From the NCBI RefSeq assembly GCF_947623445.1, contig NC_135246.1, positions 16,661,856 through 16,725,855 on the forward strand: a stretch of DNA of 64,000 bases. The letters run 5' to 3'. The position numbers were made by a program, and so were the translations under genes. Origin of the DNA: Clavelina lepadiformis (lineage: Eukaryota > Chordata > Ascidiacea > Aplousobranchia > Clavelinidae). The notes under the pieces are model-generated. The model worked only from the letters and a program-made list of their open reading frames with translations, was not told the DNA's origin and ran no database searches. The stretch's first letter is position 1, and each line of letters begins with the position of its first letter. This document shows, in pieces, positions 1 to 64,000 of the stretch.

Positions 1-1
1 C

Positions 2-808
2 GCAATTCATATTTTACGACGCATCGTACGTTCAGTGGAAGGCTACCACAAAATAAATCACGTCATCAACTTGGTACGATGCTTGTTTGAAACCGATCAA
101 ATAGAAGAAGCAAAAGAATTTTGCAAAGATCTTCAATCGACTTTAAACTCCGAAAATTTTGCATCTGCAACCAAAAATATTTGCAAAAATTGTGACGTTG
201 ATTTACGTCAGTTAGCTGAAGATTTTGTTGAAAAAGATTACAAAACTTCCATCCGTTTGCTAAAATGTGCCTTTAAGGTTATTGCAACATTACATAGCGG
301 AGTAGAAAAGCTTGATAAGCTGCAAAATACAGCTTTTCGCATGACGAAGGTCGCACAAGAAATGTCTCGTCAAAATAACGGAAACGAATTCAAAAGTCAG
401 TTTGGATTTATGGATGAAATTACAGACGATATGCTTCGAGTGACAGACGTTGACTTAAAACCAAAATGCAAAAAAATCGCTCGGTGCTTATTCAACAAAG
501 CTTTGTGTTTTAAGTGTACTTTTTTTTATTCGCAATCAATCGAAGACAACAAACAAGCCATTCTTCTGATGAAAGCAGCATTTGGCGACGATGCCAAATT
601 TTACCGTGTTGTTGGGCAATGTTATAACAACCTTGGAGCTGCATATGAGGCTGACAAACAACTTATGGAAGCAGAAACGGCATATTTGCAAGCAAAGCAT
701 GTATATGAAGCTGTCACTGACTGGAATGACGACGACAACAAGCAATCATCCATCGGCTTAACAGATAATAATTTAAAAAGAGTAAGCGATCAATATCATA
801 ATTCATAA
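2..808 (+). CDS. RING-TPR gene A, exon 4 (partial, 5' part outside window)
   Basis: The reading frame is open from base 2 to the stop at 806-808 and aligns without gaps to exon 4 of the six later copies. It lacks only about the first nine codons after the conserved MKEK start of that segment, plus the upstream RING exons. The protein is helical, with a TPR-like C-terminus (CYNNLGAAYEADKQ followed by [11 protein letters not shown]). It is one of the more divergent copies (NSENFASATKN, CKKIARCLFNKALCFKCTFF). The function is not established. By analogy with siblings it is the substrate- or partner-binding half of a RING-type ubiquitin ligase. Confidence 0.8.
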   Translation, partial: AIHILRRIVRSVEGYHKINHVINLVRCLFETDQIEEAKEFCKDLQSTLNSENFASATKNICKNCDVDLRQLAEDFVEKDYKTSIRLLKCAFKVIATLHSGVEKLDKLQNTAFRMTKVAQEMSRQNNGNEFKSQFGFMDEITDDMLRVTDVDLKPKCKKIARCLFNKALCFKCTFFYSQSIEDNKQAILLMKAAFGDDAKFYRVVGQCYNNLGAAYEADKQLMEAETAYLQAKHVYEAVTDWNDDDNKQSSIGLTDNNLKRVSDQYHNS

Positions 809-939
809 ATGAATGATCCGTAATGTTCTTTTCTGTCCCGTATGTAAAATATTATTAATGATTACATTATTGTTGGTGTAGTGCCAAATTTGTTTCGGTT
901 TCCATATTTGTTTCAGGCGTTGTGACGTAGAGGTTTGGC

Positions 940-1146
940 ATGACTCAACGTAATATTTCGGCTCGAAAACCTTGGAGATTGCCCACCTGTTTATGGAAAA
1001 CCTATATAGTTACCAACTTTACTTACAAATACGGAACAATAAAAACTTACCATGAATACAAGATTTTTGATCGAAAAACTTGTGCTGATTCATGCGACAT
1101 TATTACGTCACGATGCCTGGAATTATTTGGCTCAACACCGGTATAA
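940..1146 (+). other. Conserved 68-codon ORF downstream of gene A
   Basis: The ORF begins ATGACTCAGCG about 130 bp after the TPR stop and 30 bp after a TTTGTTTCAG acceptor-like site. Homologous ORFs follow every TPR exon (8824, 14932, 36243, 49124, 58487), with an extra one at 51514. A second frame (1052-1252, 66 codons) is also open in most copies, so openness alone does not prove coding. I recognise no domain. It could be a downstream exon, a small gene or 3' flank. Confidence 0.3.
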
Positions 1147-2640
1147 ATTCATTGCTTTTTATGTTATTTTACTGAACCAACTTCTCATCAATTTGCGATA
1201 TAAACTTCTGCTATCTTTTGCATTTACATCTAGATTGATAAATGAAAAATAATCATAACTTACAAACTAAATTACAAGCCATTAACTGTAAAACAACAAT
1301 CTTCATTAGTGTGAACAATTCGTCATTATTGTTTGATTTTAATTTTAAATATATATGAAGTGCATGCACAAGTACGTCATATTTGCGGCATTTTATGTGT
1401 ATTTTTGATTGACTTTATTCTGTTTGCTTGCTTTCAAGTAAGTCAGGCATTTTAGAAGTTAATATTAATGGTATACAATAACTAATAATAACAATAACCA
1501 AAGACAAATGTGTGTAATTTTGTTGTGCTTGTGTTCCTTCTTGTTTCTGATAAGATGCGAACATAATGGGGAGTTGTATACTGAAATAACTTGTTTACTT
1601 TGTTGCTGAAGTAGTGATGTGTTTGAGACTTGCATAATATTTTTTGTTTGTCGTTTTATCTAATCCAGTTTGACAGACATTGATTCGATTTGTCTAAATT
1701 TTTGTTTGGACTTTTTGGTAAGTTTCTAATAACCAAAGATTTTAGCATTTTTAATTTCGATTATTTTGTGCTGAATTATAAGAAATATTTGTTAGAATAA
1801 CTTAAATTATCAACGAGCTTGCTCCACAATCTCCGTTTGTTGTTTGATATTTTTCCAAAGGTTTCGATTCAGCAGCTTAGATAGAAGCACCTTAAACTAT
1901 ATCTGAGTGTCTTAAAGTACAGTACAACAGACATAAACGACAAACATTGAAGCGAACAACATAAAACTCTGGTATAACTTACAGTATAGTCGTCTAATGA
2001 GGTCATAACTATAGCTCGTGAACAAAAGGTGTATAAATTTTTCCGAAAAAATCGTGCGTTCAAAGCTATTTTCACAGTTTCTTGCTTATCTAACTTACAT
2101 GTTATAACATAGTAACCTAAACTTACCTTCTAATCTAAATCTAAATCCAATAAAACCTTAAAAAATTTACGAACTCCGTTTCTCATGCACGTATTGTGTG
2201 GTTGCGCATCATCGTGTTTTCTTTTGTAACATTTTGATCAATGAGCTCCTTCTGAGTTTTTGGTATAATCTATTTTGATGACATAGTTTGGCATCCATGT
2301 TAAATATAAAGCTGTGCGTGTTTTCTGGGCCAGGGTTGGTCGACGGTATTTGGCTGTGGCCAATTAAATGTGGTTTTTTAAAGATTATCGGTTTGTTTTA
2401 TTCGCTTGACAACACTACAGTGTATAGTTACTCACAGTTAAAAGTGTTGCGGTTCACCGTAAATGTGAAATTAAGCCAGGCTTCACGAAAGATAGAATTT
2501 TCGTTACAATAGCTAAAATCAATTTTTTGCATAGTTTTCTTCTTAACAACAATCTATGTGACCTATACTTATAAGGTTAAAAAGCAACTCTCATAAATTT
2601 TGCTAGGTTTGTGTTCCCGATATTGGTTATAATAATGCAG
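1147..2640. other. Array spacer, no gene seen
   Basis: This AT-rich spacer is homologous to 15.1-16.2 kb, 36.5-37.6 kb, 49.4-51.3 kb and 51.8-52.9 kb. The short ORFs in it are not shared between copies. The start of a shared block is visible from the GGGCCAGGGTTGGTCGACGG stretch near 2329. I see no RNA gene or terminal repeats. Confidence 0.5.
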
Positions 2641-2678
2641 GAACTTTACTAACAAATCATAATTTAGATTACTGTAAT

Positions 2679-2966
2679 TTGAATCGAGTGCATTGGACAG
2701 TTTTATCTTTTCAAAACTCTAAAGTGAAAGCGAGGATCGGATTTGAAAAAGTAATTCCCGATGTCAACAAACAGCTATATACTATTTGTTTAAAATTTAT
2801 TACTTTTCAATTCATGCATAAGATTAACATCGATTGCATGAGAAACATCAGTTATCAAATAACACTTAAACAAACACATTCCATTGCTAGTTTATTCACT
2901 AAACCTGGAATGCGCCACTTTTTATTGTTTAAATTTGTTATGAACGAGTTTGTTATGAAGTGCTGA
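2679..2966 (+). other. Conserved 95-codon ORF (spacer ORF X), copy 1
   Basis: The ORF opens with TTG, so it is more likely an exon fragment than a complete gene. It stays open in four of five copies (also 18158, 37928, 53229; truncated at 9577). The open frame also continues upstream, and the copies differ there by a 3-nt indel (GGTTATAATAATGCA versus GATCATAATGCA), which keeps the frame. I recognise no family. It could be an old coding exon carried in the array or a neutral ORF in recently duplicated DNA. Confidence 0.3.
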
Positions 2967-2990
2967 TAAGGCTAAGTAAACTCTTCGTAA

Positions 2991-3230
2991 GTGCAAGTAT
3001 ATTGTTGTGCTTTTACTGCCATCATCACAATTGAAGTGATAGGTTTAGTGGTTTCATGGTTTTATTTAACGAATAAGGCTGAATGGAAGTTAAAGCATCT
3101 ATTTTATGCCTCGAAAGCGAAAGGTGTAAGCGTAACAAGAAAGATGTCTATCCAGATGATTAAATTTGGTCTTAATTGCAGCTCTAAGATAGATCTAAGT
3201 AGAAAATATGTTTCCATGAGTAAAATATGA
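2991..3230 (+). other. Conserved 79-codon ORF (spacer ORF Y), copy 1
   Basis: The ORF starts with GTG and ends TGA, overlapping the ATG of the decayed RING exon at 3227. It is kept at 18470, 38240 and 53541 but disrupted near 9.9-10.1 kb. A hydrophobic stretch (ITIEVIGLVVSWFYL) is followed by a lysine-rich half. It lies directly 5' of the RING relic, so it may be old 5' flank of that relic and not a gene. Confidence 0.25.
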
Positions 3231-3372
3231 GTACTTCGGCAAGCTGTGGTGAATGCTTCTTGTCCTATATCTCCAGATACTTAAAGAAAACCGATTCGAA
3301 TATTATCTTGTGGACATAATTTGTGTCACAGTTTTTGGTAGAGTACTTCATTACGTTATCTGGCTCACTCAG
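3227..3372 (+). pseudogene. Decayed RING exon 1 (relic copy 1)
   Basis: ATGAGTACTTCG matches the ATGAGTACC start of the functional RING exon 1. After a frameshift the DNA reads [27 protein letters not shown], lacking the second zinc cysteine and carrying in-frame stops, then ends at AG|GTAATA, where the functional exon ends AG|GTATAA. It sits about 1.5 kb upstream of the functional exon of gene B. The same defects recur in the other four relics, so it decayed before the array expanded. Confidence 0.8.
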
Positions 3373-4451
3373 GTAATATCATTACAATGAATTGTTTATA
3401 TTTGACGGTCATTTGCAAAATTTGCTAAATCATGGATAAATATCAAAATAACCACAGTATAGATAGATCTGGGCGCTTTATAAAGGCAAAGGATATCGTT
3501 TGAAGTCACGCTTTATTTTAATTTTTAATTTTTGTACTTTCAACCGTAAATGAACGTTGATAACTCTAAGTGGTATTTTCAGCAGTAACAGTTGCAAAAT
3601 GGTTCAGTTGAAAAAGGTTATAGTTTTTTCATTCTTTGAACATTGTCAAAACAGCGCTTCTGCAAACATAGTTTGATTTTAAAATTTATTCATTAACTCT
3701 AACAGTCGCCACTTTTATCTGTTTGACTTTGCAGTCGTAACAAATAAAACCACCATAAAAGAAATCGACCTTTAGTGAAATGCTGATGCAGACTATGTAA
3801 AAGCAGAGCAATCTGCTCTTTAAAACGTACAGATTTGGGTAAATTTGATGTCTCGACATTGTAACAGATAGTGATAAGTTTATACTATTTTTATGGGTAA
3901 TATGGTCCAAGTAAGTATAAGTAAGTAAGTAGAATGAGTAAGTAAATGTAAGCTTTAGCAGATCTTAGCAGCAGGTTACATAAATAAGTTAATATATAAT
4001 TATCACAAACACTTTTTACTGCGAAATTACTGTAACATCGAACAATTGTCTCGTGGTTTAAGTTTTTGTCGATAGAAAATAGTATAATGTAGTAGAGGTA
4101 CGAAAATAACTTGAGTTCGTGAACCTGAGCTTTTGATCCGAACATTCGTGGGTAATCAAGCCGAGCTCGAACGTTTCACGTCATAATCGGAACAAACAAA
4201 AATATTAAATCTGAGAAATATGCCTTTCGTTTTATATTGAGCAACTACGTGCAATGTCTCGACCAGAGTATACAGTAACGTTCTCGGTATATGGAGTACG
4301 TGCACTTTATGGATGTTTGAAATGAAACCATTTGACAGTCACAAGTTGAAAATTCAGCAACATTAACTTGTAATCCTTAGCACTACCGCTTCGTGATTGT
4401 TTTCAATAACAATGTCTTGGCAGCAAATTTTAATAAACGATAGAAATATTT
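3373..4451. other. Upstream spacer of gene B with AAGT simple repeat
   Basis: This conserved array spacer has no convincing gene. An (AAGT)n-like simple repeat lies at about 3909-3948 and recurs at the equivalent place in each unit (about 10802, 19396, 39157, 45269 and 54459). The minus-strand ORFs here are not kept with coding-type change. The promoter of gene B must lie within this interval or in 4452-4784, but I see no definite TATA or initiator. Confidence 0.5.
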
Positions 4452-4634
4452 ATGTTAAAGAAAATTCTTTGGCAATCAAAATATTCCTTTATTTATTTAA
4501 AAGAAAACTTAATTCTGCATAGAGTAAATATCAAGAACGGGAAACACTTAAATCTGACGATGTTTGTGCCAAGTGTTATAAGGTTTTATGGGCTAGTGTT
4601 AGTGTTTGGCACATTCACATTGCTGCAAATATAG
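4452..4634 (+). other. ATG-initiated ORF about 330 bp upstream of the RING start (gene B unit)
   Basis: The ORF starts ATGTTAAAGAAAATT and aligns with ORFs at 11343-11576 and 19937-20152, but this copy is frameshifted (NGKHLNLT instead of NGNKLKTDDVCAKCY). In the units of genes E, F and G an early codon is TGA, so the frame is closed. That pattern argues against a protein under constraint. It may be 5' untranslated sequence of the RING-TPR transcript. Confidence 0.25.
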
Positions 4635-4784
4635 CTATAGTTGACAGTAAATCAATAAAATCATTCAAAAAATTAAATTAAAGACAAGGTAAATATTACT
4701 TCCTTAACTCTTCTTAACTTCAGCAATTACAGCACATAAAGGTATTTCTAATAATACAGATAGCCATTTGAAAGATTTTTAATT

Positions 4785-7700
4785 ATGAGTACCAGTGGCA
4801 GTTATGACGATGTGTCTTGTCCTATATGTCTGGATACTTTACGAAAACCGATTCGAATATTGACTTGTGGACACAATTTTTGTCAAGTTTGCTTGGTGGA
4901 GTATTCTCGAACATCGACGACATCACCAAGGTATAATGTAAATATACAGGTTGATAAGCTGATTGTGGGTTGTTATTGGTGCATTACACGTTTGCTTCAG
5001 CTGAACAATTTGTAATAAAGCAAACAAACTGAACTATGTAGAGAAAAAAGTTCGTTCTGAAAGCAAAAAAAAAAACAATGAACAGAATGAAAACTATATT
5101 AAATATCGTAGATATATTGTAATACACTGAAAACATTTGGCTCTTAAACAAACAATACTGTAGTAGGCTATTTATTTATATGAAGTTACTGAATCCATTT
5201 TTTCACTAAAGTTGTCCAACATGCCGGAAAGTAATCCACGTGGACTCCAACAGTGTAGAATCTTTTCCTCGAAACTGGACAGTGGAAAATATGATTGAAC
5301 GACTTAGTATTTCAAACAAGGTAATATGTCAAAATTGTTTGCAAATTGCAAGTTGTAAACTTGTAAGTTTCTAGGATATACTTCGATTAATTGTTTTGCT
5401 ATTCCATATTATTGCCTTTAACTGTACAGGAGCAACCGACCACCTCCTCGGCAGGCTCGGCGAGATTTGGCGGAGGAAGAAAACTGAAAAGTCAGGAATC
5501 GATACAATTACGAAGTAATTTAGTGTTTAATTTATATCAAGTATTGACGTTGATATTGCAACCAATGATAATTGTATTTGGTAAAAAAATCAAGAATTAT
5601 AAAAATTATATTTTTAACACTTGTTTTCCGACTGTCTGTCGAAAGTCGAATCCTCTGTGTAACCGTGTGGAACCGGATATACAACAATCTTTAATTCTTT
5701 GAGTTTGACCAAAAGACTCAAAACCCCAACGTAGAATTAAATCAAATCTGCCGGACCACTCTCCAGCCGAGCGCCACACACTAAAAAACCACGAATTCCA
5801 ACACGGCCAAGAAAATAAGCGCGTGGCGCTGATTACTAGGTCCTCAAGGATAGCGGAGTAACGCGTCAAAAGAAATGAGCTAAAACCATGCACATGTAGT
5901 TGGTAAAAAAGTGCGGCAGTGCGCGAGCAGTCATAAAAACCGACAAGATTACAGACAAATGAAGCAATGCACCGTGCCAATAGAAAAAATGTTAACACAC
6001 ACACACACTGGACTAAATTACTGTATAAGAGTGAAGTAAACAAACTCTTCATAGACACATTAAGATAAAAACTCCATAACAATTTAAGGGATTCTAGATA
6101 TGAAAACAAACTCTAAATAATAATAAATAGCATACACAGTAAACAAATGCCTTATAAGCTAGGTCAGGGCTACTCAACTATTTTTAGCAAATAAGGTCCA
6201 GTTACAAAAGTTCAAAATTTGCTTAGGTCCGTTATAACTCTCATGAAATAATTTACAGTCATGCAAATGTATTAAAATACGTTATATAAAACAATATAAT
6301 TCTCTGGATAGGTGTTAATTTAATTTTAAAATCTTTGGATTTTTTAACACAACATGAAAAACGGTATATACAAAATTCGTTAAAGCGGTATTAGCAAAAG
6401 CAATAAGCGAAATTTATTTATTGTTCTGTTAGTCACAGCTATAGTGGGAGAATTGTCGTTACTTATTTCTTGCTAGTTCTTTAAATTTTGGTTCTAAATT
6501 AGCGAGAGCGAGTGGTGAAGGGTTTCATTGGTCATACAGATGCGAAATTTATTCTTTATGAAGTTCATGTTTGAAAACGCTGACTCGCAGCTGTGCATTG
6601 TGACGTCAACAAGGCTTGTTTGAAATTGTACTATTGTCTGCTCTTTTTTTGTTTTGGCAAATCAACAATAATGGATTTGGTTTTGTTAAAAAACTCGTGT
6701 CCTTTAGGAAGTCACAAATATCCTTGTGACTTCATTGATTGCCCCGATTGACAAACGACCTATTAACGAAAGCCACTAGACTAGTTTGAGCTACCACTTA
6801 CACACTTGCTGATTAATTAAATAAGCAGGAATAAAAAAAACTAATGATAAACGATTTCATTTGCGTAAATGCTGAGACAGATAAGGTCCGGATTCAACAC
6901 TGAAAAGGTCCGCATTCGGACGGCGGTCCACCAGTTGAGTAGCCCTGAGCTAGGTGAGACAACATTAAAATGCAGCGCTTATAAAACAGGTGCCTAAAAA
7001 TATCCCCTGACACTTTCATTGGACTATTTCAATCTGAGGAATTTTCAGCTTACGAGTTACATTTGCAAATGTAAAGTCAATAATAATGAAATAATGTAAA
7101 GAAGTTTTTTTTCTAAATTCTGGACGATATCGATTCTACTGTTAGTTTAAATCATTACTGAATCTTCGTCATTTCCAGCTTCATTTATTACACTCAGGAA
7201 ACCTCATCTGCGGAAGAGATAGTAGGATGCTCTCAGTAGGCGGCACAGACATTTTTCACTTATTTATTTGTTGTAAACAAACATTTGATTTAAAAAGTGT
7301 GTGATGGGTATCGCTCGTTATTTGCGATTTGCCTGTCACGCATGTTGTTTGCTTTGAGAAAGCGGTATAAGCACTTTCATGACAAGCAATCGATTTAATA
7401 GTTATCGAGATATTGACGAAACTTCCGTTTACTTAATACTTGTGCGTTGGATTAACACAAGCAGTTTTTGAGCGCTCGGTTCTTATACGTAAGATATTAT
7501 TGGAAGTGACGCGCCACTTTGAAAGTCGGATTCTGTGGTCGATGTAAAGCGAAAGTCACTCGAGCGCCACAAGATAAACGTGTCTAAGATTGGGATGAAT
7601 ACAAGGAATAAACTAAAACAAAAGATATAAGCAAAAACGCACAAAAAAACAAACAAAACAATAAACAGATAAAGGGTCCATTTGAATTTAGAAGTGGAAT

Positions 7701-8692
7701 AGCGATTTAATTTGGAAGAAGTTACTTTCTGCTCTGTTTTGCGCTATCTGTTTTACATTCCTTTCATATGCGACGAAGACATGTTATGGGTAACTTTGTG
7801 ACAAACGGTATATAGCAATTAAATAACTAACATATTTCTTTTTAATAGGCTTAGTTGAGCAAGATATGAAAGAAAAGAGGTATGATGACGCAATTCCTAT
7901 TTTACGACGCATCGTACGTTCAGTGGAAAGTTACCACAAAATAAATCACGTCATCAACTTGGTACGATGCTTGTTTGAAACCAATCAAATGGAAGAAGCA
8001 AAAGAATTTTGCAAAGTTCTTCAATCTACGTTGAACTCTGCAAACTTTACATCTGCAACGAAAGATATTTGCAATAATTGTGACGTTGAGTTACTTAAGT
8101 TAGCTGAAGATTTTATTGGAAAAGATTACAAATCTTCCATCATGTTGTTGAGATGTGCTTTTAAGGTTATTGCAACATTACATAGCGGTGAACAAACGAA
8201 AAACTGCAAAATACAGCTTTTCGCATGACGAAGGTCGCTGAAGAAATGTCTCGTCAAAATAACCACAACGAATTCAAAAGCCAGTTTGGATTTATGGATG
8301 AAATTATTGACGATATGCTTCGAGTGACAGACGTTGACTTAAAAACCAAATGCGAAAAACTCGCTTGGTGCTTGAAGCACAGAGCTTTGTGTTTTTATAA
8401 TACTTCTTTTATTTCGCAATCAATCGAAGACAACAAACAAGCAATTCTTCTGATGAAAGCAGCATTCGGCGACGATGCCAAATTTTACCATGTTGTTGGG
8501 ATTTGTTATAACAACCTTGGAGCTGCATATGAGAATGACGAACAACTTATGGAAGCAGAGACGTCGTATTTGCAAGCAAAGCATGTATATGAAGCTGTCA
8601 CTGACTGGAATGACGACCACCACAAGCAATCATCCATCGGCTTAACAGAAAATAATTTAAAAAGAATAAGTGATCAACAACATAATTCATAA
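4785..8692 (+). pseudogene. RING-TPR gene B, frameshifted in exon 4
   Basis: Exons are 4785-4930, 5212-5320, 5430-5514 and 7849-8692, joined by GT-AG introns with phases 2, 0 and 1. Exons 1-2 give a C3HC4 RING of about residues 12-53 (CPIC, CGH, CLVEY, CPTC). Exon 3 is a serine/glycine-rich linker ([18 protein letters not shown]). Exon 4 carries the TPR-like region. Near 8196 a 4-bp deletion relative to all siblings breaks the frame: the upstream frame stops after about 120 codons of exon 4 and the rest resumes at 8225. The likely product is a RING protein truncated in the middle of its helical domain. Intron 3 (5515-7848) contains a hAT element. Confidence 0.8.
6165..6947. mobile_element. 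Non-autonomous hAT element in intron 3 of gene B
   Basis: The termini CAGGGCTACTCAACT and AGTTGAGTAGCCCTG are exact inverted repeats, flanked by the 8-bp duplication AGCTAGGT (6157-6164 and 6948-6955). Both features are typical of hAT transposons. The minus strand at about 6494-6610 encodes SCESAFSNMNFIKNKFR and the following MTNETL, the conserved C-terminal dimerisation motif of hAT transposases. It is therefore a deletion derivative of an autonomous element. It is absent from the same intron in other copies. Confidence 0.92.
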
Positions 8693-9576
8693 ATGAATGA
8701 TCTATAATGTTCTTTTCTGTCCTGTATATAAAATATTCTTAATGATTACACTACTGTAGCTGTAGTGCCAAATTTGTTTTGGTTTCAATATTTGTTTCAG
8801 GCGTTGTGATGTAGAAGTTTGACATGATTCAGCGTAATTTTCCCGCTCGAAAATCTTCAAGATTGCCCACATGTTTATGGAAAACCTACAAAGTTACAAA
8901 CTTAAATTACAAATACGGAACAATACAAACTTACCATGAATACAAGATTTTTGATCGAAAAACTTGTGCTGATTCATGCGACATTATTACGTCACAGTGC
9001 CAGGAATTATTTGGTTCAAAACCATTGTAAATTATTTGCTTTTTATGTTAGTTTACTGAACCAACTTCTCATCAATTTGCGATATAAACGTGTGTTATCT
9101 TTTGCATTTACATCTACGTTGATAAATGAAAAATAATCATACCTTACAAACTAAATTACAAGCTATTAACTATAATAAGTATTAACCGAAATCGTTTGAT
9201 GATTATCTTTTGGCCGTCACTATTTTTCTGATGTTTGGCTGTGACCAAATAAATGTGAATTTTAAAGATGATCGGTTTGTTTTATTAGCGTGACAACACT
9301 ACAGTGTATAGTTACTCACAGTTAAAAGTGTTGCGGTTCACCGTAAACGTGAAATTAATCTTGGCTTCATGAAAGAGAGAATTTTCGTTACAATAGCTAA
9401 AATCAATTTTTTGCATAACTTTCTTCTTAACATAAAGCCCTCTATTTAGCAACAAGCTATGTGACCTATACTTAAGGTTAAAAAGCAACTCTCATAAATT
9501 TTGCTAGATTTGTGTTCCCGATATTGATCGTAATGCAGGAACTTTAGTAACAAATCATAATTTAGATTACTGTAAA
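8693..9576. other. Spacer between genes B and C, first part (shortened)
   Basis: It carries the conserved post-TPR ORF at 8824-9030. At about 9160-9240 it jumps from the TAACTGTAA-type sequence directly to the TTTGGCTGTGAC block, so roughly 1 kb present in the other spacers has been deleted. No other gene is seen. Confidence 0.5.
8824..9030 (+). other. Conserved 68-codon ORF downstream of gene B
   Basis: It is homologous to 940-1146 and begins ATGATTCAGCG. The segment HEYKIFDRKTCADSCDIIT is identical to the gene A copy, while other positions vary. Coding status is unresolved because the overlapping frame 8936-9136 is also open. Confidence 0.3.
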
Positions 9577-9759
9577 TTGAATCGAGTGCATTGGACAGTT
9601 TTATCTTTTCAAAACTCTAAAGTGAAATTGGGGGTCGGATTTGACAAAGTAATTCCCGATGTCAACAAACAGCAATATACTATTTCTTTAAAATTTATTA
9701 CTTTTCAATTCATGCATAAGATTAATATCAATTGCATAAAAACATCAGTTATCAAATAA
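9577..9759 (+). pseudogene. Spacer ORF X, copy 2, truncated
   Basis: It matches the 95-codon ORF at 2679 up to KININC, then a small deletion (ATTGCATAAAAACATC in place of ATTGCATGAGAAACATC) shifts the frame to an early stop. The following ORF Y is also broken by deletions around 9900-9970. This is the most decayed of the five copies. Confidence 0.4.
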
Positions 9760-10119
9760 CACTTAAAGCAAACACATTTCATTGCTAGTTTATTCACTAA
9801 ACCTGGAATGCGCCACTTTTTATTGTTTAAATTTGTTATGAACGAGTTTGTTATGAAGTGCTGATAAGGCAAAATAAACTCTTCGTACGTGCAAGTATAT
9901 TGCTGTGCATTTACAGTCCTGCCATCATCACAATTGAAGTGATAAGTTTACTGGTTTGATGGTTTTAAAGGCTGAATGGAAATTAAAGCATCTATTTTAT
10001 GCCAGGAAAGCTAAAGGTGTGAGCGTAACAAGAAAGATGTCTATCCAGGTGATTAAATTTGGTCTTAATTGCAGCTCTTATATAGATCTAAGTATAAAAT
10101 ATATTTCCATGAGTAAAAG

Positions 10120-10265
10120 ATGAGTACTTCGACAAGCTGTGGCGAATGCTTCTTATCCTATATCTCCAGATACTTAAAGAAAACCGATTCGAATATTATC
10201 TTTTGGACATAATTTTTGAGACATTTTTTGGTAGAGTACTTCATTACGTTATCTGGCTCACTCAG
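10120..10265 (+). pseudogene. Decayed RING exon 1 (relic copy 2)
   Basis: It has the same frameshift and stops as the relic at 3227, and it additionally changes CTTGTGG to CTTTTGG, removing another zinc cysteine codon. It ends at AG|GTAATA and lies about 1.4 kb upstream of functional exon 1 of gene C. Confidence 0.75.
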
Positions 10266-11342
10266 GTAATATCATTACAATGAATTGGTTATATTTGACG
10301 GTCATTTGCAAAATTTGCTAAATCATGGATAAATATCAAAATAACCACAGTAGATAGATCTGGGCACTTTATAAAGGCAAAGAATATAGTTTGAAGTCAC
10401 GCTTTATTTTAATTTTTAATTTTTGTACTTTCAACCGTAAATGAACGTTGCTAACTCTAAGTGGTATTTTCAGCAGTAACAGTTGCAAAATGGTTCAGTT
10501 GAAAAAGGTTATAGTTTTTTTCATTCTTTGAACATTGTAAAACAGCGCTTCTGCAAACATAGTTTGATTTTAAAATTTATTGATTAACTTTAACAGTCGC
10601 CACTTTTATCTGTTTGACTTTGCAGTCGTAACAAATAAAATCACCATAAAACAAATCGACCTTTAGTGAAATGCTGACGCAGACAATGTGAAAGCGGAGC
10701 AATCTGCTCTTTAAAACGTACAGATTTGGGTAAATTTGATGTCTCGAAATTGTAACAGATAGTGATAAGTTTATACTATTTTTATGAGTGATATGGTCCA
10801 TGTAAGTATAAGTAAGTAAGTAGAATGAGTAAGTAAATGTAAGCTTTAGCAGGTCTTAGCAGCAGGTTACATAGTTAAATTAATATATAATTATCACAAA
10901 CAGTTTTTGCTGCGAACTTACCGTAACATCGAACAATTGCCTCGTGGTTTAAGTTTTTGTTGATAGCAAATGGTATAATGCAGTAGAGATACAAAAATAA
11001 CTCGAGTTCGTGAACCTAAATTTTTGATCCGAACATTCGTGGGTAATCAAGCCGAGCTCGAACGTTTCACGTCATAATCGGAACAAACAAAAATATTAAA
11101 TCTGAGAAATGTGCTTTTCTTTTTATATTGAGTAGCTACGTGCAATATCTCGACCAGAGTATACAGTAACGTTCTCGGTATATGGAGTACGTGCATTTTA
11201 TGGATGTTTGAAATGAAACCATTTGACAGTCACAAATTGAAAATTCAGCAACATTAACTTGTAATCCTTAGCACTACCGCTTCGCGATTGTTTTCAAGAA
11301 CAATGTCTTGGCAACAAATTTTAATAAACGATAGAAATATTT
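10266..11342. other. Upstream spacer of gene C
   Basis: It is homologous to 3373-4451, with the AAGT simple repeat at about 10802-10840. I see no gene or RNA in it. Confidence 0.45.
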
Positions 11343-11576
11343 ATGTTAAAGAAAATTCTTTGGCAATCAAAATATTTTTTTATTTATTTAAAAGAAAACT
11401 TAACTCTGCATAGAGTAAATATCAAGAACGGGAATAAACTTAAAACTGACGATGTTTGTGCCAAGTGTTATAAGGTTTTATGGGCTAGTGTTAGTGTTTG
11501 GCACATTCACAGCATTGCTGCAAATATAGCTATAGTTGACAGTAAATCAATAAAATCATTAAAAAAATTAAATTAA
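11343..11576 (+). other. Upstream ORF of gene C unit (77 codons)
   Basis: This is the longest version of the upstream ORF family and includes a CAKCY motif followed by VLWASVSVWHIH. It is interrupted by stops in the E, F and G units, so I do not call it a gene. It ends about 100 bp before the RING start. Confidence 0.25.
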
Positions 11577-11679
11577 AGACAAGGTAAATATTACTTCATT
11601 AACTGTTCTTAACTTCAGCAATTACAGCACATAAAAGTATTTGCAATAATACAGATATCCATTTGAAAGATTTTTAGTT

Positions 11680-14600
11680 ATGAGTACCAGTGACAGTTAT
11701 GACGATGTGTCTTGTCCCATATGTCTGGATACTTTACGAAAACCGATTCGAATATTGTCTTGTGGACACAATTTTTGTCACATTTGCTTGGTGGAATATT
11801 CTCGAACATCGACGACATCACCAAGGTATAATGTAAATATACAGGTTGATAACTTGATTGTTGGTTGTTATTGGTGCATTACACGTTTGCTTCAGCTGAA
11901 CAATTTGTAATAAAGCAAACAAACTGAACTATGTAGCGAAAAAGATTTCGTTCTGAAAGCAAAAAACAATGAACAGAATGAAAACTATATTAAACATCGT
12001 AGATATATTGTAATACACTGAAAACATTTGGCTCTTAAACAAACAATACTATAGTAGGCTACTTATTTATATTAGATGGTTGAATACCTTTTTTTACTAA
12101 AGTTGCCCAACATGTCGAAAAGTAATCCACATGGACTCCAACAGTGTAGAATCCTTTCCTCGAAACTGGACGGTGGAAAGTATGGTCGAACGACTTAGTA
12201 TTTCAAAGAAGGTAATATGCCAAAATTGTTTGCAAATTGCAAGTTGTAAACTTGTAAGTTTTCTAGGATATACTTCGATTAATTGTTTTGCTCTTCCATA
12301 TGATTGTCTTTAACTGTACAGGAGCAACCGACCACGTCCTCGACTGGATCAGTCAGATTTGGTGGAGGACGAAATTTGTCAAGTCAGGAATTGATACAAT
12401 TACAAAGTAATTTAGTGTTTAACTTATATATCAAATATTGACGTTGAGTTTGCAAGCAATGGTAATGGCATTTATCTTAAATAACAAAAATTTATAAAAT
12501 AACTTTTGTAACAATTATTTTCGACTGTCTGCCGAAGGTCGGTAAGTCGAATTCCCTCAAGTTCGTCTCTCGAATTCACGGCCAACCGTGTAAGACCAGA
12601 TTTACAACACGTCGTTTATTTCTTCAGTCAAAACCTCAACGTTGAATTAAATCAAATCTGCCGGAGAACTCTCCAACCGAGCGCCACACACTAAAAAACA
12701 CAAATTCCAAAACGGTTACGAAAATAAGCTCGAGGCGCTGATTACCAATTAGGCCCTCAAGGACAGCGGAATAACGCGTCACGAGAAATGACCGAAAACC
12801 ATGTACGTATAATTGGAGAAAAAGTGCGGCAGTGTGAGGGCATTTATGAAAACCGACAGCTTTACACGAATGAAGCAATGCCCCGCGCCAATAAAAACAA
12901 ATGTTAACACATGCACACTGAAATAATTACTGTATAATGGTGAAGTAAACAAACAGTTCACGGACACACTAATATAAAAGCTCCATGACAGTTTATGGGA
13001 TAGTAAATATCAAACCAAACTCTAAATATTAATAAATAACTTACACTGTAAACCAATGCCTTACAATTTGCGTGACATGACATTAAAATGTAGTGCATAT
13101 AAAACAGGTGCGTAAAAATATCTCCTGACACTTTCATTGGACTGTTTAAATCCGAAGGATTTTCAGCTTGCGAGTTGCTTTTGCAACTGTAAAGTCCATA
13201 GTATTTAACTAACAAAATAAAGCTTTTTTCGAATGCTGGACGATATCGATTCTAGTGTTGGTTAAAAACATTAACGATTCATCGTCGTTTCCAGCTTCAT
13301 TTATTTCATTCAAGAAACTTCATCTGCGGAATAGATAGTAGGATGCTCTCAGTAGGCGGCACAGAAACTTTTAACATATTTATTTGTTGCGAACAAACAT
13401 TTGATTTTAAAAGTGCGTTATGGGTATCGCTCGTGATTTTCGATTTGCCCGTCACGCATGTTGTTTGCTATAAGCGGTAAGCGCTTTCTTGACAAGCAGT
13501 CGATTTAAAAGTTATCGCGATACAGACGAAACTATCGTTTGCTTAATACTTGTGCGTTGGATTAACACAAGCATTTTGTGAGCGCTCGGTTCTTATACTT
13601 AAGATATTGCTGGAAGAGACGCGTCACTTTGAAAGTCGGATTCTGTGGTCGATGTAAAGCGAAAGTCACTCGGGCGCTACAAGATCAACGTGTCCTAAAT
13701 TGTGGTGATTACAAGGAATAAACTAAAAAATATCTAAAGTGAAACGCACAAAACAAACAAAACAATAAACAGATAAAGAGTCCGTTTAAATTTAAAAACG
13801 GAATAGCGGTTTAATTTAGAAGAAGTTACCTTCTGCCTTGTTTTGCGCTATTTGTTTAACATTCTTTTCATATACGACGACGACATGTTATGCGTAACTT
13901 TTTGACAAACGGTATATAGCAATTAATTAACTAACATATTTCTTTTTAATAGGCTTAGTTGAGCAAGATATGAAAGAAAAGAGGTTTGATGACACAATTC
14001 ATATTTTACGACGCATCATACGTTCAGTGGAAAGTTACCACAAAATATATCACGTCATCAACCTGGTACGATGCTTGTTTGAAACCGATCAGATGGAAGA
14101 AGCAAAAACATTTTGCAACGATCTTCAATCGACTTTGAACTCTGCAAACTTTACATCTGCAGCCAAAGCTATTTGCAAAAATTGTGACGTTGATTTACGT
14201 TACATAGCTGAAGATTTTGTTATAAAAGATTACACATCTTCCATCCTGTTGCTGAAATGTGCTTTTAAGGTTGTTGCAAAATTACATAGCGGTGAAGAAA
14301 AACTTCAAAAACTGGAAAATACAGCTTTTCGCATGACGAAGGTCGCACAAGAAATGTCTCGTCAAAATAACAAAAACGAATTCAAAAGTCAGTTTGGATT
14401 TATGGATGAAATTATTGACGAGATGCTTCGAGTGACAGATGTTGACTTAAAAACCAAATGCAAAAAACTCGCTTGGTGCTTGAAACACAAAGCTTTGTGT
14501 TTTCGTAGTACTTCTTTTTATTCGCAATCAATCGAAGACAACAAACAAGCCATTCTTCTGATGAAAGCAGCATTTGGTGACGATGCCAAATTTTACTGTG

Positions 14601-14800
14601 TTGTTGGGATTTGTTATAACAACCTTGGAGCTGCATATGAAAACGACAAACAACTTATGGAAGCAGAGACGGCGTATTTGCAAGCAAAGCATGTATATGA
14701 AGCTGTCACTGACTGGAATGACGACGACGACAAGCAATCATCCATCCGCTTAACAGATAATAATTTTAAAAGAATAAGCGATCAATATCATAATTCATAA
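11680..14800 (+). CDS. RING-TPR gene C, intact, 395 aa
   Basis: Exons are 11680-11825, 12103-12211, 12322-12406 and 13953-14800; intron phases are 2, 0 and 1, and total coding length is 1188 nt. The RING uses C12, C15, C28, H30, C33, C36, C50 and C53 (C-x2-C-x12-C-x-H-x2-C-x2-C-x13-C-x2-C), a TRIM-like RING expected to recruit an E2 enzyme. Residues about 56-113 form a linker ending QLQ. Residues about 114-395 are helical with a TPR motif near 329-365. No B-box is seen, so it is not a classical TRIM. There is no signal peptide or membrane segment, so a cytosolic location is likely. I infer a ubiquitin ligase whose TPR half binds a variable partner; this is not shown by the sequence. Confidence 0.85.
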
Positions 14801-14931
14801 ACGATTGATTCGTAATGTACTTTTCTGTCCTGTATATAAAATATTTTTAATGATTACATTATTGTTGGTGTAGTGACAAATTGGTTTCGGTTTCCATATT
14901 TGTTTCAGGCGTTGTGACGTAGAAGTTTGAC

Positions 14932-15138
14932 ATGATTCAGCGTAATTTTCCCGCTCGAAAATCTTGGAGATCGCCCACATATTTATGGAAAACCTACAAA
15001 ATTGCAAACTTAAATCACGAATACGGAACAGTACAAATGTACCATGAATACAAGATTTTTGATCGAAAAATTTCTGCTGATTCATGCGACATTGTTACGT
15101 CACAATGCCTGCAAATACTTGGCTCAACACCATTGTAA
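14932..15138 (+). other. Conserved 68-codon ORF downstream of gene C
   Basis: It is a homologue of 940-1146 with more replacements (NLNHEYGTVQMYHEYK, CLQILGSTPL). It remains open but is of uncertain coding status. Confidence 0.3.
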
Positions 15139-16252
15139 ATTGTTTGCTTTTTATGTTATTTTACTGAACCAACTTCTCATCAATTTGCGACATAAACTTC
15201 TGTTATCTTTTGCATTTACATCTACATTGATAAATGAAAAATAATCATAACTTACAAACTAAGTTACAAGCCATTAACTGTAAAACAACAATCTTCATTA
15301 GTGTGAACAATTCGTCATTATTTTTTGATTTTATTTTTAAATATATATGAAGTGCATGCACAAGTATGTAATATTTGGGGCATTTTATGTACATTTTTGC
15401 TTGGCTTCATCCTGTTTGCTTGCTTTTAAGTAAGTCAGGCATTTTAGAAGTTAATATTAATATTATATTACAATAATTACAAAGACAAATGTGTGTGAAT
15501 TTGTTGTGCTTGTGTTCCTTCTTGTTTCTGATAAGATACGAACATAATTGAGAGTTGTTTACTGAAATAACTTGTTTACTTTGTTGCTGAAGTGGTGATG
15601 TGTTTGAGATTTGCATAATATTTTTGTTTGTTGTTTTCTCTAATCCAGTTTGACAGACATCGATTCGGTTAGTCTAAATTTTTGATAGGGATATTTTGGT
15701 AATTTTTTAATAACCAAAATTTTTAGCATTTTTAATTTTCAAACGTCCAGTCATCTTTCCAAACGTATAGTCGATTCAGCAGCTTAGATAGAAGCACCTT
15801 AAACTATATTTAAGTGTCTTAAAGTAAAGTACAACAGACATAAACAACAAACATTGAAGCGAACAACATAAAACTCAGGTATAACTTACAGTATAGTCGT
15901 CTAATGAGGTCATAACTATAGCTCGTGAATAAAAGGTGTAATTTCTTCTCGAAGTCGCTTGATGATTATATTTTGGTCGTCACAATTTGTCCGAAAAAAT
16001 CGTGCGTTCAAAGCTATTTTCACAGTTTCTTGCTTATCTAACTTACATGTTAAAACATAGTAACCAAAACTTACCTTCTAATCTAAATCTAACTCCAATA
16101 AAACCTTAAAAAAATTTACGAACTCCGTTTCTCAAGTATTGTGTGGCTGCGCACCATCGTGTTTTCGTTTGTAACATTTTTATCAATTAGCATCTTTTGC
16201 GTTTTTTTTTCTATCTATTTTAATCCCATGGTTTGGTATCCATGTTTAAATA
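15139..16252. other. Array spacer between genes C and D, no gene seen
   Basis: It is homologous to 1147-2300. It ends at the TA target of the Tc1/mariner-like insertion. Confidence 0.45.
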
Positions 16253-16254
16253 TA

Positions 16255-17789
16255 GGGGAGACCGGGGCTAGTTGGAAAGCGGGGTTAGTTGAAACATCGC
16301 TGTTTTAGTACTCCCCGAACATCTTTGTAAATCTTTACTGCCCCTTATTGATTGACAACTATGTTAACTATTCGCCATATTAATTTTATTGGTCTCAGAG
16401 CAGAAGCATAAGAGTGGTACACGTTTTTCTGTTTTTTACACTTTGAACTAAAATTCAAGCTTGTTGGTAAATATAGTGTAACATTGTGCTCTAGAAAGAT
16501 AAGTGAAAGTTCATTAGTCTATATCAGTGGTTCCCAACCTTTTTTGGTGTCGGGGCCGAGTTTCAAACTTCAGAGTACGTATGGAGCCGCTAGAAATTAC
16601 TCAAGAAATTATAACGAAAATTTTAAAGCATGTACCAACGAATAGCAACACTAACAAGAAAAATAACACAAATCAATTTAATGTCCAACTTCGCATTGGC
16701 TTTGAGCTTTAACAACTTTGTCAAAGCGAGGCGCAATTGTGGTTTAGGATTCAGAAGGCCGTTTATGATTCACAATAAGTAAACAATGGGCCATTCATAA
16801 CAGTATAAAGTAGGCTACAAGGTGTAATTGTATGATGTAAAATAAAAAATTTGTAAACAATTTTGACCTAACGCTATAAATTTAGACCAATTTTTGACTT
16901 TTTTTAACAAGTCAAAAAATAATCGCCCTAATTATTATAAATAGATTTTTTATTTTTTTGTTGGATTTTCAGGGCTCGTTGAGAGCCGCAAGAAGGCTAG
17001 CTTGGAGCCGCATGCGGCTCTAAGAGCCGCGGTTGGGAACCACTGGTCTATATTGACCGTAGATGCCATGGTACCAGAAAAGGCAGAGGCAATTAAATTA
17101 CCTGGTTTAGTGGCTACATAAAAAGTAAGTTTTCTCTCCCATGTGTATACGGGGTTAGTTGGAAAAATTTGAATGGGGTTAGTTGGAACTTGGAATATGT
17201 AAAATCATATGAGTAAAAATTTCTTTTATTAATGCATAAATATTTTTGGAACCCGGTGTTAACCCGATGGAATTCATATTTTTTAGTTATACAGCCTCGT
17301 ACAGTTAAGTTGGAACTTGTTATTTGATGCAGGTCGATAAATAGCTACACTTTATAATTGAAAGTAGCCTATGCGCGAGTATAATCGCAAACCTCAACGT
17401 GGATCTACGATTCTACGTGGATCAACGAAACGCTGTCAGCAGAAATTTGTCTTCCCTGTTGACTAGTCGGGCTAAAATTCACAATAGATTGATTGACACT
17501 CCAAGAACAGACACTTTTGAATACTGTATATAACAAATCGATGTATGTTCAACTAAACCCGTGAGGTTTTCCAGCAAGCCCCGGCTTCGGGGTTAGTTGA
17601 AACACGTGACTGAGGTTTGAAAAATTAAAGGTTGTGCGTAAACCTGTAACAGTTTCTGGTCAGTCTTTTGTAATAAGTTGTAGATGATTGTAGTCATTAT
17701 GCCAGACCTGATAAAGGTTTCGAAGATCATTCTGAATTTTGGTGGTTTAAATTTTCCTAAAATTTTTTCCAACTAACCCCGATCTCCCC
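16255..17789. mobile_element. Tc1/mariner-like non-autonomous element
   Basis: The termini GGGGAGACCGGGGCTAGTTGG and CCAACTAACCCCGATCTCCCC are imperfect inverted repeats flanked by TA (16253-16254 and 17790-17791). The paralogous empty sites at about 37545-37570 and 52850-52870 read AAATATAAGTTGTGCG, which confirms insertion with TA duplication. Internal copies of GGGGTTAGTTGGAA occur at about 16283, 17154 and 17175. No transposase is seen. A hAT MITE is nested inside. Confidence 0.88.
16525..17045. mobile_element. hAT MITE nested in the Tc1/mariner-like element
   Basis: It has inverted termini CAGTGGTTCCCAACC and GGTTGGGAACCACTG, with the 8-bp duplication GTCTATAT at 16517-16524 and 17046-17053. 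GAGCCGC-rich ends are common in hAT MITEs. It inserted after the mariner-like element, since it interrupts it. Confidence 0.92.
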
Positions 17790-18157
17790 TAAGTTGCGCG
17801 TGTTTTCTGGGCCAGGGTTGGTCGACGGTATTTGGCTGTGACCAATTAAATGTGGTTTTTTAAAGATGATCGGTTTGTTTTACTAGCGTGACAACACTGC
17901 AGTGTGTAGTAACTCACAGTTAAAAGCGTGGCGGTTAACCGTAAACGTGAAATTAAGCCTGGCTTCACGAAAGAGAGTATTTACGTTACAATAGCTAAAA
18001 TCAATTTTTTGCATAGTTTTATTCTTAACAACAATCTATGTGACCTATACTTATAAGGTTAAAAAGCAACTCTCATAAATTTTGCTAGGTTTGTGTTCCC
18101 GATATTGATCATAATGCAGGAACTTTAGTAACAAATCATAATTTAGATTACTGTAAT

Positions 18158-18445
18158 TTGAATCGAGTGCATTGGACAGTTTTATCTTTTCAAAACCCTA
18201 AAGTGAAAGTGAGGATCGGATTTGAAAAAGTGATTCCCGATGTCAACAAACAGCTATATACTATTTGTTTAAAATTTATTACTTTTCAATTCATGCATAA
18301 GATTAATATCGATTGCATGAGAAACATCAGTTATCAAATAACACTTAAGCAAACATATTCCATTGCTAGTTTATTCACTAAACCTGGAATGCGCCACTTT
18401 TTATTGTTTAAATTTGTTATGAACGAGTTTGTTATGAAGTGCTGA
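18158..18445 (+). other. Spacer ORF X, copy 3 (95 codons)
   Basis: It is nearly identical to the ORF at 2679 and differs at only a few residues (such as NSKVKAR versus NPKVKVR). It starts with TTG. It could be an exon remnant; no domain is recognised. Confidence 0.3.
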
Positions 18446-18469
18446 TAAGGCTAAGTAAACTCTTCGTAA

Positions 18470-18709
18470 GTGCAAGTATATTGTTGTGCTTTTACTGCCA
18501 TCATCACAATTGAAGTGATAGGTTTAGTGGTTTCATGGTTTTATTTAACGAATAAGGCTGAATTGAAGTTAAAGCATCTATTTTATGCCAGGAAAGCTAA
18601 AGGTGTAAGCGTAACAAGAAAGATGTCTATCCAGATGATTAAATTTGGTCTTAATTGCAGCTCTAAGATAGATCTAAGTAGAAAATATGTTTCCATGAGT
18701 AAAATATGA
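18470..18709 (+). other. Spacer ORF Y, copy 3 (79 codons)
   Basis: It is nearly identical to 2991-3230 and again overlaps the relic RING start. Its coding status is uncertain. Confidence 0.25.
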
Positions 18710-18851
18710 GTACTTCGGCAAGCTGTGGTGAATGCTTCTTGTCCTATATCTCCAGATACTTAAAGAAAACCGATTCGAATATTACCTTGTGGACATAATT
18801 TCTACGACATTTTTTGGTAGAGTACGTCATTACGTTATCTGGCTCACTCAG
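18706..18851 (+). pseudogene. Decayed RING exon 1 (relic copy 3)
   Basis: It shares the ATGAGTACTTCG start, frameshift and stops of the relic at 3227, with further changes (ATTACCTTGTGG, then TTTCTACGAC). It lies about 1.6 kb upstream of the functional exon 1 of gene D. Confidence 0.75.
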
Positions 18852-19936
18852 GTAATATCATTACAATGATTTGTTTATATTTGACAGTCATTTGCAAAAT
18901 TTGCCAAATCATGGATAAATATAAAAATAACCACAGTAGATAGATCTGGGCACTTTATAAAGGCAAAGAATACAGTTTGAAGTCACGCTTTATTTTAATT
19001 TTTAATTTTTGTACTTTCAACCGTAAATGAACGTTGCTAATTCTAAGTGGTATTTTCAGCAGTAACAGTTGCAAAATGGTTGAGTTGAAAAAGGTTATAG
19101 TTTTTTTCATTCTTTGAACATTGTAAAACAGCGCTTCTGCAAACATAGTTTGATTTTAAAACTTATTCATTAACTATAACAGTCGCCACTTTTATCTGTT
19201 TGACTTTGCAGTTGTAACAAATAAAATCACCATCAAACAAATCAACCTTTAGTGAAATGCTGACGCAGACAATGTAAAAGCAGAGCAATCTGCTCTTTAA
19301 AACGTACAGATTTGGGTAAGTTTGATGTCTCGACATTGTAACAGATAGTGATAAGTTTATACTATTTTTATGGGTAATATGGTCCAAGAAATGTTTAAGT
19401 AAGTAAGTAAGTAAGTAGAATGAGTAAGTAAATGTAAGCTTTAGCAGGTCTTAGTAGCAGGTTACATAAATAAGTTAATATATTTATCACAAACAGTTTT
19501 TGCTGTGAACTTACTGTAACATCGAACAATTGTCTCGTGGTTTAAGTTTTTGTCGATAGAAAATGGTATAATGTAGTAGAGATACAAAAATCGCTCGAGT
19601 TCGTGAACCTGAGCTTTTGATCCGAACATTCGTGGGTAATCAAGCCGAGCTCGAACGTTTCACGTCATAATCGGAACAAACAAAAATATTAAATCTGAGA
19701 AATATGCCTTTGCTTTTTATATTGAGTAGCTACGTGCAATGTCTCGACCAGAGTATACAGTAACGTTGTCGGTATAAGGAGTACGTGCACTTTATGGATG
19801 TTTGAAATGAAACCATTTGACAGTCACAAATTGAAAATTCAGCAACATTAACTTGTAATCCTTAGCACTACCGCTTCGTGATTGTTTTCAAGAACAATGT
19901 CTTGGCAGCAAATTTTAATAAACGATAGAAATATTT
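18852..19936. other. Upstream spacer of gene D
   Basis: It is homologous to 3373-4451. The AAGT simple repeat (about 19396-19436) has extra units here. No gene is seen. Confidence 0.45.
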
Positions 19937-20152
19937 ATGTTAAAGAAAATTCTTTGGCAATCAAACTATTCCTTTATTTATTTAAAAGAAAACTTAATTC
20001 TGCATAGAGTAAATATCAAGAACGGGAATAAACTTAAAACTGACGATGTTTGTGCCAAGTGTTATAGGGTTTTATGGGCTAGTGTTAGTGTTTGGCACAT
20101 TCACATTGCTGCAAATATAACTATTGTTGACAGTAAATCAATAAAATCATAA
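19937..20152 (+). other. Upstream ORF of gene D unit (71 codons)
   Basis: It belongs to the same family as 11343-11576, with CAKCYRVLW kept. It ends about 120 bp before the RING start. It is probably leader or spacer sequence, since the frame is closed in three other units. Confidence 0.25.
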
Positions 20153-20270
20153 CAAAAATTAAATTAAAGACAAGGTAAATATTACTTCATTAACTGTTCT
20201 TAACTTCAGCAATTACAGCACATAAAAGTATTTCCAATAATACAGATATCCATTTGAAAGATTTTTAGTT

Positions 20271-23200
20271 ATGAGTACCAGTGACAGTTATGACGATGTG
20301 TCTTGTACCATATGTCTGGATACTTTACGAAAACCGATTCGAATATTGTCTTGTGGACACACTTTTTGTCACATTTGCTTGGTGGAATATTCTCGAACAT
20401 CGACGACATCACTAAGGTATAACGTAAATATACAGGTTGATAAGTTGATTGTTGGTTGTTATTGGTTCATTACACGTTTGCTTCAGCTGAACAATTTGTA
20501 ATGAATTAAACAAACTGAACTATGTAGCGAAAAAAAGTTCGTTCTGGAAGCAAAAAAAAACAATGAACATAATGAAAACTATATTAAATATCGTAGAAAT
20601 ATTGTAATGCACTGAAAACATTTGGCTCTTAAACAAACAATACTGTAGTAGGCTACTTATTTATATGAAATTACTGAATCCATTTTTTCACTAAAGTTGT
20701 CCAACATGCCGGAAAGTAATCCACATGGACTCCAACAGTGTAGAATCCTTTCCTCGAAACTGGACAGTGGAAAGTATGATCGAACGACTTAGTATTTCAA
20801 ACAAGGTAATATGTTAAAATTGTTTGCAAATTTCAAGTTATAAACTTGTAAGTTTTCTAGGATATATTTCGATTAATTGTTTTGCTCTTCCATATTATTG
20901 CCTTTAACTGTACAGGAGCAACCGACCACGTCCTCGGCAGGCTCGGCGAGATTTGGCGGAGGAAGAAAATTGAAAAGTCAGGAATCGATACAATTACAAA
21001 GTAATTTAGTGTTTAATTTATATCAAGTATTAGTAGTATAGTGTTGCCACCTCAGGACTCCGCCCGCCACCGCCACCGCCAACCGGCGCCATCACGCCAA
21101 CCCGCCAACCCGCCAACCGGCGCCATCACGCCGGCAATCTGATTAGGTCATTCAAGTAATTAGGTCATATGAAAGAGAAAAGTGACGTCATAATTCCATA
21201 GCGCCACCACACGTAAAGAAAATGTTAGAAAAAGAGTGTAAAAGTGACGTCATAGTTTTCGTTAGCGCCACCACACGTAAAGAAAATGTTAGAAAAAGTA
21301 CAAGTGTAAAAGTGACGTCATAGTTTTCGTTAGCGCCAACGTGCGGTGTTTTAGATTTCTAGAGGAAAAAACATCTTGGGTTTGTGGATATTCGATATCA
21401 GTTACATCATAGTTTCAGTGTAAAGTATACAGAACGATGAACCGTATGCATTTCCACCTGGAATCATATGGAGAAAAGCCTAGAGTAAGAATGCGTTAAT
21501 TGACACACTAACATGACCTGGTTATGAAATCCAGCTTGGGTTGAAATAAGCCAGACTTTAGAAACAAAGCATTGGAAGGTATTACAACCAATCCATTCGA
21601 TTCCAGGTGTAAGAGAAGAATAAATAATAGCTGGCATCCAGATGTGATTTGTCTTGACCCGATTATAAAGGCAAATCCAAACCTGTCTGATTGAAACAAG
21701 TGTGTTGGACAGGTCGAAAGGGTGGTATATTGCGCGATCCCACCAATCCACTCACAACCAGTTGTGGGAAAGAATAACGGAAAGCTGGCATCCAGATGTG
21801 ATTTGTCTTGGAAAGCTTGCATCCAGATGTGATTTGTTTGTTTTGTTTTCGTGATGTGGCATATAATACTTGGTGTTTGAGAATTGAAATCATTACATCA
21901 ACGAATACAAAACGAAGCGATATGTCGTAGTCATCTTTGTTAAAAACTGTACTTGTTAGCGTTAGATATAATCGTTTTGGTTTTGTAGTGTATTTAAGTA
22001 GATTAAACTGAGCTAAGCTTAGTGTTTTAGCAATAAATGGCGTTGACTTGTATATTATAATGTTCTAATCTTATGGTGTATTCAGTTGACTCGTGAATGT
22101 TTAGAGTGGGGGGGTAGTGGTAAACTTGTTTCACATCGATAATAATTAATGAATAATATTGGACTTACTAATAATATAAAACTTATTGTTTTAGTAATAA
22201 ATTGTGTTAATTTGTTGTTTACAAACTCTTCGGGTTCTATATCTATTGTTACATCATAAACGAAATGCTAACCTAAATAAAACAAAAGAGAGGGGAGAGA
22301 GAGAGAGAGAGAGAGGTTTGTACATTATGATGTTATAATCTTATGGTGTGAAATATAATACAATGGGTCATACGAGTGTGGAATGAGGTGATTCGAGTGC
22401 GCTACAAAAGCGAAATAAACCGGATATAATACTGTCACGAGTACTGTGATGTTTCGAGAAAAAGCTGTTATAATCTTATGGAGTAATCAGTTATAATCAG
22501 GGTGAGTAAGCTTATTTCACAACAATAATGGATAATATTATTATACTATATTACTATTACATGTATTTTATATTACTATGGTAGAAAAGTCAATATTTAT
22601 ACATGATAAGTTGCTTAGGGAAATAACTTGTGTTACGTATCAATATAATGTTTATGATAAACAATTTATTAACCTAAATGAATATGAAATGTATCACGCT
22701 TTGTCATATTTACACCGTAAAATGTTTAAATTTTTTCAAAATTAACAAATTCTATCACCAAAATACAAAAAATGAAATACTTTAATATGTTAAAACTCAT
22801 TTACAATAAAGATATTTTTCCTAAATACTGTTTGGTTTGATACAGTTTATAATCTTTGTGTTATATATTTAACATTTTAAACATTAAAACCATAAGGAAA
22901 AAGTGTAGAATCGACATAAATGAATATGAAATGTATCACGGTTTGTCGTATTATAACCATAAAGCGTTAAATTTTTTGTCAAAATTAACAAATTCTATCA
23001 ATCAATTAGTTATAGTGAAGTTCTTGTGGTACTTTATTTTACTAAGAATCGTGATAAGATGAATACATTAATGAATTTTGTTTTAAACATGAAAAGGTCT
23101 TTTTTCTTAAGAATTATTGAATAAGCGTGAATATGTCTACTACTGAAAAAACAGAAAAGAATGAAAACCAAATGCGAACCGATGAACACAATCATGATAA

Positions 23201-26200
23201 CAGAAACACAGAATGTCTATCATCAAGAAACTATCGAGTCAGTAAACTTATAGAAATAGAATAAAAGCATAAGCGAATAGCATCTAATGTATTCGTCTCA
23301 TTTCGGTTGGAATAAATATAATTAAGAATTGAATATGAGATAGTGATTCCGGATGTGAATTGTAGATGAATAACCAAAATCTTGTTGTCTTAGATATACT
23401 TTAGTTTGATAAAAGTATGAGGAAATAGTATGTAAACAAGATACGGTTTAATGAAGCTAGTCATTTCTTACACATAAAACAGGGTTTTTCAAGCTTTCTC
23501 ATGTTTGACATTCCAAAAGAACTTGTCTTCAATTTTATACATTGATTCGTTGTATAGTATTTGTGGAGATAGGGTAGTGAGAAGAAAAGCAATGAACTGT
23601 TTTGTATATCATTGCGATTCAGTTTCCTTATTTATCGAGATAGTTATCATTTAAATTATCTCTTTACAGAATGAAATACAAACGGATTACCTTATCGCGG
23701 ATTTTCCAGATCTAGAAAGTGACGGGAGGTTATTGAGACAAATTAGAGACCCACCAGGACAAAAAAAGTCGCTACATTCCTCCTGGTAGGTTGGAAAATC
23801 ATGTTTGAGAATCACATTCCAGAAAAACGTAGGTTTTTACATCACCTTCCTATTTCGATAAGTACAGGTGATCCAACAACTGAAACCTATCGTCTTTCAA
23901 CTTTCAAACTATTTCCCAGAGAAGTACAAATCGATGTTCGTAAGTTAGCTTCTGCTGGTTTTTATTTCACTGGTTTTAAAGACAGAACCAAGTGCTTCAG
24001 GTAACTAGAGAGTTTGATATAGGGTTTGATTCTAATCGAAGCAATATGTTTAAATAAGTTAGGTGATTATAGTTTTACATGTAAAAACACTACCCTCAAC
24101 TTCTTTTCAGTTGTGGTCAATCTGTCCAAGAATGGGAATTCAAGGATGATCCAAAACTACTCCGATGGCACAGATCTGATTGTGATATCATTCACGGAAC
24201 GGAAACAAGAAATATACCAATCAGTTAGTTACGATAAAGTTTTAAATTTATAAGAAAAAGGATACAGATCGAATCAATCCGAAATATATTCATGATCTGT
24301 AATACCTACAAAGCGTAAAGATGGAATGATATTGAATACGTCTCAAAAAGCGTGAATGAACCGAACCAAATCTTAATTCATTTCACAGTTTCACGAAATA
24401 CCATATGAAATTACCTTACTATGTTACCGTTTATGCTGTGATAGTAGAATATGTTACGTGAGTAGTGTATACCCTATTCATATGACGTTACATCCATTAG
24501 ATTGTAAATATTGGTAACTATTTCTAGATTCCATTCTTCATCAATTCGAACTCACGCCAACCCATGACAATGAAAACGCTACAAGATCAGTAACACGACC
24601 TCTAACATCTGGGTATCCACAGGCTTCAGAAGATCAAAGAAGACAAATTACAACAGGAAAAATCATTACAAATGGCATTGACATCAGAACAAATTCACCA
24701 AACGCCACGATGGCAACATTATTTCAAACTGCTACATTTAGGAATAGTTTATGCACCACACCTCCACCTAATGTAGTTGCATCGACCATAGCAAACTCAC
24801 ATATAAATCTTACTATGAATTTGAGTAACTTGTTTCCATGCTCAAATCCTGTGAATCCTCACATGAGGAGTGAAGAATCTCGTCTTCAAACTTTCCTGGA
24901 TCACTCCTCATCATGGCCTTCTCATAGGATTCATGCCACTCCCAGACAAATTTCAAAAGCAGGAATGTATTACTTGGGTGAGTGGATCAGATAAAGTACT
25001 GGTTGATTTGTTTCAAACTTAAGATTCAGGATCAAAAGTAGAAATTTATGATTTTCTAACGTTTTTTCCTTTATTACCCAGGTGTAAGAGATCGAGTAAA
25101 ATGTTGGTATTGTAATGGAGGGTTACAAAATTGGGAGAGAAATGACGATCCGTGGGAAGAGCACACCAAGTGGTTTCCAATGTAAGTTGAATTTTCCATC
25201 TCAATGAAGGGATTTCTCAGATTTTACTTTTTATGATTTCTATGTTTAACAAACCACTATACTTTATCCACAGGTGTGAGTTCGTTCTTCAGCAAAAAGA
25301 CCTAGATTATGTTCATCGGATCGTTTCTCGATTCCCTAACCTAAGAAGACCGCTAATTCAGAATCCAGCAAATCCAAACCAACTCGGGAATTTTCAATCG
25401 GGATTAATGTAAATCTCCTTAAGTCATCTTGGTTTGTTTGTTATATGTTATCATCTATTTCTTTGTTTAGTTTACGAAACGGACATCGAAATGATGGCCC
25501 CGAAATCATCGATCCGAGGGAAGAGGTAAGATCTATAGAGACGAAAGTGGACGGAGAAATGTCTTCGTCTGAGCTGATACAACAAGCAAAACGGATGGGA
25601 TTCGATGAAAGAATCATAAAAAATGCTTTGAAAAGGTGAAAAATTTGTTACTGGTTTATTACATTAAACTTACGAATCACATTGAAAACCAATCTTTCTA
25701 CAGGAAGTACGAGGTCACTGGTAATGGATTTTCTAGGCTTGAAATTCTTGTTGAGTCTATTCTCGCAATGGATGAAGAATCTGCTTCCAATAGATCTGAA
25801 GAAGCCTCAACAACTCCTTCTGCAGAATCCGGATCTGAAGAGATTCGTCGTTTACAAGAAGAAAGAACGTGTAAAGTTTGTCGAAACGAGCGAGCGAGTA
25901 TTGTGCTTATTCCATGTGGACATATTGCTTGTTGTATTGGTTGCGCTGAAGATACATCGATCTGTCCCATTTGTCGTTTGCGAATTCGAGAAAAAGTCAG
26001 ATCTTTCATTGTTTAAAGCAAAAGTTTGTGGAATTTAAGTAGCACTTTCGTAAATTATTTTCAATGTAAATGATTTTAGAAGATCTTCGCTTAATTTTTT
26101 AATAATTCTATAAAACTGGATGATAAATTTATTCAGATATACGTTTTCCAATATATTTTCTTTACCAGTTTCAAAATGTGCTTCGATTTTCTGTTTTCTG

Positions 26201-29200
26201 GGTTCTAGTTCACCGTATCATGAATCTATGGATGAATCAATCGAGTTCTTTTCAAATAAAAATCAACACTGTCCTATGGTGAATCGATGTAAATTGTATT
26301 TAGAGCACCACCTTGCGTTACCTTCACAATCAATTCAGTTACAAAAAATCATCGCTGGCTGGCAGTGTGATAACGTCAAACTTCTGCATACTTTTATAGT
26401 GTGATTTCAAACAAATCCTTCTAAAAACTATATTTTAAAACATATCGTTTAAACCGTGGAATGGAACGGTGAAAATTTTCTGGGGCACTAACTACAAAGG
26501 AGTTTGTGTACTGTTTTCTAAGGATTTTTTTTTCTTACACATGTACTGAAACTTTATCAGATACCTTCCGAAGATATCAAATTGTAAAAGTATGAATGAT
26601 AGTTCAATTATATTGCTTCATTTTTTACGGGGGAAATCATAATGTATCTGAGTTTCATGAAGAACTATTCACATAATGAAATGGAATAAATTAGGTGATG
26701 ATTAGGCGATGACTCAATCGTTTTTTCTTGTAAAAAAGCACTAACATAAAATACTATGGAATACAATGGCTATTAGGAATAATTTTTGACAGTGAGTAAT
26801 ACACACCTTTGTAATAATTGTATTGACTATTTACTCAAACACTTTCAACCAGTCAAATATTGTTACACTAGCACCACAGGCAAAATATTCGACATGCTAC
26901 ATATGGAAAATACTATGTTTTCTTCGTGTATCAACATATGCACTTTTAATTGATCGTTTTCGAAGAACTTTCTTTCACATAGTGGACAGCTATATTGAAG
27001 AACATTTAAAATATAGTTTTTCCCAAACAATGAAACTTGTACATAACTATTTTCTTTTCCAGTGCTTGTTAACTCTTGCTGTGTTGGTGAAAGCATAAAA
27101 GATACTTAACCATTTAAAATCGAGTTCTCACTGATGTATGATTTCTATGCTATTGTAAATACTTTAAAACTTTTTTTTTTTTTTTTTTTTATTCACTATC
27201 CAGACGTGTATGACCAGAATAATCATTAACAGTATTCATTAGAATAAAACTACGTAGAGTATATGAATACAATTCATACCTTTTATCAATACTTTCACGA
27301 CTCATAGCATTACTTCTTCTCTTCATTTGTTCAAGGGATGCGGTACTATCACAAAAAGAAGAAAATTATTGAATATATTGATATTGTACGGAATAGGATT
27401 ACTTCGTATTGTACTTATGTTATAACAAAGGCTTTTTTCTACCCCCAACTGATTCCCAGCATGTTTATCGCGATAATGTTTTTGATAAACATCTTTTCGT
27501 TTGTAGATTTTATCACACAGCTTACAGAGAAATCGCTGGTCATCATGCGTTTTTCTATGTCTTTTTAAACTATAGATTGTACTAAATTGCTTATCACAAA
27601 CATTACATTGATACATAACAGAAAGCATCTCCCTAAGTAACCTATCATATATAAATAAAGTAATATTCAATATCACTCATTATCGATGTGAAACAAGTTT
27701 ACTCAACCTGATTACAACTGCTTACATGATAACATCATAATTTTCAATTCTCAAACAAGAGGGAGATATATACCCTTCTCTACGGAAACACTTGAAATCA
27801 AACACATCCTTTTGTTTTCTCAAAACCTGATGGTGTACAACATAACTTTTTTCTCAAACAGATTGTTTTCCATGTTCCATATGTAGCATGTCGAATATTT
27901 TGCCTGTGGTGCTAGTGTAACAATATTTGACTGGTTGAAAGTGTTTGAGTAAATAGTCAATACAATTATTACAAAGGTGTGTATTACTCACTGTCAAAAA
28001 TTATTCCTAATAGCCATTGTATTCCATAGTATTTTATGTTAGTGCTTTTTTACAAGAAAAAACGATTGAGTCATCGCCTAATCATCACCTAATTTATTCC
28101 ATTTCATTATGTGAATAGTTCTTCATGAAACTCAGATACATTATGATTTCCCCCGTAAAAAATGAAGCAATATAATTGAACTATCATTCATACTTTTACA
28201 ATTTGATATCTTCGGAAGGTATCTGATAAAGTTTCAGTACATGTGTAAGAAAAAAAAATCCTTAGAAAACAGTACACAAACTCCTTTGTAGTTAGTGCCC
28301 CAGAAAATTTTCACCGTTCCATTCCACGGTTTAAACGATATGTTTTAAAATATAGTTTTTAGAAGGATTTGTTTGAAATCACACTATAAAAGTATGCAGA
28401 AGTTTGACGTTATCACACTGCCAGCCAGCGATGATTTTTTGTAACTGAATTGATTGTGAAGGTAACGCAAGGTGGTGCTCTAAATACAATTTACATCGAT
28501 TCACCATAGGACAGTGTTGATTTTTATTTGAAAAGAACTCGATTGATTCATCCATAGATTCATGATACGGTGAACTAGAACCCAGAAAACAGAAAATCGA
28601 AGCACATTTTGAAACTGGTAAAGAAAATATATTGGAAAACGTATATCTGAATAAATTTATCATCCAGTTTTATAGAATTATTAAAAAATTAAGCGAAGAT
28701 CTTCTAAAATCATTTACATTGAAAATAATTTACGAAAGTGCTACTTAAATTCCACAAACTTTTGCTTTAAACAATGAAAGATCTGACTTTTTCTCGAATT
28801 CGCAAACGACAAATGGGACAGATCGATGTATCTTCAGCGCAACCAATACAACAAGCAATATGTCCACATGGAATAAGCACAATACTCGCTCGCTCGTTTC
28901 GACAAACTTTACACGTTCTTTCTTCTTGTAAACGACGAATCTCTTCAGATCCGGATTCTGCAGAAGGAGTTGTTGAGGCTTCTTCAGATCTATTGGAAGC
29001 AGATTCTTCATCCATTGCGAGAATAGACTCAACAAGAATTTCAAGCCTAGAAAATCCATTACCAGTGACCTCGTACTTCCTGTAGAAAGATTGGTTTTCA
29101 ATGTGATTCGTAAGTTTAATGTAATAAACCAGTAACAAATTTTTCACCTTTTCAAAGCATTTTTTATGATTCTTTCATCGAATCCCATCCGTTTTGCTTG

Positions 29201-32200
29201 TTGTATCAGCTCAGACGAAGACATTTCTCCGTCCACTTTCGTCTCTATAGATCTTACCTCTTCCCTCGGATCGATGATTTCGGGGCCATCATTTCGATGT
29301 CCGTTTCGTAAACTAAACAAAGAAATAGATGATAACATATAACAAACAAACCAAGATGACTTAAGGAGATTTACATTAATCCCGATTGAAAATTCCCGAG
29401 TTGGTTTGGATTTGCTGGATTCTGAATTAGCGGTCTTCTTAGGTTAGGGAATCGAGAAACGATCCGATGAACATAATCTAGGTCTTTTTGCTGAAGAACG
29501 AACTCACACCTGTGGATAAAGTATAGTGGTTTGTTAAACATAGAAATCATAAAAAGTAAAATCTGAGAAATCCCTTCATTGAGATGGAAAATTCAACTTA
29601 CATTGGAAACCACTTGGTGTGCTCTTCCCACGGATCGTCATTTCTCTCCCAATTTTGTAACCCTCCATTACAATACCAACATTTTACTCGATCTCTTACA
29701 CCTGGGTAATAAAGGAAAAAACGTTAGAAAATCATAAATTTCTACTTTTGATCCTGAATCTTAAGTTTGAAACAAATCAACCAGTACTTTATCTGATCCA
29801 CTCACCCAAGTAATACATTCCTGCTTTTGAAATTTGTCTGGGAGTGGCATGAATCCTATGAGAAGGCCATGATGAGGAGTGATCCAGGAAAGTTTGAAGA
29901 CGAGATTCTTCACTCCTCATGTGAGGATTCACAGGATTTGAGCATGGAAACAAGTTACTCAAATTCATAGTAAGATTTCTATGTGAGTTTGCTATGGTCG
30001 ATGCAACTACATTAGGTGGAGGTGTGGTGCATAAACTATTCCTAAATGTAGCAGTTTGAAATAATGTTGCCATCGTGGCGTTTGGTGAATTTGTTCTGAT
30101 GTCAATGCCATTTGTAATGATTTTTCCTGTTGTAATTTGTCTTCTTTGATCTTCTGAAGCCTGTGGATACCCAGATGTTAGAGGTCGTGTTACTGATCTT
30201 GTAGCGTTTTCATTGTCATGGGTTGGCGTGAGTTCGAATTGATGAAGAATGGAATCTAGAAATAGTTACCAATATTTACAATCTAATGGATGTAACGTCA
30301 TATGAATAGGGTATACACTACTCACGTAACATATTCTACTATCACAGCATAAACGGTAACATAGTAAGGTAATTTCATATGGTATTTCGTGAAACTGTGA
30401 AATGAATTAAGATTTGGTTCGGTTCATTCACGCTTTTTGAGACGTATTCAATATCATTCCATCTTTACGCTTTGTAGGTATTACAGATCATGAATATATT
30501 TCGGATTGATTCGATCTGTATCCTTTTTCTTATAAATTTAAAACTTTATCGTAACTAACTGATTGGTATATTTCTTGTTTCCGTTCCGTGAATGATATCA
30601 CAATCAGATCTGTGCCATCGGAGTAGTTTTGGATCATCCTTGAATTCCCATTCTTGGACAGATTGACCACAACTGAAAAGAAGTTGAGGGTAGTGTTTTT
30701 ACATGTAAAACTATAATCACCTAACTTATTTAAACATATTGCTTCGATTAGAATCAAACCCTATATCAAACTCTCTAGTTACCTGAAGCACTTGGTTCTG
30801 TCTTTAAAACCAGTGAAATAAAAACCAGCAGAAGCTAACTTACGAACATCGATTTGTACTTCTCTGGGAAATAGTTTGAAAGTTGAAAGACGATAGGTTT
30901 CAGTTGTTGGATCACCTGTACTTATCGAAATAGGAAGGTGATGTAAAAACCTACGTTTTTCTGGAATGTGATTCTCAAACATGATTTTCCAACCTACCAG
31001 GAGGAATGTAGCGACTTTTTTTGTCCTGGTGGGTCTCTAATTTGTCTCAATAACCTCCCGTCACTTTCTAGATCTGGAAAATCCGCGATAAGGTAATCCG
31101 TTTGTATTTCATTCTGTAAAGAGATAATTTAAATGATAACTATCTCGATAAATAAGGAAACTGAATCGCAATGATATACAAAACAGTTCATTGCTTTTCT
31201 TCTCACTACCCTATCTCCACAAATACTATACAACGAATCAATGTATAAAATTGAAGACAAGTTCTTTTGGAATGTCAAACATGAGAAAGCTTGAAAAACC
31301 CTGTTTTATGTGTAAGAAATGACTAGCTTCATTAAACCGTATCTTGTTTACATACTATTTCCTCATACTTTTATCAAACTAAAGTATATCTAAGACAACA
31401 AGATTTTGGTTATTCATCTACAATTCACATCCGGAATCACTATCTCATATTCAATTCTTAATTATATTTATTCCAACCGAAATGAGACGAATACATTAGA
31501 TGCTATTCGCTTATGCTTTTATTCTATTTCTATAAGTTTACTGACTCGATAGTTTCTTGATGATAGACATTCTGTGTTTCTGTTATCATGATTGTGTTCA
31601 TCGGTTCGCATTTGGTTTTCATTCTTTTCTGTTTTTTCAGTAGTAGACATATTCACGCTTATTCAATAATTCTTAAGAAAAAAGACCTTTTCATGTTTAA
31701 AACAAAATTCATTAATGTATTCATCTTATCACGATTCTTAGTAAAATAAAGTACCACAAGAACTTCACTATAACTAATTGATTGATAGAATTTGTTAATT
31801 TTGACAAAAAATTTAACGCTTTATGGTTATAATACGACAAACCGTGATACATTTCATATTCATTTATGTCGATTCTACACTTTTTCCTTATGGTTTTAAT
31901 GTTTAAAATGTTAAATATATAACACAAAGATTATAAACTGTATCAAACCAAACAGTATTTAGGAAAAATATCTTTATTGTAAATGAGTTTTAACATATTA
32001 AAGTATTTCATTTTTTGTATTTTGGTGATAGAATTTGTTAATTTTGAAAAAATTTAAACATTTTACGGTGTAAATATGACAAAGCGTGATACATTTCATA
32101 TTCATTTAGGTTAATAAATTGTTTATCATAAACATTATATTGATACGTAACACAAGTTATTTCCCTAAGCAACTTATCATGTATAAATATTGACTTTTCT

Positions 32201-35200
32201 ACCATAGTAATATAAAATACATGTAATAGTAATATAGTATAATAATATTATCCATTATTGTTGTGAAATAAGCTTACTCACCCTGATTATAACTGATTAC
32301 TCCATAAGATTATAACAGCTTTTTCTCGAAACATCACAGTACTCGTGACAGTATTATATCCGGTTTATTTCGCTTTTGTAGCGCACTCGAATCACCTCAT
32401 TCCACACTCGTATGACCCATTGTATTATATTTCACACCATAAGATTATAACATCATAATGTACAAACCTCTCTCTCTCTCTCTCTCTCCCCTCTCTTTTG
32501 TTTTATTTAGGTTAGCATTTCGTTTATGATGTAACAATAGATATAGAACCCGAAGAGTTTGTAAACAACAAATTAACACAATTTATTACTAAAACAATAA
32601 GTTTTATATTATTAGTAAGTCCAATATTATTCATTAATTATTATCGATGTGAAACAAGTTTACCACTACCCCCCCACTCTAAACATTCACGAGTCAACTG
32701 AATACACCATAAGATTAGAACATTATAATATACAAGTCAACGCCATTTATTGCTAAAACACTAAGCTTAGCTCAGTTTAATCTACTTAAATACACTACAA
32801 AACCAAAACGATTATATCTAACGCTAACAAGTACAGTTTTTAACAAAGATGACTACGACATATCGCTTCGTTTTGTATTCGTTGATGTAATGATTTCAAT
32901 TCTCAAACACCAAGTATTATATGCCACATCACGAAAACAAAACAAACAAATCACATCTGGATGCAAGCTTTCCAAGACAAATCACATCTGGATGCCAGCT
33001 TTCCGTTATTCTTTCCCACAACTGGTTGTGAGTGGATTGGTGGGATCGCGCAATATACCACCCTTTCGACCTGTCCAACACACTTGTTTCAATCAGACAG
33101 GTTTGGATTTGCCTTTATAATCGGGTCAAGACAAATCACATCTGGATGCCAGCTATTATTTATTCTTCTCTTACACCTGGAATCGAATGGATTGGTTGTA
33201 ATACCTTCCAATGCTTTGTTTCTAAAGTCTGGCTTATTTCAACCCAAGCTGGATTTCATAACCAGGTCATGTTAGTGTGTCAATTAACGCATTCTTACTC
33301 TAGGCTTTTCTCCATATGATTCCAGGTGGAAATGCATACGGTTCATCGTTCTGTATACTTTACACTGAAACTATGATGTAACTGATATCGAATATCCACA
33401 AACCCAAGATGTTTTTTCCTCTAGAAATCTAAAACACCGCACGTTGGCGCTAACGAAAACTATGACGTCACTTTTACACTTGTACTTTTTCTAACATTTT
33501 CTTTACGTGTGGTGGCGCTAACGAAAACTATGACGTCACTTTTACACTCTTTTTCTAACATTTTCTTTACGTGTGGTGGCGCTATGGAATTATGACGTCA
33601 CTTTTCTCTTTCATATGACCTAATTACTTGAATGACCTAATCAGATTGCCGGCGTGATGGCGCCGGTTGGCGGGTTGGCGGGTTGGCGTGATGGCGCCGG
33701 TTGGCGGTGGCGGTGGCGGGCGGAGTCCTGAGGTGGCAACACTATACTACTAGTATTGACGCTGAGTTTGCAAACAATGATAGTTGCATTTGGTATACAA
33801 ATCAAGATTTTAAAAATTACATTTTGCAACACTTGTTTCCGACTGTCTGCCGAAGGTCGTTAAGTCGAATCCTCTATGTAACCGTGTAGAACCGGATATA
33901 CAGCAATTCGTTTATTGTTTAAGTTTGACTGAAAAACTCAAAACTCCAACGTCGAATTAAATCAAATCTGCCGGACCATACTTCAGCCGAGCGCCACACA
34001 CAAAAAAAACACAAATTCCAACACGGCCACGAAAATAAGCGCGTGGCGCTGATTACTAGGTCCTAAAGGATAGCGGAGTAACGCGTCACAAGAAATGATC
34101 TAAAACCATGCATGCACATGTAATTGGTAAAAAAGTGCGACAGTGCGCGAGCATTTATAAAAACTGACAAGTTTACAGACAAATGAAGTAATGCACCGCG
34201 CCAATAGAAACAAATGTTAACACACACAAACACACACACACTGATACACACAAATAAAGCTCCATAACAGTTTACGGGATACTAGATGTGAAAACAAACT
34301 CTAAATAATAATAAATAGCTCACACTGTAAACAAATGCTTTATAAGTTAGTCGATACAACATTAAATGCAGTGATTATAAAACAGGTGCCTAAAAATATC
34401 TCCTGACACTTTCATTGGACTATTTCAATCTGAGGAATTTTAAGCTTACGAGTTACATTTGCAACTGTAAAGTCAATATAATCAACTAATGTAAAGAAGG
34501 TGTTTTCCGAAATGCTGGACGATATCGATTCTACTGTTAGTTTAAATCATTAATTAATTAACTTAATTCATTAAAGGAATCATGGTCATTTCCAGCTTCA
34601 TTTATTACACTCAGGAAACCTCATCTGCGGAAGAGATAGTAGGATGCTGGCAGTAGGCGGCACAGAAATTTTTCACATAGTTATTTGTTGTAAACAAACA
34701 TTTGATTTAAAAAGTGTGTGTTGGGTATCGCTCGTGATTTTCGATTTGTCCGTAACGCATGTTGTTTGCTATGAGAAAAGTGTAAGCACCTTCATGACAT
34801 GCAGTCGATTTAAAAGTTAGCGCGATACAGACGAAACTTTCGTTTGCTTTAATACTTGTGCGTTGGATTAACACCAGCAGTTTGTGAGAGCTCGGTTCTT
34901 ATACTTGAGATATTGCTGGAAAAGACGCGTCACTTTAGAAGTCGGTTTCTGTGATCGATGCAAAGAAAAAGCCACTCGAGCGCCACAAGATAAACGTGGC
35001 TAAGATTGGGATGAATGCAAGGAATAAAATAAGACAAAAATATAAACAGAAACGCAAAAAAAACAAACAAAACAATAAACAGACAAAGGGTCCGTTTAAA
35101 TTTAAAAATTGAATTGCGATTTAATTTGGAAGAAGTTATACCTTCTGCCCTGTTTTGCGCTATTTGCTTTACTTTCTTTTCATGTACGACGAAGACATGT

Positions 35201-36110
35201 TATGGGTAACTTTTTGACAAACGGTATATTGCAAATTAATTAACTAACATATTTCATTTTAATAAGCTTAGTTGAGCAGGATATGAAAGAAACGAGGTTT
35301 GATGACGCAATTCCTATTTTACGACGCATCGTACGTTCAGTGGAAGGCTATCACAAAATAAATCACGTCATCAACTTGGTACGATGCTTGTTTGAAACCG
35401 ATCAAATAGAAGAAGCAAAAGAATTTTGCAAAGATCTTCCATCGACTTTGAACTCTGCAAACTTTACATCTGCAGCCAAAGATATTTGCAATAATTGTGA
35501 CGTTGAGTTACTTCAGTTAGCTGAAGATTTTATTGGAAAAGATTACACATCTTCCATCATGTTGCTGAGATGTGCTTTTAAGGTTATTGCAACATTACAT
35601 AGCGGTGAACAAAAACTTCAAAAACTGCAAAATACAGCTTTTCGCATGACGAAGGTCGCACAAGAAATGTCTCGTCAAAATAACCGCAACGAATTCAAAA
35701 GTCAGTTTGGATTTATGGATGAAATTATTGACGATATGCTCCGAGTGACAGACGTTGAATTTAAAACCAAATGCCAAAAACTCGCTTGGTGCTTGAAGCA
35801 CAGAGCTTTGTGTTTTAAGTATACTTCTTATAATTCGCAATCAATCGGAGACAACAAACAAGCCATTCTTCTGATGAAAGCAGCATTTGGCGACGATGCC
35901 AAATTTTACCGTGTTGTTGGGTTTTGTTATCACAACCTTGGAGTTGCATATGAGAATGACAAACAACTTATGGAAGCAGTGACGGCATGTTTGCAGGCAA
36001 AGCATGTATATGAAGCTGTCACTGACTGGAATGACGACGACAAGCAATCATCCATCATCTTAACAGATAATAATTTAAAAAGAATGAGCGATCAATATCA
36101 AAATTCATAA
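20271..36110 (+). CDS. RING-TPR gene D, intron 3 interrupted by a 12.7-kb element; exon 4 acceptor altered
   Basis: Exons 1-3 are 20271-20416, 20697-20805 and 20916-21000; exon 4 ends at 36110. The RING is complete (CTIC, CGH, CPTC). The mobile element begins 31 bp after the exon 3 donor, expanding intron 3 to about 14 kb. At the exon 4 boundary the family sequence TTTTAATAG|GC reads TTTTAATAAGC. The normal acceptor is lost, and the AG one base later would cause a frameshift. Using the next AG (GCTTAG, exon from 35272) would restore phase 1, give 392 residues and lose one residue while changing another. The TPR exon itself is fully open. Whether the gene is functional is uncertain. Confidence 0.7.
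21026..21031. repeat. Left target site duplication AGTATT
   Basis: AGTATT immediately precedes the element terminus and is repeated at 33752-33757. Paralogous copies (for example near 40795 and 56095) read CAAGTATTGACGC uninterrupted, so the insertion site can be defined to the base. Confidence 0.95.
21059..21134. repeat. GC-rich subterminal direct repeats, left end
   Basis: In otherwise AT-rich DNA this stretch is built of CCGCCAAC and CGCCATCACGCC units. A 22-nt segment at 21077-21098 recurs exactly at 21111-21132. The mirror lies at 33649-33724. Subterminal repeats of this kind often bind the transposition enzyme, but that is inference. Confidence 0.8.
21176..21340. promoter_or_regulatory. 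Tandem repeats each with a perfect CRE (TGACGTCA), left arm
   Basis: Two and a half units of about 62-68 bp, with GCGCCACCACACGTAAAG and AAAATGTTAGAAAAAG, carry TGACGTCA at 21183, 21245 and 21313. This 8-bp palindrome is the cAMP-response element bound by CREB/ATF proteins. The unit also contains CACGTA/TACGTG-like sequence. It could be an enhancer or promoter of the element, or a terminal binding array. Confidence 0.65.
21630..21840. repeat. Direct repeats (GCATCCAGATGTGATTTGT), left arm
   Basis: The 27-nt segment starting GCTGGCATCCAGATG occurs at 21632 and 21785 (153 bp apart), and a close variant occurs at 21815. The intervening DNA is also partly similar, including paired CCAATCCA motifs. 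The minus-strand ORFs across it (21464-21893) overlap in all frames and look like repeat artefacts. Confidence 0.7.
22060..22530 (+). repeat. Repeated zinc-finger-gene leader segments, left arm
   Basis: TAATCTTATGG occurs at about 22066, 22336 and 22471, and GTAAACTTGTTTCACATCG at 22120 matches the minus strand of the central spacer at 27679-27702, just upstream of the zinc-finger exon. A related GTAAGCTTATTTCACAAC lies near 22505. A GA-rich simple repeat is at 22285-22315. These are decayed copies of the 5' part of the zinc-finger gene. Confidence 0.65.
22569..22745 (+). pseudogene. Decayed zinc-finger exon 1, left arm
   Basis: The frame reads [22 protein letters not shown], which aligns with [22 protein letters not shown] of the central zinc-finger exon, but both zinc cysteines are tyrosine. 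It then continues [17 protein letters not shown] and stops. The DNA upstream also aligns with the central exon's leader. Confidence 0.75.
22856..23062 (+). pseudogene. Second decayed zinc-finger fragment, left arm
   Basis: The stretch [20 protein letters not shown] repeats [15 protein letters not shown] of the preceding relic, about 245 bp downstream. It is a tandem duplicate of the same decayed exon. No intact finger remains. Confidence 0.6.
23133..26016 (+). CDS. Inhibitor-of-apoptosis protein (BIR-BIR-UBA-RING), left copy, 554 aa
   Basis: Nine exons join in frame: 23133-23237, 23670-23785, 23833-24000, 24111-24223, 24528-24977, 25082-25181, 25274-25408, 25471-25635 and 25704-26016, 1665 nt including stop. 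BIR1 spans about 94-160 ([23 protein letters not shown]). BIR2 spans about 286-355 with canonical ligands C325, C328, H345 and C352 ([15 protein letters not shown]). UBA is about 428-475 ([12 protein letters not shown]). The C-terminal RING (C507 to C541, PCGH, CPICR) is the IAP-type E3. This is the XIAP/cIAP architecture without CARD, expected to bind caspases or IAP antagonists and ubiquitinate partners in the cytosol. In BIR1 the usual His position is Arg148, with His150 shifted, so zinc binding there may be altered. Exon 1 is the least certain part, and the 47-bp intron 2 is short. Confidence 0.9.
26120..26404 (+). other. Unrecognised ORF 3' of IAP gene, left arm
   Basis: An open frame of 94 codons, perhaps entered after the TTCTGGGTTCTAG acceptor-like site (about 26198-26210), encodes [19 protein letters not shown] and a histidine pair, ending TGA. 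I recognise no domain. It may be a separate exon or the 3' untranslated region of the IAP gene. Confidence 0.3.
26863..27676 (-). CDS. C2H2 zinc-finger protein in the central spacer (exons, incomplete model)
   Basis: On the minus strand, 27676-27323 encodes two C2H2 fingers: [19 protein letters not shown] and [20 protein letters not shown] second open segment at 27096-26863 encodes a third ([19 protein letters not shown]). Between them lie a poly-A tract on that strand (27173-27192) and probable intron sequence. The first segment has no convincing ATG (upstream ATG near 27682 gives only a short frame), so the start is unknown. The last part runs past the arm junction at 26908 and stops inside the left arm. 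It is likely a DNA-binding protein, possibly truncated. Confidence 0.65.
26909..27874. other. Unique central spacer of the palindrome
   Basis: These 966 bp have no reverse-complement partner. They carry the zinc-finger coding segments on the minus strand and a T-rich run at 27171-27191. The spacer gives the structure an orientation and separates the arms enough for stem-loop extrusion or gene conversion. Confidence 0.85.
28379..28663 (-). other. Unrecognised ORF 3' of IAP gene, right arm
   Basis: It is an exact mirror of the ORF at 26120-26404, with the same 94-codon translation. No domain is recognised. Confidence 0.3.
28767..31650 (-). CDS. Inhibitor-of-apoptosis protein (BIR-BIR-UBA-RING), right copy, 554 aa
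   Basis: It mirrors the left copy, with exons in transcription order 31650-31546, 31113-30998, 30950-30783, 30672-30560, 30255-29806, 29701-29602, 29509-29375, 29312-29148 and 29079-28767. The only coding difference I found is Arg for Ile in the low-complexity segment before BIR2 (within SHRNLTMN). All zinc-binding residues, UBA and RING match. The two genes point toward each other, so they converge on the central spacer. Near-identity implies either a very recent duplication or continuing gene conversion between the arms. Confidence 0.9.
31721..31927 (-). pseudogene. Second decayed zinc-finger fragment, right arm
   Basis: It mirrors 22856-23062 and contains the same [16 protein letters not shown] remnant. 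Confidence 0.6.
32038..32214 (-). pseudogene. Decayed zinc-finger exon 1, right arm
   Basis: It mirrors 22569-22745. The former CxxC is YNVY, so no zinc site remains. Confidence 0.7.
32943..33153. repeat. Direct repeats (mirror), right arm
   Basis: These are the reverse complements of the 21632, 21785 and 21815 repeats, at about 33125, 32972 and 32944. The three overlapping plus-strand ORFs here (32890-33319) follow the repeat and are not supported as genes. Confidence 0.65.
33443..33607. promoter_or_regulatory. Tandem repeats each with a perfect CRE, right arm
   Basis: TGACGTCA is at 33463, 33531 and 33593, mirroring the left arm. With both arms the element carries six perfect CREs. Confidence 0.65.
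33649..33724. repeat. GC-rich subterminal direct repeats, right end
   Basis: This is the mirror of 21059-21134, with two copies of GGCGTGATGGCGCCGGTTGG separated by GGCGGGTT units. Confidence 0.8.
33752..33757. repeat. Right target site duplication AGTATT
   Basis: It directly follows the terminus ...CTATACTACT and is identical to 21026-21031. Downstream sequence (GACGCTGAGTTTGC) continues the array intron exactly as in other copies. Confidence 0.95.
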
Positions 36111-36242
36111 ATAAATGATCCATAATGTTTTTTTTCTGTCCTGTAAATAAAATATTGTTAATGATTACACTATTGTTGGTGTAGTGCCAAATTGGTTTCG
36201 GTTTCCATATTTGTTTCAGGCGTTGTGTCGTAGAGGTTTGAC

Positions 36243-36449
36243 ATGATTCAGCGTAATTTGTCTGATCGAAAACCTTGGAGATTTCCCACATGTTTATGGA
36301 AAACCTACAAAGTTACCAACTTAAATTACAAATACGGAACAATACAAAAGTTACATGAATACAAGATTTTTGATCGAAAAATTTGCGCTGATTCATGCGA
36401 CATTATTACGTTACAGTGCCAGGAATTATTTGGTTCAAAACCGGTATAA
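36243..36449 (+). other. Conserved 68-codon ORF downstream of gene D
   Basis: It is a homologue of 940-1146 with changes at the start (RNLSDRKPWRFPT). The overlapping second frame is closed here because ACATGAAT replaces ACCATGAAT and later bases differ, but this frame stays open. Coding status is uncertain. Confidence 0.3.
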
Positions 36450-37927
36450 ATTATTTGCCTTTTATGTTAGTTAACTGAACCAACTTCTCATCAATTTGCC
36501 ACATAAACTTCTGCTATCTTTTGCATTTACATCTACGTTGATAAATGAAAAATAATCATAACTTACAAACTAAGTTACAAGCCATTAACTGTAAAACAAC
36601 AATCTTCATTACCGTAAACAATTCGTCATTATTGTTTGATTTTAGTTTTAAATATATATGAAGTGCATACACAAGTACAGTATGTAATATTTGCGGCATT
36701 TTATGTACATTTTTGCTTGGCTTCAATCTGTTTGCTTGCTTTCAAGTAAGTCAGGCATTTTAGAAGTTAATAATAATGTTATATTACAATAATTACAAAG
36801 ATAAATGTGTGTGAATTTGTTGTGCTTGTGTTCCTTCTTGTTTCTGATAAGATGCGAACATAATGGAGAGTTGTTTACTGAAATAACTTGTTTACTTTGT
36901 TGCTGAAGTAGTGATGTGTTTGAGATTTGCATAATATTTTTTGTTTGAGGTTTTCTCTAATCCAGTTTGACAGACATCGTTTCGGTTAGTCTAAATTTTT
37001 GATAGGGATTTTTTGGTAATTTTTTAATAACCAAAATTTTCAGCATTTTTAATTTCCAAACGTCCAGACATCTTTCCAAACGTATAGTCGATTCAGCAGC
37101 TTAGATAGAAGCACCTTAAACTATATCTGAGTGTCTTAAAGTAAAGTACAACAGACATAAACGACAAACATTGAAGCGAATAACATAAGACTCAGGTATA
37201 ACTTACAGTATAGTCGTCTAATGGGGTCATAACTATAGCTCGTGAATAAAAGGTGTAATTTCTTCTCGAAGTCGCTTGATGATTATTATATTTTGGTCGT
37301 CACAATTTGTCCGAAAAAATCGTGCGTTCAAAGCTATTTTCACAGTTTCTTGCTTATCTAACTTACATGTTATAACATAGTAACCAAAACTTACCTTCTA
37401 ATCTAAATCTAACTCCAATAAAACCTTTAAAAAATTTACGAACTCCGTTTCTCACGTATTGTGTGGCTGCGCACCATCGTGTTTTCGTTTGTAACATTTT
37501 TATCAATTAACATCTTTTGCGTTTTTTTTCTATCTATTTTTACCCCATGTTAAATATAAGTTGTGCGTGTTTTCTGGGCCAGGGTTGGTCGACGGTATTT
37601 GGCTGTGGCCAATTAAATGTGGTTTTTCAAAGATTATCGGTTTGTTTTATTCGCTTGACAACACTACAGTGTATAGTTACTCACAGTTAAAAGTGTTGCG
37701 GTTCACCGTAAATGTGAAATTAAGCCAGGCTTCACGAAAGATAGAATTTTCGTTACAATAGCTAAAATCAATTTTTTGCATAGTTTTCTTCTTAACAACA
37801 ATCTATGTGACCTATACTTATAAGGTTAAAAAGCAACTCTCATAAATTTTGCTAGGTTTGTGCTGTTCCCGATATTGATCATAATGCAGGAACTTTAGTA
37901 ACAAATCATAATTTAGATTACTGTAAT
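36450..37927. other. Array spacer between genes D and E, no gene seen
   Basis: It is homologous to 1147-2678. It preserves the uninterrupted AAATATAAGTTGTGCG site used above as the empty site for the mariner-like insertion. Confidence 0.45.
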
Positions 37928-38215
37928 TTGAATCGAGTGCATTGGACAGTTTTATCTTTTCAAAACCCTAAAGTGAAAGCGAGGATCGGATTTGAAAAAG
38001 TAATTCCCGATGTCAACAAACAGCTATATATTATTTGTTTAAAATTTATTACTTTTCAATTCATGCATAAGATTAACATCGATTGCATGAGAAACATCAG
38101 TTATCAAATAACACTTAAACAAACACATTCCATTGCTAGTTTATTCACTAAACCTGGAATGCGCCACTTTTTATTGTTTAAATTTGTTATGAACGAGTTT
38201 GTTATGAAGTGCTGA
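37928..38215 (+). other. Spacer ORF X, copy 4 (95 codons)
   Basis: It differs from copy 1 at very few residues (YTICL to YIICL, NSK to NPK). It starts with TTG and could be an exon remnant. Confidence 0.3.
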
Positions 38216-38239
38216 CAAGGCTAAGTAAACTCTTCGTAA

Positions 38240-38479
38240 GTGCAAGTATATTGTTGTGCTTTTACTGCCATCATCACAATTGAAGTGATAAGTTTAGTGG
38301 TTTCATGGTTTTATTTAACGAATAAGGCTGAATGGAAGTTAAAGCATCTATTTTATGCCTCGAAAGCTAAAGGTGTAAGCGTAACAAGAAAGATGTCTAT
38401 CCAGATGATTAAATTTGGTCTTAATTGCAGCTCTAAGGTAGATCTAAGTAGAAAATATGTTTCCATGAGTAAAAGATGA
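38240..38479 (+). other. Spacer ORF Y, copy 4 (79 codons)
   Basis: It ends SMSKR then TGA, overlapping the RING relic start by two bases. Its coding status is uncertain. Confidence 0.25.
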
Positions 38480-38621
38480 GTACTTCGGCCAGCTGTGGTG
38501 AATGCTTCTTGTCCTATATTTCCAGATACTTAAAGAAAACCGATTCGAATATTATCTTGTGGACATAATTTCTGCCACATTCTTTGGTAGAGTACGTCAT
38601 TACGTTATCTGGCTCACTCAG
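38476..38621 (+). pseudogene. Decayed RING exon 1 (relic copy 4)
   Basis: It shares the frameshift and stop of the other relics and ends AG|GTAATA. It lies 1.56 kb upstream of the functional exon 1 of gene E. Confidence 0.75.
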
Positions 38622-40033
38622 GTAATATCATTACAATGAATTGCTTTTATTTGACGGTCATTTGCAAAATTTGCTAAGTCATGGATAAATATAAAAATAA
38701 CTATAGTATAGATAGATCTGGGCGCTTTATAAAGGCAAAGTGTATCGTTTGAAGTCACGCTTTATTTTACTTTTTAAGTTTTGTGTTTTCAACCATAAAT
38801 GAACGTTGCTAACTCTAAGTGGTATTTTCAGCAGTAACAGTTGCAAAATGGTTCAGTTGAAAAGGGTTATAGTATAGTCATTCTTTGAACATTGTAAAAC
38901 AGCGCTTCTGCAAACATAGTTTGATTTTAAAACTTATTGATTAACTTTATCAGTCGCCACTTTTATCTGTTTGACTTTGCAGTCGTAACAAATAAAATCA
39001 CCATAAAACAAATCAACCTTTAGTGAAATGCTGAAGCAGACAATGTAAAAGCGGAGCTATCTGCTCTTTAAAACGTACAGATTTGGGTAAATTTGATGTC
39101 TCGACATTGTAACAGATAGTGATAAGTTTATACTATTTTTATGAGTGATATGGTCCAAGTAAGTATAAGTAAGTAAGTAGAATGAGTAAGTAAATGTAAG
39201 CTTTAGCAGGTCTTAGCAGCAGGTTACATAGTTAAATTAATATATAAATATCACAAACAGTTGTTGCTGTGAACTTACTGTAACATCGAACAATTGTCTC
39301 GTGGTTTAAGTTTTTGTTGATAGCAAATGATATAATGTGATAGAGCTACGAAAATAACTTGAGTTCGTGAACCTGAGCTTTTAATCCGAACATTCGTGGG
39401 TAATCAAGCCGAGCCCGAACGTTTCACGTCATAATCGGAACAAACAAAAATATTAAATCTGATAAATGTGCCTTTCGTTTTATATTGAGTAGCTAAGTGC
39501 AATATCTCGACCAGAGTATACAGTAACGTTCTCGTTATTTGGAGTACGTGCATTTTATGGATGTTTGAAATGAAACCATTTGACAGTCACAAATTGAAAA
39601 TTCAGCAACATTAACTTGTAATCCTTAGCACTACCGCTTCGTGATTGTTTTCAAGAACAATGTCTTGGCAGGAAATTTTAATAAACGATAGAAATATTTA
39701 TGTTAAAGAAAATTCTTTGACAATCAAAATATTTTTTTTATTTATTTAAAGAAAACTTAATTCTGCATAGAGTAAATATCAAGAAGGGGAATAAACTTAA
39801 AACTGACGATGTTTGTGCCAAGTGTTATAGGGTTTTATGGGCTAGTGTTAGTGTTTGGCACATTCACGTTGCTTCAAATATAGCACTAGTTGACAGTAAA
39901 TCAAGAAAATCATAAAAAAAATTAAATTAAATACAAGGCAAAAATTACTTCATTAACTCTTCTTAACTTCAGCAATTACAGCACATAAAGGTATTTCTAA
40001 TAATACAGATAACCATTTATAAGGTTTTTAATT
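38622..40033. other. Upstream spacer of gene E
   Basis: It has the AAGT simple repeat at about 39157-39199. The upstream ORF equivalent at 39701 reads ATGTTAAAG and then meets TGA at its seventh codon, so it is closed. No other gene is seen. Confidence 0.45.
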
Positions 40034-43000
40034 ATGAGTACCGGTGACAGTTATAACGTTGTGTCTTGTCCCATATGTCTGGATACTTTACGAAAACCGA
40101 TTCGAATATTGTCTTGTGGACACAATTTTTGTCACATTTGCTTGGTGGAATATTCTCGAACATCGACGACATCACTAAGGTATAATGTAAAGATACAGGT
40201 TGATAAGCTGATTGTTGGTAGCCGTTGGTTCATTACACGTTTGTTTCAGCTGAACAATTTGTAATGAAGCAAACAAACTGTACTATGCAGTGAAAAAAAG
40301 TTTGTTCTAAAAGCCCAAAAAAAACAATAACGAACAGAATGAAAACTATATTAAACATCGTAGATATATTGTAATACACTGAAAACATTTGGCTCTTAAA
40401 CAAACAATACTATAGTAGTCTACTTATTTATATGAAATGGTTGAATACCTGTTTTCACTAAAGTTGCCCAACATGCCGGCAAGTAATCCACATGGACTCC
40501 AACAGTGTAGAATGCTTTCCTCGAAACTGGACAGTGGAAAATATGATCGAACGACTTAGCATTTCAAACCAGGTAATATATCAAAATTGTTTGCAAATTG
40601 CAAGTTGTAAATTTGTAAGTTTCTAGGATATACTTTGATTAATTCTTTTGCTATTCCATATTATTGCCTTTAACTGTACAGGAGCAACCGACCACCTCCT
40701 CAGCAGGCTCGGCGAGATTTGGCGGAGGAAGAAACCAGAAAAGTCAGGAATCGATACAATTACAAAGTAATTTAGTGTTTAATTTATATCAAGTATTGAC
40801 GCTGAGTTTGCAAACAATGATTGCATTTGGTCTAAATACCAAGAATTTAAAAAATTACACTTTGCAACACTTGTTTTCCGACTGTGTGCCGAAGGTCGAA
40901 TCCTCTGTGTAACCGTGTGGAACCGGATATACAGCAATTCGTTTATTGTTTAAGTTTGACTGAAAGACTCAAAACTTCAACGTCGAATTACTTCAAATCT
41001 GCCGGATCACTCTCCAGCTGAGCGCCACACACTAAATAAAACACAAATTCCAACACGGCCACGAAAATAAGCGGCGCTGATTACCAACTAGGTCCTCAAG
41101 AATAGCTGAGTAACGCGTCACAAGAAATGACCTAAAACCATGTACATGTAGTTGGTAAAAAAGTACGGCAGTGCGCGAGCAGTTATAAAAACCGTTAAGA
41201 ATACAGACAAATGAAGTAATGCACCGTGCCAAAACAAAATAATATTAACACACACACACTGGACTAAATTACTGTATAATAGTGAAGTAAACGAACAGTT
41301 CACGGACACACTAAGATAAAAAGCTCCATAACAGTTAACGGGATACTAGATATGAAAACAAACTCTAAATAATAATAAATAGCTTACACCGTAAACAAAT
41401 GCCTTATAAGTTTGTTGATACTACATTAAAATGCAGCGCTTATAAAACAGGTGCCTAAAAATATCCCCTGACACTTTCATTGGACTATTTCAATGTGAGG
41501 AATTTTCAGCTTGCGAGTTACATTTGCAAATGTAAAGTCAATAATAATGAAATAATGTAAACAAAGTTTTTTTCTAAACGCTGGACGTCTTTTTCGGACG
41601 GAATCATCGTCATTTCCAGCTTCATTTATTTAACTCAGGAAACCTCATCTGCGGAAGAGATAGTAGGATGCTGTCAGTAGGCGGCACAGAAACTTTTCAC
41701 ATATTTATTTGTTGTGAATAAATATTTGATTTAGAAAGTGCGTTATGGGTATCGCTCGTGATTTGCCGTCACGCATATTGTTTGCTATGAGAAAGCGGTA
41801 AGCACCATTATGACATGCAGTCGATTTAAAAGTTATCGCGATACAGACGAAACTTTCGTTTGCTTAATACCTGTGCGTTGGATTAACACAAGCAGTTTGG
41901 GAGCGCTCGGTTCTTATACTTAAGATATCGCTGGAAGAGACGAGTCACTTTGAAAGTCGGATTCTGTGTTCGATGTAAAGCAAAAGTCACTCGAGCGCCA
42001 CAAGATAAACGTGTCCAAGATTGGGATGAATACAAGGAATAAAATAAAACAAAAGATATAAGCAAAAACGCACAAAAAACAAACAAAACAATAAACAGAC
42101 AAAGGGTCCATTTAAATTTAGAAGTGCAATTGCGATTTAACTTGGAAGAAGTTACCAAACGGTATATAGCAAATTAATTAAATAACATATTTCTTTTTAA
42201 TAGACTTAGTTGAGCAAGATATGAAAGAAAAGAGGTTTGATGACGCAATTCCTATTTTACGACGCATCATACGTTCAGTGGAAGGTTACCACAAAATTAA
42301 TCACGTCATCAACTTGGTGCGATGCTTGTTTGAAACCAATCAAATAGAAAAAGCAAAAGAATTTTGCAAAGATCTTCAATCGACTTTAAACTCTGCAAAC
42401 TTTACATCTGCAGCCAAAGATATTTGCAATAATTGTGACGTTGAGTTACTTCAGTTAGCTGAAGATTTTATTGGAAAAGATTACAAATCTTCCATCATGT
42501 TGTTGAGATGTGCTTTTAAGGTTATTGCAAAATTACATAGCGGTGAACAAAAACTTCAAAAACTGGAAAATACAGCTTTTCGCATGACGAAGGTCGCACA
42601 AGAAATGTCTCGTCAAAATAACCGCAACGAATTCAAAAGTCAGTTTGGATTTATGGATGAAATTATTGACGATATGCTTCGAGTGACAGACGTTGATTTT
42701 AAAACCAAATGCAAAAAACTCGCTTGGTGCTTATTCCGCAAAGCTTTGTGTTTTCATAAAACTTCTTTTTATTCGCAATCAATCGAAGACAACAAACAAG
42801 CCATTCTTCTGATGAAAGCAGCATTCGGCGACGATGCCAAATTTTACCATGTTGTTGGGTTTTGTTATAACAACCTTGGAGCAACATATAAGGATGACAA
42901 ACAACTTATGGAAGCAGAGACGGCGTATTTGCAAGCAAAGCATGTATATGAAACTGTCACTGACTGGAATGGCGACGACGACAAGCAGTCAAGTATCAAC

Positions 43001-43051
43001 TTAACAGAAAATAATTTGAGAAGAATAAGCGATCAATATCATAACTCATAA
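40034..43051 (+). CDS. RING-TPR gene E, intact, 395 aa
   Basis: Exons are 40034-40179, 40464-40572, 40682-40766 and 42204-43051, with phases 2, 0 and 1. The RING is complete (SCPICLDT, CGHNFCHIC, CPTCRQ). The linker reads [15 protein letters not shown] and the exon 4 junction codes Asn instead of Ser. The TPR half carries its own variants (LFRKALCFHKTSF, VVGFCYNNLGATYKDD). The intron 3 sequence just before exon 4 is shorter than in genes B, C, D and F: the CTTCTGCC to CATGTTATG block is missing, as in gene G. It is nearly identical to gene G in exons 1-3 and the first part of exon 4, marking a recent duplication. Confidence 0.85.
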
Positions 43052-43200
43052 ACGATTGATCCTTTTTGTCCTGTATATAAAATATTATTAAAGATTACAC
43101 TATTGTTGGTGTAGTGCCAAATTGGTTTCGGTTTCCATATTTGTTTCAGTCGTTGTGACGTAGAAGTTTGACATGATTCAGCGTAATTTTTCCGCTCGAA
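43052..43200. other. 3' flank of gene E with truncated downstream ORF
   Basis: The usual flank, including the ATGATTCAGCG start at 43173, runs to CCGCTCGAAAAA and then ends abruptly. Only about nine codons of the 68-codon ORF remain. Confidence 0.5.
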
Positions 43201-44985
43201 AAACGAGGAACGACCGCAATAAAAATTATGAATATCTGTTATGACGAAAATGAAATCAAGGTGAAAACATATAAATATTTAAGGGGAAATACAGGAAATA
43301 CATTTCCATAAGCAGTGAAAGGTACATTTGCGTACAAAACTATGTTTGATTATTGTGGCGAGCGCTTGTTCATCGAAGGTATAAAACGCTATCTTAATTG
43401 CGCTCTGGCAACATTAAGTGGTCAACTGTGCTTAATTATTGCTTAATTGCTTAATGTAGTTCTTCATTGAAACGTTATTATCGTTGAAGTTGTACTGTTT
43501 TGCTCCGTATAGTGCAATTATTGACCGATCATCATCACGAAATGAACTTAGAGAATAAACTAACATACAATAGTTATTATATACTGTATAATATATCATA
43601 ATTCTTCATGCACAATTAATTAGCAAATTTGTTATTGTTCCACTTTTCTGACCCGATTATTAACTACTATGATGTAATATTCGGTGCTTCAATTATTCAA
43701 GTTTAAGTCGAGCCGTGTGTGATAATATGACATGTATTTTTCGCAATACTATGATTGCCACTGGCCACCAGGCATAATAACATCAATTGCAAAGCACAGG
43801 TATTGAAATACAGAAATTTAAATAGTTGAAATTAATGTCTTCATTTTACTAATTGTATATGGTATATTATGTAGAATGTTATTATGTTACTCAGATATTA
43901 TTGTAATGTGTTATTAGCTACTACTATAGCTACGAGGAAAATTCTCAAACTCAGATGCCTGTGCAAAAATCAACATCTTATAAAAGCTAATTTCTTGCAT
44001 TTCTTATAAAATATTTGTAACGGTTAGATAGTATAGCGCCGATATTTTTTTACTGGTCCGTAAAAAATATGCTTCGTCATTGAGTTGCTAGAGCACACCA
44101 GCTTTGATCACTTGGAACGGTATTTTATGACGACAAAGTTCAACCTAAAAAGGTACAGCTTTATGAATGAAGAGATAGCAGAAAGTCACTAAATTTAGTG
44201 ACTAACCGTAAAACCAGGCTAGAAATAACAGGCAATATACTTATTACGGTTATGCGCAAGTATGTGTAAGTCAAACAGTCAACATTGGTTACTAAAATTG
44301 TACTGACTAAAAAATGCAATGTTACTCATAATTACAAGCTTTGCTTTAAATTTGATTTCATTTCAAAGAAAATATTTTATGAAATCGAATATTTTAAACC
44401 AACGCAGATCCCTGTCTGATATAGGCCTACTACAAGTTATTCTTGCTCGACCATCGCACATTGTTCAAAGTGTTATTTGTTCTTTCGTTACAGGTGAAGT
44501 AGGCTACTCACTGCAGGATTTGAAAATTTTGCGCTAAATAGAAACATATCCAAACAAAATCTTACCGGCTAAAGCAGCAAATATTTGCTCGGCTAAAGCA
44601 CCAGCTTGTACAAACACTATAAGATACATAGCCTTGTAAAGTGAGTTAAATTAAAACAGCACAGTACACTACACTTATTATTATTAGCTCATCAATAAAA
44701 AGACAGCTTTTGAAATTGTGAGAAAATTGTAATGACAACGTTGTCGCATACAGTCTCCCAGACAAAAAGTCCTCGCTGCATCTGCAGCGCATTAGCGCAA
44801 ACAATGCTGATATTTATTTTATCGCAAAATTACACAGCACACAATACCGATTTGTCTCTATATGTTAACGTAGTATGAAGGAGATTGGGAACAACTTTTA
44901 AACTCTGTAAAATACCGTTCTACTGTTCATGACAATGTACCTTTGAATCGAATGAGGTTTATTTTGAAATTATTTTATCTGCAAA
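43201..44985. other. Non-array sequence replacing part of the spacer, nothing recognised
   Basis: About 1.8 kb here has no counterpart in the other spacers. It starts after CGCTCGAAAA and ends before CTTCTGCAAACATAG, where homology to about 3657 resumes. It replaces ORF X, ORF Y and the RING relic. I find no inverted termini, target duplication, RNA gene or persuasive ORF (the 72-codon one at 44319 has no support). Confidence 0.5.
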
Positions 44986-46222
44986 CTATTGCTTCTGCAA
45001 ACATAGTGTGGCTTTAAAATTATTGATTAACTTCAGCAGTCGCCGCTTTTATCTGCTTGACTTTGTAGTCATAGCAACTAGAACCACCGAAAACACGTAA
45101 CGGAACCACCGTAAAAGAAATCGACCTTTTGTAAAATGCTGAGGTGGACGATGCAAAAGCGGAGGTATCTGCTCTTTAAAACGTACAGATTTGGGTAAAC
45201 TTGATGTCTCGACATTGCAACAGATAAAGTGATAAGTTTATACTATTTTTATGGGTAATATGGTCCAAGTAATTATAAGTAAGTAAGTAGAATGAGTAAG
45301 TAAATGTAAGCTTTAGCAGATCTTAGCAGCAGGTTACATAGTTAAATTAATATATAAATATCATAAACAGTTTTAGCTGCGAACTTACTGTAACATCGAA
45401 CAATTGCCTCGTGGTTTAAGTTTTTGTTGATAGCAAATGATATAGTGTGGTAGAGCTACGAAAATAACTTGAGTTCGTGAACATGAGCTTTTGATTCGAA
45501 CATTCGTGGGTAGTCAAGCCGAGCTCGAACGTGTCTCGTCAAAATCCGAACAATCACAAATATTAAATCTGAGAAATATGCCTTTGCTTTTATATTGAGT
45601 AGCTACGTACAATGTCTCGACCAGAGTAGATCTATACAGTAACGTTCTCGTTATATGGAGTACGAGTATTTTAGTGAATGTTTGAAATGAAACCATTTGA
45701 CAATGAGAAATTAAAAATTCAGCAACATAAACTTGTAATCCTTGGCTAAAGACTACCACTTCGTGATTATTTTCAAGAATAATATCTTGGCAGCAAATTT
45801 TAATAGAAGATACAAATATTTATGTTAAAAGGAATTCTATGACAATCAAAATATTTTTTCAATGTTTAAAAGAAAACTTAACCCCGCATAGAGTAAATAT
45901 CAATACCGGGAAAACACTTAAAGATGGTGATGTTTGTGCCACGTTTTATAAGGTTTTATAGGCTAGTGTTAGTGTTTGGCACATTCACATTGCTGCAAAA
46001 ATAGCTATAGTTGACAGTAAATCACGAAAATCATCAAAAACATTTAATAATTTATTACTAGACCAGCTAAACATTACTTTATTGACTGTTCTTATCCTCA
46101 TATGACACCAAAAAATTATTATTTAAATTTGAAAAAATATAGGCCAGTAACTTCTAACAATTCACTTTAGCATTTAAAGGTAGTTAGATAAATACCGATA
46201 GTCATTTACAAAATTTTCAATT
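44986..46222. other. Upstream spacer of gene F
   Basis: It is homologous to 3657-4784 but more divergent than the other spacers, with an extra AGAACCACCG segment near 45080. The AAGT repeat is at about 45269-45306. The upstream ORF equivalent (about 45820) is closed by TGA. Confidence 0.45.
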
Positions 46223-48992
46223 ATGGGTACCGCTGTCAGTTTTCCCGATTTGTCTTGTCCTATATGTCTGGATACTTTTCAAAAACCGATTCGAATATTA
46301 TCTTGTGGACACAATTTATGTCATGTTTGCTTGGTGGAATATTCTCGAACATCGACGACATCACTAAGGTATAATGTAAATATACAGGTTGATAAGCTGA
46401 TTGTTCGTTGTTATTGGTGCGTTACACGTTTGCTTCAGCTGAACAATTTGTAATAAAGCAAACAAACTAAACTATGTAGAGAAAAAAAGTTCGTTCTGGA
46501 ACCAAAAAAACAATGAACAGAATGAAAACTATATTAAATATCGTAGATATACTGTAATACACTGAAAACATTTGGCTCTTAAACAAACACTACTGTTTTA
46601 GGCTACTTATTTATATGAAGTTACTGAATCCATTTTTTCACTAAAGTTGCCCAACATGCCGGAAAGTAATCCACATGGACTCCAACAGTGTAGAATCCTT
46701 TCCTCGAAACTGGACAGTGGAAAGTATGATCGAACAACTTAGTATTTCAAACAAAATAATATGTCAAAATTGTTTACAAGTTGCAAGTTGTAAACTTGTA
46801 AGTTTTCTAGGATATACAGTACTTCGATTAATTGTTTTGCTATTCCATATGATTGTCTTCAACTGTACAGGAGCAACCGACCACGTCCTCGACAGGAGCA
46901 GTCAGATTTGGCGGAGGAAGAAAACTGACAAGTCAGGAATCGATACAATTACAAAGTAATTTCGTGTTTAACTTATATCAAGTATTGACGCTGAGTTTGC
47001 AAACAATGATAATTGCATTTGGTATACAAATCAAGAATTTAAAAAATTACATTTTGTAACACTTGTTTTCCGACTGTCTGCCAAAGGTCGTTAAGTCGAA
47101 ACCTCTGTGTAACCGTGTAGAACCGGAGATACAAAACTTCGTTTATTCTTTAAGTTTGACCGAAAGACTCAAAACCCCAACGTCGAATTAAATCAAATCT
47201 GCCGGAGCACTCTCCAACCGAGCGCCACACACTAAAAAAACACAAATTCCAACACCGCCACGAAAATAAGCACGGGTGTAAAAATATCCCCTGACACTTT
47301 CATTGGACTATTTCAATCTGAGGAATTTTCAGCTTACGAGTTGCCTTTGCAAATGTAAAGTCAATAAAATCAACTAATGTAAAAAAGCTTTTTTCCGAAA
47401 TGCTGGACGATATCGATTCTACTGTTAGTTTAAATCATTAATTAATTAATTTAATTCATTAAGCGAATCTTCGTTATTTCCAGCTTCATTTATTTCACAC
47501 GGAAAACCTCATCTGCGAAAGAGATAGTAGGATGCTGTCAGTAGGCGGCACAGAAACTTTTCACATATTTATTTGTTGTAAACAAACATTTGATTTAAAA
47601 AGTGCGTGATTTGTATCGTTCGTGATTTGCGATTTGGCCTTCACGCATGTTGTTTGCTATGAGAAAACTGTAAGCACTTTCTTGAAAAGAAGTCGATTTA
47701 AAAGTTAGCGCGATATTGACGAAATTTCCGTTTGCTTTATACTTGAGCGTTGGATTAACACAAGCAGTTTGTGAGCGATCAGTTCTTATACTTGAGATAT
47801 TCCTGGAAGAGACGCGCAACTTTATAAAAGTCAGATTCTGTGGTCGATGTAAAGAAAAAGTCACTCGAACGCCACAAGATAAACGTGTCTAAGATTGGGA
47901 TGAATGCAAGGAATAAAATAAGACAAAAATACAAACAAAAACGCACAAAAAAAAACAAAACAACAAACAGATAAAGGGTCCGTTTAAATTTAAAATTGGA
48001 ATAGCGATTTAATTTAGAAGAAGTTACCTTCTACCCAGTTCTGCACTATCTGTTTTACATTCTTTTCATGTACGACGACGACATGTTATGGGTAACTTTT
48101 TGACAAACGGTATATAGCAATTAAATAACTAACATATTTCTTTTTAATAGGCTTAGTTGAGCAAGATATGAAAGAAAAGAGGTTTCATGACGCAATTCCT
48201 ATTTTACGACGCATCGTACGTTCAGTGGAAGGTTATCACAAAATAAATCACGTCATCAACTTGGTACGATGCTTGTTTGAGACCGATCAAATGGAAGAAG
48301 CAAAAGAATTTTGCAAAGATCTTCAATCGGATTTAAACTCTGCAAACTTTTCATCTGCAGCCAAAGATATTTGCAATAATTGTGACGTTGAGTTACTTCA
48401 GTTAGCTGAAGATTTTATTGGAAAAGATTACAAATGTTCTATCATGTTGCTGAGATGTGCTTTTAAGGTTATTGCAACATTACATAGCGGTGAACAAAAA
48501 TTTGATAAATTGCAAAATACAGCTTATTGCTTGACGAAGATCGCTGAAGAAATGTCTCGTCAAAATAACCGCAACGAATTCAAAAGTCAATTTGGATTTA
48601 TGGATGAAATTATTGACGACATGCTTCGAGTGACAGAAGTTGACTTAAAAACCAAATGCGAAAAACTCGCTTGGTGCTTATTCCCCAAAGCTTTGTGTTT
48701 TCATAATACTTCTTTTTATTCGCAATCAATCGAAGACAACAAACAAGCTATTTTTCTGATGAAAGCAGCATTTGGTGACGATGCCAAATTTTATCTTGTT
48801 GTTGGGCATTGTTATCACAACCTTGGAGCTGCATATGAGGCCGACAAACAACTTATGGAAGCAGAGACGGCGTATTTGCAAGCAAAGCATGTATATGAAA
48901 CTGTCACTGACTGGAATGACGACAAGCAGTCAATTATCGACTTAACAGATAATAGTTTGAAAAGAATAAGCGATCAATATCATAACTCATAA
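46223..48992 (+). CDS. RING-TPR gene F, exon 2 donor mutated
   Basis: Exons are 46223-46368, 46647-46755 (or to 46797), 46871-46955 and 48151-48992. The RING is complete, but the N-terminus is the most divergent (MGTAVSFPDLSCPIC). At the exon 2 donor the family sequence AACAAG|GTAATA reads AACAAAATAATA, so the GT is lost. A downstream AAACTT|GTAAGT at 46797/46798 is in the same phase and would add 14 residues (IICQNCLQVASCKL), giving 407 residues instead of 393. The TPR exon is open, two codons shorter than siblings near its end (TDWNDDKQSIID). It may be functional by the alternative donor or may be decaying. Confidence 0.75.
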
Positions 48993-49123
48993 ATGAATGA
49001 TGGGTAATGTACTTTTCTGTCCTGTACATAAAATATTCTTAATGATTACACTATTGTTGGTGTAGTGCCAAATTGGTTTCGGTTGCCATATTTGTTTCAG
49101 GTGTTGTGACGTAGAAGTTTGAC

Positions 49124-49330
49124 ATGATTCAGCGTAATGTTTCCGCTCGAAAACCGTGGAGATCGCCCACATGTTTATGGAAAACCTATAAAGTTACCAA
49201 CTTAAGTTACAAATACGGAACAATACAAACTTACCATGATTACAAGATTTTTCATCGAAAAACTTGTGCTGAATCTTGCGACATTGTTACGTCACACTGC
49301 CTGGAATTATTTGGCTCAAAACCGGTGTAA
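49124..49330 (+). other. Conserved 68-codon ORF downstream of gene F
   Basis: It is a homologue of 940-1146 (SYKYGTIQTYHDYKIFHRK). The overlapping frame 49236-49427 is also open. Confidence 0.3.
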
Positions 49331-50057
49331 ATTGTTTGCTTTTTATGTTATTTTACTGAACCAACTTCTCATCAATTTGCGATATAAACTTGTGTTATCT
49401 TTTGCATTTACATCCGTTGATAAATGAAAAAAAAATAATTATTCATAACTTACAAACTAGTTAGTTACAAGCCAATAACTGTAAAACAACAATTCTTCAT
49501 TACTGAAAACAATTCGTCATTATTGTTTGAATTTAATTTTAAATATATATGAAGTGCATACATAAGTACGTAATATTTGCGGCATTTTATTTACATTTTA
49601 GCTTGGCTTCATTCTGTTTGCTTGTGTTCTTTGATAAGGTACGAACATAATGGGGAGTTGTTTACTGAAATAACTTGTTTACTTTGTTGCTGAAGTGGTG
49701 ATATGTTTGAGATTTGCATAATATTTTTTGTTTGTCGTTTTCTCTAATACAGTTTGACAGACATCGATTCATTTTGGCTGAATTTTTGATTGGTCTTTTT
49801 GGTAATTTTTTAAAACCAAAGTTTTTAGCATTTTTAATTTCGATTATTTTGAGGTGAATTATAAGAAATATTTGTTAGAATAACTTAAATTATTTTATCA
49901 AAGAGCTTGCTCCACAATATCCGTTTGTTGTTTGAAATTTTTCCAAACGTGTATTTGATTCAGCAACTTAGATAGAAACGCCTTAAACTATATCTGAGTG
50001 TCTCAAGGTAAAGTACAACAAACATAAACGACAAACATTGAAGCGAACAGCATAAGA
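49331..50057. other. Array spacer downstream of gene F, no gene seen
   Basis: It is homologous to 1147-1970 and ends at the target of the hAT insertion. Confidence 0.4.
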
Positions 50058-50065
50058 CTCTAGTA

Positions 50066-50407
50066 CAGGGGTTTCCAACCTTTTTATGTTCTCGTACCAC
50101 TTAGCCACCACGGATTGTCAACACGTACCACTATTTTCAAAACAACTAATTTGATCCAGTATTCGCACAGCAGCATTGTATTAATAACAATGACAGCAGG
50201 GAGCAAGATCGACAAAAGTAGCTTACTGAGTGCAGAGAATTTAGTAATGAAAGAAATAAAAGTGTTGTTCGCATATTTTAGCAACTCAAAATTAAATTGT
50301 TATACTACTATACTGTATATCGCATGAAACGGAGAGCTGCTCCCGTACCACCTGAAAAGCTCCCGCGTACCACTAGTGGTACGCGTACCACCGGTTGGGA
50401 ACCCCTG
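50066..50407. mobile_element. hAT MITE in the F-G spacer
   Basis: It has inverted ends CAGGGGTTTCCAACC and GGTTGGGAACCCCTG, and the 8-bp duplication CTCTAGTA lies at 50058-50065 and 50408-50415. Internal GTACCAC repeats lie near both ends. Other units read ACTCTGGTATAAC uninterrupted here. Confidence 0.9.
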
Positions 50408-50415
50408 CTCTAGTA

Positions 50416-50659
50416 TATTGGTTTCATTCAGCGATCAATTTTGCAACTCAATATAATCACACGACCCTCTTCCAAAATTTCCAGATAAACATATGTAATG
50501 TTGTTGTTCATTCACAATGGCAAAATAAAAACGAGTAAATGATATTGCTGTTAAACAAAGACATATCTTTTAACTTTATACTCATTGAAAGCTCTCGCGA
50601 CACCTAAAAAGCCTAATGACCCCCACAGAGGTGGCGACCCCCAGGTTGAAAACCACTGC
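50416..50659. mobile_element. Second hAT-like relic at the same target
   Basis: It begins directly after the right duplication of the preceding element and ends CCCCAGGTTGAAAACCACTG followed by CTCTTGTA, one base off CTCTAGTA. The left terminus (TATTGGTTTCATTC) is degraded relative to the expected CAGTGGTTTTCAACC. This suggests two hAT insertions into the same 8-bp site. Confidence 0.55.
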
Positions 50660-51360
50660 TCTTGTATAAGTTATAGTGTAGTCGTCTAATGCGGTCATAA
50701 CTATAGCTCGTAAATAGAAGGTGTATTTTCTTCACGAAATCGTTTGATGATTATATTTTGGCCGCCACATGTTTTCAGAAAATTATCGTGCATTCAAAGC
50801 TATTTTCTCAGTTTATTCTTCATCTAATTTACATGTTATGACATAGTAGCCTAAAGTTACCTTCTAATCTAAATCTAACTCCAATAAAACCTTTAAAAAA
50901 TTTACGAACTCCGTTTCTCACGTATTGTGTGGCTGCGCATCATCCTGTTTTCGTTTGTAACATTTTTATCAATAAGAACCTTTTGGGTTTTTGTTCTTAT
51001 CTAATTTTATCACATAGTTTGGCATCTTTGTTAAAACATAAAACTGTGCGTATTTTCTGGGCCAGGGTTGGTCGGTGTTTGGCTGTGGCCAATTAAATGT
51101 GGTTTTCTAAAGATGATCGGTTTGTTTTATTAGCGTGACAACACTACAGTGTATAGTTACTCACAGTTAAAAGTGTTGCGGCTCACTGTAAACGTGAAAT
51201 TAATCTTGGCGTCATGAAAAAGAAAATTTTCGTTACAATAACCTAAAATCAATTTTTTGCATAGTTTTCTTCTTAACACTAACCTCTCTATTTAACAACA
51301 AGCTATATGACCTATACTTAAGGGTAAATAGCAACTCGCATAAATTTTGCAATCATAATT
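50660..51360. other. Array spacer continued, no gene seen
   Basis: It is homologous to about 1975-2610. ORF X and the RING relic are missing because the homology jumps at about 51350. Confidence 0.4.
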
Positions 51361-51420
51361 CATAATTCATAATAATTCATCAAAATCATAGTTCATAAAC
51401 GATTGATTCGTAATGTCTCT
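51361..51420. other. Recombination junction with remnant of a lost TPR gene end
   Basis: After TTTTGCAATCATAATTCATAA the sequence contains repeated AATTCATAA and then matches the 3' end and flank of the TPR exon (CATAAACGATTGATTCGTAATG). Only the final codons survive. This is the expected scar of unequal crossing-over or deletion that removed a whole gene copy. Confidence 0.6.
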
Positions 51421-51513
51421 TTTCTGTCTTGTACATAAAAAATTATTAATGTGTAAACTATTGCTTGTGTAGTGCCAAATGTGTTCTAGGTCGTTGTGTA
51501 GTAGAGATTTGGC

Positions 51514-51705
51514 ATGACTCAGCGTAATTTTTCCGCTCGAAAACCGTGGAGATTGCCCACATGTTTAGGGAAAACCTACAAGGTTAGCAACTTAATTTAC
51601 AAATGTCGAACAATACAAACTTACCCTGAATACAAGGATTTTGATCGAAAAAATTGCGCTGATTCATGCGACATTATTACGTCACACTACCTAGAACGAA
51701 ATTGA
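51514..51705 (+). other. Conserved downstream ORF without an adjacent gene (63 codons)
   Basis: It is homologous to the 68-codon ORFs and more diverged (GKTYKVSNLIYKCRTIQTYP), and it ends early. It follows the remnant TPR end at 51361-51420. Confidence 0.3.
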
Positions 51706-53228
51706 CCCAACACCGGTATAAATTATTTACTTTTTATGTTATTTTATTGAACATTTTCTCATCAATTTGCGATATGAACTTCTGTTATCATTTAAATTTA
51801 TATCTACGTTGATAAATGAAAAATAATCATAACTTACAAACTAAGTTACAAGCCATTAACTGTAAAACAAGTCTTCTTTACTGTGAGCAATTCGTCATTA
51901 TTGTTTGATTTTAATTTTAAATATATATGAAGTGTATAAACAAGTATGTAATATTTGCGGCATTTTATGTACACTTTTGCTTGGCTTCATTCTGTTTGCT
52001 TGCTTTCAAGTAGGCCAGGCATTTTAGAAGTTAATATTAATGGTATAACTAGGCCTACAATAACTACAAAGACAAATGTGAGTGAATTTGTTGTGCTTGT
52101 GTTCCTTCTTGTTTCTGATAAGATACGAACGTAATGGAGAGTTGTCTGCTGAAATACCTTGTTTACTTTGTTGCTGAAGTGGTGATGTGTTTGAGATTTG
52201 CATAATATTATTTGTTTAAGGTTTTTTCTAATCGAGTTTGACAGACATCGATTCGGTTTGTCTAAATTTTTGATCGGACTTTTTGGTAATTTGGTAATTT
52301 GGTAAGAATAACTTAAATTATCAAAGAGCTTGCTCCAAAATCTCCGTTTGTTGTTTGAAATCTTTCCAAAAGTATATTCGATTCAGCAACTTAGATAGAA
52401 ACACCTTAAACTATATCTGAGTGTCTTAAAGTAAAGTACAACAGACATAAACGACAAGCAATGAAGCGAACAGCATAAGACTCTGGTATAACTTACAGTA
52501 TAGTCGTCTAATGGGGTCATAACTATAGCTCGTGAATAAAAAGTGTATTTTCTTCACGAAGTCGGTTGATGATTATATTTTGGCCGTCACAATTTTTCCG
52601 AAAAAGTCGTGCGTTCAACGCTATTTTCACAGTTTCTTGCTTATCTAACTTACATGTTAAAACATAGTAACCAAAACTTACCTTCTAATCTAAATCCAAC
52701 TCCAATAAAACCTTAAAAAAATTTACGAACTCCGTTTCTCACGTATTGTGTGGTTGCGCACCATCGTGTTTTCGTTTGTAACATTTTTATCAATTAGCAT
52801 CTTTTGCTTTTTTTTTCTATCTATTTTTACCCCATGGTTGGGTATCCATGTTAAATATAAGTTGTGCGTGTTTTCTGGGCCAGGGTTGGTCGACGGTATT
52901 TGGCTGTGGCCAATTAAATGTGGTTTTTTAAAGATTATCGGTTTGTTTTATTCGCTTGACAACACTACAGTGTATAGTTACTCACAGTTAAAAGTGTTGC
53001 GGTTAACCGTAGACGTGAAATTAAGCCAGGCTTCACGAAAGAGAGAATTTTCGTTACAATAGCTAAAATCAATTTTTTGCATAGTTTTCTTCTTAACAAC
53101 AATCTATGTGACCTATACTTATAAGGTTAAAAAGCAACTCTCATAAATTTTGCTAGGTTTGTGCTGTTCCCGATATTGATCATAATGCAGGAACTTTAGT
53201 AACAAATCATAATTTAGATTACTGTAAT
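51706..53228. other. Array spacer upstream of gene G, no gene seen
   Basis: It is homologous to 1147-2678. A GGTAATTTGGTAATTTGG repeat occurs near 52283. The 104-codon frame at 52748-53062 spans noncoding spacer and is not kept in other units. Confidence 0.4.
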
Positions 53229-53516
53229 TTGAATCGAGTGCATTGGACAGTTTTATCTTTTCAAAACCCTAAAGTGAAAGCGAGGATCGGATTTGAAAAA
53301 GTAATTCCCGATGTCAACAAACAGCTATATATTATTTGTTTAAAATTTATTACTTTTCAATTCATGCATAAGATTAACATCGATTGCATGAGAAACATCA
53401 GTTATCAAATAACACTTAAACAAACACATTCCATTGCTAGTTTATTCGCTAAACCTGGAATGCGCCACTTTTTATTGTTTAAATTTGTTATGAACGAGTT
53501 TGTTATGAAGTGCTGA
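53229..53516 (+). other. Spacer ORF X, copy 5 (95 codons)
   Basis: It differs from copy 4 at one residue (SLFAKPG for SLFTKPG). It starts with TTG and its function is unknown. Confidence 0.3.
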
Positions 53517-53540
53517 CAAGGCTAAGTAAACTCTTCGTAA

Positions 53541-53780
53541 GTGCAAGTATATTGTTGTGCTTTTACTGCCATCAACACAATTGAAGTGATAAGTTTAGTG
53601 GTTTCATGGTTTTATTTAACGAATAAGGCTGAATGGAAGTTAAAGCATCTATTTTATGCCTCGAAAGCAAAAGGTGTAAGCGTAACAAAAAAGATGTCTA
53701 TCCAGATGGTTAAATTTGGTCTTAATTGCAGCTCTAAGGTAGATCTAAGTAGAAAATATGTTTCCATGAGTAAAAGATGA
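53541..53780 (+). other. Spacer ORF Y, copy 5 (79 codons)
   Basis: It is nearly identical to 38240-38479 and overlaps the RING relic start. Confidence 0.25.
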
Positions 53781-53922
53781 GTACTTCGGCCAGCTGTGGT
53801 GAATGCTTCTTGTCCTATATTTCCAGATAGTTAAAGAAAACCGATTCGAATATTATCTTGTGGACATAATTTCTACGACATTTTTTGGTAGAGCATATCA
53901 TTACGTTACATGGCTCACTCAG
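53777..53922 (+). pseudogene. Decayed RING exon 1 (relic copy 5)
   Basis: It shares the ancestral defects and has an additional change (CCAGATAGTTAAAG). It ends AG|GTAATA, 1.41 kb before gene G. Confidence 0.75.
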
Positions 53923-55334
53923 GTAATATCATTACAATGAATTGCTTTTATTTGACGGTCATTTGCAAAATTTGCTAAATCATGGATAAATATAAAAATA
54001 ACTATAGTATAGATAGATCTGGGCGCTTTATAAAGGCAAAGTGTATCGTTTGAAGTCACGCTTTATTTTAATTTTTAAGTTTTGTATTTTCAACCATAAA
54101 TGAACGTTGCTAACTCTAAGTGGTATTTTCAGCAGTAACAGTTGCAAAATGGTTCAGTTGAAAAAGGTTATAGTATAGTCATTCTTTGAACATTGTAAAA
54201 CAGCGCTTCTGCAAACATAGTTTGATTTTAAAATTTATTGATTAACTTTATCAGTCGCCACTTTTATCTGTTTGACTTTGCAGTCGTAACAAATAAAATC
54301 ACCATAAAACAAATCAACCTTTAGTGAAATGCTGAAGCAGACAATGTAAAAGCGGAGCTATCTGCTCTTTAAAACGTACAGATTTGGGTAAATTTGATGT
54401 CTCGAAATTGTAACAGATAGTGATAAGTTTATACTATTTTTATGAGTGATATGGTCCAAGTAAGTATAAGTAAGTAAGTAGAATGAGTAAGTAAATGTAA
54501 GCTTAAGCAGGTCTTAGCAGCAGGTTACATAGTTAAATTAATATATAAATATCACAAACAGTTGTTGCTGTGAACTTACCGTAACATCGAACAATTGTCT
54601 CGTGGTTTAAGTTTTTGTTGATAGCAAATGATATAATGTGATAGAGCTACGAAAATGACTTGAGTTCGTGAACCTGAGCTTTTAATCCGAACATTCGTGG
54701 GTAATCAAGCCGAGCCCGAACGTTTCACGTCATAATCGGAACAAACAAAAATATTAAATCTGATAAATGTGCCTTTCTTTTTATATTGAGTAGCTAAGTG
54801 CAATATCTCGACCAGAGTATTCAGTAACGTTCTCGTTATTTGGAGTACGTGCATTTTATGGATGTTTGAAATGAAACCATTTGACAGTCACAAATTGAAA
54901 ATTCAGCAACATTAACTTGTAATCCTTAGCACTACCGCTTCGTGATTGTTTTCAAGAACAATGTCTTGGCAGCAAATTTTAATAAAAGATAGAAATATTT
55001 ATGTTAAAGAAAATTCTTTGACAATCAAAATATTTTTTTTATTTATTTAAAGAAAACTTAACCCTGCATAGAGTAAATATCAAGAAGGGGAATAAACTTA
55101 AAACTGACGATGTTTGTGCCAAGTTTTATAGGGTTTTATGGGCTAGTGTTAGTGTTTGGCACATTCACGTTGCTGCAAATATAGCAATAGTTGACAGTAA
55201 ATCAAGAAAATCATAAAAAAAATTAAATTAAATACAAGGCAAATATTACTTCATTAACTCTTCTTAACTTCAGCAATTACAGCACATAAAGGTATTTCTA
55301 ATAATACAGATAACTATTTATAAGGTTTTTAATT
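53923..55334. other. Upstream spacer of gene G
   Basis: It is near-identical to 38622-40033. The AAGT repeat is at about 54459-54498. The upstream ORF is closed by the same TGA as in gene E. Confidence 0.45.
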
Positions 55335-58300
55335 ATGAGTACCGGTGACAGTTATAACGTTGTGTCTTGTCCCATATGTCTGGATACTTTACGAAAACCG
55401 ATTCGAATATTGTCTTGTGGACACAATTTTTGTCACATTTGCTTGGTGGAATATTCTCGAACATCGACGACATCACTAAGGTATAATGTAAAGATACAGG
55501 TTGATAAGCTGATTGTTGGTAGCCGTTGGTTCATTACACGTTTGCTTCAGCTGAACAATTTGTAATGAAGCAAACAAACTGTACTATGCAGTGAAAAAAA
55601 GTTCGTTCTAAAAGCCCAAAAAAAACAATAACGAACAGAATGAAAACTATATTAAACATCGTAGATATATTGTAATACACTGAAAACATTTGGCTCTTAA
55701 ACAAACAATACTATAGTAGTCTACTTATTTATATGAAATGGTTGAATACCTGTTTTCACTAAAGTTGCCCAACATGCCGGCAAGTAATCCACATGGACTC
55801 CAACAGTGTAGAATGCTTTCCTCGAAACTGGACAGTGGAAAATATGATCGAACGACTTAGCATTTCAAACCAGGTAATATATCAAAATTGTTTGCAAATT
55901 GCAAGTTGTAAATTTGTAAGTTTCTAGGATATACTTTGATTAATTCTTTTGCTATTCCATATTATTGCCTTTAACTGTACAGGAGCAACCGACCACCTCC
56001 TCAGCAGGCTCGGCGAGATTTGGCGGAGGAAGAAACCAGAAAAGTCAGGAATCGATACAATTACAAAGTAATTTAGTGTTTAATTTATATCAAGTATTGA
56101 CGCTGAGTTTGCAAACAATGATAATTGCATTTGGTGTAAATACCAAGAATTTAAAAAATTACACTTTGCAACACTTGTTTTCCGACTGTGTGCCGAAGGT
56201 CGAATCCTCTGTGTAACCGTGTGGAACCGGATATACAGCAATTCGTTTATTGTTTAAGTTTGACTGAAAGACTCAAAACTTCAACGTCGAATTACTTCAA
56301 ATCTGCCGGATCACTCTCCAGCCGAGCGCCACACACTAAATAAAACACAAATTCCAACACGGCCACGAAAATAAGCGGCGCTGATTACCAACTAGGTCCT
56401 CAAGAATAGCTGAGTAACGCGTCACAAGAAATGACCTAAAACCATGTACATGTAGTTGGTAAAAAAGTACGGCAGTGCGCGAGCAGTTATAAAAACCGTT
56501 AAGAATACAGACAAATGAAGTAATGCACCGTGCCAAAACAAAAAAATATTAACACACACACACTGGACTAAATTACTGTATAATAGTGAAGTAAACGAAC
56601 AGTTCACGGACACACTAAGATAAAAAGCTCCATAACAGTTAACGGGATACTAGATATGAAAACAAACTCTAAATAATAATAAATAGCTTACACCGTAAAC
56701 AAATGCCTTATAAGTTTGTTGATACTACATTAAAATGCAGCGCTTATAAAACAGGTGCCTAAAAATATCCCCTGACACTTTCATTGGACTATTTCAATGT
56801 GAGGAATTTTCAGCTTACGAGTTACATTTGCAAATGTAAAGTCAATAATAATGAAATAATGTAAAGAAGGTTTTTTTCTAAATGCTGGACGTCTTTTTCG
56901 GACGGAATCATCGTCATTTCCAGCTTCATTTATTACACTCAGGAAACCTCATCTGCGGAAGAGATAGTAGGATGCTGTCAGTAGGCGGCACAGAAACTTT
57001 TCACATATTTATTTGTTGTGAATAAATATTTGATTTAGAAAGTGCGTTATGGGTATCGCTCGTGATTTGCCGTCACGCATATTGTTTGCTATGAGAAAGC
57101 GGTAAGCACCATTATGACAAGCAGTCGATTTAAAAGTTATCGCGATACAGACGAAACTTTCGTTTGCTTAATACCTGTGCGTTGGATTAACACAAGCAGT
57201 TTGGGAGCGCTCGGTTCTTATACTTAAGATATCGCTGGAAGAGACGAGTCACTTTGAAAGTCGGATTCTGTGTTCGATGTAAAGCAAAAGTCACTCGAGC
57301 GCCACAAGATAAACGTGTCCAAGATTGGGATGAATACAAGGAATAAACTAAAACAAAAGATACAAGCAAAAACGCACAAAAAACAAACAAAACAATAAAC
57401 AGACAAAGGGTCCATTTAAATTTAGAAGTGCAATTGCGATTTAACTTGGAAGAAGTTACCAAACGGTATATAGCAAATTAATTAAATAACCTATTTCTTT
57501 TTAATAGACTTAGTTGAGCAAGATATGAAAGAAAAGAGGTTTGATGACGCAATTCCTATTTTACGACGCATCATACGTTCAGTGGAAGGTTGTCACAAAA
57601 TTAATCACGTCATCAACTTGGTACGATGCTTGTTTGAAACCAATCAAATAGAAAAAGCAAAAGAATTTTGCAAAGATCTTCAATCGACTTTAAACTCTGC
57701 AAACTTTACATCTGCAGCCAAAGATATTTGCAATAATTGTGACGTTGAGTTACTTCAGTTAGCTGAAGATTTTATTGGAAAAGATTACAAATCTTCCATC
57801 ATGTTGCTGAGATGTGCTTTTAAGGTTATTGCAACATTACATAGCGGTGAACAAAAACTTCAAAAACTGCAAAATACAGCTTTTTGCATGACGAAGGTCG
57901 CACAAGAAATGTCTCGTCAAAATAAAGGAAACGAATTCAAAAGTCAGTTTGGATTTATGGATGAAATTATTGACGATATGCTTCGAGTTACAGATGTTGA
58001 CTTAAAAACCAAATGCGAAAAACTCGCTTGGTGCTTGAAGCACAGAGCTTTGTGTTTTAACTATACTTCTTTTAATTCGCAATCAATCGAAGACAACAAA
58101 CAAGCCATTCTTCTGATGAAAGCAGCATTTGGCGACGATGCCAAATTTTACCGTGTTTTTGGGACTTCCTATAACAACCTTGGGGCTGCATATGAAGATG
58201 ACAAACAACTTATGGAAGCAGTGACGGCATATTTGCAAGCAAAGCATGTATATGAAGCTGTCACTGACTGGAATGACGACGACGACAAGCAATCATCCAT

Positions 58301-58355
58301 CGGCTTAACAGAAAATAATTTGAAAAGAATAAGCGATCAATATCATAATTCATAA
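55335..58355 (+). CDS. RING-TPR gene G, intact, 395 aa, mosaic of E-like and D-like halves
   Basis: Exons are 55335-55480, 55765-55873, 55983-56067 and 57508-58355, with phases 2, 0 and 1. The RING and linker are identical in type to gene E. In exon 4 the first 95-100 codons match gene E ([16 protein letters not shown]), but from about [17 protein letters not shown] onward it matches gene D better ([24 protein letters not shown]). A crossover or conversion tract near 57,830 would explain this. Private changes VFGTSYNNLG sit in the TPR helix. Confidence 0.85.
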
Positions 58356-58486
58356 ACGAATGATCCGCAATGTTTTTTTCTGTCTGGTATATAAAATATT
58401 ATTAATGATTACACTATTGTTGGTGTAGTGCCAAATTGGTTTTGGTTTCCATATTTGTTTCAGGCGTTGTGATGTAGAAGTTTGAC

Positions 58487-58714
58487 ATGATTCAGCGTAA
58501 TATTTCCGCTCGAAAACCTTGGAGATTGCCCACATGTTTATGGAAAACCTGCAAAGCTACCAACTTAAATTACAAATACGGAACAGTAAAAACTTACCAT
58601 GAATACAAGATTTTTGATCAAAAAATTTGCGCTGATTCGTGCGACATTATTACGTCATACTGCCTGGAGTTATTTGGCTCAACACCGATGCAAATTATTT
58701 ACTTTTTATGGTAG
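58487..58714 (+). other. Conserved downstream ORF after gene G (75 codons)
   Basis: It is homologous to 940-1146. The usual stop codon is changed (GGTATAAATT to CGATGCAAATT), so the frame runs seven codons further, which suggests little constraint on the C-terminus. Confidence 0.3.
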
Positions 58715-59385
58715 TTTACTGAACCAACTTCTCATCAATTTGCGACATAAACTTCTGTTATCTTTTGCATTTACATCTACGTTGATAAATGAAAAATATT
58801 CATAACTTACAAACTAATTAGTTACAAGCCATTAACTGTAAAACAACAATTTTCATTACTGTGAACAATTCGTCATTATTTTTTGATTTTAGTTTTAAAT
58901 ATATATGAAGTGCATACACAAGTATGTAATATTTGCGGCATTTTATGTACACTTTTGCTTGGCGTCATTCTGTTTGCCTGCTTTCAAGTAAGTCAGGCAT
59001 TTTAGAAGTTAATAATAATGTTATATTACAATAGTTACAAAGACAAATGTGTGTAATTTTGTTGTGCTTGTGTTCTTTGATAAGGTACGAACATAATGGG
59101 GAGTTGTATACTGAAATAACTTGTTTACTTTGTTGCTGAAGTGGTGATGTGTTTGAGATTTGCATAAGATTTTTTGTTTGAGTTTATCTCCAATCCAGTT
59201 TGACAGACAGCGATTCGGTTTGTCTAAATTTTTGATTGGACTTTTTGGTAAATTTTTGATAACCAAAATTTTTACCATTTTTAATTTCGATTATTTTGTG
59301 CTGAATTATAAGAAATTTTTGTTAAAATAACTTAAATTGGCAACCAGCTTGCTCCACAATCTTCGTTTGAGGTTTCAAATGTTCC
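58715..59385. other. Last array spacer, ends at the array boundary
   Basis: It is homologous to 1147-1860 up to the CAGCTTGCTCCACAATCTTC region. After about 59,385 the sequence no longer matches any unit. Confidence 0.5.
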
Positions 59386-60231
59386 CACTTCAGTTTGTAC
59401 AAAACCTGGGCATTTCCCAATTTGATAACTTGAGGGATTTTCCCGTCAATACTTTACGTTCAACTTACGATAATTAAAATATTAATGACGAAGGTGATCC
59501 GCGGTCGTTTGATACAACGTTTTTTTTGGTCCATTCCTGAAAAAGCTCGGGAGTCATCTGTAACACCACAGCTGGTTAGCTAAGTAAAGTCAAGGTCGAT
59601 GCATAGATTTGTGAGGTCCGTTTTGTCGGTGCAAGGGAGAGTTCAAACTTTCTAGGAAAAGAAATCAGTATACGCAAAATGCCAGCGGAGCAGTTTTGTA
59701 TCTTTTTATACCATTGTCACTCTGTATTGCTTTTAGGAAAACAACCTGTGTCACCTAAACACGAACTTAGCTTGGCTGCCAAAACTTATCAATAAATGTC
59801 AAAGCAGTGATTGTTTGAAACTGCTGTAGGCTAATAGGACAGTTGTGTTGCAGTTATGATAATAAAACCTTTGCGTTCCAGAGGTCACAACTCCCAAAGT
59901 GCACGATTTCTAATAAATGATCAAAAAAGGGCAGTTCTTTGCGGTAAAAATATTAATTTATTTACTGCCCAGCTAGGAAAACCCATCTATAGGAATATTT
60001 TTCATTGTAACGAAGTAAATGTTAACAAGTTACGTTAACAGCTAGTTACGTTAGTAGCTTACCCCATTTGAAACAAAGTAAGATAATTAGTGTTGCAATG
60101 TAGGCCTAGCTGTCCCTTTCGATGGAAAATGATGTTCTTCGTAGATTGTTCCGACGAAAATCTTTCTACGGTGAAAGTCGATTTGGACGAAGGCTGACAA
60201 AGCTTTCTTGACCGTTGTCACTTGTCAGAAC
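59386..60231. other. Non-array DNA, nothing recognised
   Basis: This is unique AT-rich sequence. The 60-codon ORF at 59856 has no recognisable features. Confidence 0.45.
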
Positions 60232-60239
60232 GTATAGAC

Positions 60240-60731
60240 CAGGGGTGGCCAGACCTGCTTTATGCTCGAGCCGCATATTACCAATTCGAGCTTTAAAAGA
60301 GCCGCAACACAAACACAACAAAAATACGAATTTATTCACTCACAACGAAGTGTAGCTATTGATAAACATTAGTGCTGCGTGGTGATACTATGAGTCTCCA
60401 CCTGGGCTTCACCAACTCTTTTTGCAATTATTAGTGTAACCGTAACCGAGACTTAAAACTAGGTCAGCCCTGAGGTACAGCTTCAAACTAACAGTTTACT
60501 TAACTACAGTGTACAAGTTAGCACACTTCTGTACAATAATGTCCTTTTTGGAGTGTAATTTGATTATTACTAACAATGAGTCCATTGTTACTACGTGTGA
60601 TAGAACGCATTGTTTCATAATCTGATCAAACAACTCGTCTAGACCGGGAAAATGCATGTCTAATTCAACAATGCAAATTCATTAAAGAGCCGCAATTAAA
60701 GGCTCAAAGAGCCGCAGTTTGGCCACCCCTG
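60240..60731. mobile_element. hAT MITE
   Basis: It has inverted ends CAGGGGTGGCCA and TGGCCACCCCTG, with the 8-bp duplication GTATAGAC at 60232-60239 and 60732-60739. AGAGCCGCA motifs lie near both ends. Confidence 0.9.
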
Positions 60732-60739
60732 GTATAGAC

Positions 60740-61430
60740 TATAAAGTATAGACTATATAGAGTGAGAATGACCGTAGTCTGGTAGCATGAAAAACCTATG
60801 TTTTCTCTTCATGAGATTGAATGTTTTTCTCGACAGCACACAAAAATCATTCGGCCAACACGTAAGAAAATACCACTGTATTGAACTGGGAACAAACTTA
60901 AAAAATCAAATGACCGACTAGACGAAATGACAAAGGGTGAACTGAATATAAAAAAAATTAAATAACCAACGTTAATTAACTGAGGAAATTACAAAATTTG
61001 GTATAAAATTCAAACACATAAATGAAAGGAAATTGTCGATAGCGGGGTAGTGACGTGTTGCCAGCCATTACATTACTATAATTTTTGTCTTCGGTCAAAG
61101 GAAAGTCTTTACACGTCTTAAACTTGATGATTTGACATCGCTCGAGCCTTTTAAGAAGCTAACCGCTGAGCTAGTTACCAATTAAGTTAACCGATTGTTG
61201 CATGTATTTTTGATTTGCTTTGTGTCGTATTGCCTCTGTTCTACCACTAAAACTTAAATTTTTGACGGAAAATGCGAGGGCGCTTCTTTTTCAGCGACCC
61301 CTTATTTACCCAAATTGGTAACTTAGGCTACTTACCTCATAGGTTACTTAGCTTTTCCTAAAGTAAACCTGGCTGTTTCCTAAACAAAACAGCTAGGTCT
61401 GACTAAAATATCAGTCATCTCTCAAAATAT
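60740..61430. other. Non-array DNA, nothing recognised
   Basis: I see no gene, repeat or RNA in this interval. Confidence 0.4.
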
Positions 61431-61690
61431 GCCAGTGTATTGCCAAATTTGTTCCGGCGACAAAATTTGTTCGTGGTATTGTGATGTAGAGATATGACAT
61501 AACTCAGCGTAATTTTTGCGCTCGAAAACCTCGGTGATCTCGCTCGAGTTTAGGGAAAACTTATAAGTTAAAGTTACCAACTTAACTTACAAACAAGAAA
61601 ACAATACATCGAGACACACCGGGAATACAAGATTTGTGATCGAAAAACTTGCGCTGAGTTATGCGTTATTTTTATGTCACAAGGCTAGGA
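61431..61690 (+). pseudogene. Diverged fragment of the array unit's downstream ORF region
   Basis: GCCAAATTTGTTCCGG, GTGATGTAGAGATATGACAT and CAGCGTAATTTTTGCGCTCG align with the flank and start of the 68-codon ORF (GACGTAGAGGTTTGGCATGA), and GGGAATACAAGATTTGTGATC aligns with its middle. The ATG is lost (ATAACTCAGCG) and stops interrupt it. It lies 2 kb beyond the array end with no TPR exon next to it. Confidence 0.65.
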
Positions 61691-62104
61691 AAACTTTTCC
61701 CACGGCACCGGCCCCCTTTCCTAAATTATGTCATCTAACGTCATGACGTAAACTGCTTACGAGCGCAAAGTTCAGCCTAATAAATTTTTTATAGTTAGCA
61801 TTTTTTAAATAAAATTTTAGCACAATCTATATAACAATGTTTTGTGTGGCACAAACACTCAACAACATCCAACAATTGACATGCGAATCAACCATCAATG
61901 TTACATTAACACTGTAGTATCAAGATTACTTAGTACTTATACCTTACTAACCTTAGTAATCTTGTAAGTACTGTTATGTGTTTATGTAGTACTGTAATTA
62001 TGATTGAACGTCACTGTTGGAGGAAAAAGGTGAAAAAATTTAGATGCACTTAACTGTGACGAATACTTGTAGGCTTCACTGATCTTAAAAAGCATCTTCT
62101 CTTT

Positions 62105-62434
62105 CAGGGTTTTTCAACCGGGGGCCAGTTTCTCCACCCCCTTCCCCGCCGTGGAGTCATGAAAGTGTTCTCCGGTAGTGACAAACATATGCTTCACTAA
62201 CTAACTATAATATAGTGGTTGTTAAAGTCGATGCATACCGGTTCACAAATTTCTCAGATTTTTTTGCTTTTGCTTGCTGTGAAAAATTATCGACCCAAAG
62301 GCTACTGTACACGCAGTAGTGAAGTAAAAAGAGCTTTGCAATCAACAATCTACATTTTTTTTGATGAACAGGGAGAAACGGACTTTTAAGGTCACTGTAA
62401 GAGGGCCACGAACCATGAAAGTTTAAGAACCACT
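62105..62434. mobile_element. Probable decayed hAT MITE
   Basis: The left end CAGGGTTTTTCAACCGGGGG and right end GAAAGTTTAAGAACCACT resemble inverted hAT termini (CAGTGGTTCT...). The flanks share only CTCTTT, so the target duplication is not clear. Confidence 0.45.
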
Positions 62435-62732
62435 CTTTTATCCAGTATTGATAGAGATCTGTGGTAAGCCTTTGTTAAAATCGTTGTTAGATTTCTATGC
62501 TGTTTTAATGGATGGCGAAGAGCCGACAGGAACAAGCAGACAAGTCTTGCTATTCTTTAGTACTTTAGTCAGTTACGCCTGGTTTTATTTGGAGTTTTAT
62601 TTCTGGCTGTTCGCTTCTTTTAGCAGTTTAAGCGAATATAATTATAGCCAGGTTTTTTATTGAAAATGGTAGATGTGTGATGTCTGCTAGGCTATAGGTA
62701 ATTCGGTTCAAGTGCCGAAGTACACAACCAGA

Positions 62733-62740
62733 TGACGTCA
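62733..62740. promoter_or_regulatory. Perfect CRE upstream of the THUMPD1-like gene
   Basis: TGACGTCA lies about 320 bp before the ATG at 63059. A CREB/ATF site in a housekeeping promoter is plausible, but a chance occurrence cannot be excluded. Confidence 0.3.
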
Positions 62741-63058
62741 CAATTTGAGTAACTGCAGCCCCATATACAAAAGCACCTCGTGATTTAGTACTTCTGCACT
62801 AGAACCCATAATTCAGTAATTCTGCCTTTCGGCCCTCTGTCATCTGGTCATATCACTGTATGCTTTATTTTCGGTATACAACGGTATATTATGTATTTTC
62901 TAATAAACTATAAATCTTGAAGTCTATAGCCTATTAGGCTATACCATACAGTTATATACAGTGTTTTTGTGGAATATTTTTAAAGCATATTTAGCCTACG
63001 TTGGTGGCAATAGACCTAACAAATTATTAGCCTAGACTGCTTAGTGTAAAATCAGAAA

Positions 63059-64000
63059 ATGGGTAAACGGAGAAAGAAGTTTCATAGTTCTAACTGGCAA
63101 CAAAAGCGTGCGAAGTATGAAGGTTATGGAGGCAAATTAGAGATTGGAACCTGTGGCATTCTCATCACTCATGATCGTGGGAAAGAAAATTTTTGTCGAA
63201 ATGATGCTTTTCGCTTGTTTAATTACTTTGCGGATGAATGGTATGGACCTGAACATAAAGATGAGACCAACAAAAATGTTCCTTTCAAGGATGGAGGTTT
63301 AAAAACAGAGGATGATGAAAATGAAAATGAGGAAGTAGAAGATAATGAAGATGATTGTGATGACGTCCACGCTGCTTTGTTAAAAGAAGTCGATGTAATT
63401 AAAGACATGTCATCCGTCAATAACAAAGAAACACGCAGATTTAACAGTGTCAAAAGTGGTTGCAACAACATAGTGTTTATTAAAACTCATGGACTTAAGC
63501 CAAGTGAGTTTGTTCAAAATGTAATTGAGACCATTGAGGAAGACAAAAAGACACTTGCTGTTGCACGGAATGTTTTGAGAGTTCATCCCGCCGATACAAG
63601 TTGCAAAGCTCATCTCGCTGATATCAAACAGCAAGCTGAAATTTATTTGCCTGAAGCTTTTGAAAAATTCTTGACAAAAAAGTCAACGGATAACCAAGCC
63701 AACGTCCCAAAGCAATTTAACATCGTATACAGAGGTCGTAACAATGAACATTTGCATATGCATGATGTCATTGATGCCATTAGTTCTGCTGCACAGGACG
63801 CCTGTCCCATGTGGCGATATAATTGTCGTTTTGAGGGACTGCATCTGCTGGTTGATGTCATAAAGAATGTATGCACAATGGGACTTGCAGAAAACTATAC
63901 CAAGCATAAGAAATTTAATGTACGGGAATTATTTTTTCCAAAAGATCCATCCCCTGCTGTAAGTGAAAAATTGTGCCAGACAGAAAAGACTCAAACACTT
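63059..64000 (+). CDS. thumpd1: THUMP domain-containing protein 1 homologue (partial, runs off window)
   Basis: A single open frame of 314 codons runs from ATG 63059 to the window end without a stop. It opens with a basic segment (MGKRRKKFHSSNWQQKRAKY) and then GGKLEIGTCGILITHDRGKE, like the N-terminus of THUMPD1/Tan1. An acidic low-complexity stretch is near residues 81-101. The THUMP domain covers about residues 140-290 (VFIKTHGLKPSEF, VLRVHPADTSCKAHL, FNIVYRGRNNEHLH, LLVDVIKNVC). The family is an adaptor that binds tRNA and presents it to the NAT10/Kre33 acetyltransferase for N4-acetylcytidine formation. No intron is seen. It is probably single-copy and marks the edge of the repeat array. 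Confidence 0.9.
   Translation, partial: MGKRRKKFHSSNWQQKRAKYEGYGGKLEIGTCGILITHDRGKENFCRNDAFRLFNYFADEWYGPEHKDETNKNVPFKDGGLKTEDDENENEEVEDNEDDCDDVHAALLKEVDVIKDMSSVNNKETRRFNSVKSGCNNIVFIKTHGLKPSEFVQNVIETIEEDKKTLAVARNVLRVHPADTSCKAHLADIKQQAEIYLPEAFEKFLTKKSTDNQANVPKQFNIVYRGRNNEHLHMHDVIDAISSAAQDACPMWRYNCRFEGLHLLVDVIKNVCTMGLAENYTKHKKFNVRELFFPKDPSPAVSEKLCQTEKTQTL

Follow-up and report, generated by a model that had tools for sequence, protein, structure and literature searches.

What kind of DNA occupies positions 21032-33751 of the window, by which we mean the whole 64,000-nucleotide stretch of the Clavelina lepadiformis genome that was analyzed, and how did it come to carry an IAP gene in each of two inverted arms? 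Our analysis establishes that it is a real insertion, palindromic and with AG...CT ends. The reading that we favor, and consider reasonably probable, is that of a young, non-autonomous, copy-back-type satellite from a tunicate Polinton/Maverick family, whose host-type IAP keeps replicating cells alive.

A palindromic insertion between duplicated target sites

The insertion lies between two copies of a 6-bp target duplication, AGTATT, at 21026-21031 on the left and 33752-33757 on the right. The left arm (5,877 bp, 21032-26908, forward strand) begins with AGTAGTATAGTG, and the right arm (27875-33751, reverse strand) differs from it at 1 of 5,877 sites; both were trimmed from the inverted arms as extended by the repeat search (21028-26911 and 27872-33755). 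Most of the single-copy centre of 966 bp (26909-27874) matches member E3 of the family described below at about 96%; the centre also contains a C2H2 zinc-finger ORF of 117 amino acids, stop to stop, on the reverse strand (27323-27676). A 64-bp tandem repeat at 21178-21338 on the forward strand, with its mirror at 33445-33605, contains three TGACGTCA sites. Scanning the window for Rfam families and tRNAs gave no match.

The flanks of the element align to five tandem paralogues within the window, and at all five the site is empty, the target occurring once and the left and right flanks being continuous across it. These empty sites end at 5545, 12439, 40797, 46986, and 56098, the target at 12439 having one base different. 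The duplication, the termini, and the lengths of arms and centre given in an earlier note on this DNA are confirmed.

A family of palindromes with Polinton/Maverick-like relatives

A genome-wide search with the terminal 400 bp yielded at least 61 aligned pieces, so that the ends of the element belong to a family, and the absence of further copies, which the earlier note had named as grounds for refutation, does not apply. Ten members, spread over seven contigs, were scored; the nested E5 was left out, and E6 is without a right terminus. All ten left ends show AGTAGTATAGTG, nine of the ten right ends show its complement, and a perfect 6-bp duplication accompanies nine members, the window element included.

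Two members, E2 and E4, are Polinton/Maverick-like and encode an rve+chromo integrase and a packaging ATPase. In Pfam searches, the E2 integrase scored 51.2 bits for rve and 41.2 bits for Chromo, and its Pox_A32-like ATPase 34.8 bits against a cut-off of 22.8; the integrase is full-length in E4 and E10 as well. In the polymerase candidate of E2, motifs of the exonuclease, A, and C types follow one another in order across two ORFs, and the motif-B pattern used found no match at the expected place. These ORFs have no Pfam, PHROG, or credible PDB match, and the PF03175 profile found none in the whole genome, where the controls were equally silent. Of the integrase and polymerase B that the earlier note proposed to look for in relatives, the integrase is present (E2, E4, and E10), and for polymerase B there is a candidate with ordered motifs and no profile match. 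A conserved ORF of 435 amino acids in E2, E4, E10, and partly at 7.10 Mb of contig C1 is a capsid candidate; it had no profile match and only two PDB matches, both with E 1.2. A candidate for the adenovirus-like protease fell below the cut-off (E 0.06-0.07). For neither the capsid candidate nor the C-terminal polymerase ORF did the search of viral contigs yield a confirmed relative.

Giant palindromes were established in eight of the ten scored members. Mismatches between the arms of one element number 1 of 5,877 sites in the window element (E0), 8 of 6,045 in E3, 1 of 5,464 in E6, and 4 of 6,074 in E7, while E9 has 1 of 7,215 plus 96 gapped nucleotides and E1 has 17 of 5,143 together with 47 gapped nucleotides and a one-arm block of about 470 bp. 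The arms of E8 differ at 38 of 5,642 sites, mostly within a roughly 134-bp central loop; a rise in its arm divergence towards the centre was rejected, because all but six of the differing columns lie in the last 70 bp or so of the arm, that is, in this loop. The palindromes E1, E6, E7, and E9 hold Polinton left-side sequence extending into the polymerase ORF. Comparison of E0 with E3 gave 57-59 differences at 4,556 inner sites and 280-286 at about 1,270 outer sites, whereas the left and right outer sites within one element differ at 0 of 1,317 positions in E0 and 6 of 1,482 in E3, indicating that both arms change together.

The palindrome of E10 is built from a Polinton right end, which runs inward to L011:7008, flips a single time to L011:9903, and leads back to the end from which it began. 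Its arms are 99.85% identical over 4,609 bp, and the loop of about 2.9 kb over which it turns around is single-copy and continuous with one arm. E10 therefore shows copy-back geometry: its two ends derive from one terminus, its loop is single-copy, and it turns around once. The window element shows this geometry as well. Among the IAP-bearing palindromes, the window element included, neither a parental monomer nor a turn-around junction was found. The recurrence of the palindromic architecture in the family is a point that the earlier note did not catch.

Proposed origin of the palindromes

We propose that a copy-back (snap-back) event during Polinton-type end-to-end DNA synthesis, which we infer to be protein-primed, would yield a linear molecule whose two ends share a terminus and whose two arms share a sequence. 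This palindromic molecule would be inserted by the Polinton integrase, probably acting in trans, with a 6-bp target duplication. Copy-back would likewise be the cause in the IAP-bearing line, where an intron-bearing host-type IAP gene may have been picked up by an ancestral satellite, so that each palindrome of that line would deliver two inverted IAP copies.

Three other explanations bear on the insertion itself. An assembly or HiFi fold-back, in which a missed adapter or a collapsed haplotype leaves a mirror image, would account for the almost perfect arms, and the sequenced fragments of 12-20 kb (PMC10884593) are close to the element in size; it was nevertheless rejected on the target duplication, the right flank, and the empty sites. 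The junction at 33751/33752 is present, since the right flank with AGTATT continues the paralogue of the left flank, and the single-copy centre, the several arm differences in most members, and the duplications in nine of ten members on seven contigs also make an artefact highly improbable. That the element is unrelated to Polintons, its likeness being limited to a generic duplication length and termini, has practically no probability left. It showed no match to Polinton core genes, being absent from the integrase matches (116 of 336 candidates scored) and from those of the capsid candidate, and its arm has no blastn match to the two polymerase ORFs of E2; yet its terminal 12-mer is identical to that of E2, and its terminal segment of about 0.9 kb (21032-21928, forward strand; by symmetry, mirror copy at 32855-33751) matches the left end of E2 at 82%, the right end at 89%, and segments of the ends of E4 at up to 95%. 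Unlikely, in our judgment, is an origin from two elements joined head to head or inserted one within the other, whose likeness chromosomal gene conversion would then maintain, as it does in Y palindromes. The E5 locus does contain several nested or adjacent copies, and conversion in place could equalize the arms and fits their near-identity. However, a single duplication pair bounds each whole palindrome wherever both ends exist, E0 and E3 diverge in their outer termini on the left and right alike, and the single-copy loop of E10, continuous with one arm and with one flip, is what copy-back predicts rather than a simple head-to-head pair.

When the arm and centre were compared by blastn with the fetched Polinton pieces, the matches comprised only these termini and one 90-bp stretch. 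The earlier assignment to a Polinton/Maverick mobile element therefore stands as a link to that family and not as an identity with the Polinton itself; judged by its sequence, the element is better regarded as a satellite than as a Polinton proper. A 6-bp target duplication and AG...CT ends are family traits of Polinton/Maverick elements (polintoviruses), and the window element shares these, the TIRs, and relatives with rve-chromo integrase and packaging ATPase. Unlike them, it yielded no integrase match among the candidates scored, its inverted repeat makes up nearly the whole element, and a spliced gene of host type is present in two copies. Copy-back (snap-back) defective genomes occur in linear-DNA viruses, for example, in adenoviruses, and E10 resembles them in deriving its ends from one original terminus and in its loop and single turn-around junction; the present molecules, in contrast, are chromosomal insertions that have given rise to lineages of copies and have taken up a gene. 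MITEs and foldback elements are non-autonomous inverted-repeat DNA mobilized in trans, a mode of mobilization that we infer here as well, but the arms of this family are 4.6-7.3 kb long, some with near-complete genes, change together, and are Polinton-linked. If the copy-back reading is true, these insertions are genomic footprints of Polinton replication, copy-back molecules caught as insertions, with a turn-around junction readable in E10.

IAP genes of the satellite and of the Polinton

The IAP gene model of the left arm (23133-26016, forward strand) comprises nine exons, at 23133-23237 (doubtful), 23670-23785 (frameshifted), 23868-24000, 24111-24223, 24528-24977, 25082-25181, 25274-25408, 25471-25635, and 25704-26016, and its mirror copy occupies 28767-31650 on the reverse strand of the right arm. 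Exons 3-9 (468 codons), which cover two BIRs, a UBA-like stretch, and the RING, are open in both arms, as the earlier note had held for the whole of two intact genes with matching phases and no stop; exon 2 is frameshifted in both, and a fully intact nine-exon gene in the window copy was therefore rejected. Sister copies are open across the whole model. The Pfam matches to BIR (two stretches, 7.2e-36) and RING (1.4e-10) are above the cut-off, and that to UBA_BIRC2-3 (E 0.028, 14.9 bits) is under its cut-off of 27.2. Exons 3-9 are open in 13 of the 14 element copies translated; the frame of E9 is broken under the nine-exon model, and E8 has no BIR match among the matches listed. With its introns, the gene resembles the host tandem IAP clusters, in agreement with the claim that it is of the genomic type.

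Coding constraint between IAP lineages A (E3) and B (E1) is established by a dN/dS of 0.285 (80 synonymous and 92 nonsynonymous changes, p 2e-12). Within lineages the signal is weak, with 8 synonymous and 10 nonsynonymous changes in A (p 0.03) and 7 and 11 in B (p 0.09); E1 and E6 differ by 0 and 4, respectively. An unrooted tree of the full region placed A and B apart from five host and scattered sequences with a support of 97 (72 for a shorter region), and the two lineages have a common indel state against three of these five.

The BIR-RING gene of the Polinton members has a single exon; its frame is open in E2 and shifted in E4. It is under constraint between E2 and E10 (dN/dS 0.205, p 8e-4), and the comparison of E2 with E4 was not significant (0.43, p 0.23, 184 codons). 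That the Polinton of the family has its own BIR-RING gene, separate from the satellite IAP, was missed in the earlier note.

The product of the satellite IAP most likely keeps element-replicating cells alive, as would the BIR-RING protein of the Polinton, and the constraint fits the earlier suggestion that it protects cells during transposition, without demonstrating it. A doubtful but serious alternative is that the captured gene is only a passenger under no selection in the element, its apparent constraint stemming from host evolution before capture. The frameshifted window copy, the broken frame of E9, the lack of a listed BIR match in E8, the weak within-lineage tests, and the frameshifted, non-significant BIR-RING of E4 are in its favor, and the constraint between A and B would be host history if these were separate captures. 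However, A and B group apart from the host and scattered sequences in the unrooted tree and have a common indel state against three of them, exons 3-9 have stayed open in nearly all translated copies, and the BIR-RING gene is constrained between E2 and E10.

Returning to the anti-apoptotic satellite that we favor, IAPs of baculoviruses and other viruses are BIR-RING proteins. They too are carried by virus-like DNA, and the single-exon gene of the Polinton has their layout; the satellite IAP, in contrast, resembles host IAPs in its introns, its two BIRs, and its UBA-like stretch, and is found on a non-autonomous satellite. Pack-MULEs and Helitrons also capture genomic host sequence, as described in PMC6431247, whereas here a full BIR-BIR-RING exon set is doubled and shows coding constraint between lineages. 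In the literature on Polinton/Maverick elements with IAP, palindromes, non-autonomous forms, or virophages and satellites, no such element was noticed among the matches listed, as far as their excerpts go, and none was found joining Polinton with "baculoviral IAP repeat".

If true, our reading means that satellites arising from Polintons are able to last and to diversify, and that satellite and Polinton alike can be IAP carriers. It would also offer a testable way in which virus-like elements could seed or reshape the large IAP families that invertebrates possess. It is conceivable, and we suggest it tentatively, that palindromic Polinton satellites form a self-perpetuating transposon class, both arms being rebuilt from one end by copy-back in each cycle, which spreads an anti-apoptotic gene useful to satellite and helper and would be comparable, in animals, to a virophage or a defective genome that has been armed with a survival gene of the host.

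The DNA around IAP exon 1 recurs at 96% in an inverted pair at C5:407494/414793 without the rest of the gene; exon 1 is therefore probably element sequence and doubtful as a host exon. An in-frame ATG reading into the BIR1 exon (23801-24000, forward strand) may provide an alternative N-terminus.

Structure of the insertion and its family in the genome

The window contains a 12,720-bp insertion (21032-33751). Its two arms are reverse complements over 5,877 bp, save for one mismatch, and enclose a single-copy centre of 966 bp; AGTATT is present at both flanks. Related host sequence is repeated in tandem along the window, which allows the empty target to be seen there directly. Flanks of 300 bp around the inserted element (E0) align to five paralogues within the window, and in all five the flanks are continuous and the 6-bp target occurs once, in one case with one base changed. 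AGTATT on both sides, together with the five empty paralogous sites, demonstrates that E0 is a real insertion with both junctions present. The observation made in the earlier note is thus confirmed, and its extent goes beyond what was described there. Long TPR ORFs are arrayed in tandem over 7827-58355, five of them 287-289 aa long and a further copy split (7827-8692), together with the repeated unit into which E0 inserted.

Other genomic copies of the element termini, which the earlier note had proposed to look for, exist in Clavelina lepadiformis, a colonial ascidian (PMC10884593): a search of its genome (209,060,895 bases, 95 contigs) using the first 400 bp of E0 as query yielded at least 61 aligned pieces. 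Nine loci (E1-E9) plus E10 were fetched, and ends were scored in ten members (E0-E4 and E6-E10), the nested cluster E5 being left out. The left end AGTAGTATAGTG was found in all ten and its complement at the right end in nine; a perfect 6-bp duplication flanks nine, and E6 is without its right terminus. Target site duplications of 6 bp are a trait of the Polinton family. The motif TGACGTCA, which we take to be a CREB/ATF-type (CRE-like) site, is present in one to five copies within 600 bp of each of the ten left and nine right ends counted, and these copies may be promoter elements. Each end of E0 has three of them within a tandem repeat of 64 bp (21178-21338 and 33445-33605), and these end repeats hold six of the eight sites of the window.

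Palindromes make up eight of the ten members scored (E0, E1, E3, E6-E10), and their arms measure about 4.6-7.3 kb; E2 and E4 have no palindrome beyond their terminal repeats. A nested or tandem cluster at C6:15108764-15137713 (L017-L019) contains several palindromic elements and both of the IAP lineages described below.

Polinton genes and the layout of the palindromes

Polintons are elements of 15-25 kb encoding a protein-primed PolB, a retroviral-like integrase, a protease and an ATPase (PMC6431247). Ten frames of E2 were scanned against Pfam, and three matched families above the cut-off: an integrase (rve plus chromodomain), an ATPase (Pox_A32/adenovirus-IVa2-like) and a single-exon BIR-RING protein of 229 aa. 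Between copies, the integrase, the ATPase, a protease candidate and a 435-aa capsid candidate have dN/dS values of 0.055-0.147, with a significant synonymous excess for each. The BIR-RING gene is constrained between E2 and E10 (dN/dS 0.205, p 8e-4); between E2 and E4, the copy of which is broken by a frame shift before its end, the value of 0.43 is not significant (p 0.23). The sole sign seen of a candidate polymerase is a set of motifs, presumably polymerase-type as we name them, in order across two ORFs; Pfam, PHROGs and PDB returned nothing credible for these ORFs, nor did a PF03175 search of the genome. From integrase, ATPase, ends and target duplication, the E0 family is assigned to the Polinton/Maverick elements.

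Of the palindromes, E10 is the most informative. Its left end is the Polinton right end, from which the sequence passes capsid-candidate, protease-candidate and integrase genes on its way in to L011:7008; beyond it, the sequence flips once, to L011:9903, and then runs back to the same right end. The two arms agree to 99.85% over 4,609 bp, around a single-copy loop of about 2.9 kb. A polymerase that left its template to copy back along its own strand would give such a product. Both arms of E10 carry the Polinton BIR-RING gene, six of the eight palindromes (E0, E1, E3, E6, E7, E9) have an intron-bearing IAP gene in both arms, and E8 gave no BIR match among the matches listed. In E1, E6, E7 and E9, Polinton left-side sequence reaches into the polymerase ORF, and the IAP gene comes after it; in these four, no junction was found at which a monomer turns around.

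Reading frames, relatives and selection of the IAP gene

The IAP gene was modelled with nine exons, of which exons 3-9 encode 468 residues; these include two BIR stretches (7.2e-36) and a RING (1.4e-10), a UBA match being below the cut-off. The window genes had been described as intact with matching phases, which fails because exon 2 carries a frameshift in each arm; the frame of exons 3-9 is open in both, and an in-frame ATG at 23801 could give a predicted protein with both BIRs. Exon 1 is doubtful, since this stretch is found again, apart from the gene, in a different inverted pair on contig C5. In the E3 and E5b copies all nine exons are open, and in four copies of the second lineage exons 2-9 are. 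Among those listed, 13 of the 14 translated element copies have exons 3-9 open, the exception being E9, in which Polinton sequence replaces the gene start and the frame is broken under the nine-exon model.

Host relatives with split BIR exons form tandem clusters at C1:27.5 and 28.2 Mb; one of three fetched is open under the nine-exon model, and exon 5 aligns poorly in the other two. An unrooted tree built from 17 sequences sets both element lineages apart from host and scattered copies (support 97 over the full region and 72 over a shorter stretch). Between lineages, 80 synonymous and 92 nonsynonymous differences give a dN/dS of 0.285 (p 2e-12), close to the 0.265-0.268 of element-host comparisons. 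The signal weakens within lineages (synonymous/nonsynonymous 8/10, p 0.03; 7/11, p 0.09), and E1 and E6 differ by no synonymous and four nonsynonymous changes. The genome holds a large IAP expansion, with at least 149 BIR matches, elements included, many in tandem clusters (C1:27.50-27.61, C1:28.21-28.29 and C7:10.68-10.94 Mb). Scattered copies at C4:9.02 Mb (L054) and C1:11.28 Mb (L056), with frames broken under the nine-exon model, are perhaps relics of older satellites.

Concerted arms and a proposed copy-back origin

The inner arms of E0 and E3 differ at 57-59 of about 4,556 sites, and the centre is also common to both; their outer 1.3 kb differ at 280-286 of about 1,270 sites, with 258-259 gapped. 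Within E0, left and right arms are the same at all 1,317 outer sites and differ at one of the 4,560 inner sites, through a change private to the left arm; within E3, they differ at 6 of 1,482 outer and 2 of 4,563 inner sites. Both arms of an element therefore change together. Mismatches between arms are 1/5464 in E6, 4/6074 in E7 and 1/7215 plus 96 gapped nt in E9. E1 has 17/5143 and 47 gapped nt, and one of its arms holds a block of about 470 bp; the 38/5642 of E8 lie mostly in its central loop. In-place gene conversion could also keep both arms alike and changing together; copying of one end into two arms in each cycle would be expected to change both termini at once.

E0 is most likely a copy-back-type, IAP-bearing Polinton satellite. 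As its anatomy suggests, a Polinton polymerase would start at the shared termini and sometimes copy back, giving a product with two equal ends that Polinton proteins would replicate and integrate, and that would multiply as a satellite. A satellite gaining an IAP gene would then spread and diversify; the gene would counter cell death from replication or integration, to the gain of satellite and helper. The earlier interpretation, a mobile element that had captured and kept an IAP gene, is partly supported: it stands as to the element, given its Polinton-like relatives (integrase, ATPase, ends, target duplication), but not as to an intact gene in the window, with exon 2 frameshifted. Such a satellite is a new form within the Polinton/Maverick kind; no such element was recognised among the papers listed by the literature searches, which covered largely papers outside subscription.

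The centre of E0 contains a C2H2 zinc-finger ORF (27323-27676, minus strand). Among its relatives are inverted pairs with a spacing of about 9-12 kb (C8:5816272/5825768, C2:21234597/21244164, C5:406112/416556 and C2:500232/511791), which suggests further palindromic elements in the genome.
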